This document shows, in pieces, positions 1 to 64,000 of a stretch of DNA of 64,000 nt (position 1 is its first letter; each line of letters starts with the position of its first letter). The position numbers were made by a program, and so were the translations under genes. The stretch covers positions 1,364,001 through 1,428,000 of the forward strand of contig NZ_CP100762.1 of assembly GCF_024296665.1 (NCBI RefSeq), read 5' to 3'. Under the pieces are notes generated by a model, which saw only the letters and a program-made list of their open reading frames with translations, was not told where the DNA came from and ran no database searches. The DNA is from Salinilacihabitans rarus (GTDB lineage: Archaea > Halobacteriota > Halobacteria > Halobacteriales > Natrialbaceae).

Positions 1-764
1 TCGACGAAGCCGGCCCCGCCGGGCAGGAGGAACCGCAGCGGGTTCACGACGAACGGCGGTTCGACGAGGACGACGTACCGCCGGGTGAGCCCGAAGCTGT
101 GGAGGTAGGCGGGTCTGTCGACCGCGATGGAGGCGATCTCGATCCGCTCGGGGCGGTCGTCGGGGACGCGGTAGATGCGGTACCGGCTGGGGCGGCCGAA
201 CTCGGTCGCGTAGGCGACCGTCTCGCCGCGCTCGGGGTCGCGGCAGGGGTGGGCGGTGACGTGGTGGGCGGGGAGGTCGTCGGCGTACGCGAGGTCGCCC
301 AGCGTCGCCAGCGTCTCGGGGTCGAACCGCACCCGCCGGGGCGTCTCCGTCAGCGCGACGTGCTCGCCGCCGATCCTCGCGACGTTCACGCTGGCGTTGT
401 CCGTCGGCGTCCGCACGAGCGACCGGAGGCGCTCGCGGTAGCTCCCCGCGGTCGCGAACTGGCCGGTGAGCCGTCCCTCCTCGGTCGCCCGCCGGTAGGC
501 GTCGGTCCGCAGGAACCGGTTCGAGTAGGTCACGTCGCCGCCGTCGAACCGGAACTTGTGCAGCATCGCCAGCCCGTCGAACCAGTGGGCGACGCGCTCG
601 CCGTCGACCTCGAACTTCGCGGGGCCGTTGCGGACGAGCGCGCCCGAGAGCCACGCCGGCACTTCGCCCTCGACCGGCAGGTCGACGCCGTCGCGTTCGC
701 GTTCGAGCGTTCGGAACCCCGGTTCGTAGCCCGTCACCTTCCGGTAGACGGCGGCGTCGGACAA
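1..764 (-). CDS. Carotenoid oxygenase (RPE65 / beta-carotene cleavage family), C-terminus beyond the window
   Basis: An open frame on the minus strand runs off the left edge, so only the N-terminal half is present. It reads RNGPAKFEV, then HWFDGLAMLHKF, NVARIG, TAHPCRD and YLHSFGLT. These are the blocks typical of iron-dependent carotenoid cleavage oxygenases; HH/H positions such as TAHP and YLHSFG correspond to iron-binding histidines of the family. The likely role is oxidative cleavage of a carotenoid, for example beta-carotene to retinal. I took the TTG at 764 as start because the frame is open to there and gives a usual N-terminus (SDAAVYRKVTGYEPGF); a GTG at 737 is the alternative. It diverges from the LarA gene at 833. 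Family is secure; substrate is inference. Confidence 0.85.
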   Translation of the reverse strand, partial: MSDAAVYRKVTGYEPGFRTLERERDGVDLPVEGEVPAWLSGALVRNGPAKFEVDGERVAHWFDGLAMLHKFRFDGGDVTYSNRFLRTDAYRRATEEGRLTGQFATAGSYRERLRSLVRTPTDNASVNVARIGGEHVALTETPRRVRFDPETLATLGDLAYADDLPAHHVTAHPCRDPERGETVAYATEFGRPSRYRIYRVPDDRPERIEIASIAVDRPAYLHSFGLTRRYVVLVEPPFVVNPLRFLLPGGAGFV

Positions 765-832
765 AAAACGCTGGCTCGCGGCTCCCGGGCCGCGGTCGCC
801 GTCGTTTTGTCCCTCCCGCGCGAACGGCCGGT

Positions 833-2089
833 GTGACACGCGTCGAACTGCCCCTCGGGACGGGGACGGTCGCGGCCGCGTTCCCCGACTGCGAGGTGAC
901 GGTCGCCGACCCGCCCGGCGGCGCCCCCGTCGACGTCCGCGCGGCCGCCGAACGCGCGCTCGCCGACCCTCACGGCCCGCCGCTGGCCGACCGGGTCGAC
1001 CCCGGCGACGAGGTCGCGGTCGTCGTCACCGACCGCACGCGGGCGGTCCCGGACGACGTCCTCCTCGACGTCCTCCTCGCGGAACTGGCCGACTGCGGCG
1101 TCCCCCGCGAGCGGGTGACGGTCGTGATCGGCCTCGGCCTCCACCGGCCGATGACCGACGCCGAGATCGAGTCGATGCTCGGCCCGCACGCCGATCTGGC
1201 GGTCAACCACGACCCGGAGGCGGTCGTCGAGGTGGGCGCGGTCGAGGGGAGCGAGACGCGCCGCGTCCCCGTCGAGATCGGACGCCCCGTCGCGGACGCC
1301 GACGTCGTCTGTTCGACCGGCGTCGTCGAGCCACACCAGTACGCGGGCTTCTCCGGCGGCGCGAAGACGGTCGCCATCGGCGCGGGGAGCGAGTCGCTGA
1401 TCGGCTACACCCACGGCCCGGCGATGCTCGCGCGCGAGGGGGTCCGCCTCGGCCGGATCGAGGGCAACCCCTTCCGCGAGGCGATCGACGCGGCCGGCGA
1501 CCTCGCCGGCGTCGAGTTCTGTCTGAACCTGACCCACGGCCCCGCGGGGGTCCTCGGCGTGAGCGCCGGCGACCACCGGGCGGTCGTCGCCGACCTCGCG
1601 GCCGTCGCCCGCGACGCGCTCTCGGTCCCGGTCCCCGCCGACCGCGCGTTCGACGTCGCCGTCTGCGGCGTCGGCGCGCCGAAGGACGCGACCCTCTATC
1701 AGGCGACGCGGGCGGCGACCTACGTCGCCCTCGGCGACCGGAACCCGCTGTGCGACGGCGGTCGACTCGTCGTCCCCGCGCGACTGGATGAGGGTGCGGG
1801 CGCGGGAACCGGCGAGCGCCGCTTCTACCGGCGCCTCCGGGAGGCGACGGACGCCGACGCGCTCTACGAGTCGATGCTGGACGGGTACGAACCCGGCGCC
1901 CAGCGGGCGTTCGTCGTCGCGCGCGTCCTCCGCGAGCACGACGTCTGGGTGACGAACAGTCGGGCCCCCGACGTCGTCGAGGAGTGCCTGCTGACCGCCG
2001 CGGACGACGTGACCGACGCCGTCGACCCCGGCGACGAGGTGCTCGTCGTGCCCGACGCGCTGAACGCGCTGCTGGTCGACGCCCGCTGA
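833..2089 (+). CDS. larA: LarA-family nickel-pincer racemase (lactate racemase-like, DUF2088)
   Basis: 418 residues, full length for the family. The catalytic set known from lactate racemase is visible: Asp67 and Arg70 in TDRTRAVP, His104 in GLGLHRPMT, His168 in EPHQYAGFSGGAKT with Lys178 as the residue that tethers the pincer cofactor, and His194 in THGPAML. LarA enzymes racemise or epimerise 2-hydroxy acids using a nickel-pincer nucleotide made by LarB, LarC and LarE. None of those genes is in this window. The start is GTG, with no obvious Shine-Dalgarno site. The 68-nt gap to the divergent oxygenase gene holds the promoter. The substrate may be something other than lactate, since this family is broad. 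Confidence 0.85.
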   Translation: MTRVELPLGTGTVAAAFPDCEVTVADPPGGAPVDVRAAAERALADPHGPPLADRVDPGDEVAVVVTDRTRAVPDDVLLDVLLAELADCGVPRERVTVVIGLGLHRPMTDAEIESMLGPHADLAVNHDPEAVVEVGAVEGSETRRVPVEIGRPVADADVVCSTGVVEPHQYAGFSGGAKTVAIGAGSESLIGYTHGPAMLAREGVRLGRIEGNPFREAIDAAGDLAGVEFCLNLTHGPAGVLGVSAGDHRAVVADLAAVARDALSVPVPADRAFDVAVCGVGAPKDATLYQATRAATYVALGDRNPLCDGGRLVVPARLDEGAGAGTGERRFYRRLREATDADALYESMLDGYEPGAQRAFVVARVLREHDVWVTNSRAPDVVEECLLTAADDVTDAVDPGDEVLVVPDALNALLVDAR

Positions 2090-2132
2090 CGGCCGGACGT
2101 ACGCTTACTTCCGTCGGCGTGGTGGGCCCGGT

Positions 2133-3254
2133 ATGCTCGAACGCCTCCGTCGGGGCGGCGCGCCCCGGATCGACGTCGCGATCGTCGGCGCGGTCGCGCT
2201 GGCCTCGATCGCGACGGGGCTGGCCGCGATGGTGACCGGGCCGGCGATCGAGGTGACGGCCGCGGCGGCGACCATCCAGCTGGTGACGTCGTTCACCGGC
2301 GTCGTCCTCGGCTTCGGCCTGCTCGCGGCGGCGTGGGGGATGCGCCGGGGGTACCGCCTCGCGTACCTCGTCGCGGCGGCGCTGGTCGCCCTCGAAGCGG
2401 TCCACGGCGTCGTCCACGCCCACCCACTCTCGATCCCGCTCGTCGCCCTCTCGGTCGCCGGGTTCGTCGTCCTCGTCCGGACCGGCCGGGCGTTCACGCG
2501 GTCGGTCTCGCTCACCGAGACCCAGATCGGCGCCGCCGTCGCTGTCGTCGCCTTCGTCGGCTACGGCACCGTCGGCGCCTACGTCCTCCGGGCCGAGTTC
2601 GCCGAGGTCGACGGCCTCGTCGACGCGCTGTACTTCACGCTCGTCACCGCGAGCACCGTCGGCTTCGGCGACGTCCACCCGACCGGCGACGGCGCCCGTC
2701 TCTTTACGATCTCGCTCGTCGCCCTCGGGCCGGCGACCGTCGCCGCCGCGATCGGCACGGTCGTCGCGCCCGCCCTCGAAGCCCGCCTCTCGCGGACCGG
2801 CAGGCGCGTCGCCGGCGCCGGGCGCGACGGCCGGGACGCGCGGGACGGGCGCGTCGTCGTCCTCGGCGACCGCGACCCCGGGGCCGTCGCCGTCGACGGC
2901 CTCGCGGACCGAACCTCGCTCGCGGTCGTGACGCGCGACGAGGCGTGGGCCCGCGACCTCGACGCCCGCGGCGTCGAGACCGTCGTCGGGGCGCCGACCG
3001 ACGACGACGCGCTCGAACGGGCCGCCCTCGCGTCTGCGACGGCGGTCGTCGTCGCGACCGACGGGGAGACGGTGCCGTACGCGGTGCTGGCGGCGCGACG
3101 GGTCGTCCCGGAGGGCTACGTCGTCGCGCTCGCGCCGGCGGGACGGGCCGGGGATCTGGAGGCCGTCGGCGCGGACGTCGCGATCGACCCGCGAGGGGCG
3201 CTCGCGAGCGCGACCGCCGAGGCGGCCCTCGGCGGCGAGAACGAACGGGGGTGA
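2133..3254 (+). CDS. Potassium channel-like membrane protein with degenerate RCK/TrkA-N domain
   Basis: 373 residues. The N-terminal half has four or five hydrophobic segments (about 15-35, 45-68, 72-90, 98-115 and 131-152). A pore loop with the potassium selectivity filter TVGFGD follows at about 165-170, then the last membrane helix to about 200. The C-terminal third looks like a Rossmann-type RCK (TrkA-N) fold (VVVLGD, AVVVATDGETVPYAVLAA), but the usual glycine-rich nucleotide loop GxGxxG is missing (GDRDPGAVAVDG). Regulation by NAD(H) is therefore doubtful. It ends one base before the convergent HypE-like gene. Family by motif; ligand unknown. Confidence 0.8.
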   Translation: MLERLRRGGAPRIDVAIVGAVALASIATGLAAMVTGPAIEVTAAAATIQLVTSFTGVVLGFGLLAAAWGMRRGYRLAYLVAAALVALEAVHGVVHAHPLSIPLVALSVAGFVVLVRTGRAFTRSVSLTETQIGAAVAVVAFVGYGTVGAYVLRAEFAEVDGLVDALYFTLVTASTVGFGDVHPTGDGARLFTISLVALGPATVAAAIGTVVAPALEARLSRTGRRVAGAGRDGRDARDGRVVVLGDRDPGAVAVDGLADRTSLAVVTRDEAWARDLDARGVETVVGAPTDDDALERAALASATAVVVATDGETVPYAVLAARRVVPEGYVVALAPAGRAGDLEAVGADVAIDPRGALASATAEAALGGENERG

Positions 3255-3255
3255 G

Positions 3256-4227
3256 TCACTCGTCGGCGTCGGCCGCCGCCCACAGCGGGTAGAGGTCGTC
3301 CTCGACGGGGTCGGCGACCGTCTCGCCGTCGAGGTCGAGGACCGGGTCGCCCTCGCGGACGGCGCCGATCTCGGCGGCCTCGATCCCCGCGTCGGCGAGG
3401 GCGTCGAGGCAGTCGTCGACCGCCGACGCGGGGACGGTCGCCAGCAGCGCGCCGGAGCCGAAGATCCGCAGCGGGTCGACGCCGGCGGCGGCACAGAGCG
3501 TCCGCGTCGCCGCGCGCACCGGGACGTCGTCGCGGTCGACCGCGATCCGGACCCCCGAGGCGCGGGCGAGTTCGAGCAGGCCGGCGGCGACGCCGCCCTC
3601 GGTCGGGTCGTGCATCGCCGTCGCGTACTCGCGGACGATTCGGGCGTCGGGGACGACGCTGATCTCGGAGAGGAACCCTTCAGCGCGCTCGCGGACGTCG
3701 TCGGCGACCCCGAGGTCGTCGCCGAAGTCGGCCGCGAGGATGGCCGACCCCTCGACGCCGGCGGCCTTCGTCAGCAGGACGCGGTCCCCGGGTTCGGCGC
3801 CGCCGGTGGGGACGAACCGGTCGGTCGCGCCCATCGCCGTCAGCGAGACCAGCGGCCGCGAGAGCGCGTCGACGTACTCGGAGTGGCCGCCGACGATCGT
3901 CGCGCCGACCTCGCGGGCGGCGGCGTCGAGGTCGCGCGTGATCGAGTCGAGGACCCCCTCCTCGGGGAGCATGATGACGGCCGTCAGCCAGCGCGGGTCC
4001 GCCCCGGAGGCCGCGACGTCGTTGCAGGCGACGTGGACGCCGAGGGTGCCCACCTGCGAGGCCGCAAGCGAGATGGGGTCCGAACTGACCACGAGCGTCC
4101 CGCCGGGCCAGTCGATCGCCGCCGCGTCCTCGCCCTCGGCGGGGCCCTGCAACACCGTCTCGTCGGCCGCGCCCGTCCGGCCGAAGACGTGTGCGAGCAG
4201 GTCGTCGGGAGCTACCTTCCCGGGCAT
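3256..4227 (-). CDS. AIR synthase-related / HypE-like protein
   Basis: About 323 residues starting MPGKVAPDDLLAHVFGRTGA. It has the fold markers of the PurM/HypE/SelD superfamily: an N-terminal ATP-binding half (VVSSDPISL, HVACNDVAASGADPRWLTAVIMLP, IVGGHSEY) and a C-terminal AIRS_C half (VLLTKAAGVEGSAILAADF, MHDPTEGGVAAGLLELA, FGSGALLATV). Family members hydrolyse ATP to activate amide or carbamoyl substrates; HypE makes the cyanide ligand of hydrogenases. No hydrogenase genes are nearby, so the actual substrate is unknown. ATG at 4227 was chosen; an in-frame ATG at 4245 is possible. It is convergent with the potassium channel gene, one base apart. Confidence 0.8.
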   Translation of the reverse strand: MPGKVAPDDLLAHVFGRTGAADETVLQGPAEGEDAAAIDWPGGTLVVSSDPISLAASQVGTLGVHVACNDVAASGADPRWLTAVIMLPEEGVLDSITRDLDAAAREVGATIVGGHSEYVDALSRPLVSLTAMGATDRFVPTGGAEPGDRVLLTKAAGVEGSAILAADFGDDLGVADDVRERAEGFLSEISVVPDARIVREYATAMHDPTEGGVAAGLLELARASGVRIAVDRDDVPVRAATRTLCAAAGVDPLRIFGSGALLATVPASAVDDCLDALADAGIEAAEIGAVREGDPVLDLDGETVADPVEDDLYPLWAAADADE

Positions 4228-4280
4228 GGCACGAACTGGGGCCATTCGGGGCTTGTAGCTGTCGGAGTCGGCGAGCGCGC

Positions 4281-4679
4281 CTACGACCCGTCGTCCGCCC
4301 CGTCGATCCCGGCGAGGATCGGTTCGAGCGCGGACGCGAGTTCCTCGAAGCGCTCCATCGACATGTCGTCGGTCGTCACCCAGACGCCGCGGCGGTCGTG
4401 GACGACCCGCGTCAGGTAGCCGTACTCGAACATCCGGACCGTCGCCCGGTACGCTCCCAGTTGGGAGTTCCGGTAGGCGTTCTGGGCGTCGAAGCCCGCC
4501 CGCTCTTGTGCCGCGAAGCCGACGAGGTCGGCCGACCGTTCGAGGTCCGACCGGAGGTACAGCTGTTCGACGGCGTCGTCGGTGAAGTACGTGATGCTCC
4601 GGAGTTCGTCGCCGACGGCCGTCCGGGCCGCGCTCCGCAGCGCGTCCCCGGCCTCGGGCGTGAGGGGCCTGCCGTCCAT
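4281..4679 (-). CDS. Small conserved haloarchaeal protein of unknown function
   Basis: 132 residues starting MDGRPLTPEAGDALRSAART. The open frame extends further upstream, but that extension is Arg/Ser-rich and overlaps the divergent HAD gene, so ATG 4679 is preferred. It is soluble, with no membrane segment or signal peptide. It is rich in aromatic and charged residues (ITYFTDDAVEQLYLRSDLE, MFEYGYLTRVVHDRRGVWVTTDDM). The pattern 'ADLVGFAAQERAGFDAQNAYRNSQLGAYRATVRMF' split over two helices suggests a helical core. I recall similar short proteins in haloarchaea but no function. It lies in a 100-bp divergent arrangement with the HAD gene. Confidence 0.65.
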   Translation of the reverse strand: MDGRPLTPEAGDALRSAARTAVGDELRSITYFTDDAVEQLYLRSDLERSADLVGFAAQERAGFDAQNAYRNSQLGAYRATVRMFEYGYLTRVVHDRRGVWVTTDDMSMERFEELASALEPILAGIDGADDGS

Positions 4680-4779
4680 GCCAGCGCGTACCACGGCGGT
4701 GCCCAAGACCGTAGGGGTGGTTCGCGGACGGCCACGCTTTTGGTCGCCGCGTGCGAGAGTCCGGCCGAGACGATCGACC

Positions 4780-5535
4780 GTGACGGACGACGAACCCGCA
4801 GACGAACGCGCGCGAGGGGTCGACGGTGCCGCGGCCACACCCCCCGACGGCTGGACGGCGGTCTTCTGGGACGTCGGCGGGGTGATCCTCGACCTCGACT
4901 CCGTCGGCGCGGCCCACCGGCGGTTCGTCGAGCGCCTCGTCGCGGAGCGCGACCTCGACGCGACGGTCGACGACGCCCTCGAGACGTGGCGCCGGACCGT
5001 CGGCGACTACTTCCGCGCCCGCGACGGCACCGAGTTCCGCCCCGCCCGCGAGGGGTACGCGCGAGGCGTCGCCGCCGTCGCCGGGCGCGAGGTTCCCGCC
5101 GCGGAGTGGCGCCCCCTGTTCGAGCGGGTCGCCGCCGAGGCGATCGAACCGGTCCCCGGCGCGGTCGAGGCGGTCGAGCGCCTCGCCGCGCGTGACCTCC
5201 ACGTCGGCGTCGTCAGCGACGTCGACGCCGACGAGGGCCGGCGCATCCTGGAGACGTTCGGCGTCCGCGAGGCGTTCGACTCGATCACCACCTCCGAGGA
5301 GGTCGGCCGCACGAAACCCGACCCCGCGATGTTCGAGACGGCGCTCGACCGCGCGGGCGTCGCCCCCGGGCGGTCGCTGATGGTCGGCGACCGCTACGAA
5401 CACGACGCGGCCGGCGCCGCCGCCCTGGGGATGCGGACGGCGACGCTGGGCGACGAGGACGGCCCCGCCGTCGACTACCGACTCGACTCGCCGCTGGAGG
5501 TACTCGAAATCGTCGACGGCGCGTCGGACGCGTGA
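4780..5535 (+). CDS. HAD superfamily hydrolase (HAD-IA, haloacid dehalogenase/phosphatase type)
   Basis: 251 residues with a GTG start at 4780. HAD motif I is WDVGGVILDLD (nucleophile Asp, with Gly at the +2 place usually held by the acid/base Asp). Motif II is VVSDVDADE, motif III lysine is RTKPDPAMFE, and motif IV is MVGDRYEHDAAGA. The DVGGV form of motif I is shared with the epoxide-hydrolase N-domain/ACAD10 HAD type. A helical cap lies between about 45 and 110. Its neighbours are an acyl-CoA dehydrogenase and an APH-type kinase, the same three domains found fused in vertebrate ACAD10. A role as phosphatase on a phosphorylated hydroxy-acid intermediate is inference. Confidence 0.85.
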   Translation: MTDDEPADERARGVDGAAATPPDGWTAVFWDVGGVILDLDSVGAAHRRFVERLVAERDLDATVDDALETWRRTVGDYFRARDGTEFRPAREGYARGVAAVAGREVPAAEWRPLFERVAAEAIEPVPGAVEAVERLAARDLHVGVVSDVDADEGRRILETFGVREAFDSITTSEEVGRTKPDPAMFETALDRAGVAPGRSLMVGDRYEHDAAGAAALGMRTATLGDEDGPAVDYRLDSPLEVLEIVDGASDA

Positions 5536-5626
5536 CGTCGCCCGCGAGGGCTACGCCGGGCGGCGGTCGTCCTCCGGCCGACGTCGCCGTCGACCCGCGC
5601 CCGGAGGTGGCGCTTCTTCCGCGCCG

Positions 5627-6841
5627 TTACTCGCGGAAGCGCAGCAGGCTCTCGACCTCGCGCTCGTCGACCTCGTCGAAGGCGTCGCGGGCGATCACCC
5701 GCCGGTGGACCTCGTCGGCGCCGTCGACGATGCGGAACGAGCGGACGTCCTCGTAGAAGTCGGCGACGGGCAGGTCCTTCCCGATGCCGTTACCGCCGCA
5801 GATCTGGACCGCGAGGTCGACCGCCTCCTGAGTGGCGTTCGCGGTGAACACCTTGCACATCGAGACGGGGACCCGCGCCTCCTCGCCCGCGGCGAGGCGG
5901 TCGGCGGCGTCGCGGACCATCGTCCGCGCGGCGTGGAGTCTCGTCTCGGCGTCGGCGACCTCGTGTCTGAGCGCCTGTTTCTCCGCCAGCGGATCGCCGA
6001 AGGCGTCGCGCTCGCTCGCGTAGGCCTTCGCGACGTCGAGCGCCCGCGTCGCCATCCCGGTAAAGCGCATGCAGTGGGTCAACCGCGCGGGGCCGAGGCG
6101 CTTCTGGGCGACGGCGAACCCCTGGTTCAGCCCGCCGAGCAGGTTCTCCTCGGGGACGCGAACGCCGTCGTAGCGGATCTCGGCGTGGCTCGACCCCGTC
6201 ACGTTCCCCCCGAGGTGTTCGACGTCGCGGACGACCTCGACGCCGTCGGCGTCCGCGGGGACGAGGAAGATCGAACACCCGCGGTAGGGGTGGACGTCGG
6301 GGTCGGTGCGGGCCATCACCAGCAGGAGGTCCGCCTCCGCGCCGTTGGTCGTCCACCACTTGTGGCCGTCGATCACCCACTCGTCGCCGTCGCGCTCGGC
6401 GGTGGTCCGGATCATCTTCGGGTCCGACCCCGCGCCGGGGGTGGGTTCGGTCATCGAGAAGCCGGAGGTGATCTCGCCGGCGACGAGCGGACGGAGCCAC
6501 TCGTCTTTCTGCTCGTCGGTGCCGACGAGTTCGATCGTGTGCATGTTCCCCTCGTCGGGGGCGGCGATCCGCATCGCGAGCGGCGCGAGGTAGCACCGCC
6601 CGGCCTCCTCGAACGCCGGGAGGACGTCCCGGAGGTCGAGGCCGAGGCCGCCGTACTCCGCCTCGATCTGCGGGGCGTAGATCCCGCGCTCGCGGGCCTC
6701 CTCGCGCAGTCGCTCGACCGTCTCGCCCGAGACGGGGCCGTCGCCGACGACCTCCCGCTCAGCCGGAATCGCCTCCTCTTCGACGAACGCCCGAACGTCC
6801 GCCGCCAGTTCCCGTGCTCGCTCGCCGTCGTCGTACTCCAT
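5627..6841 (-). CDS. Acyl-CoA dehydrogenase, ACAD10/11- or LvaC-like type
   Basis: 404 residues, normal length. It is an FAD-dependent acyl-CoA dehydrogenase: substrate/FAD strand FSMTEPTPGAGSDPKMIRTTAERDGDEWVIDGHKWWTTNG, FAD-binding ARLTHCMRFTGMATRALDVA region, and QICGGNGIGKDLPVADFYEDVRSF near the end. Where medium-chain dehydrogenases have the catalytic Glu in YEGT, this one reads VDGADEVHRR (Asp near residue 373). From memory, ACAD10/ACAD11 and LvaC, which act on 4-hydroxyacyl-CoA derivatives, have a DGPDEVH block here. The divergent gene is an APH-family kinase, as in those pathways. ATG 6841 is preferred over 6859 because the TATA-like TTTTACTTTA lies about 25-30 nt upstream, giving a leaderless transcript. 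Confidence 0.9.
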   Translation of the reverse strand: MEYDDGERARELAADVRAFVEEEAIPAEREVVGDGPVSGETVERLREEARERGIYAPQIEAEYGGLGLDLRDVLPAFEEAGRCYLAPLAMRIAAPDEGNMHTIELVGTDEQKDEWLRPLVAGEITSGFSMTEPTPGAGSDPKMIRTTAERDGDEWVIDGHKWWTTNGAEADLLLVMARTDPDVHPYRGCSIFLVPADADGVEVVRDVEHLGGNVTGSSHAEIRYDGVRVPEENLLGGLNQGFAVAQKRLGPARLTHCMRFTGMATRALDVAKAYASERDAFGDPLAEKQALRHEVADAETRLHAARTMVRDAADRLAAGEEARVPVSMCKVFTANATQEAVDLAVQICGGNGIGKDLPVADFYEDVRSFRIVDGADEVHRRVIARDAFDEVDEREVESLLRFRE

Positions 6842-6859
6842 GGTCGACCTACACAACAA

Positions 6860-6896
6860 TGTAAAGTAAAAGTATGCCCGAAGCTATTTTTGGAAG
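6860..6896. promoter_or_regulatory. Divergent promoter region between the acyl-CoA dehydrogenase and APH kinase genes
   Basis: This AT-rich stretch sits in a very GC-rich background. On the minus strand TTTTACTTTA lies about 25-30 nt before the acyl-CoA dehydrogenase ATG. On the plus strand CTATTTTTGG lies about 45 nt before the kinase ATG. The close spacing would let one factor, perhaps the Lrp-like regulator encoded at 8043-8561, control both genes; that link is inference. Confidence 0.5.
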
Positions 6897-6935
6897 GAAC
6901 GCGTCGGGACGAGCGGACCGCGCGATCGATCCACC

Positions 6936-8030
6936 ATGAGCGAGGACTACTACGACCGGCTCGTCGACGAGGAGGCGCTCGCGGCGTACCTCGAGGCCCA
7001 CCTCGGACCGGCCGACGCCTACGACGTGGAACACCACCAGCAGGGCTTCTCGAACGAGACGCTGTTCGTCACCTGGGGCGAGCGCGACCTCGTCCTCCGG
7101 CGGCCGCCGCCGGGCGAGACCGCCGAGACCGCCCACGACGTCCTCCGGGAGTACGAGGTGACGGACACGCTCGTCGACACCGACGTCCCCGTGCCGGAGC
7201 CGCTTCTCGCCTGCGACGACGGCGACGTGATCGGCAGCGACTTCTACGTGATGGAACGGCTCGAGGGCGACGTCCTCCGGTGGTCCGAACCCGACTGGCT
7301 CGAAGACCCCGCCCGCCGCGAGCGCGTCGGCGAGGCGTTCGTCGACGGACTGGCGGCGATCCACGGGGTCGACCACGAGGCGGTCGGTCTCGGCGAGTTC
7401 GGCCGCCCGGCGGGCTACACCCGCCGGCAGGTCGACCGCTGGGGGAAGCAACTCGCGTGGGCGTTCGAGCGCACCGCCGACGAGCGCGAGGTGCCGACCC
7501 TCGACGAGGTCGGCGCGTGGCTCGACGAGCACTGCCCGGAGGAACACCCCCGCGCGCTCGTCCACGGCGACTACAAACTCGACAACGTGATGTTCGCGCC
7601 GCCGGGGACCGACCGGACCGGCGCCGAGACCGAACGCGACCGCCCGGAACTGGTCGGCGTCTTCGACTGGGAGATGAGCACCCTCGGCGACCCGCGGGCC
7701 GACCTCGGCTGGACGCTCGCCTACTGGCGCGACCCCGGCGACCCCGACCCCGCGGTGCCGGAGTTGACGCCGACGTTCATGGAGGCCGAGGGCTACCCCA
7801 CCCGCCGCGACCTCGTCGACCGCTGGGAGGCCGAAACCGGCCTCGCGTTCGAACACGAGCGCTTCTACCGGACGCTCGCGGTCTACAAACTGGCGGCGCT
7901 CGGGGAGATGTTCTTCCGGCGCCACCTGGAGGGCAACGCGGACAACCCGATGTACCCGCTGATGGAAGAGCGCGTCCCCGCGATGGCCGAGCGGGCCGAG
8001 CGCATCGTCGACGGCGGGGAGCCGCTGTGA
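6936..8030 (+). CDS. APH-family phosphotransferase (ACAD10/11- or LvaA-like kinase)
   Basis: 364 residues. The protein kinase-like aminoglycoside phosphotransferase fold is clear: a GFSNETLFVTW nucleotide loop at about 37-47, LVLRRPP with the conserved basic residues, the Brenner catalytic motif HGDYKLDN at 210-217, and the metal-binding FDWEMSTLGDPRADLGW with Asp244. This DWE-(M)-STLGDP form is the one found in ACAD10/ACAD11 and related kinases that phosphorylate 4-hydroxyacyl-CoA, not in antibiotic-resistance enzymes. Partner genes are the divergent acyl-CoA dehydrogenase and, beyond it, the HAD hydrolase. The kinase family is certain; the substrate is inferred from context. Confidence 0.88.
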   Translation: MSEDYYDRLVDEEALAAYLEAHLGPADAYDVEHHQQGFSNETLFVTWGERDLVLRRPPPGETAETAHDVLREYEVTDTLVDTDVPVPEPLLACDDGDVIGSDFYVMERLEGDVLRWSEPDWLEDPARRERVGEAFVDGLAAIHGVDHEAVGLGEFGRPAGYTRRQVDRWGKQLAWAFERTADEREVPTLDEVGAWLDEHCPEEHPRALVHGDYKLDNVMFAPPGTDRTGAETERDRPELVGVFDWEMSTLGDPRADLGWTLAYWRDPGDPDPAVPELTPTFMEAEGYPTRRDLVDRWEAETGLAFEHERFYRTLAVYKLAALGEMFFRRHLEGNADNPMYPLMEERVPAMAERAERIVDGGEPL

Positions 8031-8042
8031 AGCCGGCGGGGT

Positions 8043-8561
8043 TCAGTCGCCGTCTTCGAGCAGGGCCTCGAAGACGCTCGGGTCGGTCCGGAACTTGAGC
8101 ACGTTGTGGACCGCCGAGTTGCGGACGTTCGCGACCACCTCCCCGTGTTCCTTGTAGAACTCGTGGATCCACCGCGAGGACGCCTCGGCGTCGCGGAACA
8201 TCATCACCGTCTTCCACTGGTACTCGCCGTCCGAGAGGAAGAAAAAGAGCGTGTGCTCGTCCTCGCGGACGTGCTCCATCGCCTCGCGCCAGCCGTCGGC
8301 GAACCCCGAGGGGTCGAACTTGAACTCGAACAGCGCGAAGACGTAGTAGGCCTCGTTCGGAACGATCGCCTCCCGGAAGACGCCCTCCTCGCGCATCCGG
8401 CGGATCGACTCGCTGACGGTGACGTGTGAGACGTCGATGTCGTACTCCGCGGCGAGGACGTCGGTCAACTCCCGCGAGGACAGTTGCGGGTCGGCCGCGA
8501 GTTCGGTCAGGATCGCGACGTCCCGCTCCGAGAACTCCCAGTCCGGCGCGTCGTCGGCCAT
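8043..8561 (-). CDS. Lrp/AsnC-like winged-helix transcriptional regulator
   Basis: 172 residues. The N-terminal winged helix (about 12-70) contains DVAILTELAADPQLSSRELTDVLA and ISHVTVSE-like recognition (VSHVTVSESIRRMREEGV). The C-terminal part (about 75-165) is rich in aromatic residues (YYVFALFEFKF, HTLFFFLSDGEYQWKTVMMF) and is probably a ligand or dimer domain, though not a classical AsnC/RAM sequence. It converges with the kinase gene 12 bp away, so it may regulate the acyl-CoA dehydrogenase/kinase pair. That target is a guess from position. Confidence 0.8.
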   Translation of the reverse strand: MADDAPDWEFSERDVAILTELAADPQLSSRELTDVLAAEYDIDVSHVTVSESIRRMREEGVFREAIVPNEAYYVFALFEFKFDPSGFADGWREAMEHVREDEHTLFFFLSDGEYQWKTVMMFRDAEASSRWIHEFYKEHGEVVANVRNSAVHNVLKFRTDPSVFEALLEDGD

Positions 8562-8613
8562 GCCGGCCTTTCTCGCGTTACCGAGGTGTTCGTTTCGGTC
8601 GCCGGTCCCGCGC

Positions 8614-11370
8614 TCAGTCCTCGGCGGCCAGCCCCGACAGCGACTCCTCGCCGATCTCCTCCAAGACGCGCTCGTGGAACGCCCGCAGCGCCGCGCTCTC
8701 GTCCTCGGCGAGGACGACGTCGCTTGCCGACAGCGTCGCCAGCCCGAACGCCCGCGGGGTGGGCGAGTCGAGGAGGGTCCGTTCGACGTCGATCTCGCCG
8801 GCGTCGATCGCCTCGACCACGTCCTCGATCTCGGCGACGTTGAGTTTGTCCGCCAGTATCTCGCGGTAGGTCTCCTCGATCACCGCGAAGTCGTCGAGGT
8901 CCTCGGCGAACCCCAGTAGCATCTCGCTGGAAACCTGCTGTTCGCTCGCGGACTTCTCGTAGCCTTTGTACCGCTTTAAGATCATCAGCGAGCGGGTGGC
9001 GTTGATCCGGAAGTACCGCTGTAGCAGGTCGGTCCCCGACAGCGCTCGCCGGAGGTCCGCGCGTACGTCGTCGGGGTCGAGGTCCGCGAGGATCGCTTCG
9101 AGGTCGACCTTGCGGTTCAGCGGCATCGAGAGGACGACGCCGTTGTCGGCGACCGCCACGCGCACGTTGGCGGTGGCCTCTTGGGCACAGCGGTACGCGA
9201 GCAGCCGCGAGAAGCCGTCGTTGAACTTCCGGCCGTAGCCCGAGTGGACGTAGTAGTGGCGTTCGTACTCCTCGCGGTCGCGGACCACCTCGATCGACAG
9301 CCGCCCGTCCGTGCTCACGCTCTCGGGGCCGGCGTACCTGAGCTGGTGGTCGAACAGCCGGCTGATCGCCCGCACGCTGTGGTCGTCAAGCGGGAACTCC
9401 CGCAGCCACGCGCGCACCCGGGGCGGACCGCCCGCCTCGTAGTGGTCGAGCAGGTCGCGCTGGAACGCGAGGATCTCGCGGCCGAGGTCGTACGACAGCG
9501 GCAACCGCTCGGAGTACCACGACGGGACGGTCGGGCGGGCGCTCGTGCGGTCGACGTACACCTTCGATCCCCGCCGGTAGCGGTACTCGAAGCGGTCGCC
9601 CCCGAGGACGAAGACGTCGCCTTTCTCCAGGGTGTCGAGGTAGTTCTCGTCGAGTTGGCCGACCCACTCGTCGCTCGACCGGGTGAAGACGTCACAGGAG
9701 AACGAGTCCGGGATGGTCCCGACGTTGGTCATGTAGATCACCCGGGCGAGCCGGCCCCGCTTGCCGATCAGGGGCTCGCCGACGGGGAAGTCGTCGTAGT
9801 GGTACTCGCCGTCGGGCGGGTCGTTCTCGTCGCGCCAGACCTTCGCGTAGACGTTTCGGTCCTCCATCCCGGCGTAGTCGGCGGTGAGGTACCGCACGAG
9901 TGACTCGTACTCCGCCTCGGAGTAGTTCCGGTAGGGGTAGGCTCGCCGGAGGATCGCCCGCACCTCCCGCTCCGGGCGCACCTCGGCGATGGCCATCCCG
10001 TAGACGTGCTGGGCGGCGACGTCCTGGGCGTTCTCGGGGATCGAGACGGAGTCGACGAACCCCTCCTCGGCCTTCTTCAGCATCACCGCACACTCGAGCA
10101 GTTCGTCCCGGTCGAGGGCGATCACCCGGCCGGTCACCGTCTGGCCGACGCGGTGGCCCGCCCGGCCGACCCGCTGGAGCAACGCGGCGACGCTCTTGGG
10201 CGAGCCCACCTGCACGACGAGGTCGACGTGGGGCATGTCGATGCCCAGTTCGAGCGAGGTCGAACTCGTCACGACGTCGAGGTCGCCGGCTTTCAACCGC
10301 TCCTCGACGCGGTGGCGGACGTCCTTCGAGAGGCTGCCGTGGTGGCAGGCGGAGTTGTCCTCGTCGTAGTCGTCGAACCGCTCGCGAAGTTCGTGTAACA
10401 CCCGTTCGGCCCCCGAGCGGGTGTTCGTGAACACGAGGGTGTTCGTGTGCGTCTGGACGTGTTCGTGGAGGGTTCGGTAGAAGCGGTCCTGGACGACCTC
10501 CCGGGACGTGTGGATCAGGTCGTCCGCGGGACACTCCAGTTCGAGGTCGAACTCGCGGGCGAAGCGAGCGTCGACGATCTCGTACGGGCGGGGCTCGCCC
10601 CTCGGCTCCTCGCGGCCGACGAGGAACTCGGCGACCCGCGACAGCGGCTCGATCGTCGCCGAGCAGCCGATCCGCGTGATCCCGCCGTCGGCCAGCGCCT
10701 CGAGGCGTTCGAGGCCCACCGACAGGTGGGTGCCACGCTTGCCCGCCGCGAGCGAGTGGATCTCGTCGACGATGACGTACTCCACCGTCCGGAGCTTCTC
10801 GCGGAACTTCGGCGAGTTGAGCAGGATGGCGAGCGTCTCCGGCGTCGTGTTGAGGATGTGTGGCGTCTCGTCTAGCATCTTCTGGCGCGTGCTCGAATCC
10901 GTGTCGCCGTGGCGGATGGCGTGGCGGATCTCGCCGACGTCGGCGCCGCGCTCCTCGATGATCGAGGTGATGCCGTCGAGTGGCAGTTCGAGGTTCCGGT
11001 GGATGTCGTTGGCGAGTGACTTCAGCGGCGAGACGTAGAGGCAGTAGACCGAGTTGTCGAGGCCGTCTCGGCTCTCCTGCTCGCGGCGGAACAGTTCGTT
11101 GATGATCCCGGTAAACGACGCGAGCGTCTTTCCCGACCCGGTCGGCGCACAGATCAGCGTGTTCGTCCCCTCGTGGATCTTCGGGATCGCGTCCCGCTGT
11201 GGCGGCGTGAAGAAGCCGCCGTTTTCGGGGACGTACTCGCCGAACGCGCCGAGCCACCACTCGCGGACTGCGGGTTCGAGTAGCCCGAAGACGTCGGCGT
11301 CCTCGATCTCGACGGCGTCCGGGTCGAACGGCACCTCCTCGGCCGACACCGGCGGCTCGCTCCCGTCCAT
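8614..11370 (-). CDS. lhr: ATP-dependent DNA helicase of the Lhr family
   Basis: 918 residues from ATG 11370; an in-frame ATG at 11412 would add MAKPSYPRGAQTTV and cannot be excluded. Superfamily 2 motifs appear in order: Q-like TPPQRDAIPKI, Walker A APTGSGKT at about 75-82, PLKSLANDI, Walker B DEIHSLAAGKRGTHL, SAT (GCSATIE), FTNTRSGAERVL, TSSTSLELGIDM and the arginine finger region QRVGRAGHR. A long Lhr-core C-terminus follows, with winged helix and beta-sheet bundle (ESVSTDGRLSIEVV, YVHSGYGRKFNDGFSRLLAY). Lhr unwinds RNA:DNA and forked DNA in repair. It is followed on the same strand only by gaps and unrelated genes, so it is probably monocistronic. Confidence 0.93.
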   Translation of the reverse strand: MDGSEPPVSAEEVPFDPDAVEIEDADVFGLLEPAVREWWLGAFGEYVPENGGFFTPPQRDAIPKIHEGTNTLICAPTGSGKTLASFTGIINELFRREQESRDGLDNSVYCLYVSPLKSLANDIHRNLELPLDGITSIIEERGADVGEIRHAIRHGDTDSSTRQKMLDETPHILNTTPETLAILLNSPKFREKLRTVEYVIVDEIHSLAAGKRGTHLSVGLERLEALADGGITRIGCSATIEPLSRVAEFLVGREEPRGEPRPYEIVDARFAREFDLELECPADDLIHTSREVVQDRFYRTLHEHVQTHTNTLVFTNTRSGAERVLHELRERFDDYDEDNSACHHGSLSKDVRHRVEERLKAGDLDVVTSSTSLELGIDMPHVDLVVQVGSPKSVAALLQRVGRAGHRVGQTVTGRVIALDRDELLECAVMLKKAEEGFVDSVSIPENAQDVAAQHVYGMAIAEVRPEREVRAILRRAYPYRNYSEAEYESLVRYLTADYAGMEDRNVYAKVWRDENDPPDGEYHYDDFPVGEPLIGKRGRLARVIYMTNVGTIPDSFSCDVFTRSSDEWVGQLDENYLDTLEKGDVFVLGGDRFEYRYRRGSKVYVDRTSARPTVPSWYSERLPLSYDLGREILAFQRDLLDHYEAGGPPRVRAWLREFPLDDHSVRAISRLFDHQLRYAGPESVSTDGRLSIEVVRDREEYERHYYVHSGYGRKFNDGFSRLLAYRCAQEATANVRVAVADNGVVLSMPLNRKVDLEAILADLDPDDVRADLRRALSGTDLLQRYFRINATRSLMILKRYKGYEKSASEQQVSSEMLLGFAEDLDDFAVIEETYREILADKLNVAEIEDVVEAIDAGEIDVERTLLDSPTPRAFGLATLSASDVVLAEDESAALRAFHERVLEEIGEESLSGLAAED

Positions 11371-11433
11371 CACCGTCGTCTGTGCTCCGCGCGGATAAGA
11401 GGGTTTGGCCACCGGAACGAAAGTGATCCGGCC

Positions 11434-11688
11434 TCAGTAGACGGCCGCCGCCACCAGCGTGACGACGATGACGTGCCAGACGACCACGGCTACCTTGGCG
11501 CGCCGGGGCGTCGTGGGGATCGGCGGGTTCCGGTAGATCGCCTCGTAGACGAACGCGGTCGCCGCGAGCGACCCGGCGGCGAGGCCGGCCTCGAAGCTAA
11601 TCGACGTCGCGAGGCCGAGCGCGGCCCCGAGCAGCACGCAGGCCGGAATCCCCCAGAGGATCCGGTCGTAGTAGTCGACGGTGGGCAT
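11434..11688 (-). CDS. Small integral membrane protein of unknown function
   Basis: 84 residues with three hydrophobic segments: about 9-30 (RILWGIPACVLLGAALGLAT), 33-52 (AGLAAGSLAATAFVYEAIY) and 64-84 (VAVVVWHVIVVTLVAAAVY). A short basic loop PPIPTTPRRAK precedes the last helix. There are no catalytic motifs. It starts MPTVDYYDRILW. It lies between lhr and the TrkA-type channel, on the same strand as both, with an 85-bp gap on the upstream side. It is probably a haloarchaea-specific protein; I do not recognise a named family. Confidence 0.65.
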   Translation of the reverse strand: MPTVDYYDRILWGIPACVLLGAALGLATSISFEAGLAAGSLAATAFVYEAIYRNPPIPTTPRRAKVAVVVWHVIVVTLVAAAVY

Positions 11689-11773
11689 CGTCCGTCACGG
11701 TCGATGGTTCGGGTCGGCCGCGCAAAAGTCCCGGATCGATCCCCAGCCAGCGGGAACCGGCCACCTCGGCGAC

Positions 11774-13408
11774 TCACGCGCCGAAGATGCGATCGAACTC
11801 GGCGACGCTCTCGTCGGTGCCGGCCAGCACGAGTTCGTCGTCGGCCTCGATCCGCAGCGACCCCGGGTCGAAGTCCGTGATCGTCTCGCCGTCCGTGACG
11901 ACCCCGAGGACGGTCGCGCCGGTCCTCGCTCGCACGTCCGCCTCGACGATCGTCCATCCCGATAGCCCGTCCGCCGGCACCCGGACCACCTGAATGCGCG
12001 TGTCGTAGGCGAGTACCTCCTCGTCCTCGAAGACGGTCGAGGCGAGCATCCGGCCGCTGACGGTCGCGAGCGACTGAACGTAGTCGGCGCCCGCCCGGTA
12101 GAGCCTGCGGACGTTCGACTCGTCGTTCGCCCGGACGACGATTTCGACGTCGGGGTTCAGGTCGCGCGCGATCAGCGTCGCGAAGACCGCGGTGGTGTCG
12201 TCGCCGAGGCCGAGCAGCAGCGCCGAGGCGCCCTCGATGCCGGCCTCGGTCAGCACGTCGGGGTCCCGCGCGTCGCCGACGACGTCTACCTCTTCCCCGG
12301 CCTCGCGGTCGAGCACCGTGATCTCGGTTCCGGTCGGCTCCAGCACGGCGTAGGCGGCCGCCCCCGTCTGTCCGAACCCCGCGACGATCGCCTGCCGCGG
12401 CGCGAACGGGCGGACGGGCGCGGTCGTCTCCTCGCGGAACTCGGCGAGCCGATCGGGTTCGCCGGCCACCAGCAGGGTCGTCCCGGCCGTCAGCGTCTCC
12501 GCGGGGTCGACCGGGCTCTCGAAGTCGCCGTCGAACCACGCGCCGATCACGTTGAGGCTGAACCGCTCCCGAATCCGTGCGTCGGAGAACTGCTCGTCAC
12601 AGAGGTCGCTGTCGGCGGTCAGGGTCAGTTCGATCAGCCCGAAGTCCTCCCCGATCTCGACGGCGTCGTCGACGGACGTGGTGACGGCGGTCGGAATCTG
12701 GCTCGCGAGGCTCTCGCCGAGGAGCCGTCGCGGCGAGAGCACCTCGTCGGCGCCGGCGGCGCGGTGGTAGCGCGCGAGGTCCGGGTCCTCGACGAGCGTG
12801 ATGACGCGCGCGTCGGGGTCGACCTCCCGGGCCGACAGGACGATGCTCGCGTTCGCGTCGTCGGCCGAGTCGGCGACGACGGCCCGCGCCTCGTCGATGC
12901 CCGCGTTCCCGAGGACCGCGGGCGACTGCGGGTCGCCGTGGACGACGGGGTGGTCGGCGCTCAACTCGAGGGCGCGGTCGTGATCCGGTTCGACGACGAC
13001 GTACTCGTAGTCTTTCGACTGCAGTTCCTCGACGAACGCCCGACCGCGCGGGGAGAACCCGCAGAGCACCACGTGGTCGGCGGCGTCGGGCGCGGTCGTC
13101 GGCGGCGACACCGAGAGGGCCTCCCGGAGCCACGGGATGGCGAAGATGTCGACCCCGGTCAGGATGAGTCCGATCCCGGCCAGCATCATGCTGATCACGA
13201 GCAGGTGCATCTGGGGGGTCTCCCAGCCCGCGTCCTCGCCGTAGCCCGTGGTGGTGAACGTCTGGAAGACGATTTCGAGCGAGTGGTAGAGCGGTTGCGG
13301 CTCCCCCTCCCACGCCGCCATCCCGTAGTTGTACGCGAGCGTGTAGGCGGCCGTCGTCAGCGCGACCAGTCCGAGGTACTGGAGCATCCGCCGTCTGACC
13401 GGAGACAT
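11774..13408 (-). CDS. Potassium channel with two RCK (TrkA-N/TrkA-C) domains
   Basis: 544 residues from ATG 13408; the directly preceding in-frame ATG 13411 is equally possible. Two membrane helices flank a pore loop with the filter TTTGYGED at about 52-59 (helices about 9-28 and 69-90). The first RCK domain starts HVVLCGFSPRGRAFVEEL and has a TrkA-C extension (DFGLIELTL). A second RCK starts AIVAGFGQTGAAAY and also has a TrkA-C tail (IQVVRVPADGLSGWTIVEADVRARTG). It forms a ligand-gated K+ channel in the cell membrane. It diverges from a UspA gene 95 bp away, and both probably serve osmotic or salt stress. The protein is intact. Confidence 0.88.
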   Translation of the reverse strand: MSPVRRRMLQYLGLVALTTAAYTLAYNYGMAAWEGEPQPLYHSLEIVFQTFTTTGYGEDAGWETPQMHLLVISMMLAGIGLILTGVDIFAIPWLREALSVSPPTTAPDAADHVVLCGFSPRGRAFVEELQSKDYEYVVVEPDHDRALELSADHPVVHGDPQSPAVLGNAGIDEARAVVADSADDANASIVLSAREVDPDARVITLVEDPDLARYHRAAGADEVLSPRRLLGESLASQIPTAVTTSVDDAVEIGEDFGLIELTLTADSDLCDEQFSDARIRERFSLNVIGAWFDGDFESPVDPAETLTAGTTLLVAGEPDRLAEFREETTAPVRPFAPRQAIVAGFGQTGAAAYAVLEPTGTEITVLDREAGEEVDVVGDARDPDVLTEAGIEGASALLLGLGDDTTAVFATLIARDLNPDVEIVVRANDESNVRRLYRAGADYVQSLATVSGRMLASTVFEDEEVLAYDTRIQVVRVPADGLSGWTIVEADVRARTGATVLGVVTDGETITDFDPGSLRIEADDELVLAGTDESVAEFDRIFGA

Positions 13409-13503
13409 CATCGGCTCTTTTCGGTCGGCGCCAATAACGCTCCGGATCGGTGTTGGACGTTGCGTTGGACAGTTGTATACGCGGGCGCGTCGAACGGACG
13501 CGT

Positions 13504-14406
13504 ATGTACCGACGCATCCTCGTCCCGGTCGACGGCAGCGCGTGCGCGACGGCGGCCCTCGAGTACGCGGCCGCCGTCGCCGCCGACGTGGGAGCGACCG
13601 TCCACGTCGTCCACGTCGTCGACCCCACCCCCGAGGGCGACGACCGCCTCGCCCCCGACGACCTCGCCGCGTTCGACGAGGCCGGGGCGTCGCTGCTCGA
13701 GACGTCGGTCGAACGGGCCGAGCGGGCCGGCGCCGCGGCGGTCGCCGAGGCGTGCAGGGGGGAGCCGGGGCCGGCGATCCTCGAACAGGCGAGCGAGCGC
13801 GACGCCGACCTGATCGTCGTCGGGACCCACGGCCGGAGCGGGATTCGGCGGTTCTTCCTCGGCAGCGTCGCCGAACACGTGCTGCGCGGCGCCGACGTGC
13901 CGGTGGTGACCGTCCGGGAGGGGACCGCCGAGGCGGCGTCGTGGCCCCCCGAGCGCGTCGTCGTCGCGACCGACGGGAGCGAGTTCGCGCGGACCGCCCT
14001 CGAGGAGGCCGTCGCGGTCGCGGCCGAGTGCGACGCGACGGTGTCGCTCCTCTCGGTCGTCGACGCGACCGACCCGGGGTTCGATATCCGGCCGGCGCGG
14101 ACGCGCGAACGGCTCGAAACCGCCGCGCGCGACCGCGTCGACGACGCCGCGGCGCGCGCCCGGGACGCGGGCGCGCCGGCGGTCGAGACGGTCGTCCGCT
14201 TCGGCGTCGTCTTCGAGGAGATCGTCGCGTTCGCCGACGAGCGCGACGCCGACCTCGTCGCCGTCGGGACCCGCGGCCGGGGCGGCGTCGGGCGGACCCT
14301 CCTCGGGAGCGTCGCCGAGCGGATCGTCCGTGGCGCGCCCGTCCCGGTGGTGACCGTCTCGCGGGCGCGCTCCGGCGCGTCCGCGGCCGACGGCGACGCG
14401 TCCTGA
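13504..14406 (+). CDS. Tandem universal stress protein (two UspA domains)
   Basis: 300 residues. Domain 1 (about 1-140) begins MYRRILVPVDGSACATAALEYA and ends with the ATP-binding GTHGRSGIRRFFLGSVAEHVL followed by DVPVVTV. Domain 2 (about 155-290) repeats the plan with RVVVATDGSEFARTALEEA, GTRGRGGVGRTLLGSVAERIV and PVPVVTV. Both domains keep the G-2x-G-9x-G(S/T) phosphate loop, so both probably bind ATP. ATG 13504 was chosen because the frame upstream is poor. It is divergent from the potassium channel; stress or K+ signalling is plausible but not shown. Confidence 0.88.
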   Translation: MYRRILVPVDGSACATAALEYAAAVAADVGATVHVVHVVDPTPEGDDRLAPDDLAAFDEAGASLLETSVERAERAGAAAVAEACRGEPGPAILEQASERDADLIVVGTHGRSGIRRFFLGSVAEHVLRGADVPVVTVREGTAEAASWPPERVVVATDGSEFARTALEEAVAVAAECDATVSLLSVVDATDPGFDIRPARTRERLETAARDRVDDAAARARDAGAPAVETVVRFGVVFEEIVAFADERDADLVAVGTRGRGGVGRTLLGSVAERIVRGAPVPVVTVSRARSGASAADGDAS

Positions 14407-14455
14407 ACCGCCGGCCGACGCAACCCTTTTCCACCGCCCCGCCACACTGCCGTCC

Positions 14456-15190
14456 ATGCGCGTCACGTTCCTCGGAACCGGCGCCGCGTTGCCCACGGGC
14501 GAGCGGTTCCAGACCGGCATCCTCGTACAGGAGGCGGGCCGGAGCCTGCTGGTCGACTGCGGCAGCGGCGTCCTCCACCGCCTCCAGCAGTCCGGCGTCG
14601 GCCACGAGGCCGTCTCGACCGTCCTCCTCACACACCACCACCTCGACCACGTCGCCGACCTGCTGCCGCTGATGAAAGCGCGCTGGCTCGCCGGCGAGGA
14701 GCACCTCGAAGTCGTCGGCCCGCAGGGGACGAAGGGGCTCGTCGACGGCCTGCTGTCGGTCCACGAGTACATGCAGGACAAACTCGACTTGCAGGTCCGC
14801 GAGGTCGTCCCCGGGGAGTTCTCGGTCGCCGGCTTCGACGTCTCGGCCTACGAGACGCGCCACTCGCTGCCGTGTCTGGCCTACCGATTCGACGACCGGT
14901 TCACGTTCAGCGGCGACAGCGAGGCGTTCGCGGGACTTGCGAACTTCGCCGACGGGTCGGCCGTGCTGGCCCACGACTGCTCGTTCCCCGACGAGGTCGA
15001 CGTCTCGAACCACCCGACGCCCGAGCAACTCGGCCGGGCGCTCGCCGGTCGCGAGATCGGTCGCGTCTACCTCACCCACCTCTACCCCCACACGACCGGC
15101 AAGCACGCCGAGATGCGCAATTCGATCGCCGCCCACTACGACGGCGACGTCCGGTTCGCCGAGGACCTCCAGACGGTGACGATCGAGTGA
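14456..15190 (+). CDS. Metallo-beta-lactamase fold hydrolase, RNase Z-like
   Basis: 244 residues. It starts MRVTFLGTGAALPT, the usual N-terminus of the RNase Z/AtsA branch. The metal site is THHHLDH at 59-65, with further ligands in ETRHSLPCLAY, SGDSEAF (Asp) and THLYPH near the C-terminus. The flexible exosite arm of true tRNase Z is absent. It may cleave a phosphodiester, an arylsulfate-like ester or a small cyclic compound; substrate unknown. It is same-strand with the UspA gene (49 bp) but is followed by the separate promoter of the RND gene. Confidence 0.85.
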   Translation: MRVTFLGTGAALPTGERFQTGILVQEAGRSLLVDCGSGVLHRLQQSGVGHEAVSTVLLTHHHLDHVADLLPLMKARWLAGEEHLEVVGPQGTKGLVDGLLSVHEYMQDKLDLQVREVVPGEFSVAGFDVSAYETRHSLPCLAYRFDDRFTFSGDSEAFAGLANFADGSAVLAHDCSFPDEVDVSNHPTPEQLGRALAGREIGRVYLTHLYPHTTGKHAEMRNSIAAHYDGDVRFAEDLQTVTIE

Positions 15191-15218
15191 GTCGCGACCG
15201 CCCGCCGCTCGCGCGACC

Positions 15219-15250
15219 GGTGTTAGTTGGAGAATAACAACACCTATATC
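15219..15250. promoter_or_regulatory. RND exporter promoter: inverted repeat abutting a TATA box
   Basis: GGTGTTAGTT (15219-15228) and TAACAACACC (15235-15244) form an inverted repeat of nine pairs with one bulged base. It touches the TATA box TATATC (15245-15250). The transcript should start near 15274. A protein bound here would cover the TFB-binding site, as a repressor would. The TrmB-like regulator encoded downstream at 18541 is the natural candidate, by inference. Confidence 0.55.
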
Positions 15251-15278
15251 ACCGTCCGCTCAGTACCACCCTCAACGA

Positions 15279-15326
15279 ATGAGATCGACTGTCGAGTTCG
15301 CGACGAACCGAGGTGACCGTCGGTGA
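15279..15326 (+). other. Possible 15-residue upstream ORF coupled to the RND exporter
   Basis: ATG 15279 lies about 30 nt after the TATA box, where a leaderless start is expected. The ORF reads MRSTVEFATNRGDRR and its TGA overlaps the GTG of the exporter (GTGA). It contains GAGGTGA, which can act as Shine-Dalgarno site for that GTG. This fits translational coupling. The peptide itself need not be functional, and chance cannot be excluded. Confidence 0.4.
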
Positions 15327-18300
15327 GTCTCCCCGATCGGATCGCCGGCGCGATCACGTCCCACTCGAGGATCGTCCTCGTCGCGTTGCTGTTGACGACG
15401 GCGCTGGTCGGGGCCGGCGCGCCGATGGTCGACGACGACTCGTCGCTCGACCAGTTCGAGAGCGACTCGCCCGAGGGCGAGGCACTCGAGTACGCACAGG
15501 GGAACTTCACGGTCGAGGATCAGGAGAACACGACGACGGTACAGGTGATCGTCCGGGACGATAACGTCCTGACGCGGGAGTCGCTCGTCTCCACGCTCGA
15601 GTTCCAACGGGAGATACGGAACACCGAGTCGATCAACGCGACGCTCGTCGAGGACGACCCGACCGTCGGCGTCGCGAACCTCGTGGCGACGACCGCGATC
15701 CGCGGGGAGCAGGCCGACGACCTCGCCGAGCGCGGCGCGGAACTCGAGACGCGAAGCGAGGAACTCAACGAGACCGCCGCGGAACTTGAGACGCGCAGCG
15801 CGGAACTCAACGAGACCGCCGCGGAACTGGAGGCGGGACTGAACGAGACCGTCGCGCTGGAGACGCGGTACGCCGAGTTGAACGCCTCCTACGAGGCCGG
15901 CGAGATCAGCGAGTCGGAGTACGAGGCGCGAGCGGCCGAGATCGAGGGCGAGTTCGACCGCGTCTACGAGGAGGCGACCGCCGACTTCGGCTCCGAACAG
16001 TCGGCGCGGTACGCCGAGGCGATGGCGAACGCGCGGGCGATCCAGTCGCAACTCGTCGAACTCGAACGGGCGTACGAGGCCGGCGAGATCACCGAGGCGG
16101 AGTACGAGGACCGCTCGGACGACCTCGAAAGCCGGCTCGAAGAGGTGTACGTCCAGGGCACCCGAGGGGTGCTCCGGGAGGAGTTCGAACGCCTCGAAGC
16201 GGACAGCGAGGAACTCGAAGCCGACTTCGAGGACCTCGAAGCCGACTTCGAAGACCTCGAGGAGGACCGCGAGGAACTCGAAGACGCCGGTTCGCCGCCG
16301 CTCGACGAACAGATCGAGAAACTCGAGTCGATGAACGACTCCGAGTACGAGGAGACGCTCGTGGACGTTCTCTCGGACGACGACGACGGCGGGCCGGGCG
16401 GCGACCTCGCGTTGCGCCTGATGCCGGCCTCCTACGATCCGGGCTCGACGGAGGCGGACGCGCGGATGCTGTTCGTCACGCAGTCGACCGAGAGCGGCGA
16501 GTTCCAGGGGCCGGGCTCGGTCGACGACCGGACCGTCGACAGTCAGCTCGAACTTCGCGAACTGGCCGACGCGCACGACCAGGAGATGCTCGTCTTCGGC
16601 TCCGGGATCATCACCGACGAGATCGACCGGTCGATGGGCGACAGCTTGGCGCTCGTCGCGCCGCTCGCACTGTTGTTCGTCGTCGCCGCGCTGCTGGTGG
16701 CCTATCGCGACCCGCTTGACATCGTCCTCGGGGTCGCGGGCATCTTCGTCGTGTTGCTCTGGACGTTCGGCTTCATGGGCTGGACGGGGATCGCGTTCAA
16801 CCAGATGTTCGTCGCCATCCCCGTTCTGCTGATCGGGCTCTCGATCGACTACGCGATCCACGTCTTCATGCGACACCGGGAGCAACGCGAGGCGCGTAGC
16901 GCCTCGGATACGCGAACGGGGAGCGAGCCGACCCGTGAGCAACGCGAGGTAGACGCCGCCGGCGACGTCCGCGGCTCGATGACCGTCGCGCTCGCGGGCG
17001 TCGGCGTCGCGCTCGTCTGGGTGACCGCGACGACGGTGATCGGCTTCCTCTCGAACCTCGTCAGCCCCATCGGGCCGATCCGCGAGTTCGGCCTCGTCAG
17101 CGCGTTCGGCATCCTCGCGGCGATGGTCGTCTTCGGCGCGCTGATCCCCGCCGCGAAGGTCGGGATCGACTCGTGGCTCGAAGCCCGCGGCGTCGACCGG
17201 CGCAAGCGGGCGTTCGGCACCGGCGGCGGCCGCCTCGCGGGCGCGCTCTCGGTGGGCGCGGTCGCCGCCCGGCGGGCGCCGATCGCCGTCCTGCTCGTCG
17301 TCGCGCTCGTGACCGCGGGCGGGGTCTACGGCGCGACGCAGGTCGACACCAGTTTCGAACAGGAGGACTTCCTCGCGGACGACCCGCCGGGCTGGACCGA
17401 GAGCCTCCCCGAACCGTTCCGGCCGGGCGAGTACGACGCCAAGGGAGACCTCGAGTACGTCAACGAGAACTTCCAGCGCCAGGACTCGGAGGCGCAACTG
17501 CTCGTCAGAGACGACGTCACCGACGACCGGACGTTAGAGCGGATCGCGGCGGCCGAGGACGACGCCGCGGGCGGCGACGTGGTGTACGTACTGGCCAGCG
17601 GGGAGGCGGGCGTCCGCAGTCCGCTGTCGGTCATGGAGGACGTCGCGGCCGACAACGAGTCGTTCAACGAGTCGTTCACCGCGGCCGACACCGACGGCGA
17701 CGGCGTCCCCGACGAGGACGTCGAGGCGCTGTACGACGAACTCTACGAGGTCGACTCCGGGGCCGCCCAGGACGTCATCTACCGCGCCGACGGCGAGTAC
17801 GAGGCCGTCCGACTGGTCGTCTCGATCAAAGGCGACGCCTCGAGCGGCGCGACGACCGACGAGATGCGCGCCATCGCCGCCGACTTCGAGGCCGACGGCC
17901 CGTGGTCGGTCGTCGCGACCGGCGACCCCATCGTCAACTACGTCGTCGAACAGGACCTGCTCGACACGGTGCTCGAGAGCCTGCTGATCACGCTCGTTGC
18001 CTGTCTGACGTTCCTCACCGTCGCCTACCGGCTGACGGGCAACGGCGCGGTCCTCGGCGCCGTGACCCTGCTGCCGGTCGCGCTCGCGGTCAGCTGGATC
18101 CTCGGGACGATGTACCTCATCGGGATGCCGTTCAACGTCCTGACGGGGATGATCACCAGCCTGACGATCGGCCTCGGCGTCGCCTACAGCATCCACATCA
18201 GCGCGCGTTACACCCTCGAACTCGACCGGCAGGGGACGATCCGGGACGCCATGCGCACGACGGTGACGGGCACCGGCGGCGCCCTGCTCGGCAGCGCGGC

Positions 18301-18544
18301 GACCACCGTCGGCGGCTTCGGCGTCCTCGCAGTCGCCATCCTCCCCGCGCTCGAACAGTTCGGGATCATCACGGCGCTGACGATCGTCTACGCGTTCCTC
18401 GCGAGCGTGCTCGTCCTGCCGACGCTGCTCGTCCTCTGGACGCGGTACCTCGGTCCGGACGTCCCGTTCGAGGCGCCCGCGGCCCCGACCGCGCGGCCGG
18501 CCAGCGACGGCGGCAGCCCGGACGACGGGGGTGACGATCGGTGA
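15323..18544 (+). CDS. RND/MMPL-family exporter with long extracytoplasmic coiled coil
   Basis: 1073 residues. It has two MMPL halves, each with one helix before and five after a large outer domain; first TM is about 16-35, the first bundle about 430-640, the second about 890-1045. Family markers are IGLSIDYAIHVFMRH and LTIGLGVAYSIHISARY, each with the Asp/Tyr-type proton relay region. The first outer domain is extended by a coiled coil at about 130-325 with internal repeats (ELETRSEELNETAA twice; AYEAGEI at about 189 and 249). A 13-bp direct repeat brackets a 57-bp in-frame insertion at 16880-16949. The GTG start is set by the overlapping short ORF and GAGGTGA site. Probable lipid or hydrophobic compound export; substrate unknown. 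It overlaps the regulator gene by 4 nt. Confidence 0.9.
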   Translation: MSLPDRIAGAITSHSRIVLVALLLTTALVGAGAPMVDDDSSLDQFESDSPEGEALEYAQGNFTVEDQENTTTVQVIVRDDNVLTRESLVSTLEFQREIRNTESINATLVEDDPTVGVANLVATTAIRGEQADDLAERGAELETRSEELNETAAELETRSAELNETAAELEAGLNETVALETRYAELNASYEAGEISESEYEARAAEIEGEFDRVYEEATADFGSEQSARYAEAMANARAIQSQLVELERAYEAGEITEAEYEDRSDDLESRLEEVYVQGTRGVLREEFERLEADSEELEADFEDLEADFEDLEEDREELEDAGSPPLDEQIEKLESMNDSEYEETLVDVLSDDDDGGPGGDLALRLMPASYDPGSTEADARMLFVTQSTESGEFQGPGSVDDRTVDSQLELRELADAHDQEMLVFGSGIITDEIDRSMGDSLALVAPLALLFVVAALLVAYRDPLDIVLGVAGIFVVLLWTFGFMGWTGIAFNQMFVAIPVLLIGLSIDYAIHVFMRHREQREARSASDTRTGSEPTREQREVDAAGDVRGSMTVALAGVGVALVWVTATTVIGFLSNLVSPIGPIREFGLVSAFGILAAMVVFGALIPAAKVGIDSWLEARGVDRRKRAFGTGGGRLAGALSVGAVAARRAPIAVLLVVALVTAGGVYGATQVDTSFEQEDFLADDPPGWTESLPEPFRPGEYDAKGDLEYVNENFQRQDSEAQLLVRDDVTDDRTLERIAAAEDDAAGGDVVYVLASGEAGVRSPLSVMEDVAADNESFNESFTAADTDGDGVPDEDVEALYDELYEVDSGAAQDVIYRADGEYEAVRLVVSIKGDASSGATTDEMRAIAADFEADGPWSVVATGDPIVNYVVEQDLLDTVLESLLITLVACLTFLTVAYRLTGNGAVLGAVTLLPVALAVSWILGTMYLIGMPFNVLTGMITSLTIGLGVAYSIHISARYTLELDRQGTIRDAMRTTVTGTGGALLGSAATTVGGFGVLAVAILPALEQFGIITALTIVYAFLASVLVLPTLLVLWTRYLGPDVPFEAPAAPTARPASDGGSPDDGGDDR

Positions 18545-19302
18545 ACGTCGACGAGGCCGACGCGCTGGCGGCGTTCGAGCGCCTCGGCCTCACGAGCTAC
18601 GAGGCGAAGGTCTTCATCGGTCTGCACCGCATCGGCTCGGGAACTGCCCGGGACGTCGCCCAGGTCGTCGACGTCCCGCGGTCGCAGGTGTACGGCGTCG
18701 CCGAAACCCTCGAGGAGCGAGGACTGCTCGAAGTCCAGCAGTCGAGCCCCATCCGTTACCGGCCGGTGAGCGTCGAGGAGGCCCGCGAGATCCTGCGCGA
18801 GCGCTTCGAGAACGAGCAGGAGCGGGCGTTCGAGTACGTCGAGGCCGTCCGCCGGGAGCCAAACGGCCAGGAGGAACAGGAGGACATCTGGACGGTCCGG
18901 GGGAGCGATCGGGTCGACGACCGCGTCGTCGACCTCCTCTCCAGTGCCGATCGACGGATCGTCTTCGGCACGCGCCTGCCGGAACTGCTCACCGACGACA
19001 TCGGGGCGGCACTCGAAGAGCGCGCCGATGCAGGCGTCACCGTCCTCGGCGTTAGCTGGACCGAGGCGGTCCGCGATCGGCTCCACGAACTCGCGGGCGT
19101 CGACGTCTTCAAACCGCCCGGCCATCGGCAGGGCGACGATCGATCGGGGCGGATCGTCATCGTCGACGACGACGGCGTCCTGCTCTCGGTCGTCGACGAC
19201 GACGGAAGCGAGACCGCGATCTGGAGTTCCGGCTCGCTGTTCGCGTCCGTGTTGATCCAGCTCATCGAGTTAGACGAGAAGACGCTGCTGGAGTCGTGTT
19301 GA
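18541..19302 (+). CDS. TrmB-family transcriptional regulator
   Basis: 253 residues with a GTG start overlapping the exporter stop (GTGA), preceded by GGGGGTGA as Shine-Dalgarno site. The N-terminal TrmB winged helix (about 9-75) reads LGLTSYEAKVFIGLHRIGSGTARDVAQVVDVPRSQVYGVAETLEERGLL. A short coiled coil follows (EAREILRERFENEQERAFEYVEAV). The C-terminal half (about 105-250) resembles the phospholipase D-like or sugar-binding region of the family (LLSSADRRIVFGTRLPELL, IVIVDDDGVLLSVV). Being in the same operon as the exporter, it most likely controls that operon, possibly through the inverted repeat at 15219-15244. Confidence 0.88.
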   Translation: MNVDEADALAAFERLGLTSYEAKVFIGLHRIGSGTARDVAQVVDVPRSQVYGVAETLEERGLLEVQQSSPIRYRPVSVEEAREILRERFENEQERAFEYVEAVRREPNGQEEQEDIWTVRGSDRVDDRVVDLLSSADRRIVFGTRLPELLTDDIGAALEERADAGVTVLGVSWTEAVRDRLHELAGVDVFKPPGHRQGDDRSGRIVIVDDDGVLLSVVDDDGSETAIWSSGSLFASVLIQLIELDEKTLLESC

Positions 19303-19345
19303 ACGGGACCGGCGCTCGCGTGCGGGGCGAGCGATCTGTGCCGTC

Positions 19346-20413
19346 TCAGTCGAGCCGGTAGCGCAACAGCGCCGCGATGCCGCCCAGGTTCGCCAACTGC
19401 TGGCCCGGCGGGAACTCGCTCGAGAAGACCGTCACCTCGCCGCCTTTCTGCTCGGTCGTGCGGACGACGTCGTCGACGTCGACGCCCCACTCGCCGTCGG
19501 GGCCACGCTCCTGCCTGAGGCGGTCGTCGACGATCAGCAGGCGCTCGATCGCGCCGTACTCGGCTGCTTTCGCGACCTCCTCGGGGCCGTAGGCCGCCTT
19601 CGCGCCCTCGGCGATGCGCTTCGTGAGTTCGTCGATGTACTCGGCCTCGCGCTCGATGCGGGTCTCCTTCTGGACGTCCGCGACGGCGCCGCGCTTGAGG
19701 ACCTCGTGGACCCCGCGGTCGCCGACGCCCGCCGTGTCGACCATCGTCACGAGGTCGGCGACCGCGGGTTCGTTCTTCTCGAGGTACTTGTAGGCGTCCT
19801 GTTTCGTGAAGCCGGGACCGGCGAGGACGATCGCGTCGACGTCGAGGCGCGTCAGGACGCTCGCGAGTTCGGCGAACAGTTCCGAGCGTTCGCGGGCGAA
19901 CTCGCCTTTGCCCGTGGGGCCGGTGATCGTCGCGCGCTCCTCGGTGCCGTACTGGGCGACGGTGTGGACGTGGGCCTGCCCCTCCTCGACGGTGGCGATG
20001 GCGACGTCCGGGTTCTCCGTGGCCTCTTCGGCCTCTTCGAGGCGAGCCTCCTGATCGGGCTTGAACCGCTTGTCGATCGAAATCTCGTCGCGCTCCTCGA
20101 CGTTCAGCGTGTGGTGAAAGCCGAGCTGGTCCTCCCGGGAGCAGGCGACGATTTCGCCGCCGACCCGGAGCCGGTTGGCGAACTTGTGGAACTCGACGTC
20201 CTCGACGGCGATGGCGACCCACATGTGCTCGCGCTCCCCGCCGGTGTCGCGCATCTGGTCGTCGTTGCGCTGGATGCGCCGGGTGGTGTCGCCGGCGACG
20301 CGGTCGCCGGGCTCTAAGACGTACTGGAGGTGCCAGAGGTCGTCGACGCTCTCGGGGACGACCGTCACCCGCTCGCGGCCGCCCTCCAGCGGCTCCCGGC
20401 TCTTGATCTGCAT
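19346..20413 (-). CDS. pelA: mRNA surveillance protein pelota (ribosome rescue factor aPelota)
   Basis: 355 residues, typical length. It starts [22 protein letters not shown], the standard archaeal pelota N-terminus (Sm-like domain about 1-130, with [15 protein letters not shown] and the [15 protein letters not shown] linker). The central eRF1-like domain is about 135-260 ([34 protein letters not shown]). The C-terminal domain ends [14 protein letters not shown] and [12 protein letters not shown]. The GGQ motif of termination factors is absent, as expected for pelota. With aABCE1 it splits stalled ribosomes. RqcH, acting on the products of such splitting, is encoded 0.9 kb upstream on the same strand. 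Confidence 0.96.
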
Positions 20414-20467
20414 ACCTCCGCGTTCTCGCGGCCGGGGTAAGTGCGTGACGGATCCGCCGGCCGCCGG

Positions 20468-20902
20468 CTACTGATCCTGCTCTTCCGAGGCGGTCCGGTC
20501 CCGCGACGGGGCGGCCGCCGAATCGCCGAGCCCCGTTTCCTGCTCCGTCTCGTCGAGCAGGGCGTCGAGTCGGCGTTCGAGGGTCTCTTCGTCGAGTTCT
20601 CCGGCGAGGTACCGTTCGCGAAGCGCCGCGACCTCCCCGTCCGGTCCGACGTCGCTCCGACCCCTCTCGTCGCGCGAGAGGACGATGGCGGCGACGACGA
20701 ACGGTGCGAGCACGACGGCGAGGCCGACGACGCCGACGACGATTCCGATCGCGACGCTCCCCAGTTCGTTTCCGACGGCGACGGCCGCGAAGACGACGCC
20801 GAGGAGCATCGACAGTCCGGTCAGCGCCACGAGGAGGCCAAGGAGGCCGCTCAGTCCGGCGGCCCACGGGGGCTGCTCGTGGAACCAGGAGGGAAGTCCC
20901 AT
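20468..20902 (-). CDS. Membrane protein with SHOCT domain
   Basis: 144 residues starting MGLPSWFHEQPPWAAGLSGL. Two hydrophobic hairpins or three helices fill about 12-75 (LLGLLVALTGLSMLLGVVFAAVA, VAIGIVVGVVGLAVVLAPFVVAAIVL). A SHOCT motif follows at about 88-113 (VAALRERYLAGELDEETLERRLDAL), a short helical hairpin thought to mediate oligomerisation. The tail is acidic and disordered. It sits between pelA and rqcH on the same strand; no functional link is shown. Many such proteins occur in haloarchaea without known role. Confidence 0.75.
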   Translation of the reverse strand: MGLPSWFHEQPPWAAGLSGLLGLLVALTGLSMLLGVVFAAVAVGNELGSVAIGIVVGVVGLAVVLAPFVVAAIVLSRDERGRSDVGPDGEVAALRERYLAGELDEETLERRLDALLDETEQETGLGDSAAAPSRDRTASEEQDQ

Positions 20903-21019
20903 GGCGGACGTTTGGCGTCCCCTGTCATGTCAATTGCGGTCGAGTACCGGGACTCCGGTCCGCGTGACGGTCACGGTCGACCGGCGGCGAGGCGGACGTC
21001 GCTCGCGGCTCCGACCCGA

Positions 21020-21295
21020 TCACTCGCGCTCGGCCGGGCCGGCGAGTTCGCCGCCGTCGGCCGCGTCGTCGGGGTCGGCGTCCTCCCGGTCCGCGTCGTC
21101 GGAGTCGTTCGCCCCCTCCCGCTGTACGCTCGCCGCGTGCCCCGCCGGATCGCCGAAGCCCGAGGTGACGTACGGGGCGAACGCGAGGTACACGACGAAC
21201 GCGATCGTCGCGAGCAGGACCCCCGTGACGACGACGGCGACGACGACCGTCGCGTCGACCGGCGCGGGGACGACGGCCGGTGCGTCGAACGGCAT
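21020..21295 (-). CDS. Small single-span membrane protein with acidic tail
   Basis: 91 residues. One clear membrane helix lies at about 14-41 (ATVVVAVVVTGVLLATIAFVVYLAF), followed by a soluble tail very rich in Asp and Glu (about 60-90), typical of haloarchaeal surface-exposed linkers. There is no enzyme motif. A start at ATG 21295 gives MPFDAPAVVPAPVDATVV. It lies 45 bp downstream of rqcH on the same strand and could be cotranscribed. Function unknown. Confidence 0.65.
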   Translation of the reverse strand: MPFDAPAVVPAPVDATVVVAVVVTGVLLATIAFVVYLAFAPYVTSGFGDPAGHAASVQREGANDSDDADREDADPDDAADGGELAGPAERE

Positions 21296-21340
21296 ATCGG
21301 TCCCGTACCACGCCGTCGCTAATCAGCGTTGGTCCGCGGT

Positions 21341-23458
21341 TCACTCCTCGCGGATGCGGCTCCCGCCCGGCGGGAGGAAGTGGGCGATCCGGTCGGGGCT
21401 CGCGATCTTGCGGACGAACGACTCGTCGGCGAATCGCTCGCGCAGGCGCCGGTAGATCCGCTTGGCGGCGTCGCCCTGGGCGTACCGGCCGGGCTCGACC
21501 TCGATGGTCGTCACGGCCCGCCCCTCGATGGCCGACGGCGGCCCGCCGATCACCCGCGTGTAGGGTTCACACTGGACGCCGACGGCGACGCCGACGGGCG
21601 TGTCGTCGAGGTAGCGGCGGTCGCCCCGCACCGCGAAGCCGCCCTTCTCGAGGTACTCGCCGCTCTCGGGGGTCTTCGACACCTGGTCGGCGTCGACGAC
21701 GTAGACGTCGCCGGCGTAGCGGCCGTCCTTCCAGACCGACGAGTAGGAGACGGCGAACTGGGCGGCCTCCTCGACGCTCGAATCGGGAATCTCGATGTCC
21801 GAACTGGACGGCTCGCTCGGGTCGGTCGCCTTCAGCACGGTCACGGGGCCGCCGTGGGCCTGCGTGTGGAGCACCTCGTCGCCGCGTTCGAGGTACTTCT
21901 TGACGAGTTCCTCGTTCTGGTCGGCGTTGCGCCCGCCGATGACGAGGAAGTCGTCGCTCGTGTGGAACCACCGGAACCGGCCGTACCACGGCTCGTTCTC
22001 CCGGATCGGGATCGACGTCTCGGCGAGCCAGTCGACCGCTTCGCCCTCGTCCTCCTCGGCCTCCGCGTCGGCCTCGCCGGCCTCCCACTCGTCGCGGCGG
22101 CGCTTGATCTCGGCGAGTTCCTCGCGGGTGTCCTCGATCGCCGCCAGCGCGCCCTCCTTTTTCTCCTCGATGCGTTTGGCCTCCGTGTAGAGGCGGTCGG
22201 CGTTCTGTTCGAGGCCCTTCCGCGCGTCGAGTTCGATCTCCTCGCCGTCGACCGCGACGGTCACGGTCCCCTCGCGGCCGTCGACGCCGACGACGGCCTC
22301 GGCGGCCTCGATGCCGCGCTCTTTCCCCTCCGCGAACCGCTCCTCGATCTCGTCCCACGGACGGTCCTGCTCGCGGGCCGTCCGGACCGTCGAGAGGATT
22401 TCGTCGACCAGCCCGTAGTTCGCGTACAGCGACTCGGCCTTCTCGCGCTCGGCCTCGGCCTGTCGCTCGAAGCCCTCGATCGCGCCCTCCTGTTGTTCGA
22501 TGATGCGCTCGTGTTTCGCGATCCGCTCCTCGAAGTCGGGACGCTGTGTGCCCGGATCGGGCTCGTCGTCGTCGAGGTCGAGCCGGAAGAAGTACTCGTC
22601 GAGCGCCTCGGTGAACGTGTCGTACCGCTCGGCAGCCAGCCCGGCGCGTTCTTCCAGCGGGAACGGGGTGACGTCGACGACGGGTCCGTCGGCGTCCTCC
22701 CCCTCGTCGCCCGCGACGTAGACTCGGGGATCGAAGTTCCCGTTGCGGAGGTCGAGCGCGAGCCGCTCGATCGCCTCGTAGAGGCGGTCGTACTCCGCCT
22801 CGCCGGCGTCGGCGATGTCGAGGGCCTTCTCGACGCCGGCGCGGCTGCACAGCTCCTCGGCGTAGAGGCCGCCGAAGTTGAGTTGCGTCGCGAGCGTCCG
22901 GACGACGTCGGTGTCGGAGTCGTCCATCTCGGCGGCGAACGCATCCCGCGAGACCGCAAGCGGGTTCGTCCGCGTCTCGGGGAACTCGTAGCGCGAGCCC
23001 GGGACGACCGTCCGCGACTTCAGGCGGACGGTTTCGAGGCAGTCGACGACCTCGTACTCGCCGTCGGTGACGGCGACGTTCCCCTGACCGAACAGTTCGA
23101 CGATGAGCCGCGTGACGCCGTCCTCGCGCTCGAAGACGAACTCGAGGATGCGGTCGAACTCGTACTGTTCGACGCCGGCGAAGTCGGCGCCCGACAGCCG
23201 GTTGCGCAGCATCATCGCGAACTGCGGCGGCCGGCCGGGGGCGTCGGGGACGCGCTCGGGGGCGACGGTGTGGGCGCGTTTGACCTCGCCTACCTCGAGC
23301 AGCAACTCGATCCGGCCCCGGTCGAAGTCTCGTAGCTTGAGCCGGACGAGGTCGTCGCCGTAGAGGTAGGCCTTGTCGACTTTCGCCCCCTCGTAGGCCC
23401 CGAGTTCCCGGACGAGGGCGGCGAGGTCGACGCTGGTGAGCTCCCGCTTCGGATCCAT
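21341..23458 (-). CDS. rqcH: Ribosome quality control protein RqcH (NFACT/NEMF family)
   Basis: 705 residues. ATG 23458 gives MDPKRELTSVDLAALVRELG, the usual start; the open frame upstream is only read-through. The NFACT-N domain (about 1-210) contains GRPPQFAMMLRNRLSGADF, the conserved FxMxLR block, and VELFGQGNVAVTDGEYEVV. Helix-hairpin-helix and coiled-coil regions follow (about 300-350 and 440-490, with long KRIEEKKEGALAAIEDTRE). The NFACT-R domain (about 505-600) has RWFHTSDDFLVIGGRNADQNE and AHGGPVTVLKA. RqcH binds split 60S/50S subunits carrying stalled peptidyl-tRNA and, in bacteria and by homology archaea, adds alanine tails. It shares the strand with pelA. Confidence 0.94.
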   Translation of the reverse strand: MDPKRELTSVDLAALVRELGAYEGAKVDKAYLYGDDLVRLKLRDFDRGRIELLLEVGEVKRAHTVAPERVPDAPGRPPQFAMMLRNRLSGADFAGVEQYEFDRILEFVFEREDGVTRLIVELFGQGNVAVTDGEYEVVDCLETVRLKSRTVVPGSRYEFPETRTNPLAVSRDAFAAEMDDSDTDVVRTLATQLNFGGLYAEELCSRAGVEKALDIADAGEAEYDRLYEAIERLALDLRNGNFDPRVYVAGDEGEDADGPVVDVTPFPLEERAGLAAERYDTFTEALDEYFFRLDLDDDEPDPGTQRPDFEERIAKHERIIEQQEGAIEGFERQAEAEREKAESLYANYGLVDEILSTVRTAREQDRPWDEIEERFAEGKERGIEAAEAVVGVDGREGTVTVAVDGEEIELDARKGLEQNADRLYTEAKRIEEKKEGALAAIEDTREELAEIKRRRDEWEAGEADAEAEEDEGEAVDWLAETSIPIRENEPWYGRFRWFHTSDDFLVIGGRNADQNEELVKKYLERGDEVLHTQAHGGPVTVLKATDPSEPSSSDIEIPDSSVEEAAQFAVSYSSVWKDGRYAGDVYVVDADQVSKTPESGEYLEKGGFAVRGDRRYLDDTPVGVAVGVQCEPYTRVIGGPPSAIEGRAVTTIEVEPGRYAQGDAAKRIYRRLRERFADESFVRKIASPDRIAHFLPPGGSRIREE

Positions 23459-23568
23459 ACACACACCTGCCGTGCCCGCGCAAAAAGACGTGTCGCTCCG
23501 GCCCGTGGCCGTCAGTCGGCGGCCGTCGGTCGGAAGGCCTAATCCGCGCCGGCACCGACTACGCGCAC

Positions 23569-23604
23569 ATGACGAGCGCTTTCGACGGAGGGGACCGCCG
23601 GTGA
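23569..23604 (+). other. Possible 11-residue upstream ORF coupled to the next gene
   Basis: ATG 23569 starts the short frame MTSAFDGGDRR. Its TGA overlaps the GTG of the following gene (GTGA), and it contains GGAGG 13 nt before that GTG. A weak TATA-like CCTAAT lies at 23538-23543, about 28 nt upstream. The arrangement and the GDRR ending match the short ORF before the RND exporter. Function of the peptide is unproven. Confidence 0.35.
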
Positions 23605-24245
23605 GCCGCGAGGCGGACCGCCCGTGGTCGGACATCTCCCGGTTCTCCTCGGTCCTCGACCATCTGGCGGACGAGGGCGGCTTCTCCGTCCGGGGGATGA
23701 TCGCCGACCTCGACGAGGAGATCGACGTCGACGGGGTCGTCTACCACGACCGGGGGATCCGCGTCCCCGGCCACGACGCGACGTTCGTCTGGGAGCCGGG
23801 CGACCTGCACTCGCCGCCGCGGTTCAGCGTCGAGGTCGATACGGTCGGCCCGCGGAGCGCGTGGGCCGTGTTCGACGCCGAGGAGTCGTGGGACTTCTAC
23901 CTGCTCCGGTCCGGTGACCTCGCGGCGCTGGCCTGGATGAGCGACGCGGAGTTCGAGGCCGAGGAGGCCCGCACGTTCGCCACGAAAGGCGACGCGGTCG
24001 CCGCGGGCCGGTTCTCGTTCGGGATCTTCCTGCGTGCCGGCGAGGCGTGGCGCGAGCGGGTCGACCTGATCCGGTCGACCGACTCGCCGGCGTTTCTCAA
24101 GCGCGACGACGGGCAGACCGTGCTCCCGCGGACGCAGTCGGAGTTTTACACGACCATCGACTCCTCGCCCGAGGACCTCCGCGAGACCGGCGCCGCGCCG
24201 GGCTACCTCGGACTGCTCGAATTCGAAGTGTCGATCGCGGACTGA
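23601..24245 (+). CDS. Conserved protein of unknown function
   Basis: 214 residues with a GTG start at 23601, chosen because the GGAGG site and overlapping stop of the short upstream ORF point to it. The protein is soluble and acidic with many aromatics. Visible features are RPWSDISRFSSVLDHLADEGGFSVRG, VVYHDRGIRVPGHDATFVWEPGD, a WDFYLLRSGDLAALAWM block, and a C-terminal VLPRTQSEFYTTIDSSPEDLRETG. There is no signal peptide or metal site that I can identify. It is divergent from rqcH (140 bp). I recognise it only as a haloarchaeal-type hypothetical protein. Confidence 0.65.
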   Translation: MSREADRPWSDISRFSSVLDHLADEGGFSVRGMIADLDEEIDVDGVVYHDRGIRVPGHDATFVWEPGDLHSPPRFSVEVDTVGPRSAWAVFDAEESWDFYLLRSGDLAALAWMSDAEFEAEEARTFATKGDAVAAGRFSFGIFLRAGEAWRERVDLIRSTDSPAFLKRDDGQTVLPRTQSEFYTTIDSSPEDLRETGAAPGYLGLLEFEVSIAD

Positions 24246-24286
24246 CCGATCGGTGGCGTTTTGAGGCGAGCGTCGAATCCGAACGT

Positions 24287-25093
24287 ATGGTCTCGCTGGC
24301 TGAAGTCGTGTTCGTCGCCGCCCTCGCCGGCTGTGCGACCGGCATCGGCGCGCTCCCCGCGCTCGCGTCCGACCGCGTGAGCCACCGCCTCTACGACGGC
24401 GCGCTGGGGCTCGCCGCCGGGATCATGGTCGGAGCGGCGGTCTTCGCGCTCGTGTTGCCGGGGCTCGAACTCGGTTCCCCGTGGGAACTCGTCGCGGGGC
24501 TCCTGCTGGGCGGCGCGTTCCTCCTCGGGACGAACGCCATCCTCCCGCACGTCCACGTCGAGGTCGGCCGCGAGGAACAGGAGGGGACCATCGCGATGGC
24601 CACGCGCGACGACGCCGACCCGCTCTCGATCGAGAACGGCGAGGACCTGCGGAAGGCGTTGCTGGTCGGCGCCGCCGTCACCATCCACAACGTCCCCGAG
24701 GGGCTCGCGGTCGGCATCGCCTTCGCCAGCGGCGAGGAGGCGGTCGGCCTCGCGCTCGCGGTCGCCATCGCCGTCCAGAACGTCCCGGACGGCTTCGCGA
24801 TGGCCGTCCCCGCGATCCGCGCGGGCGTCTCGAACGCGAAGACGCTCGGGCTGACGACGGTCTCCGGCGGCGTGCCCGAACCGCTGGCCGCCGCGCTCGG
24901 CTTCGGTCTCGTCGCGTTCGTCACCGGACTGTTCCCGATGGCGGCGGGCTTCGCCGCCGGCGCCATGATCGCCGTCGTCTTCCGCGAACTCATCCCCTCC
25001 AGCCACGGCCACGGCTACGCCGACACCGCGACGGCGACGTTCGTCGTGGGCTTCGCCGTCATGCTCGTCGTCGACACCGTGCTCGCGGTCTGA
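24287..25093 (+). CDS. ZIP family metal transporter (GufA-like)
   Basis: 268 residues with eight hydrophobic segments. ATG 24287 was chosen because it begins directly with the first helix (MVSLAEVVFVAALAGCATGIGAL). The metal-binding helices 4 and 5 carry HNVPEGLAVG and QNVPDGFAM, the pair typical of the GufA branch. A short acidic cytoplasmic loop between helices 3 and 4 (EVGREEQEGTIAMATRDDADPL) lacks the His-rich run of many ZIPs. The C-terminus ends inside the last helix (FVVGFAVMLVVDTVLAV). Imports divalent metal such as Zn2+ or Mn2+; specificity unknown. The next gene follows after 52 bp. Confidence 0.9.
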   Translation: MVSLAEVVFVAALAGCATGIGALPALASDRVSHRLYDGALGLAAGIMVGAAVFALVLPGLELGSPWELVAGLLLGGAFLLGTNAILPHVHVEVGREEQEGTIAMATRDDADPLSIENGEDLRKALLVGAAVTIHNVPEGLAVGIAFASGEEAVGLALAVAIAVQNVPDGFAMAVPAIRAGVSNAKTLGLTTVSGGVPEPLAAALGFGLVAFVTGLFPMAAGFAAGAMIAVVFRELIPSSHGHGYADTATATFVVGFAVMLVVDTVLAV

Positions 25094-25145
25094 CCGCCGT
25101 TCCGCGACGCGTACGTTTTTCCCGCCGGTGCGAGAATCCGGCCCC

Positions 25146-25922
25146 ATGACGCTCGCATCGACACTCCGCGCCCGCGACCCGGCCGTCGGCAACTGGCTCA
25201 CGCTCGCCGACCCCGCCGTCGCCGAGATCAGCGCCGAACTCGGCTTCGACTTCGTCGTCGTCGACGTCGAGCACACGCCCCACTCGCTGGAGACGGCGCT
25301 CGAACTGGTCCGCGCCGTCGACGCCGCCGACGCCGACGCCGAGGCGCTCGTCCGCCTCCCGTGGAACGACCCCGTGGTCGCAAAGCGCGTCCTCGACTTC
25401 GACGTCGCCGGCGTGCTCGCGCCGATGATCGGGAGCGCCGACGAGGCCGCGTCGCTCGTCGAGGCGACGCGCTACCCGCCCGAGGGGGTCCGCGGCGTCG
25501 CCGGCGGCCGGGCCGCCCGTTACGGCATCGACCTCGAAGGGTACGTCGAGCGCGCGAACGACGAAATCCTGACGGTCGCCCAGATCGAGACCGTCGAGGG
25601 CCTCGAAAACGTCGAGGAGATCGCCGCCGTCGACGGCCTCGACGCGCTCTTTCTCGGCCCGGCCGACCTCTCGGCCAGCCTCGGCCGCTTCGGCGAGTGG
25701 GACAGCGACGCGTTCCTCGACGCGGTCGACCGCGTGCTCGACGCGGCCCACGCGGTCGACAAGCCCGTCTCGACGCTCGCGCTGGGCGACGAGGAGATCG
25801 AACGCTGGCTCGACCGCGGCTTCGACTTCGTGATGGCCGGGCTGGACGCGAGTTACGTCGTCGAGGGGAGTCGCCGGGCGAAGTCGACGTTCGAGGCGGC
25901 GGTCGAGGAGCGCGAGGGGTAA
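25146..25922 (+). CDS. HpcH/HpaI family aldolase
   Basis: 258 residues starting at ATG 25146 (MTLASTLRARDPAVGNWLTL). The TIM-barrel class II pyruvate aldolase signatures are present: FDFVVVDVEHTPHSLET (catalytic His region), LVRLPWNDPVVAKRVLDFDVAGVLAPMI, YPPEGVRGVAGGRAARYG, IETVEGLENVEEIAAVDGLDALFLGPADLSASLG (metal ligands Glu and Asp). Members cleave 4-hydroxy-2-ketoacids to pyruvate and an aldehyde, or act as related lyases. Substrate not determinable here. It is the last gene before an IS relic and a change in base composition. Confidence 0.9.
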   Translation: MTLASTLRARDPAVGNWLTLADPAVAEISAELGFDFVVVDVEHTPHSLETALELVRAVDAADADAEALVRLPWNDPVVAKRVLDFDVAGVLAPMIGSADEAASLVEATRYPPEGVRGVAGGRAARYGIDLEGYVERANDEILTVAQIETVEGLENVEEIAAVDGLDALFLGPADLSASLGRFGEWDSDAFLDAVDRVLDAAHAVDKPVSTLALGDEEIERWLDRGFDFVMAGLDASYVVEGSRRAKSTFEAAVEEREG

Positions 25923-25923
25923 G

Positions 25924-26046
25924 CGGCTCGCCGAACTTCCTGCCCCGTCAACGCTGTGCAAAGCGTTCGACCGACTCGATATGGCCGTCCGGCGAGTGCT
26001 GCTCAATCTCTCTGCTCCGCTGCTCCCGACCAGCGGTGGTACATAG
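25924..26046 (+). pseudogene. Relic of an IS5-type haloarchaeal transposase
   Basis: Two bases after the aldolase stop, a frame reads RLAELPAPSTLCKAFDRL then DMAVRRVLLNLSAPLLPTSGGT before TAG at 26044-26046. From memory this matches an internal block of ISH-type IS5 transposases (…LPSPSTLCKAFDRLxMxVWRVLL…SGH…). Nothing of the start, the DDE core or the inverted repeats is present, so it is a 40-codon fragment. It marks the left edge of the lower-GC region that follows. Confidence 0.6.
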
Positions 26047-26070
26047 CGATCGTACACGTTTCCCACGATG

Positions 26071-26078
26071 TTAAATAT
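26071..26078 (+). promoter_or_regulatory. TATA box of the CPBP protease gene
   Basis: TTAAATAT lies 22-29 nt before ATG 26100, so the transcript would be essentially leaderless. Immediately upstream, ATCGT and ACGAT form a short inverted repeat with a 10-base spacer. Confidence 0.5.
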
Positions 26079-26099
26079 CTACAGGATGGAAAGTCAACG

Positions 26100-27014
26100 A
26101 TGGAAAAAACCGTTGGACGCACGATCGGGAACACTAACGTTCAATTGTCGAATCCCTGGATATTCTTCGCAATTACGTTTGCTTTCACGTGGGCGTTCTG
26201 GATCCCAGCGATCGTCTTCGATCTTGCGTTCGATACTGCTCTCGGACTCTTGTTCCTCCTCCTGGGGCTCCTCGGACCGGGCATCACTGGTGTTGCACTC
26301 GTGAAGTTGCTGTATACCGAAAGCGCCCAGAAGGACTTCCGGGACCGTGTCACGAATATCCGCCGGATCGGCATTCAGTGGTATCTTGCCGTCTTCTTAT
26401 ACGCGCCGATACTGTTCGCTATCGCAGCAGGTATCGATATGCTGTTGGGCGGCACCGGCTACTTCGTGGCTGATTGGGTATCACAGCTAACGTCTAATCC
26501 AGCTGCGTTCCTCCCGACACTGCTTTTTTCGACACTCCCACCGGTTCTCGAAGAGTTAGGCTGGCGTGGTTATGCACTGGACCAACTCCAACGAACACGG
26601 ACCGCGTTAGCTGCCGGGCTGGTTCTGGGCGTCTTCTGGGCTGCCTGGCACCTCCCACTCTTTCTCATTGAAGGGACAAACCAGCACGACGCTGTTGGAT
26701 TCCTGACGATTGACTTCTGGTTGTTCATGATCGGCGTCGTCGCACTCTCCGTCGCATTCACCTGGATACACAACGGTACTGGAGGGAGTATCCTTGCAAG
26801 CATCCTGCTACACTCCTGGACTAACTTCACCCTGCAGACCTTTGAGGGGACACTTCGCACGGATATCGTATTTTACGCCGGTACCCTGTGGGCCTTCGTC
26901 GCACTCGTTGCAATGATCTACGGTGTGAAAACCCTGGCAAGAGGGGATGACCTCCCACATCCGACCCTTAGAACACAGCCGACCGCCACGTCAGGCGACA
27001 GTCGGGATCCGTAG
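26100..27014 (+). CDS. CPBP family intramembrane glutamic endopeptidase (CAAX protease-like)
   Basis: 304 residues with about eight hydrophobic segments. The three catalytic blocks of the Abi/CPBP family are intact: EELGWR at 141-146, FWAAWHLP with His174, and HSWTN with His228 and Asn232. The enzyme sits in the membrane and cleaves within or near it; in other organisms it processes prenylated proteins or confers bacteriocin immunity. Base composition is unlike its neighbours: one 60-base line (26161) is 50% GC against 75% in a typical line. ATG 26100 is set by the TATA box. It follows an IS relic, so recent acquisition is likely. Target unknown. Confidence 0.9.
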   Translation: MEKTVGRTIGNTNVQLSNPWIFFAITFAFTWAFWIPAIVFDLAFDTALGLLFLLLGLLGPGITGVALVKLLYTESAQKDFRDRVTNIRRIGIQWYLAVFLYAPILFAIAAGIDMLLGGTGYFVADWVSQLTSNPAAFLPTLLFSTLPPVLEELGWRGYALDQLQRTRTALAAGLVLGVFWAAWHLPLFLIEGTNQHDAVGFLTIDFWLFMIGVVALSVAFTWIHNGTGGSILASILLHSWTNFTLQTFEGTLRTDIVFYAGTLWAFVALVAMIYGVKTLARGDDLPHPTLRTQPTATSGDSRDP

Positions 27015-27736
27015 GTGTATGCATCCACGTGATTGATTGTTCAGATCGTCGCTCACATCATTTGAGTGATGTTAGCTGCTTGACCGCCGTGCTGAATATC
27101 TATCAGTCCTGATACAGCGTCCAGCGGCCACTGAGCACGTGTAGTGAGCAGTAGTTCATGGAATCAACTGTCTAGGGCTCTGAGCCGCATCTCGTTTTCT
27201 CTCGGCTCGTACTGGCAGTCGTGCCGAACCCGTCCTCTGTATTCACCACGGCGCTTCTGACGGCAGTACGGCATTTCGGCCAGACGGCGGAACGCGGCAA
27301 AAGACCGATCGGTTCGCTCGATGCGCGAGAGCGGCGCGTAGATTGCGAAACGGGAGTTCGTCATCGAATCGACACTAGACACACATCCGTCTCTCGTGTC
27401 GTCAATCGGATAGTGTTTTATATAGAACGTCGACGTGCGGTCGTATGCGCCGTGTCCCGGCAGGCGCCGTGGACACTCGGAGCGGCACGGAATACCATAC
27501 CGCAGTCGTCTCGCAGCGGTCCCCGGCCCGACCGAACCAGTCGCCACCACCACCGTTGCGTTCCGGTGACCGGTATCGACGCGCGGCATCGGGAGGCCCG
27601 GGGAGAGGAACGACGCCAAACGAATCGTAGCGATGGACGACACGTTTCCGGAAGGACGAGCGACCGTCTCGGGAGGACGCCCCGAAGCGGGTCGCCCACC
27701 GGCGGCGATATCGTCACGGAGATGGAGTGAACTTCG
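27015..27736. other. 722-bp intergenic region in the lower-GC stretch
   Basis: I see no protein gene I can support. The first 170 bases are AT-rich and without a frame. On the minus strand 27364-27164 a 66-codon frame (MTNSRFAIYAPLSRIERT…) follows a TATA-like CTATATAAAA, but I do not recognise it. On the plus strand TTTTATATA (27416-27424) is a strong TATA box. ATG 27445 lies at leaderless distance and opens a 61-codon Arg/Pro-rich frame (to 27630); a 39-codon frame starts at 27633 and overlaps the SulP start. These may be a leader of the SulP transcript or decayed sequence. Confidence 0.5.
27416..27424 (+). promoter_or_regulatory. Strong TATA box upstream of the SulP gene
   Basis: TTTTATATA, about 25 nt before a possible transcription start near 27445. 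If it serves the SulP gene at 27737, the mRNA would have a leader near 290 nt, unusually long for a haloarchaeon. The sequence is close to palindromic and could also work on the other strand. Confidence 0.5.
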
Positions 27737-29461
27737 GTGCCAGAAGAACGCCTAACGGAACGGATTAGCGGACGATTTTCGTCGATTTTCCCGGTGCTGG
27801 AGTGGCTTCCGCGGTACGACGCGTCGTGGCTCCGTCTGGACGTCGTCGCGGGAATCACCGTCGCGGCGTCGGTCATTCCCGAAGGGTTGGCGTACGCGTC
27901 GCTGGCGAACTTGCCACCGGAGACCGGCCTGTACGCCGGGTTGCTGGCCGTCGTCGCCTACCTTTTCTTCGGCACCTCCCGGCAGGTCATCGTGGGGCCG
28001 ACCTCGGCGCTGGCGATTCTGCTCGCGAGCGGTGTCGGAGCCGTCGCTGGCGGCAACGCCGCCTCGTACGCGTCGCTCGTTACCGTGACGACGGTCCTCG
28101 TCGGTCTCTTCGCAGTTGTCGCGTGGGCGTTCCGGTTGGGGTTTCTCGTCCAGTTCATCTCCGGATCGGTGCTCACGGGGTTTTCCGCCGGGGCGGCGCT
28201 GTATATAATGTCGACACAGGTGAACAAACTGCTCGGCATCGAGAGCACCACGCCGGACGCCTTCGTTTGGCAGACGTTCTTCGGGCGGATCTGGTACGCC
28301 GGGACCCATCTCGCCGAGACGAACCCCGAGACGCTGGCCGTCGGCGGTGGTGGCATCGTGTTGCTCGTCCTCGGGGAACGGTACCTGCCGCGCGCTCCGA
28401 ACGCGCTCGTCGTCGTCCTCTCGATCGTGCTCATGTCGGTGACGGATCTGCAGGCCCGCGGTGTCGCCATCGTCGGGTCGATTCCGAGCGGGCTCCCGTC
28501 GCTTACGGTTCCGGCGATTCCCAGCGTCTCGACGCTCGGTTCTCTCGTCCCCGTCGCCGCCGCGTTGTTCCTCCTTTCCTACGTCGAAGGGATCAGCACC
28601 GTCGAGACGTTTGCCAGACGCCACGACTACCGGACCGATGCGAATCAGGAGTTGCTGGCCGACGGCGTCGCCAACCTCGCCGCCGGCCTCGGTGGCGGGT
28701 TCGCCGTCGGTGGGAGCATGTCTCGGTCGGCGCTCAACGACGCCGTCGGCGGCAAGACACAGCTCACGAACGCCGTCGTCGCTCTCGCGCTCGTCGTCGT
28801 CTTGCTCTTTCTCACCGCCGCGTTCACGAACCTCCCGGAGACGATCCTCGCAGCCATCGTTATCGTCGCCGTCACGGGCCTGATCGACACGAGCGCACTC
28901 CGTCAGCTGTACCGCGTGAGCACGAGCGAGTTTGCTATCGCGATGTCGGCCTTACTCGGGGTGCTCGCGGTCGGGATGCTCTGGGGGATCTTCGTCGGCG
29001 TCGTCCTCTCGTTGCTGGTCGCGATTTCCCGGGTGAGTCGTCCATCGACACACGAACTCGGCCGGGTCGCTGGGACGGAGCATTTCGTCGCTCTCGATCT
29101 GTATCCGGCGGCGAAGACCGCCACGGACGTGTTCGTCTACCGCGTCGAAGCCGAACTGTTCTACGCGAACGCAGAGAGGGTTCGGACCGACCTCCTCGAC
29201 CGGCTTGCGGAACGCGACACCGACGTCGAAGTCGTCGTCTTCGACCTCACGTCGTCGCCGACGATCGACTTCGGGGCCGCACAGATGCTGGAAACGCTCC
29301 AGCAGAAACTCGAGTCGCGTGGAATCGACCTCCGTTTTGCGGAGGCGGACGCCGAGATCGTACGGATGTTGGAAACGACGGGAGTGGCGGCGAGCGCCGG
29401 CGGCGTGAAACCCGAGGAATCGGTCCACGACGTCATCGACCGCTGGAGGGCGGAACGATAG
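27737..29461 (+). CDS. SulP family anion transporter with STAS domain
   Basis: 574 residues. The membrane domain (about 20-430) begins with LDVVAGITVAASVIPEGLAYASLANLPPETGLYAG, the SulP signature, and has about 12-14 helices; GTSRQVIVGPTSALAILL and GISTVETFARRHDYRTDANQELLADGVANL are family blocks. The STAS domain (about 445-560) reads VFVYRVEAELFYANAERVRTDLL and VVFDLTSSPTIDFGAAQMLETL. It imports sulfate, bicarbonate or another anion. The GTG start has GGAGTGA 6 nt upstream. GC (about 55% in one line) is below the genome level, in line with the neighbouring CPBP gene. No carbonic anhydrase or sulfate genes are adjacent. Confidence 0.92.
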   Translation: MPEERLTERISGRFSSIFPVLEWLPRYDASWLRLDVVAGITVAASVIPEGLAYASLANLPPETGLYAGLLAVVAYLFFGTSRQVIVGPTSALAILLASGVGAVAGGNAASYASLVTVTTVLVGLFAVVAWAFRLGFLVQFISGSVLTGFSAGAALYIMSTQVNKLLGIESTTPDAFVWQTFFGRIWYAGTHLAETNPETLAVGGGGIVLLVLGERYLPRAPNALVVVLSIVLMSVTDLQARGVAIVGSIPSGLPSLTVPAIPSVSTLGSLVPVAAALFLLSYVEGISTVETFARRHDYRTDANQELLADGVANLAAGLGGGFAVGGSMSRSALNDAVGGKTQLTNAVVALALVVVLLFLTAAFTNLPETILAAIVIVAVTGLIDTSALRQLYRVSTSEFAIAMSALLGVLAVGMLWGIFVGVVLSLLVAISRVSRPSTHELGRVAGTEHFVALDLYPAAKTATDVFVYRVEAELFYANAERVRTDLLDRLAERDTDVEVVVFDLTSSPTIDFGAAQMLETLQQKLESRGIDLRFAEADAEIVRMLETTGVAASAGGVKPEESVHDVIDRWRAER

Positions 29462-29717
29462 CTGGCGCCGTCGATTCGGCCGAGACGGGCAAGTCGGCAA
29501 ACGAACGTGAGCCGACGAATCCAGCCTCCGTCTTCGCACGTCGCGCTCGCCGGTGATTCGTCGCTCGATCACGGCTCGCCGAATACGGGCCCTCGATCGG
29601 AGGATCGGTCACGACAACGAGATACTGCCTCGGACGCACCGTCGCGTCCCGTTGTCCTCGTGTTTCAGGAACCATAGCCGATCGTTATCTCCGCTTGCAC
29701 CCTCTCTCGGGCTAGAT

Positions 29718-30056
29718 ATGGGATCACCGAAACAAGCAGTTGCGGACAAGAAATCGGCAGTTACCTCCTTCGCGGGGGACGCTGAATCGATCAAGTCGTT
29801 CATGGGGTTCGTCCAGAACGCCGAGAGCGACGGAGCGCTAGACGTCAAGACGAAAGAGCTGCTGTCGCTGTCGATCGGGGTCGCGCTCAGGTGTGAAGAC
29901 TGCATCCTCTGGCACCTAGACGCAGCGCTGGAAGCGGGTGCCAGCGAGGACGAAATCGTCGAGACACTGGCGGTCGCCGTCGTCATGGGCGGCGGACCGG
30001 CACTCATGTACGCCACCGAAGCCCACGAGGCGCTGCGGGCGTTCGCTGACGAATAA
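29718..30056 (+). CDS. Carboxymuconolactone decarboxylase/AhpD-like protein
   Basis: 112 residues starting at ATG 29718 (MGSPKQAVADKKSAVTSFAG). A GTTATC TATA-like box lies about 30 nt upstream. The AhpD-like core is DVKTKELLSLSIGVALRCEDCILWHLDAALEAGASEDEIVETL, with the redox pair CxxC (CEDC) and the following His that define the peroxiredoxin-reductase type of the family. GGGPALMYATEAHEAL is the usual C-terminus. It may help reduce peroxides or disulfides. It is the last gene of the compositionally odd stretch; no partner peroxiredoxin is nearby. Confidence 0.88.
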   Translation: MGSPKQAVADKKSAVTSFAGDAESIKSFMGFVQNAESDGALDVKTKELLSLSIGVALRCEDCILWHLDAALEAGASEDEIVETLAVAVVMGGGPALMYATEAHEALRAFADE

Positions 30057-30168
30057 TTTGCTCCGCCGGTCGCGGTCGCGTTCGGGTGCGGAGCGAGGCG
30101 GGGTGATTTTCTCGCGGCCTGTGCCTGTCGAGAGGGCGCGTACCGCTCTCCGACCGGGCTAGAGCTTC

Positions 30169-31830
30169 CTACAGGCGCTTGCTCACGTACGGCCCGTTCT
30201 GGTGGTAGCCAAGCTTCTCGCGGTAGTACTCCCGGGCGCCGATGCCGGAGATGACGCTCAACTTGTCGTAGCCGGCGTCGACGGCGAGGTCCTCGGCGCG
30301 CTCCATCAGCCGGCGGCCGTAGCCCCTGTGCTGGTGGCTGTCGTCGTCGCCCTCGTCGCCCATCGCCACCTCCGAGCCGTAGACGTGCAGTTCGCGCACG
30401 AGCGCGGCGTTTTCGAGTTCCGGACGCACGGGGTCGTTCGGGAACCGGAGCCGACAGAAGCCGATCAGGAGGTCCTGCTCGAAGTCCTCGAACGAGATGA
30501 AGTGTTCCGTGCCGCCGCAGGCCTCGTACTCCAGAACGTCGAGTTCGACGGTCTCGGGGTCCTCGTCGTTCATCCCGACCTCGCGACAGCGGATGCACTC
30601 ACACTCCCAGCCGTGCTCGTCCATGCGCTTTCGGGCGAGTTGCCGGAGGTTGGACTTCCAGACGCCGGCGTCGATGAAGTCCGCGGGGATGTCCCGCTGG
30701 ACGCGCTGGAGGCGCGTGTAACGCGGGATCATGTCCTTGATCTCGGCGACGAGGTCCGCGGCCTCCTCGTTGGTCAGCGGCTCGTACTCGTCGCGGTGCC
30801 ACCAGTCGTAGGTCGCGGTGCCGCGGACGACGAGCGTCGGGTAGATCTTGAGGTAGTCGGGCTTCCACTCCTCGCGCTCGAAGAGCCGCCGGAAGTCTTC
30901 GAGACACATCTCCTCGGACATGCCGGGCTGGCCGGGCATCATGTGGAAGCCGACCTTGAACGCGGCGTCGCGCAGGCGGCGGTTGGCGTCCATCGACGCG
31001 GCGACGCCGTGGCCGCGGTGCATCTCCCGGTTGATCCGCTCGTAGGTGGTCTGGACCCCGACCTCGACTTTGGTGCCCCCGAGGTCGAGCATCCGGTCTA
31101 CCTGCTCGGGGTCACACCAGTCGGGTTTGGTCTCGAAGGTGGTCCCGATGTTGCGGACGTCCGCGGTCTCGTTCTCGGCGACGACGTCCTCGAGGTACTT
31201 CCACTCGTACTCCTCCGGAGCCTGCGCGAAGCTCTTCCCTTCGGCGGGCCGGGGTTCGGCGTCGACGTCGTAGTCGTTCATCGCCTCCAGCGCGCGCTTG
31301 ACGAACCACTCCTGGTAGTCGTGGCTGCGGGCGGTCATCGTCCCGCCCATGAGGATGAGTTCGACCTTGTCGACGGGGTGACCGATCTCGCGAAGCTGGT
31401 GCAGTCGCAGGGTTACCTGTCCGTACGGATCGTAATCGTTCTGGACGCCGCGGGCGGCGGCGGGCTCCTCGCCGGTGTAGCTCTGCGAGGAGGAAAACTC
31501 CGAGTCGGGGCCGCCGGGGCAGTAGAGGCACTTGCCGTGGGGACACCGCTCGGGCGAGGTCATGATCGCCACCGGCGAGACGCCCGACGCGGTACGGACG
31601 GGCTTGCGCCGCAGCACCGATTCGAGTTCCTCGCGGTGCTCCTCGGGGGCGTAGTCGAGCAGTTCGGAGTTCTTCGGCACCTTCGGCGCCGAGTACTCCG
31701 AACAGGCCTCTAACTTGGCCTTCTCGACGTCGTCGGCGTCGACCTCGCCCGCGAGGATGCGCTCGACGAGCGTCTCGCAGACGGCCTCGAACGCCTCGGC
31801 CTCGCTCCCGTCCGGCGTCTCGGTACTCAC
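30169..31830 (-). CDS. elp3: tRNA uridine(34) acetyltransferase Elp3
   Basis: 553 residues. The radical SAM cluster motif is CPHGKCLYC (Cys96, Cys101, Cys104), spaced CX4CX2C as in Elp3. The core continues with ELILMGGTMTARSHDYQEWFVK, VEVGVQTTYERINREMHRGH and GFHMMPGQPGMS. A C-terminal GNAT domain (about 395-553) has the acetyl-CoA loop HQHRGYGRRLMERAEDLA and ends SGIGAREYYREKLGYHQNGPYV. In archaea Elp3 alone carboxymethylates wobble uridine using acetyl-CoA and SAM. Length and domain order are normal. Divergent from the mrp operon. Confidence 0.96.
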   Translation of the reverse strand: MSTETPDGSEAEAFEAVCETLVERILAGEVDADDVEKAKLEACSEYSAPKVPKNSELLDYAPEEHREELESVLRRKPVRTASGVSPVAIMTSPERCPHGKCLYCPGGPDSEFSSSQSYTGEEPAAARGVQNDYDPYGQVTLRLHQLREIGHPVDKVELILMGGTMTARSHDYQEWFVKRALEAMNDYDVDAEPRPAEGKSFAQAPEEYEWKYLEDVVAENETADVRNIGTTFETKPDWCDPEQVDRMLDLGGTKVEVGVQTTYERINREMHRGHGVAASMDANRRLRDAAFKVGFHMMPGQPGMSEEMCLEDFRRLFEREEWKPDYLKIYPTLVVRGTATYDWWHRDEYEPLTNEEAADLVAEIKDMIPRYTRLQRVQRDIPADFIDAGVWKSNLRQLARKRMDEHGWECECIRCREVGMNDEDPETVELDVLEYEACGGTEHFISFEDFEQDLLIGFCRLRFPNDPVRPELENAALVRELHVYGSEVAMGDEGDDDSHQHRGYGRRLMERAEDLAVDAGYDKLSVISGIGAREYYREKLGYHQNGPYVSKRL

Positions 31831-31913
31831 GCTTCGGAGTACGTCGCCGTTCGCGAATAAGCGTGTCGGACTCGCGACCGGTCGTTCGTCGTCTCGCGCC
31901 CGGAAGAGAACCG

Positions 31914-31919
31914 TTAAGG
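31914..31919 (+). promoter_or_regulatory. TATA-like box of the mrp operon
   Basis: TTAAGG lies 26-31 nt before the mrpA ATG at 31945. The start codon would be within a few nucleotides of the transcription start. The shared gap with elp3 is 114 bp. Confidence 0.45.
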
Positions 31920-31944
31920 TGTGCCTGCCGCAAGGGCAGAACGA

Positions 31945-34293
31945 ATGTCCCCCGAGTCGGCGGTCGTGTTCGTAGCCGTTGCGTTGCCGTTCGCGGCGGC
32001 GGCCGCGACGCCGGTGTTCTTTCGCGCCCTCGGGACTCGAACCGGGTACGCCGGCGCCGTCGTCGCGTTGTCGTGTTTCGGATTGCTAACTACCCAGCAC
32101 GGGGCCGAAGGCGTCGTCTCGATCCCGTGGATCCCCTCGCTCGACGTCGCGCTCCGCTTTTACGTCGACGGCTGGGCGCTGCTGTTCGCGCTGCTAGCGA
32201 GTGGCATCGGGGTCCTCGTGTTCGTCTACTCGGCCGCGTACCTCCACGAGGAGGAAGGGCTCGTCCGCTACTACGCGACGCTCTCGGCGTTTATGGGCTC
32301 GATCCTCGGCGTGGCGCTCGCGGCCGACCTGATCGCGATCTTCCTGTTCTGGGAGCTGACCAGCCTCTGTTCGTTCGTGCTGATCGGCTACCACACCGAC
32401 GACCCGACCTCGCAGTACGCCGCCCGGATGTCGATGTTCGTCACCGTCGGCGGCGGCCTGTTCCTGCTCGTCGGCTTTCTGTTGCTCGCGTTCGTCGCCG
32501 GCGGCGTCGTCGACGGCTCGGCGTTCGACCTCGCGGCCATGCTCGCCGAGTCCGACGCGGTGCGGGCGGCCCTGCGCGAGGCGGGGCTGTTCGAGGTCGT
32601 CTTGCTTCTGATCGGCGTCGGCGCGGCGACGAAGTCCGCGCAGGTTCCGCTGCACTTCTGGCTGCCGAACGCGATGGCGGCGCCGACGCCCGTCTCCGCG
32701 TTCCTCCACTCGGCGACGATGGTGAAAGTCGGGGTCTACGTCGTCGGGCGCCTCCGGCCGCTGTTGCTCGGCGAGGAGTGGATGCTGCTGTTCGCGACGC
32801 TCGGCCTGGTGACGATGACCGTCGGCGCGGTCCTCGCGGTCGGGGCGACCGACGTGAAGGAACTGCTGGCGTACTCGACGGCGAGTCACCTCGGGTTGAT
32901 GATCGCCGGCTTCGGCTTCACCGAGGCCGTCGGCGCCGAGGCCGGCGCGTTCCACCTGTTCAACCACGCGCTGTTCAAGGCGGCGCTCTTCCTCGTCGCG
33001 GGCATCGTCGCCTACGAGGCGGAGACCCGACGGATCGCTGATATCGGCGGCCTCGGCCGGGCGCTCCCGATCACCGCCGCCGTGACGGCCGTCACCGCGC
33101 TCAGCATGGCCGGCATCCCGCCGTTCAGCGGCTTCTACTCGAAGGAACTGCTGTTCGAGGCGACCGTCGAGGCGGCCCACGAACTCGGAGCCGTCGGCTG
33201 GCTCTACCCGGCGGCCGCCACCTTCGCGAGCGTGTTCACCGTCCTCTACTCGCTTCGCTTCCTCGCGTTGTTCTTCGGGCCCCCGCGGACGGACCTCGAA
33301 TACGTCCACCGGCCGGCGGTGGCGATGCTCCTCCCGCCGGCGATCCTCGCGGCGCTCACGCTCGTCGTCAGCGTCGCGCCCGGGGTCGCCGTCGACGCCA
33401 TCGTCGCCGCGGCGGCCGACGCGACGGCCGTCGAGGCCCACGCGATCCACGTCGGCCTCCCGACCGAGTTCTCCCCCGCGGTCGGGATGAGTGCCGTCGC
33501 GATCGGCGGCGGCGTCCTCGCGTTCCCGTTCTACGGCCGCATCCACCGCGGCGTGCGGGCGATCCCGGAGGCCGTCCCGCAGGTCTCGGCGAACTGGTGG
33601 TACGACGCCCTCGTCGTCGACGGCCTCCGCGACGCCGGGACGACCCTCGACGCGCGCGTCCACAACGGCCTGCTCCGGACGTACGCCACGTGGACGCTCG
33701 CCGGGACGTGCACGCTCGCGCTCGCGGGCTACCTCGCGACGCGGGCCGTCCCGGTGACGCTGGGCCTCGAGGCGCCGCCGGCGATCGCGCTCGTCCTGCT
33801 GGTCGCGGTCGTCGGCGCGGTCGCGGTGGCGCGTGCCCCCTCGCACGTCGCCGGCGTGCTCACCCTCTCGATCCTCGGATTCATGATCGCCATCTTCTAC
33901 ATTCTCGCCAGCGCGCCCGACCTCGCGTTGACCCAGCTGGTCGTCGAGACGCTGGTGTTGCTGATCTTCCTGCTGGTCATCGAAGAGATCCCCGAGTACT
34001 ACGAGGTCGACCTCGATCACTTCGGCCGCGACGCGGCGCTCTCGCTGCTCGTCGGCGCGACCGCCTTCCTCACCGTCCTCCTGACGACCGACGCGCGTCC
34101 GCCGGGGCCGTCGGAACTCGCGAGCTACTACACCGAGAACGCCGTCCCGAAGGGCGGCGGGACGAACATCGTCAACGTGATCCTCGTCGACTTCCGTGGG
34201 TTCGACACGCTCGGCGAAGTGACCGTCGTCTCGATGGCCGCCGTCTCGGTCATCACGCTGATCGTCATGCGCTCCCGAGGTGAATCCGGATGA
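31945..34293 (+). CDS. mrpA: Mrp Na+/H+ antiporter subunit A
   Basis: 782 residues with about 20 helices. The NuoL-like antiporter part (about 1-500) has FFWELTSLCSFVLIGYHTDDP, the proton-path lysine block GAATKSAQVPLHFWLPNAMAAPTPVSAFLHSATMVKVGVY, and HLFNHALFKAALFLVAG. The C-terminal MbhD/MbhE-like part (about 600-782) has FMIAIFYILASAPDLALTQLVVETL and GGTNIVNVILVDFRGFDTLGE. It is the first gene of a seven-gene operon and the largest subunit; the complex exchanges Na+ for H+ across the membrane. Its TGA overlaps the ATG of an 18-codon frame (ATGA). Confidence 0.95.
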   Translation: MSPESAVVFVAVALPFAAAAATPVFFRALGTRTGYAGAVVALSCFGLLTTQHGAEGVVSIPWIPSLDVALRFYVDGWALLFALLASGIGVLVFVYSAAYLHEEEGLVRYYATLSAFMGSILGVALAADLIAIFLFWELTSLCSFVLIGYHTDDPTSQYAARMSMFVTVGGGLFLLVGFLLLAFVAGGVVDGSAFDLAAMLAESDAVRAALREAGLFEVVLLLIGVGAATKSAQVPLHFWLPNAMAAPTPVSAFLHSATMVKVGVYVVGRLRPLLLGEEWMLLFATLGLVTMTVGAVLAVGATDVKELLAYSTASHLGLMIAGFGFTEAVGAEAGAFHLFNHALFKAALFLVAGIVAYEAETRRIADIGGLGRALPITAAVTAVTALSMAGIPPFSGFYSKELLFEATVEAAHELGAVGWLYPAAATFASVFTVLYSLRFLALFFGPPRTDLEYVHRPAVAMLLPPAILAALTLVVSVAPGVAVDAIVAAAADATAVEAHAIHVGLPTEFSPAVGMSAVAIGGGVLAFPFYGRIHRGVRAIPEAVPQVSANWWYDALVVDGLRDAGTTLDARVHNGLLRTYATWTLAGTCTLALAGYLATRAVPVTLGLEAPPAIALVLLVAVVGAVAVARAPSHVAGVLTLSILGFMIAIFYILASAPDLALTQLVVETLVLLIFLLVIEEIPEYYEVDLDHFGRDAALSLLVGATAFLTVLLTTDARPPGPSELASYYTENAVPKGGGTNIVNVILVDFRGFDTLGEVTVVSMAAVSVITLIVMRSRGESG

Positions 34294-34346
34294 ACGTCGT
34301 ACAGTCGATGGACGCGTCGAATCGCAATCGGAGGTGGAGCGAGTGA
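34290..34346 (+). other. 18-residue coupling ORF between mrpA and mrpB
   Basis: ATG 34290 overlaps the mrpA stop (ATGA) and is preceded by GAGGTGA. The frame MNVVQSMDASNRNRRWSE ends with TGA at 34344-34346, overlapping the mrpB GTG (GTGA). It contains GGAGGTGG 8 nt before that GTG. Ribosomes could pass from mrpA through this short frame to mrpB. Coding for a functional peptide is possible but unproven. Confidence 0.4.
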
Positions 34347-34807
34347 GCACGGTCATCCTGCGGACGACCGCGCGGGCGACCGTGCCGATCATCATGGTCG
34401 TCGCCATCTCGCTGTTCCTCGAGGGGCACAACCTCCCGGGGGGCGGGTTCATCGGCGGCGTCCTCACGACGACCGCGTTCGCCGTCCTCTACGTGGCGTT
34501 CGGTCTGGACTTTCTCGAACGCGGCGTGCTGGGCCGGGACATCGACGCGGAACCGGCGCGCTCGCGCGACCGGATCGTCGTCGCCTACCGCCGGGTGTTC
34601 ACGCTCGGCCTCGCGATCGCCGTCGGGAGCGGCCTCGTGCCGATCCTCTTCGGCCTCCCGTTCCTGACGCAGTCGCACACGACGATCGAGGGCGTGCCGC
34701 TGTACCACCACGTCGAGGTCGCCAGCGCGCTCGCGTTCGACTTCGGCGTCTTCTGTGTCGTCGTCGGCGGCCTCCTGACCGTCCTCTCGGTGGTGGGTGC
34801 CGAATGA
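34343..34807 (+). CDS. mrpB: Mrp Na+/H+ antiporter subunit B
   Basis: 154 residues from GTG 34343 (MSTVILRTTARATVPIIMVV). A GTG at 34280 is in frame, but GGAGGTGG just before 34343 and the overlapping stop favour the shorter form. Four helices are visible; the family block is FLEGHNLPGGGFIGGVLTTTAFAVLYVAFG, followed after a polar loop by GSGLVPILFGLPFLTQSHT and a final helix FDFGVFCVVVGGLLTVLSVV. It pairs with the C-terminal part of MrpA in the complex. Its stop overlaps mrpC by 4 nt. Confidence 0.92.
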   Translation: MSTVILRTTARATVPIIMVVAISLFLEGHNLPGGGFIGGVLTTTAFAVLYVAFGLDFLERGVLGRDIDAEPARSRDRIVVAYRRVFTLGLAIAVGSGLVPILFGLPFLTQSHTTIEGVPLYHHVEVASALAFDFGVFCVVVGGLLTVLSVVGAE

Positions 34808-35157
34808 CGGCGTTCATCCTCGCGGTCGTCATCGGCGCGCTGTTCGCGCTCGGGACGTTCCTCGTCATGCGGCGGGACCTCGTCCGGGTCGTCTGGGGGC
34901 TCTCGATCGTCAGTCAGGCCGCGAACGTCTACCTGCTGGCGGTCGGCGGCGTCGAGCGCGGCACGTTCGAGTCGGTACCGGTACTCGCCGGCCACGGCGA
35001 GGCCGCCCCCGAGACGGCCGACCCGGTGGTGCAGGCGCTCGTGCTCACCGCCATCGTCATCGGCTTCGGGATGACCGCGTTCGCGCTCGTGTTGAGCTAC
35101 CGGGTGTACCAGGAACACGGCACCCTCGACGTCACCAAACTGGGTGATCGGCAGTGA
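34804..35157 (+). CDS. mrpC: Mrp Na+/H+ antiporter subunit C (NuoK-like)
   Basis: 117 residues and three helices, as in NuoK. It starts MTAFILAVVIGALFALGTFLVMRRDLVRVVWGLSIVSQAANVYLLAVGG. The third helix has DPVVQALVLTAIVIGFGMTAFALVLSYRVY, the conserved DP-QALVLTAIVI block. ATG overlaps the mrpB stop (ATGA), and its own TGA overlaps mrpD (GTGA). Part of the membrane core next to subunit D. Confidence 0.94.
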   Translation: MTAFILAVVIGALFALGTFLVMRRDLVRVVWGLSIVSQAANVYLLAVGGVERGTFESVPVLAGHGEAAPETADPVVQALVLTAIVIGFGMTAFALVLSYRVYQEHGTLDVTKLGDRQ

Positions 35158-36764
35158 CCGCCGCGACGGTCGGCGCGGACGCGCTCGACAGCCTCGTGAT
35201 CGCGCCGATGCTGGTCGTCCTCGTCGCCGCGGTGGCGACGCTCTCGCTGCGGGGTCGCCCCCGCGCGAGGACCGCCGTGAGCCTCGCGGGCGGCCTCGGC
35301 TACGTCCTCGCGGTGGCCGCCATCGACTGGTACGTCGTCCTCGCGCCGGACGCGCCGGGGATCGCGACCTACCAGGTCGGCGCCCACCCGGCGCCGTTCG
35401 GCATCACGCTCGTCGCCGACGGCCTGTCGGCGTTCATGCTGTCGATGGCGGCCGTCGTCGCGCTCGCGTCGCTGGTCTTCTCGGCCCGGTTCCTCCCGCG
35501 GTACGACCGGCGGACGTTCTACTTCCCGCTGTTTCACTTCCTCCTGCTGGGGATCACCGGCGCCTTTCTCACCGGCGACCTGTTCAACCTGTTCGTCTGG
35601 TTCGAGGTGATGCTGATGGCGAGTTACGTCTTCGTCGCGTTCTACGGCGGCGCCCGCCACACCCGCGCGGCGTTCTGGTACGTCGCGCTCAACCTCGTCG
35701 CAAGCGCCATCTTCCTCCTCGGCGTGGGCGGCCTCTACGCGACGACCGGGACGCTGAACATGGCGGACCTGTCGATGCGACTGACTGACCCGGCGGGCTA
35801 CGGGATCGACCCCGGCCCGGTCGTCGGCCTCGTCGGCCTGCTGCTGTCGGTGTTCGCGATCAAGGCCGGCCTCGTCCCCTTCCAGTTCTGGATCCCCGGC
35901 GCCTACAGTGCGGCGCCGCCGCCGATCGCCGCCATGCTCGCCGGCGCGACGAAGAAGGTCGGCATCTACGCCATCGTCCGCCTCTCGTTTACCGTCCTCG
36001 CCGGGGCGGACGTTCCCGTCGACCTCGGGATCGTCGCCGGCGACTCCCCGCTCGCGTTCGTCGGCCCCCTCCTGTTCGTCCTCGGGGCCGCCAGCGTCCT
36101 CGTCGGCGGCGTCGGCGCGGTCGGGCGCGACTCCATCGAGGGCGTCCTCGCGTACTCCAGCATCGGACAGGTCGGGTTCATCGTGATCCCGGTCGCCGTC
36201 GCGGCGACCGCGTCGAGTCCCGACCTGCGCCGGATCGCGGTCCTCGCCGCGCTCGTCTACGCGCTCAACCACGCGCTGGCGAAGGGGTTGCTGTTCCTCT
36301 CGGTCGGCGCGGTCAGGGACGCCGCCGGGACGAGTCGCTTCGAGGACCTCGGCGGGTTCGCCGGCCGCGCGCCGGCGCTCTCGATCGCCTTCTTCGTCGG
36401 CGCGCTCGCGCTCGTCGGCATCCCGCCGCTGTCGGGCTTTTTCGGCAAGTTCCTCGTCTTCGACGCGGTGGTCCGGGCGGGCTCGGCCCCGACCCTCGCG
36501 GTCCTGCTCGGCGGCTCCCTGCTGACGATCGCGTACACGACGCGGGCCTGGAACGGCTGTTTCTGGGGCCCCGCGCCGGACGTCGTCGAGAACGCGACCG
36601 TCGACCCGGTCGAGGTGGCCGTGCTCGTCGCGCTCGCGGCGCTCGTCGTCGGCGTCGGCGTCGGCTTCGACCCGGTCTACCGGTTCGCCGACGTCGCGGC
36701 TACGGCCGCCCTCGACGCCGAGGGGTACGTCGAGGCCGTCGCTCCCGGAGGTGAGATCGCGTGA
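35154..36764 (+). CDS. mrpD: Mrp Na+/H+ antiporter subunit D (NuoN/NuoL-like)
   Basis: 536 residues with about 14 helices. Antiporter blocks are LFNLFVWFEVMLMASYVFVAFYGG, KAGLVPFQFWIPGAYSAAPPPIAAMLAGATKKVGIYAI with the conserved lysines, and YALNHALAKGLLFLSVGAV followed by GIPPLSGFFGKFLVF. GTG 35154 overlaps mrpC and has GGGTGAT 8 nt upstream. A second ion-translocating subunit beside MrpA. Its TGA overlaps mrpE. Confidence 0.95.
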   Translation: MTAATVGADALDSLVIAPMLVVLVAAVATLSLRGRPRARTAVSLAGGLGYVLAVAAIDWYVVLAPDAPGIATYQVGAHPAPFGITLVADGLSAFMLSMAAVVALASLVFSARFLPRYDRRTFYFPLFHFLLLGITGAFLTGDLFNLFVWFEVMLMASYVFVAFYGGARHTRAAFWYVALNLVASAIFLLGVGGLYATTGTLNMADLSMRLTDPAGYGIDPGPVVGLVGLLLSVFAIKAGLVPFQFWIPGAYSAAPPPIAAMLAGATKKVGIYAIVRLSFTVLAGADVPVDLGIVAGDSPLAFVGPLLFVLGAASVLVGGVGAVGRDSIEGVLAYSSIGQVGFIVIPVAVAATASSPDLRRIAVLAALVYALNHALAKGLLFLSVGAVRDAAGTSRFEDLGGFAGRAPALSIAFFVGALALVGIPPLSGFFGKFLVFDAVVRAGSAPTLAVLLGGSLLTIAYTTRAWNGCFWGPAPDVVENATVDPVEVAVLVALAALVVGVGVGFDPVYRFADVAATAALDAEGYVEAVAPGGEIA

Positions 36765-37351
36765 CGGTGCGCTCGTGGCCCGTCGTCGGCCTCACGTACG
36801 GGGTGATCTGGCTGTTCGTCCGCGGCTCCGACCTCGCGCCGGACGCGCTGGCCGGGCAGTTGCTCCTCGGCGTCGCCGTCGGCCTGCCCGTCGCGTTCGT
36901 CTTCCGGCGCCTCTACGTCGACCGGGTCGATCCCGCCCGCTGGGTCGGCGTGTTGCCGGCCGTCGCCCGCTACTTCGCGACGTTTACGTCCGAACTCGTC
37001 CGCGCGAACGTCGACGTCGCCTACCGGGTGCTCTCGCCCGGAATGCCGATCAAACCCGAGGTGATCCTGATTCCGCTACGCGTCGAGACCGCCGCCGCGG
37101 TCACCGTCATCGCGAACAGCATCACGATCACGCCGGGGACGCTCACCCTCGATCACGACGACGAGGCGAACGCGCTCTACGTCCACGTGATCGACGGGAG
37201 CCACCCCGACGAGATCGTCGAACCGATCCGGCGCTGGGAGGACTACGCCCTCGAAATCTTCGACGAGGAGGCCTCGCCCGACGAACCCGCGCCCGGGATC
37301 ATCGTCAGCGGCGGCGAGGTCTGGTCCGGAGGTGACGACGATGGTGACTGA
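36761..37351 (+). CDS. mrpE: Mrp Na+/H+ antiporter subunit E
   Basis: 196 residues with a GTG start preceded by GGAGGTGA (36747-36754). Two or three N-terminal helices (about 8-50) precede the family core FTSELVRANVDVAYRVLSPGMPIKPEVILIPLRV and TVIANSITITPGTLTLDHDDEANALYVHVIDG. The soluble C-terminal region is acidic. MrpE is required for full assembly or activity of the antiporter. It overlaps mrpF by 11 nt. Confidence 0.93.
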   Translation: MTVRSWPVVGLTYGVIWLFVRGSDLAPDALAGQLLLGVAVGLPVAFVFRRLYVDRVDPARWVGVLPAVARYFATFTSELVRANVDVAYRVLSPGMPIKPEVILIPLRVETAAAVTVIANSITITPGTLTLDHDDEANALYVHVIDGSHPDEIVEPIRRWEDYALEIFDEEASPDEPAPGIIVSGGEVWSGGDDDGD

Positions 37352-37634
37352 GGCCGATCCGGCGTTCTTCACGATCGCGATCGACGCGGCGCTGGTGCTC
37401 GTCAGCGGCCTGTGCGTGCTCTGTAGCTACCGGGTCATCCGGGGACCGACGACCCCCGACCGCGTCGTCGCCCTCGACGCCATCGCGACGAACGTCGTCG
37501 CCATCGCGGTCCTGTTCGCGCTCCGGACCGGCCGCGGCCTGTTCGTCACCGTGAGCCTCGTGCTGGCGATCATCGGCTTCGTCGCGACGGTCGCCGTCGC
37601 GAAGTTCGTCGACGCCGGGGAGGTGATCGAGTGA
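37341..37634 (+). CDS. mrpF: Mrp Na+/H+ antiporter subunit F
   Basis: 97 residues with three helices. Family block is SYRVIRGPTTPDRVVALDAIATNVVAIAVLFALRTG. The start ATG 37341 is chosen because GGAGGTGA (37328-37335) sits 5 nt before it; an upstream GTG 37332 overlaps that site. The last helix VTVSLVLAIIGFVATVAVAKFV is typical. Its stop overlaps mrpG (GTGA). Its homologues have been linked to bile acid or cation transport in other organisms, but here it is one subunit of the complex. Confidence 0.92.
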   Translation: MVTEADPAFFTIAIDAALVLVSGLCVLCSYRVIRGPTTPDRVVALDAIATNVVAIAVLFALRTGRGLFVTVSLVLAIIGFVATVAVAKFVDAGEVIE

Positions 37635-37993
37635 GCCCCATCCGCGCCGCGCTCGTGGTCGTGCTGGTGGTCGTCGGCTGTTTCTTCCTGACCGTCGGCA
37701 CCGTCGGCCTGCTTCGGTTCCCCAACGTCTACAACCGGATGCACGCGACGAGCAAGCCGACGACGCTCGGGACGGCGGCCATCTTCCTCGCGGGGTTCGT
37801 CGGCTTCGGCCCCGGCGGGGACGGTCTCACCTCGCTCGTCGGCATCGCCTTCCTCTTCCTGACGGTGCCCTCGGGTGCGCACATGATCGCCCGGTCGGCC
37901 GAGCGGATGGGCGTCCCCTTCGAGGGGAACGTCACCTGGCCCGACGAGTCACCTCCCGAGCGCCCGCGGCCGAGCGAGGAGCGCGAGGACTGA
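37631..37993 (+). CDS. mrpG: Mrp Na+/H+ antiporter subunit G
   Basis: 120 residues. GTG 37631 follows GGGGAGGTGATC (37617-37628), an almost complete complement to the 16S rRNA 3' end. Three helices; core GCFFLTVGTVGLLRFPNVYNRMHATSKPTTLGTAAIFLAGFV and LTVPSGAHMIARSAERMGVPF. Last gene of the operon. A charged tail (PERPRPSEERED) ends the protein. Confidence 0.93.
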   Translation: MSPIRAALVVVLVVVGCFFLTVGTVGLLRFPNVYNRMHATSKPTTLGTAAIFLAGFVGFGPGGDGLTSLVGIAFLFLTVPSGAHMIARSAERMGVPFEGNVTWPDESPPERPRPSEERED

Positions 37994-38090
37994 CCCCCGG
38001 TCGGTCCGCGAACGTCGGATCGACTCGCGACCCGCCTGCGACGCGTCGCTCGCCGGTAGCGTGAGAACGGAACGGATTCGTCGACGGTAC

Positions 38091-40241
38091 TTACGCGAGC
38101 AGGTCGCCGAGGGCCTCGATGGCGGCCTCCTGGACGGCCGCGCGCTCGCCGGCGAGGAACTCGACGTGGCCGTCGGCGCCGCCGACGACGCGCACGCCGG
38201 CGTCCGGGACGGCCTCGGCGACCGCCTCGCCGAGGGCGCGGACGTTGACCGCCTCGGTCGCGCGGAGGCGCAGTTCGTCGCCGCCGACGCCCAGCGTGAC
38301 CACCGGCGGCTCCGTCCGGTCGCGCTCGCGGCGGTGGAGTTCGTCGAGCAGGAGGTTCGTCGTCGGGAAGTCAAAGCGGTGGGTGAACGCGTCCGTGTCG
38401 AGCACGGAGACCGTCACCCCGTCGACGCCGCGGACGGTGAGGTTCTGGCGGGCCGTCTCCAGTTCGGTCTCGAGTTTCGCGCGGAACTGCTCGGAGACGT
38501 GCGCCGCGAGGTCGCCCTCCTGGGCCTCGCCGTCGAACAGCAGGTCGGCGACGAGTTCGCGCTTGTCCTTGTACGACTGGTAGTAGGCCTCGAGGGCGAC
38601 GGCCTCGCGGCGCTCGGAGACGGCGGTCCCGTCGTAGCCCGCCGCTTCCGCGAGGTCGACGTACGCCCCGGGGGCGTCCTCCCAGTAGCTGACCGCGGGG
38701 AGGTGTTCGAGGTCGGCGCGGACGTCGTCGTTGACGTGGGCGGCGACGTTGGCCGCGAGCGCCGTCGAGGTGACGTCGGCGACGTCGGCGCCGGCCAGCG
38801 CGGGCGCGACGGCGACCGAGACGGCGTCTGCGACCTCCGCGTCGGCGCGGCTGTCGTCGATCACGACGTGGCCGGCGCCGTAGACGTCGAGCAGTTCGTA
38901 GCCGTCGGCCGACTCGACGGTCGACCCCGCGTCGACCAGCACGACCAGCGGTAGCTGCTCGCCGTGGCGGTCGCGGGCCTCGAGCATCGAGGTGACGTCG
39001 CCGGTCGCGGCGTCCATGTCGTAGACCCGTCCCTCCATGGGCCGGCGCTCGAAGTAGTGGTACTCGGCGTCCTCGCGGGTGTGCTTCTCGCGGACGAGCG
39101 GCAGGACCGCGCGCTCGATGGCGGCGCCGGCGACGTAGCCGTCGGCCGTCGCGCTGTGGCGGACGACGACCGGCCGGGCCTCCATGACGGCGCGACGGAT
39201 CGCCGTCGCGGCGGCGACGACCTCGTCGCGGACGGCCGCGACGGCGTCGTGGTCCGCGAGCAGGTCGACGCTCGCCGGCCGCGCCTCGGCTTCGAGGGCG
39301 TCCTCGAGGCGCGTCGTGATTGTCTCGCGCTCCTCGCCGTCGAGGATTTCGAGCGACTCGGTCTCGACCTGCAGGTCGCCGCGGCGGCGCTCGACCTCGC
39401 CTTCGAGGCGGACGATGTCGTCGGTCTCGACGTCGGGGTAGGCGCGAACGCCGGCCTCCTCGAACGCCGCGCACTCGACCGTGGCGGTCTCGTCGCGCAG
39501 TTCGAACACGGTCGGGCCGGCCGTCTGGCGGACGCCGGTGATCTCGCCTTCGAGGCGGACGACCGAGCCGACCTGATCGGCGATCGAGTCGATCGTGGTC
39601 CGGTTCAGTTCGGCCTCGGCCCCGGTCTCGGCGGGGCTCTCGGCGGCCGCTTCCGGGCCGCCGTCGGGGTTTGCGGCCGTCGCCGTCGCGCCGGAGACGG
39701 TCGCCGTCTCGGAGGCGGGACCGGAACCGGAACCGGAACCGGAACCGGAACCGGAACCGGAACCGGTGCCGGCGGTCGACCCCGCGCCGCTCGCGTCGGT
39801 CGCCTCGCTCGCGTCGGTCGCGTTACCCGCACTCCGCTCGTCGTCGGTCCCGTCGTCGTACTCGTCGGGGTGGACCTCCTCGTCGCCCGCCTGGATCAGC
39901 GTCCCGCGGAACTCGCGGTCTTCCTGACGGATCGACCAGCCGAGGTCGACGTTGCCGTTGTCCCTGACGTCGAGGACCTGCACGTAGACGGTGTCGCCCG
40001 GCTCCCAGTCGAGGCTCTCGAGCCGGCGGTCTAGCTCGCTCCGGTGCAGCAGACCCGTGACGTGGTCGCCGACGTCGACGAAGACGCCGAAGTCGGCGTA
40101 GCCGTCGACCTGGCCCCGGTAGTAGCGTCCGGGGACGAGCTGGGAGGGGGAGTCGCCCTCGAAGGCGAAGGCGACGTCCTCCTCGTGGCTCGTGCAGACC
40201 AAGCCGTCGACGGGCTTGCCGCAGATGATACAGTTACCCAT
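38091..40241 (-). CDS. DHH-like / OB-fold / S1 nucleic acid-binding protein (RecJ-like family)
   Basis: 716 residues. An N-terminal zinc-ribbon-like knuckle (CIICGKPVDGLVC, 4-16) is followed by an S1 domain at about 30-105 (GRYYRGQVDGYADFGVFVDVGDHVTGLLH). A low-complexity linker at about 115-205 holds seven Gly-Ser pairs, then an OB fold lies at about 220-305 (VVRLEGEITGVRQTAGPTVFELRD). The DHH-like region begins RPVVVRHSATADGYVAGAAIERAV; the classical DxDG and DHH motifs are altered (SATADG, VVIDDSRAD), so exonuclease activity is uncertain. The C-terminus resembles DHHA1 (VVTLGVGGDELRLRAT, VRVVGGADGHVEFLAG). Probably acts in DNA or RNA processing. Confidence 0.82.
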   Translation of the reverse strand: MGNCIICGKPVDGLVCTSHEEDVAFAFEGDSPSQLVPGRYYRGQVDGYADFGVFVDVGDHVTGLLHRSELDRRLESLDWEPGDTVYVQVLDVRDNGNVDLGWSIRQEDREFRGTLIQAGDEEVHPDEYDDGTDDERSAGNATDASEATDASGAGSTAGTGSGSGSGSGSGSGSGPASETATVSGATATAANPDGGPEAAAESPAETGAEAELNRTTIDSIADQVGSVVRLEGEITGVRQTAGPTVFELRDETATVECAAFEEAGVRAYPDVETDDIVRLEGEVERRRGDLQVETESLEILDGEERETITTRLEDALEAEARPASVDLLADHDAVAAVRDEVVAAATAIRRAVMEARPVVVRHSATADGYVAGAAIERAVLPLVREKHTREDAEYHYFERRPMEGRVYDMDAATGDVTSMLEARDRHGEQLPLVVLVDAGSTVESADGYELLDVYGAGHVVIDDSRADAEVADAVSVAVAPALAGADVADVTSTALAANVAAHVNDDVRADLEHLPAVSYWEDAPGAYVDLAEAAGYDGTAVSERREAVALEAYYQSYKDKRELVADLLFDGEAQEGDLAAHVSEQFRAKLETELETARQNLTVRGVDGVTVSVLDTDAFTHRFDFPTTNLLLDELHRRERDRTEPPVVTLGVGGDELRLRATEAVNVRALGEAVAEAVPDAGVRVVGGADGHVEFLAGERAAVQEAAIEALGDLLA
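39721..39766. repeat. Tandem hexamer CCGGAA, seven copies plus one variant
   Basis: Seven perfect copies of CCGGAA are followed by CCGGTG. Read on the minus strand they encode alternating Ser-Gly (and Thr-Gly) in the linker of the DHH/OB protein. Copy number change would lengthen or shorten the linker by two residues per unit and keep the frame. Confidence 0.9.
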
Positions 40242-40300
40242 CTACACGGAACAAGCAGGTTGGGACTAAAACGGTTGTCGAAACGCGCTCGCCGCGAGCG

Positions 40301-40564
40301 TCACTCGAGGATCGACGTCTCCGCTTCGAGCGCCTCCACGTCCGCGAGAATCTCTCGGACCTCCCCGGGGAACAGCGACACCTGTACCTCGTTGCCCTCG
40401 CCGTCCTCGAAGACGAACTTGACCCGCTCGTCGCCGAACGCCCGCGCCTCGGCGGACTCGACGTCGAACAGCTTCGCGGTCGCGGCCTTGTTCGTCGGCC
40501 CGACGTTCTTGATCGACCCCTCCTTTAGCTCGACCGAGAACTCCTCCAGTGCCAGCGTGAGCAT
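40301..40564 (-). CDS. Small conserved haloarchaeal protein of unknown function
   Basis: 87 residues from ATG 40564 ([20 protein letters not shown]). The longer open frame upstream reads [11 protein letters not shown] and overlaps the promoter side, so it is not used. The mix of beta-strand and helix ([39 protein letters not shown], then a helix [17 protein letters not shown]) suggests a small globular fold. No known motif. It is on the same strand 59 bp upstream of the DHH/OB gene and may be cotranscribed with it. Confidence 0.7.
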
Positions 40565-40692
40565 GGTCGGGGTACGGCCGCGAGGGGAAAAAGCCACGGT
40601 ATTGCGGTATCGCGGTCGCTCCGGGGTTCGCGGGCGTGACGCGGCCGATTCCGCACACTTTTATGGTAGCTTCGGACGAACCGCCGACTGCT

Positions 40693-41427
40693 ATGCGACT
40701 CACCTGGCACGGCCACTCGACGTGGCACGTCACCGTCGGCGACACCGACCTGCTGATCGACCCGTTCTTCGACAACCCGAAGACGGACCTCGAACCGTCG
40801 GACGTCGAGACGCCGGACTACGTGCTGCTGACCCACGGCCACGCGGACCACCTCTCCCAGGCCGGCGCGTTCGCCGAGGCGACGCTGGTCGCGACGCCGG
40901 AACTGGTCTCGTACTGCCAGGAGGAGTTCGGCTTCGAGGACGCCGTCGGCGGGATGGGGATGAACCTCGGCGGCACCGTCGAGTGCGGCGACGCCTACGT
41001 GACGATGCACCGCGCCGACCACACCAACGGCATCATGACCGAGTACGACGTCGACGCCGGGATGCCCGCCGGCTTCGTCGTCTCGGACACGAAGCCGACG
41101 CAGGTCGCCGACGAGGAGTCGACCACGTTCTACCACGCCGGCGACACCGCGCTCATGACCGAGATGCGCGACGTCATCGGCCCGCACCTCGAACCCGACG
41201 CCGCGGCCGTCCCCATCGGCGACCACTTCACGATGGGGCCGTGGCAGGCCGCCATCGCCGTCGACTGGCTCGACGTCGACCACGCGTTCCCGATGCACTA
41301 CGACACGTTCCCGCCGATCGAGCAGGACCCCGCGGACTTCGAGCGCGAGGTCCGCGCCACGGGGAGCGACGCCGAGGTCCACGCGCTCGCGGGCGACGAG
41401 CCGTTCGACCTCGCCGAGCACCTGTAA
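40693..41427 (+). CDS. Metal-dependent hydrolase, UlaG-like metallo-beta-lactamase fold
   Basis: 244 residues. A TATA-like CTTTTATGG ends about 30 nt before ATG 40693, which favours this start over ATG 40663. It reads [29 protein letters not shown], typical of UPF0173/UlaG-like enzymes. Metal ligands are in [11 protein letters not shown] (HxHxDH), [15 protein letters not shown] and MHYDTFPP. Members hydrolyse varied esters, lactones or phosphodiesters; substrate unknown. Stand-alone gene. Confidence 0.9.
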
Positions 41428-41563
41428 CGCGGCGGGAAGCGACCGCGACCCGGGTGGACTCCGGGTCGGGGACTTCGTCGACGCCGAAACCGATTTTTCG
41501 CGCGACCGACTCGATACGTAGGGAACAACGTTTACGCCACAGGCTGTCGATGGGTCGAACGCA

Positions 41564-41959
41564 ATGGCGAAGCAAGTCACCACCGTCTCCGAGGAAGGGT
41601 TCAGCACGACCAACGACGTCCGCGAGTTCACGGTCGACATCGACGCCACCGGCGAGGAGGCGCCGGACACGCTCGAGTCGCTGCTGGCGGCCTACGGCTC
41701 CTGTTACGTCCCCGCCCTGCGCGTGGGCGGCCAGCAACGCGGCGTCGAGGACCTCGGGCGCATCGAAATCGACGTCTCCGGCGCGTTGAACGACGACGAC
41801 AAACTCGAGTCGATCGACTTCGACATCCGCGTCGAGGCGGACGTCGACGACGAGACGGGCGAGGCGATCCTCGAGCGCGCGTTCGAACTCTGCAAGGTCC
41901 ACGACGCGCTGAAGGAGAGTCTCCACGCGGAGCCGTCGTTCGAGGGCAACGCGGCCTGA
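41564..41959 (+). CDS. OsmC family protein
   Basis: 131 residues starting MAKQVTTVSEEGFSTTNDVREF. The OsmC/Ohr fold is indicated by ESLLAAYGSCYVPALRV, with the first redox cysteine, and LERAFELCKVHDALKESL, with the second cysteine in the helix that packs against it. These two cysteines reduce organic hydroperoxides. A GTTTACG TATA-like site lies about 35 nt upstream. Peroxide defence is the expected role. The protein is intact. Confidence 0.88.
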   Translation: MAKQVTTVSEEGFSTTNDVREFTVDIDATGEEAPDTLESLLAAYGSCYVPALRVGGQQRGVEDLGRIEIDVSGALNDDDKLESIDFDIRVEADVDDETGEAILERAFELCKVHDALKESLHAEPSFEGNAA

Positions 41960-42018
41960 GGAGACGACCGAACGGGTTCGGCCGTTCGTACTTTCACGAA
42001 GAACCGGTACGGGCGGGT

Positions 42019-42447
42019 ATGCCGACCGTCACGGTCTCCCGGACGATCGACGCCTCGCCCGACGCCGTCCGCGACGGACTCGCGGACGTCGAGTCGCTCC
42101 TCGACGGCGCCGGCTTCGACGAGGTCGCCGTCGACGGGCGCGAAGTCCGCGTCACGAAGCGCCTCGGCCCGAAGACGATCCGCCTGACCCTCGACGTCGA
42201 CGCCGACGCCGCGGCCGCGCTGGCGTACGACCAGCGCGAGGGGGTCTTCGACGCGATGCGAACCGAGTACGTCGTGGAGGGTGCCGACGGGGACTCCGGC
42301 GACGACGACGACGACGAACGGGTCGAGGTGACCGCCACGACGACGTTCGAGGGCGGCCCGTTCGGTGCCGCGACGGGTGCGGCGTCCGTGATCCGCCGCC
42401 AGCGCGGGCAGGAACTCGACTCGCTCGCCGCGGCCGTCGAGGGCTGA
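42019..42447 (+). CDS. SRPBCC-like (polyketide cyclase/START fold) protein
   Basis: 142 residues. It begins MPTVTVSRTIDASPDAVRDGLADVESLLDGAGFDEV, the usual first strand and helices of the SRPBCC helix-grip fold. The middle has an acidic run (SGDDDDDE), and it ends with a long C-terminal helix (AATGAASVIRRQRGQELDSLAAAVEG) that closes the ligand cavity. Ligand unknown. Same strand as the neighbouring OsmC gene but with its own 59-bp gap. Confidence 0.72.
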   Translation: MPTVTVSRTIDASPDAVRDGLADVESLLDGAGFDEVAVDGREVRVTKRLGPKTIRLTLDVDADAAAALAYDQREGVFDAMRTEYVVEGADGDSGDDDDDERVEVTATTTFEGGPFGAATGAASVIRRQRGQELDSLAAAVEG

Positions 42448-42519
42448 CCGTCGCCGGCGCGGCGACGCGGCGACGGATCGAGGGAAACCCTCATGCCGTC
42501 GCCGTCCGAAACCGCGGCC

Positions 42520-42966
42520 ATGAGCGACACCTCGTGGACCGACCGGATCGTCGGCGACCGGATGACCGTCGACCGGGAGTTCTCGAACCGGATCGCCAAC
42601 TCCCGGTTCACGAGCCAGGAGTGGAGCCTGATCATGACCGCCACCGAACTCGAGATCGAGAACCCGGAGGACCCCGACGCCGCGCGCATCGTCGCCAACA
42701 CCGAGAAGGTCGACCAGATCCTCCCCGAACTCGAGAACGTCCGCTCGCAGGTGGGCGCGATGGGCGGGGCGACCCGCGAGGGGGACTCCGGCGGCGGCCT
42801 CGTCGACTCGATCAAGGGCGCGCTCGGACTGGGCGGCGGCGGGTCCCACGACGCCGAGCGCGAAGCGGCCGAGGCGCTCACCCAGGAGTACGCCGAGCAG
42901 TTGCAGTCGCGTCTCGAGTCAAGCGGCCGCTGGGAGTCGGTCTGTGAGGCCGCCGCGACGGAGTGA
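42520..42966 (+). CDS. Conserved haloarchaeal protein (DUF5799-like)
   Basis: 148 residues from ATG 42520 (MSDTSWTDRIVGDRMTVDREF); the open frame begins 27 nt earlier but that part is not conserved in style. Features: an N-terminal block SNRIANSRFTSQEWSLIMTATELEIENPEDPDAARIVANTEKV, a Gly/Ser-rich hinge (SGGGLVDSIKGALGLGGGGS), and a C-terminal helix. From memory this matches DUF5799 of Halobacteria, function unknown. Soluble, no signal peptide. Confidence 0.72.
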   Translation: MSDTSWTDRIVGDRMTVDREFSNRIANSRFTSQEWSLIMTATELEIENPEDPDAARIVANTEKVDQILPELENVRSQVGAMGGATREGDSGGGLVDSIKGALGLGGGGSHDAEREAAEALTQEYAEQLQSRLESSGRWESVCEAAATE

Positions 42967-42979
42967 CGCGACCCGCGAC

Positions 42980-43123
42980 TCAGTCGCCCGCGTGGAACAT
43001 CGTGTACTCGCTCGTCTCGTAGATGTTGATCAACTCGTTGACTAACTCGTCGTAGGACTCGTCTTCGACGCGCAGCGCGTCGAGGCGCTCTATCGTCTCC
43101 TCGTCGAGTTCGACCGTAGGCAT
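42980..43123 (-). CDS. Short ribbon-helix-helix-like protein (47 residues)
   Basis: ATG 43123 to TGA gives MPTVELDEETIERLDALRVED, then ESYDELVNELINIYETSEYTM and FHAGD. One beta strand followed by two helices (ETIERLDALR and SYDELVNELINIYE) is the pattern of small antitoxin-type or RHH DNA-binding proteins common in haloarchaea. No toxin gene is adjacent. It converges with the DUF5799-like gene 13 bp away. Codon use is normal for the genome, which supports it as a real gene despite its size. Confidence 0.6.
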   Translation of the reverse strand: MPTVELDEETIERLDALRVEDESYDELVNELINIYETSEYTMFHAGD

Positions 43124-43210
43124 ACCCGACGGTTCGCGTCGAAGTTGCTTAAATGTCCGTGCGGGCCGGGAGTCACAGCACCTTTACGCGTGCCCGGCGT
43201 CGGGGGTGGT

Positions 43211-43495
43211 ATGAGCGACGTCGAAACGATCACGTTCTCGATCGAATCCGAAGACGACGCGGACGAAGTCACCCTGCCGACCGGCCTCGTCGACCTCCTC
43301 GCGGAGGGCGAACAGGGGCCCGCCGAAACCGTCGGCGACATCGCCTTGCTCGCGTTCGCCAGCCGCGCCCACCACGTCGTCCACCACGGCGAGGACGTCG
43401 ACGAGGAACTCGAAGCCCAGGAGGAGCGCGTGATGGACCTGTTCGAGGAGCGGTTCGGCGTCTCGTTCGCCGAGGCGACCGGGCACCACCACTGA
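43211..43495 (+). CDS. Small conserved haloarchaeal protein of unknown function
   Basis: 94 residues starting MSDVETITFSIESEDDADEVTLP. It continues TGLVDLLAEGEQGPAETVGDIALLAFASRAHHVVHHGEDVDEELEAQEERVMDLFEERFGVSF and ends with three histidines. Mostly helical and acidic; clustered His residues (AHHVVHHGED, GHHH) could bind metal. I do not recognise a named family with confidence. Divergent from the 47-residue gene. Confidence 0.7.
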   Translation: MSDVETITFSIESEDDADEVTLPTGLVDLLAEGEQGPAETVGDIALLAFASRAHHVVHHGEDVDEELEAQEERVMDLFEERFGVSFAEATGHHH

Positions 43496-43555
43496 CCGGG
43501 CCCCGTACCGACGCTTTTCCGGCCGTCGCCCGCGAGCGACGCGTTCGCGGCCGAC

Positions 43556-46500
43556 TCACCCGACCGCCGCGGCGCCGAACGGCGAGTCGTCTTCGCCCTC
43601 GCCGTCGGTCGCCGCGTCCGCGACGACCGAGACCGTCGTCGACAGGCCCTCGTCGTCGTCGGTCGCGACCGCGTGTGTCACATCGCCCCCGGTTCCTGCG
43701 GGCACCGAGTACGCGAACGTGACGACGATCGACTCGCCGCCGTCGAGGTCGAGCGCCGCCCGTTCGACCGGCACGCCGTCGACGAGGTGGCTCACCGTCG
43801 TCTCGCCCGCGCGGTCCCCCTCGTTCTCGACCTCGGCGCTCACCTCGATCGTCTCGCCCTCGTCGGCCGTCTGGGGTGCCGAGACGTCGGTCACGGCGAA
43901 AAATGCGGGCTCGCCGCCCTCCTCGACGGTCGCCGTCGTCTCGTCGTCGTCGTCCGCGCTCGCGACCGCGACGGCGTACTCGCCGGGGTCGACGCCCTCG
44001 GTCTCGAAGGTCAGCGTCACCGCGGTCGACTCCCCGGAGTCGAGGCTCACGTCGGTCGAGTCGACGACCGCCCCGTCGACCGAGAGGTCGATCGTCCCCT
44101 CGCCGGCCTCGCCGCCGACGTTCTCGACCGTCGCGTCGACTTCGAGGTCGTCGCCGACCTCGACCGGGGCGTTCGTCCCGTCGATCGCGACGGCGAATTC
44201 CGCCGGGTCGGCGGCCTCGACGGTCACGACCGCCTCGTCGGCGATCGGTTCGTCCTCCTCGTCGAGGTACGGGACGTCGTCCTCGCCGTCGGCGTCGACG
44301 TAGTCGAACGTCTCGGTGTCGTTCGTGTCGCGGTGGGCGACCGCGACGAGGTCGTACTCGCCTTCCGCCAGGGGTTCGTCGAACTCGACCGTGACGTTCT
44401 CGTGTTCGCCGGGGTCGAGGAACTCGGAGGCGCCGAGGATCGTCTCCGGCGTCGGTTCGTCGAGCGCCTCCTCGTCGTGGACCGCGACGAAGCCGCCCTC
44501 CGAGAGGTTGGCCGCGTCGACGGTGACGTTCTCCCCCGCTGACTCCTGATCCTCGAACGTCACGTCGGCGGTCGGGGCCTCCTCGACGCCGTACTCGACC
44601 GTCTCGCTCGCGAGTTCGTCCCCCTCGTCGGCGTCGACCACCGACACGGCGACGGTCGCGTTCTCCTCGAGCGGCGGGTCGAGGGCGAGGGTCAGGTTCT
44701 CGACGGTCTCGTTCGCCTCGAAGCGCTCGCTCTCGACGCGTTCGCCGTCGTACTCGGCGGCGACGACGTAGTCGACCGTCGCGTTGGCCGCCTCGACCGT
44801 CAGCGTCTCGCCGTCGCCGGTCTGGTCGGCGACCGAGAGCGTCGCGTTGATTTCGGCTTCCTCGTCCGCGTCGGCTATCTCGTCCCCCTCTTCGTCGGTG
44901 ACGTTCTCGTCCGCGCCTTCGTCGACTTCCTCCGCGTCGTCTTCGTCTTCGTCTTCGTCTGCCGCGCCGTCCGCGTCGGCCTCGTCTTCCGCACCCTCTT
45001 CCGCGTCGTCTTCGTCAACGGCCTCGTCCGCGTCTCCTTCGTCTACAGCCTCGTCCTCGTCGGTGACGTTCCCGTCCACGTCGATCGGTTCGTCCGCGTC
45101 GAACTCCTCCTCGACCTCGTCGACCGCCTCCTCGGCGACGACCGCACTCTCGAACACCGGTTCGCCGCCCGGCGCGACGTACGGCGGGTCGTCCTCGCCG
45201 TCGGTGTCCACGTAGTCGAACGCCTCGTCGCCGGTCGTGTCGAGGTGGGCGACGACGTAGACCTCGGCGCCCGCGTCGAGGGACTCCTCGAGGTCGACCT
45301 CGACGTCCTCGCTCTCGCCGGGATCGAGGAACGCCGAGACGCCGATCACGTCTCCGGGTTCGAGGGCCGGGTCGTCGTAGACCGCGACGAAGCCGCCCTC
45401 CGAGAGGTCGGCGGACTCGACGACCACCGTCTCGCCGTCCGTTCGCTCGCGGACGTCGATCGTCGCCCGTCCCTCGACCGCCTCGACCGCCTCGGCGGAC
45501 TCGCCGGCCTCGGTTTCCGCGAACGCCGCGATTTCGGCCTCGTCGTCGGTCCCCGCCTCGACCGCGGCCGCGGTCGTCTCCGCCGCGGCGGTCGCCGTGA
45601 TCGTCTGCAACTGCGTGACCGACACCCGCTGGTACTGGACGACGTCGGCCGTCTCGCGGCAGGCGCTGCTGGCCGCCCGCTGGATCTGCTCGACGCTCGC
45701 CTCCTGCGTCCGTTCGAGCGCGCCGCCGGCGGCGCCCTCGGCGAGGCGCTGGATCTGGACGACGGTGACGACCTGCGTCTGCGTCACCGCCCCCTCGCCG
45801 GCGCCCCGGGCGGCCGCCTGGACCTGTTCGACCTCGACGACCTGCCGCTGGATCGCCGCCGCGACGGCGCCCTTCGCGGCGCCGAACGCCGCCGACTGCG
45901 TCTGGACGACGCTCACCTCCTGTACCTGCGTGATGACCCCGCCGGCCGCGCCGTCGGCCGCCGCCTGAATCTGCTCGACGCTCGCCGCCTGGCTCTGGCT
46001 GATCGCGCCCTTCGCGGCGCCGAAGGTCGCCTCCTGGATCTGTGTCACCGAGACCCGCTGGATCTGGACGACGTGGATCCGCTGGACCTGCTCCAGACAG
46101 CCCTTCGCGGCGCCGAACGCCGCCGACTGCGTCTGCTCGACGCTCACCTCCTGCTTCCCGACCAGCGCGCCCTTCGCGGCGCCCTTCGCGGCCTGCTGGA
46201 CCTGCTTGATCGTCACCGATTGCCGCTGTTCGACCTCGACGCGCTGTTCCTGTTCGAGGACGGTCCCGCCGTCGAGCGCGCCCGCCGACGCGCCCGCCGC
46301 GGCGTGCCCGAGGTGGTCGAGCGTGATCCGCTGGCGCTGCTCGACCGTCACCGTCTGGTACTGCGAGACGACGCCGTAGGCCGCTCCCTGTGCGGCCTCC
46401 TGGATCTTCCCGACCTTCCCGACGCCCTTCTCGCCCGCCTTTGCGGCCGCGCCGGCGGCGGCGCCCAGCGAGGCGGTCTGTAGCTGTTCGACGGTCGCCG

Positions 46501-47071
46501 TCTGTCGTTGAGCGATCGCCCCGTGACTGGCCCCCCACGTCGCGCTCTGTAACTGGGTCGCGTTCGCCGTCTGGTACTGGGCGAGCGCCCCGTCGGTCGC
46601 CCCGCCGACGGCCGCCTGCACCTGCGAGACGTTCACCCGCTGGTCCTGTACCAGCGTCCCGTGGACCGCTCCCGCGGTCGCCTCCTGGACCTGCTCGACG
46701 TCGGCCTCCTGGTGCTGGCTCGCGGATTCGAGCGCGGCCTCGACCGCGGCGACGCGTTGTTCCTGGCTCACCTCGACGCCTTGCTGCTGGACGAGTTCGA
46801 TCCCCTCGTCGACGCCCTGCTCGACGGCGTCCTCCTGCGCCTGCGAGAGGGCGCCCGCCTCGGGGGTCGTCGGCCCCATCGAGACGGGCGCGCGGGCCTC
46901 CAGCGCCGTCGTCCCCGCAGCGCGCGACTCGGCCGCCGTCGCCACCGTCCCCTCGAAGCCGTCGCCCCCACCGCCGTCTCCCGGGGCGAGCGCCGGCAGC
47001 GCGACCGCGCCCGAGACCATCGCGACCGCGAGGAGGGCCGCAAACCCCGCGCGGGACCGGCCCCCGGTCAT
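43556..47071 (-). CDS. Large secreted protein with 23-residue Gln-rich repeats, DUF7282-like and CARDB-like domains
   Basis: 1171 residues from ATG 47071, preceded by GGGGGAGG. A Sec signal peptide lies at about 8-30 (GFAALLAVAMVSGAVALPALA). From about 94 to 500 there are 13-15 copies of a 23-residue repeat, QxQxxxVxQ[LIV]QxAxxGAxxGA[ILV]x; clean spacings are 141-164-187, 358-381 and 407-430-453. Then DUF7282-like domains at about 535-645, 740-830 (partial) and 834-950 (VTFEDQESAGENVTVDAANLSEGGFVAVHD), an acidic linker at about 645-740, and two CARDB-like domains at about 958-1150. It ends DDSPFGAAAVG with no membrane anchor or PGF-CTERM. Many N-glycosylation sequons are present. Surface adhesion, fibre or matrix role is inference. 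Confidence 0.85.
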   Translation of the reverse strand: MTGGRSRAGFAALLAVAMVSGAVALPALAPGDGGGGDGFEGTVATAAESRAAGTTALEARAPVSMGPTTPEAGALSQAQEDAVEQGVDEGIELVQQQGVEVSQEQRVAAVEAALESASQHQEADVEQVQEATAGAVHGTLVQDQRVNVSQVQAAVGGATDGALAQYQTANATQLQSATWGASHGAIAQRQTATVEQLQTASLGAAAGAAAKAGEKGVGKVGKIQEAAQGAAYGVVSQYQTVTVEQRQRITLDHLGHAAAGASAGALDGGTVLEQEQRVEVEQRQSVTIKQVQQAAKGAAKGALVGKQEVSVEQTQSAAFGAAKGCLEQVQRIHVVQIQRVSVTQIQEATFGAAKGAISQSQAASVEQIQAAADGAAGGVITQVQEVSVVQTQSAAFGAAKGAVAAAIQRQVVEVEQVQAAARGAGEGAVTQTQVVTVVQIQRLAEGAAGGALERTQEASVEQIQRAASSACRETADVVQYQRVSVTQLQTITATAAAETTAAAVEAGTDDEAEIAAFAETEAGESAEAVEAVEGRATIDVRERTDGETVVVESADLSEGGFVAVYDDPALEPGDVIGVSAFLDPGESEDVEVDLEESLDAGAEVYVVAHLDTTGDEAFDYVDTDGEDDPPYVAPGGEPVFESAVVAEEAVDEVEEEFDADEPIDVDGNVTDEDEAVDEGDADEAVDEDDAEEGAEDEADADGAADEDEDEDDAEEVDEGADENVTDEEGDEIADADEEAEINATLSVADQTGDGETLTVEAANATVDYVVAAEYDGERVESERFEANETVENLTLALDPPLEENATVAVSVVDADEGDELASETVEYGVEEAPTADVTFEDQESAGENVTVDAANLSEGGFVAVHDEEALDEPTPETILGASEFLDPGEHENVTVEFDEPLAEGEYDLVAVAHRDTNDTETFDYVDADGEDDVPYLDEEDEPIADEAVVTVEAADPAEFAVAIDGTNAPVEVGDDLEVDATVENVGGEAGEGTIDLSVDGAVVDSTDVSLDSGESTAVTLTFETEGVDPGEYAVAVASADDDDETTATVEEGGEPAFFAVTDVSAPQTADEGETIEVSAEVENEGDRAGETTVSHLVDGVPVERAALDLDGGESIVVTFAYSVPAGTGGDVTHAVATDDDEGLSTTVSVVADAATDGEGEDDSPFGAAAVG
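45600..46790. repeat. Tandem 69-bp coding repeat (23-residue Gln-rich units)
   Basis: On the minus strand the DNA encodes successive units such as QSQAASVEQIQAAADGAAGG, QVQEVSVVQTQSAAFGAAKG and QTQVVTVVQIQRLAEGAAGG. Units diverge in codons but keep the Gln positions and the Ala/Gly block. Some copies carry inserts (after about residues 209, 250 and 335). The pattern of two short alternating strands plus a small-residue turn suggests a repetitive beta or beta-alpha solenoid. Confidence 0.8.
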
Positions 47072-47380
47072 CGCCTCCCCCGTGCTGACCCGTCGACGCC
47101 CGCGCCGATCCCCGTCGATTTCGTGCTGTACCCCCGCCCGACCGCCGTGCTCCGGAGTCGCATCTATCCGCCACGCGTGGGCGATCCGGTCGATAAGGCG
47201 TCCGGTCGTTTCGGTCGTCTCGCCGAGACAATCGCCGATTACGGCCCGAATCGCGGCGGATCGCCTCGCGCCGGTCGGGCGACGACGCCCCGGCGCCGAC
47301 CGGCCGCGCCGCTGAGAGGAAGCGCCCCGTTGGGCGCGCGTCGGGCGGCCGATCGGCGGCCACCCGCGGTTCCGGTCCGG
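47072..47380. other. Intergenic region between the repeat protein and bioY
   Basis: About 310 bases without a supportable gene; frames here are Arg/Pro-rich. It must hold the promoter of the minus-strand repeat protein; CCTTATCGACC near 47193 (minus strand) is a weak candidate. The long distance from there to ATG 47071 would imply a leader with the GGGGGAGG site. Confidence 0.5.
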
Positions 47381-47410
47381 CGTAAACCGAAGTATTGAAA
47401 TTGGTTTACG
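47381..47410. promoter_or_regulatory. BirA-type biotin operator over the bioY promoter
   Basis: CGTAAACC (47381-47388) and GGTTTACG (47403-47410) are perfect 8-bp inverted arms separated by 14 bases. The BirA consensus known from bacteria and some archaea is TGTAAACC-N(14-16)-GGTTTACA. Between the arms, TATTGAAA (47393-47400) is about 25-30 nt before the bioY ATG, so it can be the TATA box. Biotin-bound BirA here would block TBP/TFB. Strong evidence that the downstream genes serve biotin. Confidence 0.85.
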
Positions 47411-47424
47411 AGACAGTCGGCTCC

Positions 47425-48000
47425 ATGGCGACGGAACACGACTCGGTCGATCTGGTATCGGCGGACGTGACGCTCGGATTCGCACGCGCCGTCCTGTTCG
47501 CCGCGCTGCTGGCGGTCGGCGCGTGGATCGCGATCCCGATATCGGCGGTTCCCGGCACGTTACAGACGTTCGTGGTCTTCCTCGTCGGCCTCTACCTCGG
47601 CCCCTACTGGGGGACGGCGTCGGTCGTCCTCTACCTCGCGGTGGGCGCGGTCGGCGCGCCGGTGTTCGCCGAGTTCAGCGCCGGCTTCGGCGTCCTCCTC
47701 GGCCCGCACGGCGGCTTCCTCTGGACGTTCCCGGTCGCCGCGTTCCTGATCGGGGCCGCCGTCCACCGCGGGGGCGACCTGCGGAACCCGGCCGACGCGT
47801 CCCTCCCCGTGCTCGTCGGGAGCCTCCTCGCCGCGACGGCGGTCGTCTACGCCGCCGGATTCGGCTGGTACGCGTGGTCCACCGGAACGCCCCTCGGACG
47901 GGCGTTCGCCCTCGTCGCGGCGCCGCTGCTCCCGGGGGACCTGCTCAAGGTCGCCGCCGCGGTCGCCGTCGTCCGCACGGGCGCGGTCGACCCGACCTGA
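47425..48000 (+). CDS. bioY: Biotin transporter substrate-binding subunit BioY (ECF S component)
   Basis: 191 residues with six helices. BioY signatures: ARAVLFAALLAVGAWIAIPISAVPGTLQTFVVFLVGLYLGPYWGTASVVLYLAVGAVGAPVFAEFSAGFGVLLGPHGGFLWTF, broken here only by loops, and a C-terminal LLPGDLLKVAAAVAVV. It captures biotin and works with the ATPase and T subunit encoded next. ATG 47425 sits 15 nt after the operator, so the message is near-leaderless. BioM follows 3 bases after the stop. Confidence 0.95.
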   Translation: MATEHDSVDLVSADVTLGFARAVLFAALLAVGAWIAIPISAVPGTLQTFVVFLVGLYLGPYWGTASVVLYLAVGAVGAPVFAEFSAGFGVLLGPHGGFLWTFPVAAFLIGAAVHRGGDLRNPADASLPVLVGSLLAATAVVYAAGFGWYAWSTGTPLGRAFALVAAPLLPGDLLKVAAAVAVVRTGAVDPT

Positions 48001-48003
48001 GCC

Positions 48004-48708
48004 ATGATCGAGTTCCGGTCGGTCTCGTACGGCTTCGGGGACGGTCCCGTCCTCGAGGACCTCACGCTCGCGGTCGACGACGGCGAGTTCGTCCTCCTCG
48101 CGGGGGCCAACGGCAGCGGAAAGACGACGCTCCTGCGCCACTGCAACGGCCTCCTGACCCCCGACAGCGGCGAGGTGCTGGTCGACGGCGTCCCCGTCGC
48201 GGCGAACCCCGTCGCCGCGCGGACGGCCGTCGGCATGGTGTTCCAGCACCCCCGGGACCAGTTCGTCGCCGCGACCGTCGCCGAGGACGTCGCCTTCGGC
48301 CCCGAGAACCTCGGCCTGTCCCGCGAGGAGGTCGACCGCCGGGTCGCGAGCGCGCTCGAAGCGGTCGCGCTGGATGGGTACGGGACCGAGCGCATCGACG
48401 CGCTCTCGGGAGGCGAGCAGTCGCGGGTGGCCATCGCCGGCGCGCTCGCGATGGAGCCCACCCACCTCGTCCTCGACGAACCGTTCACCGGCCTCGACGA
48501 CCCCGCCCGCCGCTCCGTCCTCGCGCGCCTCGAAGCGCTGTCGGCCGACGGCACGGGCGTCGTCCTCGCGACCCACGACCTGCGTGACGTCCGCGCGCTG
48601 GCCGACCGCGTGATCGGGATGACCGACGGCCGCGTCGTCGTCGACGCCCCGCCCGAGACGGCGCTCGACGACCTCGAACCTCTCGGCGTGCGGGTCCCGC
48701 AATGTTGA
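48004..48708 (+). CDS. bioM: ECF transporter ATPase BioM
   Basis: 234 residues, ABC ATPase. Walker A is GANGSGKT at 34-41, Q-loop FQHPRDQF, signature ALSGGEQSRVAIAGALA, Walker B HLVLDEPFTGLDD and switch ATHDLRDV. The GPENLGLSREEV block is typical of ECF A-components. It drives biotin uptake with BioY and BioN and likely works as homodimer, since only one ATPase gene is present. Its stop overlaps bioN by 7 nt. Confidence 0.94.
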   Translation: MIEFRSVSYGFGDGPVLEDLTLAVDDGEFVLLAGANGSGKTTLLRHCNGLLTPDSGEVLVDGVPVAANPVAARTAVGMVFQHPRDQFVAATVAEDVAFGPENLGLSREEVDRRVASALEAVALDGYGTERIDALSGGEQSRVAIAGALAMEPTHLVLDEPFTGLDDPARRSVLARLEALSADGTGVVLATHDLRDVRALADRVIGMTDGRVVVDAPPETALDDLEPLGVRVPQC

Positions 48709-49406
48709 GCTACGAACCGGACGACGCGCTCGCCCACCGCCTCGACCCGCGGTCGAAACTGGCGTTCCAGGCGGCGTTCGCGATCACCGCGCTGGCACAC
48801 CCGACGCCCCGGGCGCTGGCGGCGCTCACGGCGGTCGCACTGGCCGCCCTCGCCGCGGCGCGAACCGCGCCGCTGCGGGCGCTGTACGCCTCCCGGTTCG
48901 CGCTGCTCCTGCTCGCGGTCGCCCCCCTCGTCTCCGCGCTCACCCTCGGCCCTCCGTGGTTCGATTCGGCCGCGACCGTCGCCCCCGCGCTGTCGAGCTA
49001 TCGCGTCCTGCTGATCCTGCTGGTCAGCGCCGCCTACGTCCGCTCGACGCCGATCCGCGACTCGCGGGCGGCGATCCAGCGGACGGTCCCCGGAAGGCCC
49101 GGCCAACTGCTCGGCGTCGGCGTCGCGCTCGTCTTCCGCTTTCTCCCCGTGTTGCGGGGCGACCTCCGGACGATCCGCGAGGCGTCGGCGGCGCGGCTGG
49201 GGACCGAACGCGGCGCGCTCGAACGCGTGACCCACCTCGGCGTCCTCGCGTTGCGGCGCGTCTTCGTCCGCGCGGATCGCCTCTCGCTCGCGCTGCAGGC
49301 GCGGTGTTTCGCGTGGAACCCGACGCTGCCGGCGCTGTCGTTCTCGCGGCTGGACGTTCCCGTGCTGGGGCTTGCGGTCGTGCTGGCGCTGTCGGCGGTG
49401 GTGTGA
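48702..49406 (+). CDS. bioN: ECF transporter transmembrane subunit BioN (T component)
   Basis: 234 residues with about five helices. Starts MLSYEPDDALAHRLDPRSKLAFQ, with the DPRSKL block of T components. The coupling helices carry the Ala-Arg-Gly-type motifs: EASAARLGTERG and a second one at SLALQARCFAWNP, which contact the ATPases. Last gene of the bioYMN operon. No biotin synthesis genes are in the window, suggesting scavenging at least from this locus. Confidence 0.92.
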   Translation: MLSYEPDDALAHRLDPRSKLAFQAAFAITALAHPTPRALAALTAVALAALAAARTAPLRALYASRFALLLLAVAPLVSALTLGPPWFDSAATVAPALSSYRVLLILLVSAAYVRSTPIRDSRAAIQRTVPGRPGQLLGVGVALVFRFLPVLRGDLRTIREASAARLGTERGALERVTHLGVLALRRVFVRADRLSLALQARCFAWNPTLPALSFSRLDVPVLGLAVVLALSAVV

Positions 49407-49591
49407 CGGGGAGCGACGCCGCCGGGATCGAAACTCCTCTACTCGTCGTCCCGTCACCCGCTCGCTGCCAGTCAGGGCACCCAGAACGCCGTCGTGTCTC
49501 CTTCCTTCCCCGCCCGGAGACGGACGTTCTTGCTTCGAATTGTCTTTGCCCCTATTAGTTAATTTTATACCACTGGACGATAGCGATATTC
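49407..49591. other. Non-coding gap upstream of the candidate RNA, with strong TATA box
   Basis: No protein gene is visible. It ends in an AT-rich run TTAGTTAATTTTATACC; TTTTATAC (49563-49570) is a good haloarchaeal TATA box and would start transcription near 49590-49595, where no plus-strand protein gene follows. Confidence 0.55.
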
Positions 49592-49650
49592 GTGGCGAGG
49601 GATTGGTGAAAGCCGAGTACGGTTTCGTTGGTCTGGAACAGGCCCTCGCC
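49592..49650 (+). ncRNA. Candidate structured small RNA (three-way junction)
   Basis: The predicted transcript start coincides with the base of a stem. GGCGAGG (49594-49600) pairs with CCTCGCC (49644-49650). Inside, GAAAGCC-loop-GGTTTC forms one hairpin (one bulged G). GGTCTG-GAA-CAGGCC forms a second with a three-base loop. All three stems fit together at once. The 3' end is not defined and may extend to about 49780, where CCAGCG/CGCTGG arms occur. I do not recognise a known family (not SRP RNA or RNase P RNA by their conserved cores). Confidence 0.4.
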
Positions 49651-49902
49651 AGTCAGGGGATGTGGTCAGCAAACTACACTCCCACCACGCTCCCATCCTT
49701 TCCGGCGCCGGTTTCTATCGGAAGCCGCGGCCAGCGTCGGGCATGGGCGTCGGGCCCCCACCGCTGGAAGGCCGGCCCGTGACCGTCGGGTGAGGAAGCG
49801 TCCCATGGCACAGTCGTCCGTTCTCCTCACGTATCGTTCGCCGAAGCGACTTGTCGCTTCGAGCCGTCACTCACTGCGTTCGTGACGACGTCGCAAAAGG
49901 CA
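49651..49902. other. Non-coding gap between the candidate RNA and tRNA-Thr, with hairpins
   Basis: No supportable protein gene. CCGGCGCCGG lies near 49700. CGAAGCGAC-TT-GTCGCTTCG (49842-49861) is a perfect 9-bp hairpin. GTCAC (49866-49870) and GTGAC (49882-49886) flank CTGCGTTC, wording often seen between haloarchaeal genes. The 9-bp hairpin lies just after the 3' end of the tRNA and could act in termination. Confidence 0.5.
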
Positions 49903-49975
49903 AGCCGGTGGAGGGATTTGAACCCTCGACCTAATCCTTACGAAGGATTCGCTCTGCCAGCTGAGCTACACCGGC
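49903..49975 (-). tRNA. tRNA-Thr (anticodon CGT)
   Basis: Read on the minus strand the cloverleaf is complete: acceptor GCCGGTG/CACCGGC with discriminator T, D arm with TAGCTCAGCTGGCAGAGC, anticodon stem AATCC/GGATT around TTCGTAA (anticodon CGT, reads ACG), and T arm GAGGG-TTCAAAT-CCCTC. There is no intron, and CCA is not encoded. 73 nt. Confidence 0.95.
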
Positions 49976-50054
49976 GCGTGCAGTTCATGATAGGACCGAA
50001 ACCCGGCATAAGGGTTGCGAATCGTTCCGGTCGTGCGACGGGGGCGCGTGCGGG

Positions 50055-51041
50055 TCAGTCCCCGCGCTCCAGCCGGACGTCGAGACAGACGTTCAGTTCG
50101 TGGGGCGCGTACGAGCGCACCGTTCGGCGGGTCTCGACGGTCACCTCGTAGGCGGGCCCGGCCGCGGCGCGGATCGCGCGCTCGCCGGGGCCGAAGGGGT
50201 CGTCCTCGTGCTGGATGTCGTAGTAGTGGAGGACGCAGTCGTCGCCCGCGAGCGCGACGGCGGCGTCGAGGAACTCGTCGGCGCTGTGGGGAAGGTTCAT
50301 CACGATCCGGTCGGCCCAGCCCTCGTACTCGGGGACGACCTCCCGGACGTCCGCGCAGACGGCGGTGATTCGCTCCTCGACCCCGTTTCGGCGGGCGTTC
50401 TCGCGGAGGTACTCGATCGCGCGCTCGTTGACGTCGACGCCGACGCACTCGGCGCCGCGCTTCGCGAACGGGATCACGAACGGGCCGACGCCGGCGAACA
50501 TGTCGAACGCCCGCTCCCCGTCCCGGACCTGCTCGGCCACCCGGTGGCGCTCGGTCGCCAGCCGCGGCGAGAAGTACACCGCCGCGAGGTCGAGCGCGAA
50601 CTCGCAGCCGTACTCGCGGTGGACCGTCTCGGTGCCCTCGCCTTCGAGCACCTCCCAGTCGCGGACCCGCGTCTCGCCTTTGATCTTCGAGGCCTTGTTC
50701 AGCACCGTCTCCAGGGGGAGATCGGAGTCGACGATCGCACGGGCGACCTCGCGGGCGCGCTCGGGGTCGTCCTCGTCGAGCAGCGCGACGTCGCCCAGTC
50801 GCTCGAACGACGGTTCGGAGCCCAGCAGTTCCGCGGGCGTCGTCTGGGTCTCGCGCTCGGGCGCGGCGCGGACGACGACCTCGAGGTCCGCCGGCACCGC
50901 GTCGGGATCGGTCACCGGCACGTAGAGCCAGCCGTCCTCGACGGTGATCTCGTAGTCGTCGGCGATCAGGTCCGCGGCCGCCAGTTCCCGGCGCGTCGCC
51001 TCCCCCTCCTCGCGGGGCACGCGGACACACGGCACGTCCAT
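50055..51041 (-). CDS. trm5: tRNA (guanine37-N1)-methyltransferase Trm5 family
   Basis: 328 residues starting MDVPCVRVPREEGEATRREL. An N-terminal domain (about 1-100) and a linker with VLNKASKIKGETRVRDWEVLEG and TVHREYGCEFALDLAAVYFSPRL lead into a class I SAM domain: FDMFAGVGPFVIPFAKRGAECVGVDVNERAIEYLRENARRNGV and catalytic MNLPHSADEFLDAAV. This matches archaeal Trm5, which makes m1G37 next to the anticodon and keeps reading frame. It lies on the same strand 79 bp upstream of tRNA-Thr. Confidence 0.92.
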   Translation of the reverse strand: MDVPCVRVPREEGEATRRELAAADLIADDYEITVEDGWLYVPVTDPDAVPADLEVVVRAAPERETQTTPAELLGSEPSFERLGDVALLDEDDPERAREVARAIVDSDLPLETVLNKASKIKGETRVRDWEVLEGEGTETVHREYGCEFALDLAAVYFSPRLATERHRVAEQVRDGERAFDMFAGVGPFVIPFAKRGAECVGVDVNERAIEYLRENARRNGVEERITAVCADVREVVPEYEGWADRIVMNLPHSADEFLDAAVALAGDDCVLHYYDIQHEDDPFGPGERAIRAAAGPAYEVTVETRRTVRSYAPHELNVCLDVRLERGD

Positions 51042-51109
51042 ACCCGGCAGTCGCCGCCCGCTCGCCGTAACGCTGACGCTTTTGGGGACGCCGCCCGTAG
51101 CGTCGGCGG

Positions 51110-51547
51110 ATGTCCGATCGAACGCGACTCACGTCCGTCGACGCCGTCCGCGAGGAGGGGTCGTGGCTGTTCACGTTCCGGGACCGCCACGGCGAGCGCG
51201 ACGAGGCGATCCTCGTCCCCTGCGAGGACCGGAGCGAGGGCGTCGAGGCGTGGGTCAACCGGTGTACGCACGAGGCCCAGCGCCTCGACCGCGGCGTCGG
51301 CGCGGCGATCCGCGGCGGCGAGATCGTCTGCCCGAAACACGGCTCGATGTTCGACGCCTGCTCGGGCTACTGCGACAACGGCGAGGCGGCCGGCACGACG
51401 CTCGTCTCGGTGGACGTGGCGGTCGAGGACGGCGACGTCTATCTGGTCGACGACGAGGCGACCTTCGAACACGAGGGCGGGATCGACGACGCGGACGACG
51501 ACGACGGCGACGACGCCCCCGCTTCGACCTCGCACATCGGGTTCTGA
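51110..51547 (+). CDS. Rieske [2Fe-2S] domain protein
   Basis: 145 residues. The cluster is bound by CTH (Cys52, His54) and CPKHG (Cys74, His77), the two blocks of a Rieske ferredoxin. The rest is a small beta fold (ILVPCEDRSEGVEAWVN, GEIVCPKHGSMFD) plus an acidic tail with DDADDDDGDDAPAS. No membrane helix, so it is a soluble ferredoxin-like electron carrier, possibly for an oxygenase encoded elsewhere. Divergent from trm5. Confidence 0.9.
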   Translation: MSDRTRLTSVDAVREEGSWLFTFRDRHGERDEAILVPCEDRSEGVEAWVNRCTHEAQRLDRGVGAAIRGGEIVCPKHGSMFDACSGYCDNGEAAGTTLVSVDVAVEDGDVYLVDDEATFEHEGGIDDADDDDGDDAPASTSHIGF

Positions 51548-51605
51548 GCCGGCCCGCACCTCGCCGGGCCAACCGTTTTGCCCGCGCCCGTGGCGAGTGG
51601 CCCGC

Positions 51606-52028
51606 GTGACCGTCGAAGACCACAAAGAACTGGCTCGCCGCGTCCAGGAGGAGGTCTGGAACGAGGGGGACGTCGACGCCGTCGACGACCTCTTCGTCGA
51701 GGACTTCGTCCAGCACTCCCCGTGGGAGCCGTCCGAACTGCACGGGCGAGACGAGTTCAAAGAGCAGGTCCGGTCGTTCCACGCGGCGTTTCCCGACCTG
51801 CACGGGACCGTCGACGACGTGATCGCCGAGGGCGACACGGTCGCCAACCGGTTCACGATGCGCGCGACCCACCGGGGTGAGTTCGTGGGCGCCGAACCGA
51901 CCGGCGAGGAGGTCGAATTCGTCGGCACCATCTTCGCCCGCGTCGAGGACGGGAGGATCGCCGAGCGCTGGGTCGTCGACGACGTGCTCGGTTTTCTGGA
52001 GGACCTCGGGAAGATCGAGGAGCGCTGA
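51606..52028 (+). CDS. SnoaL-like ester cyclase / NTF2-fold protein
   Basis: 140 residues with a GTG start at 51606 (MTVEDHKELARRVQEEVWNEGDVDAVDDLF). Family wording follows: VEDFVQHSPWEPSELHGRDEFKEQVRSFHAAFPDLHGTVDDVIAEGDTVANRFTMRATHRGEF and EVEFVGTIFARVEDGRIAERWVVDD. These cone-shaped alpha+beta proteins act as cyclases, isomerases or hydrolases. The substrate is not evident. Same strand as the Rieske gene, 58 bp apart. Confidence 0.87.
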   Translation: MTVEDHKELARRVQEEVWNEGDVDAVDDLFVEDFVQHSPWEPSELHGRDEFKEQVRSFHAAFPDLHGTVDDVIAEGDTVANRFTMRATHRGEFVGAEPTGEEVEFVGTIFARVEDGRIAERWVVDDVLGFLEDLGKIEER

Positions 52029-52073
52029 GCGCGGATCCGTCACGCTAAGGGCCTCGACCGCCGCAGTGTGAGC

Positions 52074-52862
52074 ATGCTCACCTTCATCGGCCTCGGCCTC
52101 TACGACGAGCGCTCGATCACCGTCGAGGGCCGCGAGGCCCTGCGGGCGGCCGACCGCGCCTACGCCGAGTTCTACACCAGCGAACTGCTCGGCGCGACGG
52201 TCGCCGACCTCGAATCGTACCACGGCGTCGAGATCGAGGTCCGCGACCGCGCGGGCGTCGAACAACACCCCGACGAGATCCTCGGCGCCGCCGAGACCGA
52301 GGACGTCGCCTTCCTCACCGCCGGCGACACGATGATCTCGACGACCCACGCCGACCTCCGCCTGCGCGCCCACGAACGCGGGATCGAGACCCGCGTGATC
52401 CACGGGATCACCGCCCAGACCGCGGCGAGTTCCCTCACCGGTCTCCAGAACTACCGCTTCGGGAAGGCGACCACGCTCCCGTTTCCCTACGCCCACGGTG
52501 CGGACGGGCTACCCGCGAGCGTGACGGAGACGATCGACGACAACCGCGCCGACGGCCTCCACACGGTCGTCTACCTCGACATCAAAGTGGGTCACGAGCG
52601 CGCCGAGGGGGACGAGTACATGACCGCCGACGTCGGCGCCGCGTTGCTCGCCGAGGAGTATCCCGACCTCGTCGGCGTCGTCGTCGCCCGCGCGGGCAGT
52701 CCCGACCCGCTGGTCGAGGCGGGAACGACGACCGACCTCGCCGACCGCGAGTTCGGCGACCCGCTGCACCTGCTCGTGATCCCCGGGACGTGTCACCTGC
52801 TGGAGGCCGACGCGCTGGTCGAACTCGCCGGCGCGGACCGCGACGCGCTGGACGTCGTCTGA
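52074..52862 (+). CDS. dphB: Diphthine synthase DphB
   Basis: 262 residues from ATG 52074 (MLTFIGLGLYDERSITVEG), the standard DphB start; a GTG two codons earlier is possible. It belongs to the tetrapyrrole-methylase fold: GLGLYDERS SAM loop, VAFLTAGDTMISTTH, VIHGITAQTAASSLTGLQNYRFG and HTVVYLDIKVGHERAEGDEYM. It methylates the modified His of elongation factor 2 in diphthamide synthesis. It sits near trm5 and tRNA-Thr in a translation-related stretch. Confidence 0.95.
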   Translation: MLTFIGLGLYDERSITVEGREALRAADRAYAEFYTSELLGATVADLESYHGVEIEVRDRAGVEQHPDEILGAAETEDVAFLTAGDTMISTTHADLRLRAHERGIETRVIHGITAQTAASSLTGLQNYRFGKATTLPFPYAHGADGLPASVTETIDDNRADGLHTVVYLDIKVGHERAEGDEYMTADVGAALLAEEYPDLVGVVVARAGSPDPLVEAGTTTDLADREFGDPLHLLVIPGTCHLLEADALVELAGADRDALDVV

Positions 52863-52873
52863 GGCTACCGGAG

Positions 52874-53938
52874 TCACCCCGCGAGCACTTCTTCTACGCT
52901 CTCGACGAACGCCGCCGCGTCCTCGACGTGGGGCGTGTGGCCGACGCCGTCGAGGACGACCTCCTCGTACTCCCCGCCGGCGTCGGCGTAGTCGTCGAGG
53001 ACGGCCCGCGTCTGGTCGACCATCGGCTGGGGCGGGAAGACGTCCTCGCCGGGCCAGTCGGGGACGTGGCCCATCCGGCCGAGCGTGCCGAGGTCGAGCA
53101 GCGACTCGTTCGCGACGACCGCGTCGGTCGCGCCGCGGAGCCAGCGGACCGGCGGTTTCGGGTCGACGTCGACGATCCCCGAGAGGTCGCAGTACTTCGG
53201 CGAGATCGCGTTGTTCACGCCGCGCTCGCCCGGCGCGACTCCGGGCCAGTGGTCGGACGCGACGGCGGTGCCGGGGTAGTTGTCGTCGCCGACCGCCGTG
53301 TCGAGCATCCCCGTGAGGTACGACTCCTCGCGGTCGGGGTCGAACGCGTAGCCGTCGTCGACGTAGAACTCCCGCAGCACCGTCCGCGGCGTCGCCTCGC
53401 CCGGGCCGTCGGCGACCCGGTGGTTGAGCCCGGAGGCGAACTCCCGGTTGGCGATGCCGCCGCCCGATCCCGCGTAGTCGGGGGCAGACGGCGTCCCCTC
53501 GACGTCTTTCGTCCCGCCGAAGCCGTACGGCGAGACGGGGTTTACGAGGACGAGCGACGAGACGGCCGCCGGCCGCTCGGTCGCGTACGAAAGCGCTACC
53601 CCGCCGCCGGTCGACCAGCCGACGAGCGTCGCGGGCCCGTCGACCCCGAGCGCGGTCAGCAGGGCTTCGAGGTCGGCGACGAAGTCGCCGAGGCCGGCGG
53701 TCGCGTCGACGGGTTTCGTCTCCGAGTCGCCGTATCCCCGGAGGTCGGGGGCGATGGCGCGGTACTCGCCGGAGAGGGCGGCCAGCGCGTCCTCGAAGAA
53801 GCGCGAGGAGGAGACGGTACCGTGGAGGAACACCGCGGGGGCGCCGTCGGGGTCGCCGCTCGCCAGGACGTGCGTCTCGAGGCGGTCGGTCCCGACGAGA
53901 CGGGAGTCGACGCCCGCGAGGGTGTCGTCTCGGACCAT
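52874..53938 (-). CDS. Alpha/beta hydrolase
   Basis: 354 residues. Oxyanion block VFLHGTVSSSRFFEDAL, DLRGYGDSE, nucleophile elbow GWSTGGGVALSYA (Ser in GWSTG), and C-terminal His in DGVGHTPHVEDA with an acidic residue before it (RGATDAVV) make a complete triad. A lid region of about 120 residues (about 145-270, PYGFGGTKDVEGTPSAPDYAGSGGG onward) is longer than in many relatives. Could be an esterase, lactonase or epoxide hydrolase-like enzyme; substrate unknown. Converges with dphB 11 bp away. Confidence 0.9.
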   Translation of the reverse strand: MVRDDTLAGVDSRLVGTDRLETHVLASGDPDGAPAVFLHGTVSSSRFFEDALAALSGEYRAIAPDLRGYGDSETKPVDATAGLGDFVADLEALLTALGVDGPATLVGWSTGGGVALSYATERPAAVSSLVLVNPVSPYGFGGTKDVEGTPSAPDYAGSGGGIANREFASGLNHRVADGPGEATPRTVLREFYVDDGYAFDPDREESYLTGMLDTAVGDDNYPGTAVASDHWPGVAPGERGVNNAISPKYCDLSGIVDVDPKPPVRWLRGATDAVVANESLLDLGTLGRMGHVPDWPGEDVFPPQPMVDQTRAVLDDYADAGGEYEEVVLDGVGHTPHVEDAAAFVESVEEVLAG

Positions 53939-54066
53939 ACCACACGGACGACGCGCGACGGGGTGAATCCCGGGGGTCGCTGTGGGAGCCCATCCTGAAT
54001 TCTGTCAAAATGGGCAGAAACGAACACGATCGAAAGTGACTCGTCATCGGTTTCGTATAGATACGT

Positions 54067-54858
54067 ATGCACCCGCTCGACAACTCGTCGATCACCCGGG
54101 ACGGGAAGGCGCTGATCCTCGCACACGACCACGGTCTGGAACACGGTCCCGCCGCGTTCGCGGGCGTCGAGGAGCGACTCGACCCCGAGACGGTCTTCGA
54201 GATGGCGACCCACGACGCGGTGACCGCGCTCGCGGTCCAGAAGGGGCTGGCGGAGACGTACTACCCCTCCTACGAGGACGACGTCGCCCTGCTCGCGAAG
54301 TGCAACGGCACCTCCAGCCTCTGGATGGGCGAACCCTACTCGCCGCAGACGTGCTCGGTCGACTACGCGGTCGAACTCGGCGCCGACGCCATCGGCTACA
54401 CCGTCTATCCGGGAACCAACCGCGAACCCGAGATGTTCGAGGAGTTCCGCGCGGTTCAGGAACGCGCCCGCGAGTACGACCTGCCGGTCGCGATGTGGTC
54501 GTACCCGCGCGGGCAGGCGCTGAAGGAGCACCGCAGCCCCGACGTGATCGCCTACGCCGCCCGGATCGGCCTCGAACTGGGCGCCGACCTCGCGAAGGTG
54601 AAGTACCCGCGCAGTCCCGAGGCGCTCGCGCGCGCGGTCGACGCCGCCGGCGACGTGAAGGTCGTCCTCAGCGGCGGGTCGAAGACGAGCGACCGGGAGT
54701 TCGTCTCGCTCGTCGCGGCGGCGATGGACGCCGGCGCGAGCGGCCTCGCCGTCGGACGCAACGTCTGGCAGCGCGAGGACCCCGCGGCCATCCTCGACGC
54801 GCTCGAACGCGTGGTGTTCGAGGGCGCCTCCGCCGACGAGGCACTCGACGCTCGATGA
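54067..54858 (+). CDS. fba: Class I fructose-1,6-bisphosphate aldolase (DhnA/FbaB type)
   Basis: 263 residues. Archaeal-type class I aldolase: LILAHDHGLEHGPAAF, AVQKGLAETYYPSYEDDV, LLAKCNGTSSLW, Schiff-base lysine in ADLAKVKYPRSPEAL, and phosphate-binding VVLSGGSKTSDREF with GASGLAVGRNVWQ. It splits fructose-1,6-bisphosphate to two trioses or makes it in gluconeogenesis. ATG overlaps nothing upstream; a TATA-like GTCAAAATGG lies about 55-60 nt before. It overlaps fbp by 4 nt (ATGA) and converges on the PTS genes, whose end product it uses. Confidence 0.94.
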   Translation: MHPLDNSSITRDGKALILAHDHGLEHGPAAFAGVEERLDPETVFEMATHDAVTALAVQKGLAETYYPSYEDDVALLAKCNGTSSLWMGEPYSPQTCSVDYAVELGADAIGYTVYPGTNREPEMFEEFRAVQERAREYDLPVAMWSYPRGQALKEHRSPDVIAYAARIGLELGADLAKVKYPRSPEALARAVDAAGDVKVVLSGGSKTSDREFVSLVAAAMDAGASGLAVGRNVWQREDPAAILDALERVVFEGASADEALDAR

Positions 54859-55700
54859 GCGACGTCGCGTCGATCCTCGAGGCGCTGGCCGACGTCGCCG
54901 CCACCGTCCCCGGCCGGCTCTCGACCCTCGGGGACGACGTGGTCGGCGAGAACCCGACCGGCGACGCCCAGTCGGCCGCCGACCGGTGGCTCGACGAGCG
55001 ACTGGCCGAGCGGCTCACCCCGCTGGACGCGGTCGGGACCTATCTCAGCGAGGAGCGCGCCGACGCCGTCGACTGCGGGTCGGGCCTGTCGGTCGCGGTC
55101 GACCCGCTCGACGGCTCGTCGAACCTCAAGTCGAACAACCCGATCGGGACGATCCTCGGCGTCTACGACGCCCCGCTGCCGGCGCGCGGGACCGACGTCG
55201 TCGCCAGCGCGCTAGTCGTCTACGGCCCGCGGATCACGGTCTCGGTCGCCGCGGACGGCGAGGCGACGCGCTACGTCGTCGACGACGGCGCGCTCGTCGA
55301 CCCCCGTCCGCTGTCGGTCGCCGACGGCGCGGAGATCTGTGGCTACGCCGGGCGCGCCTCCGAGTGGCGCCCCGCGTTCCGCGCGTTCGCGCGCGAACTC
55401 AGCCGCGAGCGGAAGCTCCGCTACTGCGGCGCGGCCGTCGCCGACGTGCAGTACCTCTTCGAACGCGGCGGCCTCCTGTGCTACCCGGCCGACGACGCCC
55501 GCGCCGACGGCGTCCTCCGCCTCCAGTACGAGGCGAACCCGATCGCACACCTGGTCGAGACCGCCGGCGGACGCGCCTCGGACGGTTCGGGCCCGATCCG
55601 CGAGCGCGAGCCGACGACGCTACACGAGCGGGTCCAGACGTTCGTCGGGACGGCGGCCGACGTCGACGCGCTGGAGTCACACCTCGACGCCGACCGGTAG
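54855..55700 (+). CDS. fbp: Fructose-1,6-bisphosphatase class I
   Basis: 281 residues from ATG 54855, overlapping the fba stop. The metal and phosphate site is AVDPLDGSSNLKSNNPIGTILGVY (DPLDGSSN at 83-90). Others are YLSEERAD with acidic metal ligands, YCGAAVADVQYLFERGG, and a C-terminal LQYEANPIAHLVETAGG. It removes the 1-phosphate from fructose-1,6-bisphosphate for gluconeogenesis. Pairing with aldolase in one transcript fits sugar synthesis in the absence of fructose. Confidence 0.94.
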   Translation: MSDVASILEALADVAATVPGRLSTLGDDVVGENPTGDAQSAADRWLDERLAERLTPLDAVGTYLSEERADAVDCGSGLSVAVDPLDGSSNLKSNNPIGTILGVYDAPLPARGTDVVASALVVYGPRITVSVAADGEATRYVVDDGALVDPRPLSVADGAEICGYAGRASEWRPAFRAFARELSRERKLRYCGAAVADVQYLFERGGLLCYPADDARADGVLRLQYEANPIAHLVETAGGRASDGSGPIREREPTTLHERVQTFVGTAADVDALESHLDADR

Positions 55701-55766
55701 GCGCGTCGTCGGTCGCGGTGGCTCCGACTCGAACCGGCGTGGAAAGACGGCAGGCGGGCCGACGTC

Positions 55767-56231
55767 TCAGGAGAACAGCTGTTTCAGGCGGGCGAACAGT
55801 CCCTCCGACTGGTCCCCGTCCCGGCCCGCGGTCGCCTCCGCGGCGGCCGTCTCGTCGGGTTCGGCGGTCTCGACGGTCTCGTCCGGCGTCGCCGCGGCGT
55901 CGGCGTCGGCCGCACCGCCGTCGTCGCCGCCGGCTTCGTCGATCGCCTGCTCGATCAGCCCCTCGGCGTCGTTGACGGCGTCTTTGACCGTCCCCTTGAC
56001 GAGGGCCATCCCCTCGAAGCGGTCCTGACTGACCGAGGTGTCGGCGGCGATGATGGCCGCGTCGGCGGCGGCGATGTCGTCGGCCGAGAGTTCGTTCTCC
56101 TGGCCCATGGCCCCCTGTACCTCGACTTTGATGTCGTGGCCGAGACGCTCGGCGGTCTGTTCGAGGTTCTCGGCGGCCATCTGGCTGTGTGCGATTCCGG
56201 TCGGACACGAAGTGACTGCGACGAATCTCAT
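55767..56231 (-). CDS. ptfB: Fructose PTS EIIB component
   Basis: 154 residues. Phosphoryl-carrying Cys9 is in VTSCPTGIAHSQMAAENL, the classic fructose EIIB start. The B domain ends near residue 100 (AVNDAEGLIEQAIDEAG). An acidic Ala/Glu/Asp-rich tail and a terminal helix (SEGLFARLKQLFS) follow, perhaps an interaction peptide. It passes phosphate from EIIA to the sugar at EIIC. It overlaps ptsI by 4 nt and is the last gene of the minus-strand operon. Confidence 0.94.
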   Translation of the reverse strand: MRFVAVTSCPTGIAHSQMAAENLEQTAERLGHDIKVEVQGAMGQENELSADDIAAADAAIIAADTSVSQDRFEGMALVKGTVKDAVNDAEGLIEQAIDEAGGDDGGAADADAAATPDETVETAEPDETAAAEATAGRDGDQSEGLFARLKQLFS

Positions 56232-57946
56232 TGTTCGTTACCTATGATCTCCAGTACCTTGGCTTTCGTGTGTGCGTCGACGGCTCGCTCGGCGAGCGCC
56301 GACGCGTCGTCCGCGTCGATCGCCGTCACGTTCGCTTTCACGTTCGGGACGGTGACGGCGCTCATGCTCAGTTCGTCGAGGCCGACGCCGACGAGCAGTT
56401 CCGTCAATTCGGGGTCGCCGGCCATCTCCCCGCACATCCCGACCCAGGCGTCCCCGGCGCGACCGGCCTCGACCGTCCGCCGGATCGCCCGCAGGACGCT
56501 CGGGTAGAGGGGGTCGTGGAGGTGGGCCACGCGGTCGTTCTCGCGGGCCGCGGCCATCACGTACTGCGCGAGGTCGTTCGTCCCGATGCTGAGGAAGTCG
56601 ACCCGCTCGGCCAGTTCCGGCGCGACGAACGCCGCGCTCGGCGTCTCGATCATCACGCCCAGTTCCGGCACCTCGTGGTCGACGCCCGCCGCGTCGAGGG
56701 CGGCCGCGACCGCCTCGACCCGGTCGAGCGCTCCTTCGAGTTCCTCGACGGTCGCGACGAGCGGGAACATCACCGAGAGGGTCCCCTCGGCCGTCGCGGC
56801 CGCCCGCAACAGCGCGCGCAGTTGGGTCTCGAAGAGGTCGGCGTCGTCGCCGAGCGACCGCCGGATGCCCCGCTCGCCGAGGAACGGGTTCTCCTCCTCG
56901 GGCAGGTCGAGGTACGGGATCGGCTTGTCGCCGCCGACGTCGAGCGTCCGGACGACGACCCGGCCGTCCGGGAACGCCTCGAGGGCCTCGACGTACGTCT
57001 CGTACTGTTCGTCCTCGTCCGGCGGCGACTCGCGGTCGAGGAAGAGAAACTCCGTGCGGAACAGGCCGATGCCGTCGGCGCCGCCCTCGACGGCGCCCTC
57101 CAGTTCCGCGAGCGTGCCGACGTTCGCGGCGACCTCGATCTCGCGGCCGTCGCGCGTCGCGACGCGCTCCTCGCGCACCTCGACGTCGCGGCCCGCGCTC
57201 GCGCGCTCGCGCAGTTCCTCGTCGGGGTCGACGATTACCTCGCCCGCGTCGCCGTCGACGAGCACGTCGTCGCCCTCGTCGATCCCGAACAGGTCGTCGC
57301 CGACGCCGACGACGGCGGGGATGCCCAGCGACCGGGCGAAGATGGCGGCGTGGGAGGTCCGCCCGCCGAGCGCGGTCGCGAAGCCGGCGACGCGCTCGGG
57401 GTCGAGTTGCGCGGTGTCACTCGGCGTCAGCCGCTCGGCCAGCAGGACCGTCCCCTCCGGCAGCGACGCGAGGTCGACGCGGTCGCCGCCCGCAAGCAGG
57501 CGCAACAGCCGGTCGCGGACGTCCCGGAGGTCGTCGGCCCGCTCGGCCATCCGGCCCTCCATCCCCTCGAAGGTCTCGATCGGTTCGGCGAACGCACGCT
57601 GGACGGCGTGGGCCGCCGGCAGTCCCTCGTCGAGGGCGTCGGCGACGCCGTCTTGGATCTGCGGGTCGTCGAGGAACTGGCGGTGGGCGTCGAAGACGGC
57701 GGCCTCCTCCTCGCCGACGCGTTCGGCCGCCCGCTCGCGTTCGCGTTCGATCTCCTCGCGAGCGGTCTCGCGGGCCTCCGCGAAGCGCTCGCGCTCGCGG
57801 TCGGCGTCGACGGACTCGGGCGCCGGCGGGTCGTCCAGTTCGATCTCGCCGTCGGCGTCGTACCAGAGGGCGGGGCCGACGCCGGCCAGCGGCGTCGCGC
57901 CCGTCCCGGCGAGCGTTCGCGGGTCGGCGTTCGATTCGTTCGTCAT
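56228..57946 (-). CDS. ptsI: PTS enzyme I (phosphoenolpyruvate-protein phosphotransferase)
   Basis: 572 residues, full length. Phospho-histidine His199 is in ALGGRTSHAAIFARSLGIPAVVG. The PEP-binding TIM barrel has GIGLFRTEFLFLDRESPPDEDEQYETY, TLDVGGDKPIPYLDLPEEENPFLGERGIR, GVMIETPSAAFVAPELAERVDFLSIGTNDLAQYV and the active-site Cys in WVGMCGEMAGDP. It takes phosphate from PEP and passes it to HPr. Between ptsH and ptfB in one operon. Confidence 0.96.
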   Translation of the reverse strand: MTNESNADPRTLAGTGATPLAGVGPALWYDADGEIELDDPPAPESVDADRERERFAEARETAREEIERERERAAERVGEEEAAVFDAHRQFLDDPQIQDGVADALDEGLPAAHAVQRAFAEPIETFEGMEGRMAERADDLRDVRDRLLRLLAGGDRVDLASLPEGTVLLAERLTPSDTAQLDPERVAGFATALGGRTSHAAIFARSLGIPAVVGVGDDLFGIDEGDDVLVDGDAGEVIVDPDEELRERASAGRDVEVREERVATRDGREIEVAANVGTLAELEGAVEGGADGIGLFRTEFLFLDRESPPDEDEQYETYVEALEAFPDGRVVVRTLDVGGDKPIPYLDLPEEENPFLGERGIRRSLGDDADLFETQLRALLRAAATAEGTLSVMFPLVATVEELEGALDRVEAVAAALDAAGVDHEVPELGVMIETPSAAFVAPELAERVDFLSIGTNDLAQYVMAAARENDRVAHLHDPLYPSVLRAIRRTVEAGRAGDAWVGMCGEMAGDPELTELLVGVGLDELSMSAVTVPNVKANVTAIDADDASALAERAVDAHTKAKVLEIIGNEQ

Positions 57947-57949
57947 CTA

Positions 57950-58228
57950 TCACTCCTCGCTCTCGTCGCCTTCGGGCGTCGAGAGTACCGCTTCGAGCGC
58001 GTCGACTGCCGCTTCCTCGTCGGGGCCGTCGGCGGCCACGACCACGCGCTCGCCGGACTTGACGCCCAGCCCCGTCACGGCCAGCATGCTCGCCGCGTTG
58101 ACCGAGTCGCCGTTCTCCGGCGCGATGGTGATCTCGCTGTCGTGCTCGTTCGCCGTCTCGACGAACTTCGAGGCGGGGCGGGCGTGCAGGCCGGCCTCCG
58201 GGACCACGGTGATCGTTCGCTCGATCAT
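57950..58228 (-). CDS. ptsH: PTS phosphocarrier protein HPr
   Basis: 92 residues from ATG 58228, overlapping ptfA by 4 nt. Active site His15 is in VVPEAGLHARPASKFVETA. The mid-protein serine in DSVNAASMLAVTGLGVKSGE sits where bacterial HPr is kinase-regulated; whether that control exists here is unknown. An acidic tail (STPEGDESEE) ends the protein. Carries phosphate from EI to EIIA. Confidence 0.95.
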   Translation of the reverse strand: MIERTITVVPEAGLHARPASKFVETANEHDSEITIAPENGDSVNAASMLAVTGLGVKSGERVVVAADGPDEEAAVDALEAVLSTPEGDESEE

Positions 58229-58692
58229 AGGTCGACCGCCTCCGTCACGATCTCCTCGACGCGTGCGGGCGAGTCGGCCTCGTGGAGCGTGTCGCGGGTC
58301 TCCTCGTGGACCAGCGCGCGCGAGAGCGAACTCAGCATCGAGAGGTGCTCCTCGCCGCCCTCCTCGGGCACAAGCAGCATGAAGATCAGCGTCGCCGGCT
58401 CGCCGTCCATCGCCTCGAAGTCGAGGCCGTCCTCGACGCGCGTGAACGCGATCGTCGGCGCGACGACCGCCGGACTCTTCGCGTGGGGGATGCCGATCCC
58501 CATCCCGACGCCGGTGGTCGCCTCCTCCTCGCGGGCCAGCAGGTCTTCGAGCGCCCGTTCGCGGTCGGTGACGCGGCCGGCGTCGACCGCGAGGTCGAGC
58601 AGAAATTCGATGCACTCTCGCTTGGTTCGCGGAGAACCGTCGAGATCGATCAACTCCGTGGTGAGTGGACTGTAGCCACCGTCCGTGTTCAT
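58225..58692 (-). CDS. ptfA: Fructose PTS EIIA component
   Basis: 155 residues. The phospho-histidine is His70 in GVGMGIGIPHAKSPAVVAPTIAF, as in mannitol/fructose EIIA. Other family blocks are ECIEFLLDLAVDAGRVTDRERALEDLLAREEEATTG and VPEEGGEEHLSMLSSLSRAL. It takes phosphate from HPr and gives it to EIIB. 52 bp downstream of ptfC. Confidence 0.95.
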   Translation of the reverse strand: MNTDGGYSPLTTELIDLDGSPRTKRECIEFLLDLAVDAGRVTDRERALEDLLAREEEATTGVGMGIGIPHAKSPAVVAPTIAFTRVEDGLDFEAMDGEPATLIFMLLVPEEGGEEHLSMLSSLSRALVHEETRDTLHEADSPARVEEIVTEAVDL

Positions 58693-58744
58693 AGTAGTAG
58701 TATCGTGGGAAAGGGGAACTAGATTGCGTTCGGTGCCGGGTCGG

Positions 58745-59896
58745 TCAGGCGGCGGCGCCGGCCTCGGGCTCGGCGGTCGCGGCCTCCTCCTCGTAGTCGG
58801 GTTTCAGCAGCAAGACCGCGCCGGCGGTCACGACCATCCCCAGCGCGATACACGCGAGGAACCCGAGGATGGTGTTCGAGAGGATCACGACGAAGATGCC
58901 GCCGTGCGGGGCGGGCATGGTGACGCCGAGGCCCATCGCGGCGGCGGCCGCGACGGCGCTCCCGGCCATGATGCTCGGGATGACCCGCAGCGGGTCGGCC
59001 GCGGCGTAGGGGATCGCGCCCTCGGTGATGAACGACAGGCCCATCGGGATCGCGGCGATTGCGTTCTCTTTCATCTCGGGTGCGAACTTCTCCGGCGCGA
59101 CGAAGTTCGCCAGCGCCAGCCCGAGCGGCGGGGTCATGCCCGCGATCATCACGGCGGCCATCGGTCCGAAGATCTGCTCGCCGACGAGCGCGACGCCGAA
59201 GACGTAGGCGACCTTGTTGACGGGACCGCCCATGTCGAACGCCATCATCGCGCCGAGGACCAGCCCGAGGAAGACCGCGTTCGTCCCCTGCATTCCTTCG
59301 AGGGTGCTGGTCAGCGCGGCGTCGGCCATCGCGATCGGGACGCCCAGCACGAAGATCATGATCGGCGCGAGCAGCGCCGTCGTGAACACCGGGATCACGA
59401 GGATGGGCATCATCGGCCTGACGACCGACGGGACCGACCAGTTTTTCATCCAGCGGGCGACGTAGCCGGCGAGCAGGCCGGCGACGATGGCGCCGAGGAA
59501 GCCCGCGCTCGCGCCCTCGGAGCTGATTCCGACCACTTTGCCCGCCTCGACGATGATCTGCTCTTGCTGGATCGTGTACGCGAGGATGAACCCCGGCGCG
59601 AGCCCGGGGCGGTCGGCGATCGCGTACGCGATGTACGCCCCCAGGATGGGGATCATGATCGTCAGCCCGAGGACGCCGATCTCGGCCATGTACCAGCCGA
59701 ACGATCCCGTCGCGTCGAACACGGTCTCCGTGCTCCCGGCGGTGAACGGCAGTTCCGCCACCATGAACGCGAGAGCGAGGAAGATCCCGCCGATCGTGAC
59801 GAACGGGATCATGAACGAGACGCCGGTCATCAGGTCCTCCTTCACGCTGGTGACGTGTGACCGGAGCCGACTTTCCGCACCGTCTTTCGTTGCCAT
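58745..59896 (-). CDS. ptfC: Fructose PTS membrane permease EIIC
   Basis: 383 residues with about nine or ten helices. EIIC-fru wording: DLMTGVSFMIPFVTIGGIFLALAFMVAE, GAYIAYAIADRPGLAPGF, SAGFLGAIVAGLLAGYVARWMKNW, AFDMGGPVNKVAYVFG, ENAIAAIPMGLSFITEGAIPYAAADPLRVIPSIMAGSAVAAA and MPAPHGGIFVV. It imports fructose and yields fructose-1-phosphate. It has its own 135-bp upstream region with the 15-bp motif also found before glpR. Confidence 0.95.
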   Translation of the reverse strand: MATKDGAESRLRSHVTSVKEDLMTGVSFMIPFVTIGGIFLALAFMVAELPFTAGSTETVFDATGSFGWYMAEIGVLGLTIMIPILGAYIAYAIADRPGLAPGFILAYTIQQEQIIVEAGKVVGISSEGASAGFLGAIVAGLLAGYVARWMKNWSVPSVVRPMMPILVIPVFTTALLAPIMIFVLGVPIAMADAALTSTLEGMQGTNAVFLGLVLGAMMAFDMGGPVNKVAYVFGVALVGEQIFGPMAAVMIAGMTPPLGLALANFVAPEKFAPEMKENAIAAIPMGLSFITEGAIPYAAADPLRVIPSIMAGSAVAAAAAMGLGVTMPAPHGGIFVVILSNTILGFLACIALGMVVTAGAVLLLKPDYEEEAATAEPEAGAAA

Positions 59897-59949
59897 TGTG
59901 ACTCTATCTCACTAGTTTTTGCTGGTGTTCAAAAGCGTTTTCGAATATG

Positions 59950-59964
59950 ATCGTTTCTGATCGA
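59950..59964. promoter_or_regulatory. Candidate sugar-regulator site upstream of ptfC
   Basis: ATCGTTTCTGATCGA, identical over 15 bp to 61774-61788 upstream of glpR. It lies 53 nt before the ptfC ATG, upstream of a TATA-like GCTTTTGAAC on the minus strand. GlpR, encoded at 60933, is the likely binder, by inference. Confidence 0.55.
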
Positions 59965-60031
59965 TAAGTCCGTTATTATGTTCGTCGCCGAATCGAACCG
60001 CTTTCGGACGCGTTCGATCGCGGTACGAGAA

Positions 60032-60943
60032 TCAGCGCGAGGCGACGTCGACCGACTCGGCGTCCGCGGCGACGCCGGCGAACGACGGCGTCCGCGTCCC
60101 GGAGATCGAGACGACCCGCGAGGCGACGGCGACCCCGAACCGCAAGGCGGCCTCGTCGTCGTCGTCGCCGCGCGCGCGGGCGGCCAGCGCGCCGGCGAGC
60201 AGCGCGTCGCCCGCGCCCACCGTGTCGACGACCTCGACGTCCAGCGGCGGGGCGTACAGCGCCCGGTCGTCGGTCACCAGCACGGCGCCGTCGCCGCCCA
60301 GCGAGGCCAGCACGCGGTCGAACCCGCGCTCGCGCAGCGTCCGCGCGGCCTCGACGGCGTCGTCGACGCCCTCGACGGCCTCGCCGGTCGCCGCCGCGAG
60401 TTCCTCGTCGTTGGGCTTGCACAGCGCGTAGCTCCCCTCCAGCGCCGCGAGCGCGCCGCCGTGGACGTCGACGACGGTCTCCCACGGGCCGGCGCCGGCG
60501 ATCAGGTCGATCGCCTCCGGCCCGACGCCGTCGGGGAGGCTCCCGGCGACGACCACCGTCTCCGGGGCGTACGCCGCGAGGAGGTCCGTGATCTCGTCGA
60601 TCGCGGTCGCCGAGACGGTCGGTCCGTCCTGATTGATCTTGTACTCGGCGTCCGGGTCGAGGATCGTCGTGTTGAGCCGCGTGTCGCCGTCGGCGTCGGC
60701 GAAGTCCGCGGCCAGCCCCGTCGCGGCCAACTGGTCGAGCAGGTACTCGCCGAGGAAGCCGCCGGCGACCCCGGTGGCGACCGTCTCGACGTCCAGTTCG
60801 AGGAGGTACTTCGAGACGTTGATGCCCTTCCCGCCGGCGTCGTAGCGGAACTCGCCCGTCCGGACGATGTCCTCGTCGACGAGCGACTCGCTCAGTTCGA
60901 CGGTGTAGTCGACCGCCGGGTTGAGCGTCACGCTAGCGATCAT
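60032..60943 (-). CDS. pfkB: 1-phosphofructokinase (PfkB family)
   Basis: 303 residues. It starts MIASVTLNPAVDYTVELSESL, the usual 1-PFK start, with RYDAGGKGINVSKYLLELDVET, NQDGPTVSA, VVVAGSLPDGVG, CKPNDEELAAATGEAVEG and the anion-hole VDTVGAGDALLAGALAA with catalytic Asp. It phosphorylates fructose-1-phosphate to fructose-1,6-bisphosphate. The ATG overlaps glpR by 11 nt, so both are translated from one message. Confidence 0.95.
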   Translation of the reverse strand: MIASVTLNPAVDYTVELSESLVDEDIVRTGEFRYDAGGKGINVSKYLLELDVETVATGVAGGFLGEYLLDQLAATGLAADFADADGDTRLNTTILDPDAEYKINQDGPTVSATAIDEITDLLAAYAPETVVVAGSLPDGVGPEAIDLIAGAGPWETVVDVHGGALAALEGSYALCKPNDEELAAATGEAVEGVDDAVEAARTLRERGFDRVLASLGGDGAVLVTDDRALYAPPLDVEVVDTVGAGDALLAGALAARARGDDDDEAALRFGVAVASRVVSISGTRTPSFAGVAADAESVDVASR

Positions 60944-61706
60944 CGACGCTCACCACCGAGAGCGGCACGTCCGCGTCCTCGACCGCCGACGCGATGGGGC
61001 CGTCGGGCGCCTCGTCGGTCACCAGCAGGTCGACGTCCTCGAGGCTCGCGAACTGGACGAAACTGCGCTCGCCGTACTTGGTCGCGTCGGCGACGAGGAC
61101 GACTCGGCGGGCGTTCTCGACCATGAGCTGTTTCGTCCGCGCCTCGGCCTCGTTGGGCGTGGACAGCGCGCCGTCGTCGCCGATGGCGTTCGTCCCGAGA
61201 AACAGCAGGTCGAAGTTGGTCCGTTCGATGAACGCCTCGGCGCTCGGGCCGACGAGCGCGCGCGTCCGGTGTCTGAGCGACCCGCCGGTCACCTTCATCT
61301 CGAGGTCGCGTTCGCCGAGTTCGAGCGCGATCACCGGCGAGTTCGTCACCGGGAGAAACGACTTGTCGGTCGGGAGGTGCTGGACGACCTGCATCGTCGT
61401 CGTCCCGGAGTCGAAGAAGACGACCTGCCCGTCGTGGATCTCCGTCGCCGCCTCGCGGCCGATCGCGGCCTTCACTTCGAGGTTCTGGACCTCGCGCTGG
61501 ACGTACGTCTGCTCGCGGCCGACGGCGGTCGCGGGGACGGCGCCGCCGTGGGAGCGCTCGATCAGCCGCTGCTCTTCCAGGTCGTCGAGGTCGCGCCGGA
61601 TGGTCGCCTTCGAGACGTCGAGGCGCTCCGCCAGCTCCTCGACCGAACAGCCGTCCCGCTCGGAGACGAGCTCGACGATCTTCCGTTTCCGCTGTTCGGG
61701 TAACAT
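60933..61706 (-). CDS. glpR: DeoR/GlpR-family repressor of sugar catabolism
   Basis: 257 residues. The DeoR winged helix (about 1-57) is MLPEQRKRKIVELVSERDGCSVEELAERLDVSKATIRRDLDDLEEQRLIERSHGGAV, broken by loops. The C-terminal sugar-phosphate sensor domain (about 75-235) has VFFDSGTTTMQVVQHL, VTNSPVIALEL, VTGGSLRHRTRALVGPSAE and DLLFLGTNAIGDDGALSTPNEAEA. In Haloferax GlpR controls fructose and glucose catabolic genes. Here it is first in the glpR-pfkB operon. Confidence 0.94.
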   Translation of the reverse strand: MLPEQRKRKIVELVSERDGCSVEELAERLDVSKATIRRDLDDLEEQRLIERSHGGAVPATAVGREQTYVQREVQNLEVKAAIGREAATEIHDGQVVFFDSGTTTMQVVQHLPTDKSFLPVTNSPVIALELGERDLEMKVTGGSLRHRTRALVGPSAEAFIERTNFDLLFLGTNAIGDDGALSTPNEAEARTKQLMVENARRVVLVADATKYGERSFVQFASLEDVDLLVTDEAPDGPIASAVEDADVPLSVVSVDDR

Positions 61707-61773
61707 GGTCCTCGGTTCTCTTCGTTACTGTGTGGTGTGTGCAGGCTTTTATTTGTTCGTACCGGATCGCGGT

Positions 61774-61788
61774 ATCGTTTCTGATCGA
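61774..61788. promoter_or_regulatory. Candidate sugar-regulator site upstream of glpR
   Basis: ATCGTTTCTGATCGA, a perfect copy of 59950-59964. It lies 67 nt before the glpR ATG and about 20 bp upstream of an AAATAAAAG TATA-like box on the minus strand. Position suits autoregulation of glpR-pfkB. Confidence 0.55.
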
Positions 61789-61837
61789 ATCTGATGAATA
61801 TATAGTGGAGGTGGTCACGGGGGAGGGCAGCGTCGGG

Positions 61838-62818
61838 TTACAGCCGCTCGACGACCGCACTCGTCACGTCCGCGGTCGAGGCGTCGCCGCCGAGGTCGGG
61901 CGTCCGCGGGCCCTCCGCGAGGACGGCCTCGACGGCCTCGCGGACTGCCGTGCCCTCCTCGTCGTAGCCGAAGTACTCGAGCATCATCGCGGCGGAGATG
62001 ATCTTCGCCGCGGGGTTGGCGACGCCCTCGCCGGCGATGTCGGGTGCGGTGCCGTGGACGGGTTCGAACAGCGCGCGGTCGGGGCCGACGTTCGCGCTCG
62101 GCAGGAGGCCGAGGCCGCCGACCAGCCCCGCCGCGAGGTCCGAGAGGACGTCGCCCGCGAGGTTCGGACAGACGACGACGTCGAACTGCCCGGGGTCGAG
62201 ACAGACCTGCGTCGCGAAGGCGTCCATGAGCACCTCGTCGGTCTCGACGCCGCGTTCGTCTGCGACCTCCGTGACGGTGTCGCGGAACAGGCCGTCGGTC
62301 TCGCGCATCACGTTCGCCTTGTGGACGACCGTGAAGCCGTCGTGGCCGTGCTCCGTGACGAACTCGCAGGCGTACTCGGCGAGGCGCCGCGAGGCGGACT
62401 CCGTGACGACGCGGGTGAGCGTCGAGACGTCTTCCGTGAGACGGTCCTCGCGACCCGAGTAGACGCCCTCGGTGTTCTCCCGGAGGAAGACCAGATCCGT
62501 CTCCGGACGGACCGCCTCGACGCCGGGGAAGGCCGTGGCGGGCCGGACGTTGACGAACGAGTCGACGGCCTCCCGCAGCGGGAGGATGACGTCCGCCGCC
62601 GTCTCGCCGGCCGCGCCGAACAGCGTCGCGTCGGTCGAGGCGGCGAGGTCGTAGGTCTCCTGGGGCAGGGCCTCGCCGGTCTCCGCTTTCACGCGGTCGC
62701 CGGCCTCGGCCTCGATGAACTCGAAGTCGACGTCGAGCGTTTCGAGGACCTCGATCGCCGCCGGAATGACTTCCTGTCCGATGCCGTCGCCGGGGACGAC
62801 GGCGATCTCGTGAGTCAT
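61838..62818 (-). CDS. leuB: 3-isopropylmalate dehydrogenase
   Basis: 326 residues. It starts [25 protein letters not shown]; substrate and metal blocks are [53 protein letters not shown] and [29 protein letters not shown], then [28 protein letters not shown]. The short form and wording fit LeuB rather than isocitrate dehydrogenase, and NAD-type preference is suggested but not proven. It oxidatively decarboxylates 3-isopropylmalate in leucine synthesis. Other leu genes may lie outside the window. Confidence 0.9.
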
Positions 62819-62913
62819 ACGCTATCTCGACGCGGACCCGAAAAGAGCGTGTCGGTGTCGACAACCGGCCGGCGGCGCGAGGACGCGGGCGGGATCGGAG
62901 GGCGTTCACCTCA

Positions 62914-62945
62914 GTACGACCGTCAGTCGCGCGGACGGTCCGTAC
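62914..62945. promoter_or_regulatory. Inverted repeat at the promoter of the CBS protein gene
   Basis: GTACGACCGTC (62914-62924) and GACGGTCCGTAC (62934-62945) are complementary except for one extra base. The repeat directly precedes TCAATACGG, which lies about 27 nt before ATG 62977 and may be a weak TATA box. Confidence 0.4.
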
Positions 62946-62976
62946 CTCAATACGGCGGGCCCGCGTACGCTTCGCC

Positions 62977-63357
62977 ATGGACCCGAACGCCAGAGTCCGC
63001 GTCGACGAGGTGATGTCGACCCCGCTGGAGACGGTCTCGAAGCGAGCGACCGTCCGGGAGGCCGCCCGGAAGATGCGCGAGGCGGAGATCAGCGCGCTGG
63101 TCGTGACGACCGACCCGCCGTCGATCGTCACCAGCACCGACGTGCGCGACGTCGCCGCCGCGGGCCGCGCCCCCGGCGACGTCGCGGTCGCCGACGTGAT
63201 GACCGAGTCGGTCGAGACCGTCCCGCCGGACATCTACCTAGAGGAGGTCGCCGCGATGCTGACCAACTTCGGCATCAAACACCTGCCGGTCGTGAACACC
63301 GACGACGAGTACGTCGGCATGGTCTCCTCGACGGACGTGACGGCGCAACTGTCGTGA
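62977..63357 (+). CDS. Tandem CBS domain protein
   Basis: 126 residues containing one pair of CBS domains (Bateman module) and nothing else. CBS1 starts VDEVMSTPLETVSKRATVREAARKMREAEISALVV and ends VTSTDVRDVAAAGR; CBS2 starts VADVMTESVETVPPDIYLEEVAAMLTNFGIKHLPVV and ends MVSSTDVTAQL. Such stand-alone modules bind adenosine nucleotides and regulate partner proteins. Divergent from leuB. Target unknown. Confidence 0.92.
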   Translation: MDPNARVRVDEVMSTPLETVSKRATVREAARKMREAEISALVVTTDPPSIVTSTDVRDVAAAGRAPGDVAVADVMTESVETVPPDIYLEEVAAMLTNFGIKHLPVVNTDDEYVGMVSSTDVTAQLS

Positions 63358-63417
63358 GGTCCCGGTACGTTCCGGAAAGCGTAACGCTCACGTATTCTCT
63401 CTCACACGTTCCGGTCG

Positions 63418-64000
63418 ATGCCCTCCCGCACGCGCCGTCGGCTACTCGCGCTCGTCGGTTCCGCCACGGGCTGTCTCGCGGGCTGTCTCTCCGGAGCCCC
63501 GCCCGCGGGCGACCTCGACGGCGTCGACGGGGAGTGGCCGACGAACGGCGGCGGCCCCGGGGGCGCTCGCGCCGTCGACGCGGGCCCCGCCGACCCGGAG
63601 CCGGTCTGGACGACGCGTCTCCCCGACGTCCGTGCGACCGGCGCGCCCTCGCTGGCCGACGGACGCCTGTACGTCCCGGTCGACGCGGTCTCCGAGCGGG
63701 CGCGTCACCGGTACCGGCTCCACGCGCTCGACGCCGCGACCGGCGACGAGCGCTGGCGGGTGCCCCTCCGCTCGGACCCGAACCCGTCCCCGGCCGTGAC
63801 CGCGGGTCGGATCGTCGTCAGCGCGCGCCGGGCGACCGAACGCGGCCGCGTCGTCGCCTTCGCAAAGCGGTACGGCGACGAGGAGTGGCTCTACGACGTC
63901 GACGCCCGGCTGACCGCGCCGCCGACCGCCGACGGACTCGCCGTCTACGTCCCGGACTGGCAGGGGCGCGTGCACGCGCTCTCGGCTCACGACGGCACCG
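63418..64000 (+). CDS. PQQ-type beta-propeller lipoprotein, C-terminus beyond the window
   Basis: The frame runs off the right edge after 194 residues. N-terminus MPSRTRRRLLALVGSATGCLAGCLSG has a twin-arginine-like RRRLL and a lipobox LAGC (Cys23), as in haloarchaeal Tat lipoproteins. Then VWTTRLPDVRATGAPSLADGRLYVPVDAV, LHALDAATGDERWRVPL, VVAFAKRYGDEEWLYDV and PPTADGLAVYVPDWQGRVHALSA are PQQ/BamB-like propeller blades. It would sit on the outer face of the membrane. Redox or scaffold role unknown. Confidence 0.87.
   Translation, partial: MPSRTRRRLLALVGSATGCLAGCLSGAPPAGDLDGVDGEWPTNGGGPGGARAVDAGPADPEPVWTTRLPDVRATGAPSLADGRLYVPVDAVSERARHRYRLHALDAATGDERWRVPLRSDPNPSPAVTAGRIVVSARRATERGRVVAFAKRYGDEEWLYDVDARLTAPPTADGLAVYVPDWQGRVHALSAHDGT

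Follow-up and report, generated by a model that had tools for sequence, protein, structure and literature searches.

The window that we analysed, a 64,000-nucleotide stretch of the Salinilacihabitans rarus genome, very probably encodes, in split haloarchaeal form, a 4-hydroxyacyl-CoA kinase and phosphoacyl-CoA rearrangement system, which would feed beta-oxidation. This reading draws on homology, diagnostic residues, strict co-occurrence and gene context, and from these we infer both the reaction and the substrate. The motifs claimed in the original prediction are all present, in three open frames with strong Pfam matches: a HAD-family protein of HAD-IA type (4780..5535, plus strand), an acyl-CoA dehydrogenase (ACAD) of the ACAD10/11-LvaC type (5627..6841, minus strand), and an APH-fold kinase of the ACAD10/11 type, presumed to act on 4-hydroxyacyl-CoA (6936..8030, plus strand). 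These are not chance frames, because the dehydrogenase and kinase recur in the same 123 of 242 Halobacteria. The strands of the three genes alternate (+, -, +), and they therefore do not form one operon. The ACAD and APH genes diverge from a 94-bp AT-rich intergenic region (6842..6935) that presumably holds both promoters. Beside the locus in the window, we recognised neither a beta-oxidation gene nor a CoA ligase or SDR.

The dehydrogenase matches generic ACAD models in Pfam (PF00441 at 3.2e-45, also PF02770 and PF02771) and NCBIfam, which would suit an ordinary chain-length enzyme of beta-oxidation lying next to an unrelated kinase. Its phylogeny, its active site and its strict co-occurrence with the kinase make that explanation highly improbable, and the tree and residues together led us to reject an ordinary ACAD identity. 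A tree of 44 rows unites the haloarchaeal ACADs with LvaC and ACAD11 in a single clade (100/100, on a stem of 1.14), and the S. rarus ACAD paralogues, rat SCAD and 7w0j fall outside it. The frame was listed as 5627-6859 from a TTG, and we adopted the ATG at 6841 as its start; read from there, it has RIVDGADEVHRR at the position of the YEGT of ordinary ACADs. The alignment places no Glu base at this site but instead an Asp, the D of DGADEVH (within VDGADEVH), and the accompanying helix reads RLGPARLTHCMR.

Equivalents of ACAD11 R626, R631, H634, R637 and D753 are found in 37/37 aligned haloarchaeal orthologues and in LvaC. Ordinary ACADs (six paralogues from S. rarus itself, one from H. mediterranei, rat SCAD and 7w0j) retain only R631, which is common to all ACADs (PMC12440821). 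All mappable phosphate-contact residues of ACAD11, together with the catalytic Asp, are kept in the dehydrogenase and not in its paralogues, and the ACAD step is lost when R626, H634 or R637 is disrupted (PMC12440821, section 7). An exact regular expression for the active-site motif matched at 76 of 80 named ACAD loci; three of the exceptions have one residue changed in DGADEVH, and the fourth, L172, was missed by the helix expression. By tree and residues, then, the dehydrogenase is a member of the ACAD10/11-LvaC clade rather than an ordinary ACAD, and the haloarchaeal enzymes make up a third lineage beside LvaC and ACAD10/11. Grouping of the haloarchaeal enzymes with ACAD11 has a support of 72/72, and AU tests rejected neither a haloarchaeal-LvaC sister group (p 0.487) nor an LvaC-ACAD11 one (p 0.411).

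The kinase (PF01636, 2.5e-44) carries the motifs VHGDYKLDN and FDWEMSTLGDP. The HGD and DN motifs are conserved, and the alignment, in which ACAD11 R86 is not placeable, shows that catalytic D220 and N225 and the substrate residue R176 are kept in the window kinase and across the haloarchaeal set. In the kinase tree, the window protein falls in with the ACAD10/11 type rather than the LvaA type. LvaA-type kinases separate at 100/100 from the ACAD10/11-type and haloarchaeal kinases; the latter form a clade with kinases of Rhodococcus, Deinococcus and 9o56 at 88/99, and the branch of the mouse kinase was not placed firmly. LvaB (DUF6285, PF19802) was found neither in the S. rarus genome (0/1) nor in the Halobacteria surveyed (0/242), and this absence, with the kinase tree, eliminated an LvaA-type kinase working with LvaB. 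An aminoglycoside or other antibiotic kinase in a coincidental neighbourhood would explain a weak match to an APH(3') model (32.7 bits against a cut-off of 205). That account is barely credible and was rejected, as the kinase has 9o56, 3dxp and the kinase domain of ACAD11 as its closest relatives of known structure and occurs in exactly the ACAD-bearing genomes. The prediction that this kinase and dehydrogenase are of the ACAD10/11-LvaA/LvaC kind is borne out by the trees and the diagnostic active-site residues.

Our survey of 242 Halobacteria genomes clearly shows that the kinase and dehydrogenase orthologues are conserved as a pair: 123 genomes have both and the remaining 119 have neither. 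In at least six genera (g2, g3, g26, g27, g30 and g38), the two genes appear or are missing jointly. A distant APH (E 1e-34 to 1e-43) occurs without an ACAD orthologue in three genomes (G012, G018 and G023); the pairing is therefore perfect only among orthologues at the thresholds applied. Genes in part of the surveyed genomes were called by an in-house composition score, which may have overlooked small or odd genes and set some frames wrongly. In a set of 196 genomes of the phylum (33 listed in the class and the other 163, by subtraction, in other classes), the kinase was matched in 18, all of the same family or order, and no match was found outside the window's order at E 1e-20.

Conservation of the pair extends to the neighbourhood only in part. 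Of the 119 genomes with listed places, 72 have ACAD and APH no more than 5 kb apart and 47 do not, and the HAD gene joins a linked pair in 19 genomes; the three genes thus do not keep a constant arrangement and are often unlinked. Where the pair is linked, it is usually divergent (60/74 linked pairs; 44/51 named loci with an APH). There was no APH in the flank at 29 of the 80 named ACAD loci, and 14 of the 80 loci were short.

The HAD frame, from the GTG at 4780, reads FWDVGGVILDLD and matches PF00702 at 9.5e-24; the closest NCBIfam model is TIGR02253, with a score below the cut-off. Motif I is D-V-G-G, without the second Asp of DxD, and a DxG is found in all 20 HAD sequences compared (19 and that of the window). 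The protein had been put forward as the counterpart of the ACAD10 HAD domain, which we take to belong to TIGR02247. In family terms this fails, since the TIGR02247 model gives the window protein 39.4 bits and that of H. mediterranei 44.6 bits against a curated cut-off of 125.4. What survives is the missing second Asp and the phyletic nesting: the HAD gene is present in 83/123 genomes with the pair and in 0/119 without it. The ACAD10 HAD, too, retains the first Asp of DxD but not the second, according to a passage of PMC11342911.

It is possible, though unlikely, that the HAD protein is a hitch-hiking phosphatase of general metabolism that lies outside the system. Of the 123 genomes with the pair, 40 lack it; it is not of the ACAD10 HAD family, and in 28 of 83 genomes it lies more than 5 kb from both partners. 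Against this, no genome lacking the pair carries it, and it is on the same strand as the kinase and within 5 kb of it in 54/83. A phosphatase partner also recurs elsewhere, as a histidine phosphatase adjoining the kinase in 6/11 bacterial regions with an annotated APH, and as the HAD fused in ACAD10 (as passages of PMC11342911 describe it). We favour a role as an accessory of the kinase, in which the HAD protein may remove or recycle stalled 4-phospho intermediates, or may restrain the kinase in the manner of the ACAD10 HAD.

The gene at 8043..8561 (minus strand) encodes a winged-HTH, Lrp-like protein, a possible regulator with a loose association. It accompanies the pair in 102/123 genomes and also occurs in 26/119 that lack the pair; the figure for linkage is 12/32 loci. 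The assignment itself comes from a sub-cut-off match to PF13412 (HTH_24), which gives 19.4 bits where 21.9 are required. This was its sole match, NCBIfam included, and the protein reaches the cut-off of no HTH or AsnC ligand-domain model in Pfam or NCBIfam.

Taken together, these features suggest a three-step route. The APH-fold kinase, as a single subunit without LvaB, would phosphorylate the 4-hydroxyl of a 4-hydroxyacyl-CoA with ATP. The FAD dehydrogenase, with its conserved R-R-H-R-D site, would then convert the 4-phosphoacyl-CoA to a 2-enoyl-CoA, with the Asp acting as base and phosphate expelled, for no net oxidation. Neighbouring genes at other loci suggest that a hydratase and a 3-hydroxyacyl-CoA dehydrogenase (3HCDH) may take the 2-enoyl-CoA through beta-oxidation. 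A fusion of these two activities lies within 5 kb at 12/32 loci with an APH, and any hydratase or 3HCDH at 16/32; strong 3HCDH_N genes number only 4 in the 3.6 Mb S. rarus genome.

Short 4-hydroxy acids are the probable substrates, for example 4-hydroxyvalerate derived from levulinate. Alternatively, the same phosphorylate-then-eliminate chemistry may act on 4-hydroxybutyryl-CoA or on long or branched 4-hydroxyacyl-CoAs, with levulinate used by another route, an alternative that we consider serious though somewhat short of an even chance. The haloarchaeal ACADs are a separate lineage, the window locus has no adjoining LvaD-like SDR or CoA ligase, and passages of PMC11342911 indicate that ACAD10 and ACAD11 act on a number of chain lengths, and that their physiological substrates may not be the same. 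The short-chain reading is favoured by Haloferax mediterranei, whose plasmid pHME132 has an lva-like complement. It carries the trio in the arrangement FadB-APH / ACAD / HAD / SDR and, beyond it, another ACAD and a CoA ligase, the ligase about 3 kb past FadB. This organism grew on levulinic acid in mineral medium, as reported in the excerpted text of PMC12455835. Because formate also supported its growth in that study and its levulinate data did not follow the inhibition model, the cells may have drawn on a background carbon source. The levulinate growth fits the pathway; the excerpted text of PMC12455835 makes no tie to these genes. FadB, beside the kinase, is the sole 3HCDH listed on pHME132 in an incomplete gene table. 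The HFX_4xxx genes presumably lie on this plasmid. We would guess that HFX_4016, which is raised under carbon limitation (excerpted text of PMC4823750), is this FadB, and we give the guess no weight in the argument.

The haloarchaeal set shares with mammalian ACAD10 and ACAD11 (PMC12440821, PMC11342911) its ACAD clade with the Asp/Arg/His/Arg site, its type of kinase without LvaB and, in the case of ACAD10, a HAD partner with only the first Asp of DxD. However, the mammalian enzymes are each one fused polypeptide, whereas the haloarchaeal proteins are separate and encoded on opposite strands, with an ACAD of their own lineage and a HAD of a different family. The Pseudomonas lva operon (LvaA-LvaB-LvaC-LvaD-LvaE; our reference was P. 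aeruginosa plasmid pPA272, L079) likewise pairs a kinase with an ACAD. The window ACAD is 44% identical to pPA272 LvaC over 381 residues, and the trio of H. mediterranei has an SDR and a CoA ligase close by. In contrast to lva, the Halobacteria have no LvaB, a kinase of another type (only 24% identical to LvaA), an extra HAD, a divergent pair rather than a single operon and, often, adjacent 3HCDH/hydratase genes. ACAD-APH pairs on bacterial plasmids (Thermus, Azospirillum, Deinococcus, Sphingobium) are adjacent, often with an SDR, MaoC or 3HCDH, and several have a histidine phosphatase beside the kinase where the haloarchaea have the HAD. The word 'archaea' is absent from PMC12440821 and, as far as its excerpted text goes, from PMC11342911.

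It is tempting to speculate, at rather less than even probability, that this is a third, independently assembled 4-hydroxyacyl-CoA pathway, with an ACAD10/11-type kinase free of LvaB, its own dehydrogenase lineage, and a HAD whose recruitment to clear or restrain the phosphorylated intermediate ran parallel to that of the ACAD10 HAD and the bacterial histidine phosphatase. If so, keeping a toxic or trapping 4-phosphoacyl intermediate in check would be a general need, for which three lineages found unrelated proteins.

To our knowledge, no haloarchaeal member has been characterised biochemically, and the function of mammalian ACAD10 and ACAD11 was itself assigned only in 2024-2025. The split archaeal version puts kinase, dehydrogenase and HAD in single genes, and the puzzling role of the ACAD10 HAD is therefore testable gene by gene. 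Further, the residue signature may help annotate many proteins now labelled merely 'acyl-CoA dehydrogenase' or 'phosphotransferase'. Moreover, these loci offer candidate genes for levulinate use, and for levulinate-fed PHBV, in the production organism Haloferax mediterranei.

The dehydrogenase of the window (5627-6841, minus strand) clearly belongs with ACAD10, ACAD11 and LvaC and apart from ordinary acyl-CoA dehydrogenases (ACADs), as the original prediction held. Among solved structures it scores highest with 4hr3 (244 bits) and with ACAD11 of mouse and human (234-240 bits); ordinary ACAD structures all score lower, at 188 bits or less. A 44-row tree unites the haloarchaeal ACADs, LvaC and ACAD11 in one clade on a long stem (100/100), within which the LvaC type (97/89), the ACAD10/11 type (92/89) and the haloarchaeal proteins (100/100) form separate lineages with no sister pair settled among them. 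According to the ACAD11 study, D753 is the catalytic base, the phosphate is contacted by R626, H634 and R637, which conventional ACADs lack, and R631 is common to all ACADs (PMC12440821). In an alignment anchored to ACAD11 numbering through the D753N chain 8v3v, equivalents of all five residues are present in the window protein, in 37/37 aligned haloarchaeal orthologues, and likewise in LvaC of a genuine lva operon. The three contacts and the Asp are absent from the six other near-full-length ACADs of the same genome (a single 3.62 Mb contig; 31-37% identity), a Haloferax mediterranei paralogue, rat SCAD and 7w0j, while a Haladaptatus paralogue (L092) has the Asp, in DGTNEVN, yet not the phosphate contacts. 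The exact two-part active-site motif occurs at 76 of 80 named ACAD loci; three others have one residue of DGADEVH changed, and one (L172) does not match the helix pattern. One of the six ordinary ACAD paralogues in the same genome (L097, G000:C1:1092759-1093865) is interrupted by a single in-frame TGA, so that it may be a pseudogene, unless the stop reflects a sequencing error.

The kinase, encoded 94 bp away on the opposite strand (6936-8030, plus) and divergent from the dehydrogenase, is most similar among solved structures to 9o56 (197 bits), 3dxp and the ACAD11 kinase domain, and retains the equivalents of catalytic D220 and N225 and of R176 of ACAD11. Haloarchaeal kinases form their own group (100/100), placed with the ACAD10/11-associated kinases of Rhodococcus, Deinococcus and 9o56 (88/99). 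The kinase thus groups with the ACAD10/11 type rather than with LvaA: LvaA and kinases of Thermus, Azoarcus and one Azospirillum form a separate group (100/100) whose members accompany LvaB (DUF6285), which was found in 0/242 Halobacteria. In this system, then, the dehydrogenase is LvaC-like but forms its own lineage, and its partner kinase is of the other type, the one that comes without LvaB.

Across the same 242 genomes (E-value 1e-75 or better for the ACAD, 1e-55 for the kinase, 1e-40 for the HAD-family protein and 1e-30 for the Lrp-like winged-HTH protein), the ACAD and kinase occur in an identical set of 123 and are both missing from the remaining 119. Within at least six genera (our g2, g3, g26, g27, g30 and g38) they alternate between presence and absence, switching jointly. 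The rule is limited to these orthologues, since three genomes (G012, G018 and G023) have a more distant APH kinase without the ACAD; together with G003 they carry a second APH group of one haloarchaeal genus, at 41-42% identity. The HAD occurs in 83 genomes, all among the 123. The HTH protein (8043-8561, minus), proposed as an accessory regulator, accompanies the pair in 102/123 genomes and is also found in 26/119 without it (128/242 overall), a loose association. Fisher p values overstate all of these associations because the species share ancestry. Several genomes from the taxonomic family of the window's organism have a second ACAD copy elsewhere, at about 60-64% identity to the window's copy (L041, L042, L069 and others); some of these copies have a kinase and CoA ligase nearby, and they perhaps act on a different substrate.

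The four genes alternate in strand within the window's first 8.6 kb, and their conservation as neighbours is partial. In 72 of the 119 ACAD genomes with listed places (of 123), no more than 5 kb separates ACAD and kinase; of the linked pairs, 60 are divergent, 12 convergent and 2 on the same strand. HAD and kinase are equally close in 54/83, always on the same strand, and the full trio is close together in 19 genomes. Among the 80 named ACAD loci, 14 of them shorter than 12 kb, 51 have a flanking kinase (42 within 500 bp, 44 divergent). In 32 kinase-bearing loci (the window and 31 from 40 hand-chosen regions, mostly around linked pairs), a 3-hydroxyacyl-CoA dehydrogenase/enoyl-CoA hydratase fusion lies within 5 kb in 12, any hydratase or 3HCDH nearby in 16, and any of these or a CoA ligase in 19. 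This is far above background for 3HCDH, as the whole 3.6 Mb of the window's genome contains only four strong 3HCDH_N genes; none lies beside the window's own ACAD and kinase.

On plasmid pHME132 of H. mediterranei the genes run SDR, HAD, ACAD, APH, FadB, HTH, ACAD, CoA ligase, similar in content to the lva operon with beta-oxidation added. A complete lva operon is plasmid-borne in Pseudomonas aeruginosa (L079; pPA272, about 404536-413866: PrpR-like regulator, LvaA, LvaB, LvaC, LvaD, LvaE, DUF485, symporter). One study reports that H. mediterranei grew on levulinic acid in a mineral salt medium, at a rate of 0.097 per h with 0.6 g/L; this is suggestive only, because it grew on formate too and levulinate had no model fit (PMC12455835). 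The word "gene" is absent from that main text in a whole-word search. The chemistry and family are already known from bacteria and mammals; in keeping with the claim of novelty, we saw no account of this gene set in archaea in literature on haloarchaeal levulinate or 4-hydroxyvalerate use, lva, ACAD10 and beta-oxidation, a coverage that mostly omits subscription papers.

The HAD gene (4780-5535, plus), whose start is overlapped on the opposite strand by a DUF7522 frame (4284-4838, minus; 8.4e-49), had been equated with the HAD domain of ACAD10. We take that domain to be TIGR02247, and by this model the window protein is not a member (39.4 bits against a cut-off of 125.4). What survives of the comparison is a common loss: Gly replaces the second Asp of DxD in 20/20 sequences, with the Lys and GDRY motifs retained. 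ACAD10's HAD likewise lacks the second Asp; its phosphatase activity is negligible, and it holds the kinase back (PMC11342911). Of 11 bacterial ACAD-APH regions in which an APH is annotated, 6 (L080, L081, L082, L085, L087 and L088) have a histidine phosphatase adjoining the kinase gene, or the DUF6285 gene after it. The phosphatase-type partner is a histidine phosphatase in these bacterial loci, a separate HAD in haloarchaea and a fused HAD in ACAD10, a recurrence that suggests a repeated need to handle the phosphorylated intermediate.

Follow-up and report, generated by a model that had tools for sequence, protein, structure and literature searches.

A 23-residue glutamine repeat in putatively secreted haloarchaeal proteins, predicted to stack with one helix per unit

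Biofilms of Haloferax volcanii stain with an amyloid dye (PMC4180959), and an archaeal sheath that consists of an amyloid-like protein is known (PMC10593813). The alpha-solenoid subfolds, as covered in a review (PMC11514114) and in part as generally known, are built from helix-pair or triple-helix repeats. The open-access literature on the repeat, on DUF7282 and on haloarchaeal amyloids yielded no description of the family of glutamine (Gln) repeats that is presented here.

The repeat gene is located within the window, i.e. the complete analysed stretch of 64,000 nucleotides from Salinilacihabitans rarus. A GGAGG motif is found a few bases upstream of its ATG (47071). The gene and the regions of its product are as follows.

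43556..47071, minus strand: whole gene, one open frame of 1,171 residues plus stop, with ATG at 47071
46985..47071, minus strand: putative Sec-type signal sequence, residues 1-29 (hydrophobic stretch in the sequence)
46844..46984, minus strand: variable low-complexity linker, residues 30-76 (ortholog comparison)
45554..46843, minus strand: Gln-repeat domain, residues ~77-506, 16 units (periodicity, alignment, fold prediction)
45137..45463, minus strand: DUF7282 copy 1, residues 537-645 (Pfam, E=1.2e-31)
44846..45136, minus strand: acidic low-complexity linker, residues 646-742 (sequence composition)
44570..44845, minus strand: weak DUF7282-like domain, residues 743-834 (E=1.7e-4, 22.2 bits, Pfam cut-off 27)
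44222..44569, minus strand: DUF7282 copy 3, residues 835-950 (Pfam)
43922..44176, minus strand: CARDB copy 1, residues 966-1050 (Pfam)
43652..43894, minus strand: CARDB copy 2, residues 1060-1140 (Pfam, E=2.2e-8)

The original prediction of a secreted protein with DUF7282-like and CARDB-like domains behind the repeat agrees with this layout, as far as the N-terminal sequence and Pfam can tell. The signal would probably be cleaved after A24 (between GAVA and LP) or after A29, and in orthologs the hydrophobic N-terminal stretch leads into a conserved [LFV]P(L/M)LGG-like motif. The linker behind it differs among orthologs in both length and sequence. Pfam assigns DUF7282 (PF23951) with 207 bits (cut-off 27) and CARDB (PF07705) with 55 bits (cut-off 22.7), DUF7282 being found twice clearly and once weakly. 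Weak matches to PilZ and PAS_7 at residues ~525-588 overlap with DUF7282 and were regarded as spurious. PDB sequences gave no match to the C-terminal part at E<=0.1. Asp and Glu make up 33% of residues 506-1171, while they account for 6-11% of the Gln-repeat domain across the family. The relative from Haladaptatus (L087:6313-8718) is net basic throughout, with 21 acidic versus 34 basic residues among 802, which is unusual for a secreted haloarchaeal protein.

The 23-residue repeat is genuine and greatly exceeds chance expectation. Self-identity of the repeat domain is highest at lag 23 (z=10.9 versus shuffles) and shows smaller maxima at lags 54, 46 and 31. Gln is periodic at lag 8 (z=8.1) and lag 23 (z=9.9), again versus shuffles. 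Unit positions were anchored on the helical QxQ, the Gln residues of which are numbered 0 and 2. There are 16 units when degenerate ones are counted, the first eight anchored at residues 103, 127, 150, 173, 196, 222, 253 and 290, and the last eight at 313, 344, 367, 390, 416, 439, 462 and 487. The interval is exactly 23 in 8 of the 15 cases, the others being 24, 25, 26, 26, 31, 31 and 37. An interval of 31 residues represents 23 plus one extra QxQxxxVx octad, and the other irregular gaps hold extra octads or short insertions. While the repeat as such stands, the earlier count of 13-15 copies has to be raised, and the exact spacing in long runs was overstated because the longest exact-23 run comprises four units.

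Each unit is bipartite, consisting of the 8-residue QxQxxxVx and a 15-residue QxQxAAxGAAxGAxx module. The search motif leaves positions -8 and -6 free, and the Gln residues there are conserved to 97-98%. Units of the same register are on average 73% identical between species, compared to 48% for different units within one protein (45 rows, almost all from Natrialbaceae, compared at 11 well-populated unit positions). The units must thus have diverged before the species split, without homogenisation since then. Unit spacing is nearly identical over most of the Natrialbaceae orthologs. That the register has been kept between species points to an old chromosomal gene.

In Pfam, nothing covers the repeat of the window protein, and at E<=1 none of the models scores meaningfully on it in the 63 aligned family members. 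NCBIfam has nothing for the window protein, and a search of PDB sequences with the repeat profile gave no match at E<=10. Gly-zipper_YMGG, at E=0.095, is below the cut-off and was rejected as the identity of the repeat. The impression that the repeat belongs to no described family is thus borne out for Pfam, NCBIfam and the PDB, where neither sequences nor folds provided a match.

In the searches made here, the family is confined to the order Halobacteriales. A query made of part of the repeats finds matches in 103 of 125 Natrialbaceae genomes, mostly over the full length and with ~55-73% identity, and in a wider sample of Halobacteriales there are matches in 88 of 293 genomes. The repeat profile matches 112 of 391 genomes sampled from the class and 20 of 393 sampled from the phylum. 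Among the matches listed in the family, order, class and phylum searches, all are from Halobacteriales. When 84,980 species genomes of bacteria and archaea were scanned with conserved motifs of the family, an approach that would miss very distant relatives, only haloarchaea were returned (including Natrinema, Natrialba, Natronorubrum, Haloterrigena, Halostagnicola, Halovivax, Haladaptatus, Halorussus, Halosimplex, Halorientalis, Haloarcula and others). A viral or mobile origin was considered and rejected, there being no relative in viral contigs or phage records; partial matches occur in two plasmid records only.

In most Natrialbaceae loci, the repeat gene is adjoined on one side by a divergently oriented set of bioY, ABC ATPase and CbiQ-like genes (47395-49406 in the window, plus strand), probably a biotin ECF transporter, and on the other side by the convergent genes for DUF7545 and DUF5799 (43145-43495 and 42493-42966, plus strand). 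Outside Natrialbaceae the surroundings differ and consist mostly of metabolic genes. The neighbours were rejected as a clue to function, since their synteny is confined to Natrialbaceae and absent from the other families. A gene for a DeoC-type aldolase is encoded ~7 kb from the repeat gene (54067-54858 in the window), and a ~70% identical homolog (L087:4564-5352) is found ~1 kb from the repeat gene of Haladaptatus; this proximity is possibly due to chance.

Structure prediction of the repeat region (AlphaFold2, residues 70-512 of the window protein, 63 aligned sequences) gave an almost wholly helical array with a mean pLDDT of 86.8 and a pTM of 0.89. It has 18 helices at unit spacing, about one per unit, and no real strands. 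The predicted helix covers ~16 residues or slightly more, from -2 to +13, and is preceded by a linker of ~7 extended residues from -9 to -3. Four of the five models have pLDDT values of 79-87 and one has 48.7, and AlphaFold2 may be over-confident on repeat proteins. A second job with the Haladaptatus relative, based on 17 sequences from outside Natrialbaceae, reproduced the helix register (-2 to +13) over the first ~250 residues with pLDDT mostly 70-96. This provides only partial support because residues 254-426 failed (pLDDT ~20; overall pLDDT 58.4, pTM 0.55). Most of the 17 sequences were also present in the first alignment, so that the second job is not entirely independent of the first. 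Both jobs used sequences from the window and from its related loci only.

An argument for the helix that does not involve AlphaFold2, and which agrees with the predicted register, comes from the distribution of charges in 644 distinct units. From -1 to 14 the fraction of charged residues has a period of 96-100 degrees, i.e. ~3.6 residues (p=0.005; p=0.0037 with positions fixed by the search motif left out), while from -10 to 0 the period is 2 residues, or 180 degrees (p=0.0017). Charge sits at -1, 3, 6, 10 and partly 14, which on a helix is one stripe, and is absent at 4, 5, 8, 9, 12 and 13. The corresponding periodicity of information content in the helix part is weaker (p=0.07). The original prediction had alternating Gln and hydrophobic residues forming two short beta strands, followed by an Ala/Gly turn. 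The alternation itself is found, confined to the first half of the unit (-10 to +2), but the predicted helices in the window protein, seen also in the confident half of the Haladaptatus model, speak against the strands, and the charge pattern of the Ala/Gly half is helical rather than turn-like.

The alternation would also suit a mixed strand-helix solenoid resembling a leucine-rich repeat (LRR). In this case, a true parallel beta sheet with ladders of Gln would be built by the L.Q.Q.V.V.Q.Q half, and helix would be limited to the Ala/Gly half. The strict two-residue periodicity over 11-13 residues and the conservation of Gln at -8 and -6 are what such a sheet would show. We nevertheless regard this arrangement as unlikely, since AlphaFold2 places helix from -2 and linkers without strand in both the window protein and the confident part of its Haladaptatus relative, and since no LRR model matched in Pfam among the 63 members. 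The consensus of 23-residue LRRs is, moreover, unlike that of the Gln-repeat unit. A fold search against the PDB returned TALE repeats and designed helical repeats at the top, with query TM-scores <=0.23 among the listed chains, values that may arise between superhelices of unlike curvature even if they are locally alike. At such scores, no close solved counterpart of the predicted arrangement was found; a search against viral folds gave no match at E<=0.001.

Some positions of the exposed register are near-invariant in Natrialbaceae (H137, W179, H183, E225, Q228, Y232 and K289). Outside this family they are kept or conservatively replaced (W179 by F/Y, Y232 by F), and most other exposed positions of the repeat domain vary more. 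This conservation suggests a putative binding surface in the N-terminal half of the repeat domain.

The C-terminal parts are exchanged between relatives, which carry DUF7282 alone, CARDB, neither of them, right-handed beta-helix/NosD modules, or TSP3 repeats plus CAP. The proposal that the C-terminal domains are adhesion or sugar-binding heads fits these module types. In three relatives (L086:2839-8496, L084:2449-8754, L078:3224-8479), right-handed beta-helix/NosD-like modules, perhaps carbohydrate-related, are fused to the Gln-repeat domain. Another one (L055:6643-13518), the open frame of which begins with a region resembling non-coding sequence, combines fewer repeats with TSP3 repeats and a YkwD-like CAP domain, and has a hydrophobic tail at its C-terminus. 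Several further matches (e.g. to a T9SS tail or hemicentin) lie in highly acidic repeats of relatives and are probably compositional. Tat-like signals occur in some relatives, among them the paralogs L054, L056 and L057, the units of which have mostly 26 residues (8+18) in L054 and L056 and a 23/26 mix in L057. In some relatives, the C-terminal part has a hydrophobic segment with basic residues behind it. Neither feature is present in the window protein, and its lack of an obvious C-terminal membrane anchor was counted against a surface location. An archaeal sorting-signal model was matched by 0 of the 3 relatives tested.

The conserved His/Trp/Glu/Gln/Tyr/Lys set, shared across haloarchaeal families, and the unit order that is fixed within Natrialbaceae could alternatively reflect a solenoid dedicated to specific molecular recognition, as a receptor, a chaperone of envelope proteins or a partner-binding platform, instead of adhesion. 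This appears rather improbable to us, given that the C-terminal modules are variable and either adhesive or carbohydrate-related in type, and that the loci compared within and outside Natrialbaceae showed no conserved operon partner apart from housekeeping genes of unrelated function.

A functional amyloid or beta-solenoid fibre, with curli-like cross-beta stacking and Gln ladders, would suit the Gln-rich alternating motif and has the Haloferax staining and the archaeal sheath as precedents, but is very improbable in view of the helical prediction, the helical charge periodicity in half of the unit, the absence of curlin-repeat matches in any of the 63 members at E<=1, the unit-specific conservation among orthologs, and the origin of the staining from an organism without a demonstrated member of the family. 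Of the earlier alternative between solenoid and amyloid-like fibre, only the solenoid is thus retained, as probable, and the analogy to curlin is given up. Strict unit order and unit-specific invariant surface residues are more in keeping with a protein of defined fold than with a generic fibre former.

We thus favour, with somewhat better than even confidence, a secreted solenoid with one helix per repeat, which would be a surface scaffold or adhesin with swappable adhesive or carbohydrate-related domains and not an amyloid. The protein would be exported by the Sec route, as its N-terminal sequence suggests, and residues ~77-506 are predicted to form a rigid solenoid, to which every 23-residue unit supplies a short helix with an Ala/Gly face and an extended segment that contains Gln. 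The glycines at positions 7 and 11 of the helix may permit close packing of neighbouring helices, and the near-invariant Gln pairs may form hydrogen-bond ladders from unit to unit. In this rod of fixed unit order (within Natrialbaceae), the conserved patch probably binds a partner, such as a further copy of the protein, the S-layer or a glycan, and the DUF7282 and CARDB domains would represent a changeable display or adhesion end. It is the company of these domains that suggests adhesion.

More tentatively, and with slightly less than even confidence, this may be a new haloarchaea-restricted class of solenoid, with an Ala/Gly-zipper helix plus an extended segment per 23-residue unit and with Gln-pair ladders, yielding a rigid extracellular rod that would be stable at high salt while lacking the acidic surface usual in halophiles. 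If true, an undescribed repeat family, probably with a new solenoid geometry, would be added to the archaeal cell surface, for which few adhesins are known so far. An extracellular Gln/Ala/Gly domain poor in acidic residues departs from the usual acidic pattern of halophiles and might be instructive for salt-tolerant design. As the gene is kept in most Natrialbaceae genomes, a deletion phenotype should be testable.

Among known systems, the haloarchaeal surface proteins with DUF7282 and CARDB have the same C-terminal modules as the window protein. Further loci similar to its C-terminal part exist in the same genome, but these lack the Gln-repeat domain, which is found in this gene only. The 23-residue LRRs have the same unit length and also an extended part followed by a helical one, but differ from the Gln/Val/Ala/Gly consensus and its lack of a predicted strand. 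Curlin (CsgA) repeats are of similar length, have regularly spaced Gln and are secreted; the Gln repeat differs in being Ala/Gly-rich and in its predicted helical fold, which in the confident parts of both AlphaFold2 predictions replaces the strand-turn-strand of curlin, and the protein differs in having orthologous folded units and fused C-terminal domains. Pfam models for TPR, HEAT, ARM, ANK, PPR and TALE gave no sequence match to the window protein and the 63 members, and solved members of these families do not share its predicted fold at the TM-scores given above. In general architecture, the Gln repeat would resemble the alpha-solenoids (ANK, ARM, HEAT, TPR, PPR, PUF, TALE) if its tandem helical units stack into an elongated domain as predicted, but it would be built from one helix per 23 residues instead of helix pairs or triples.
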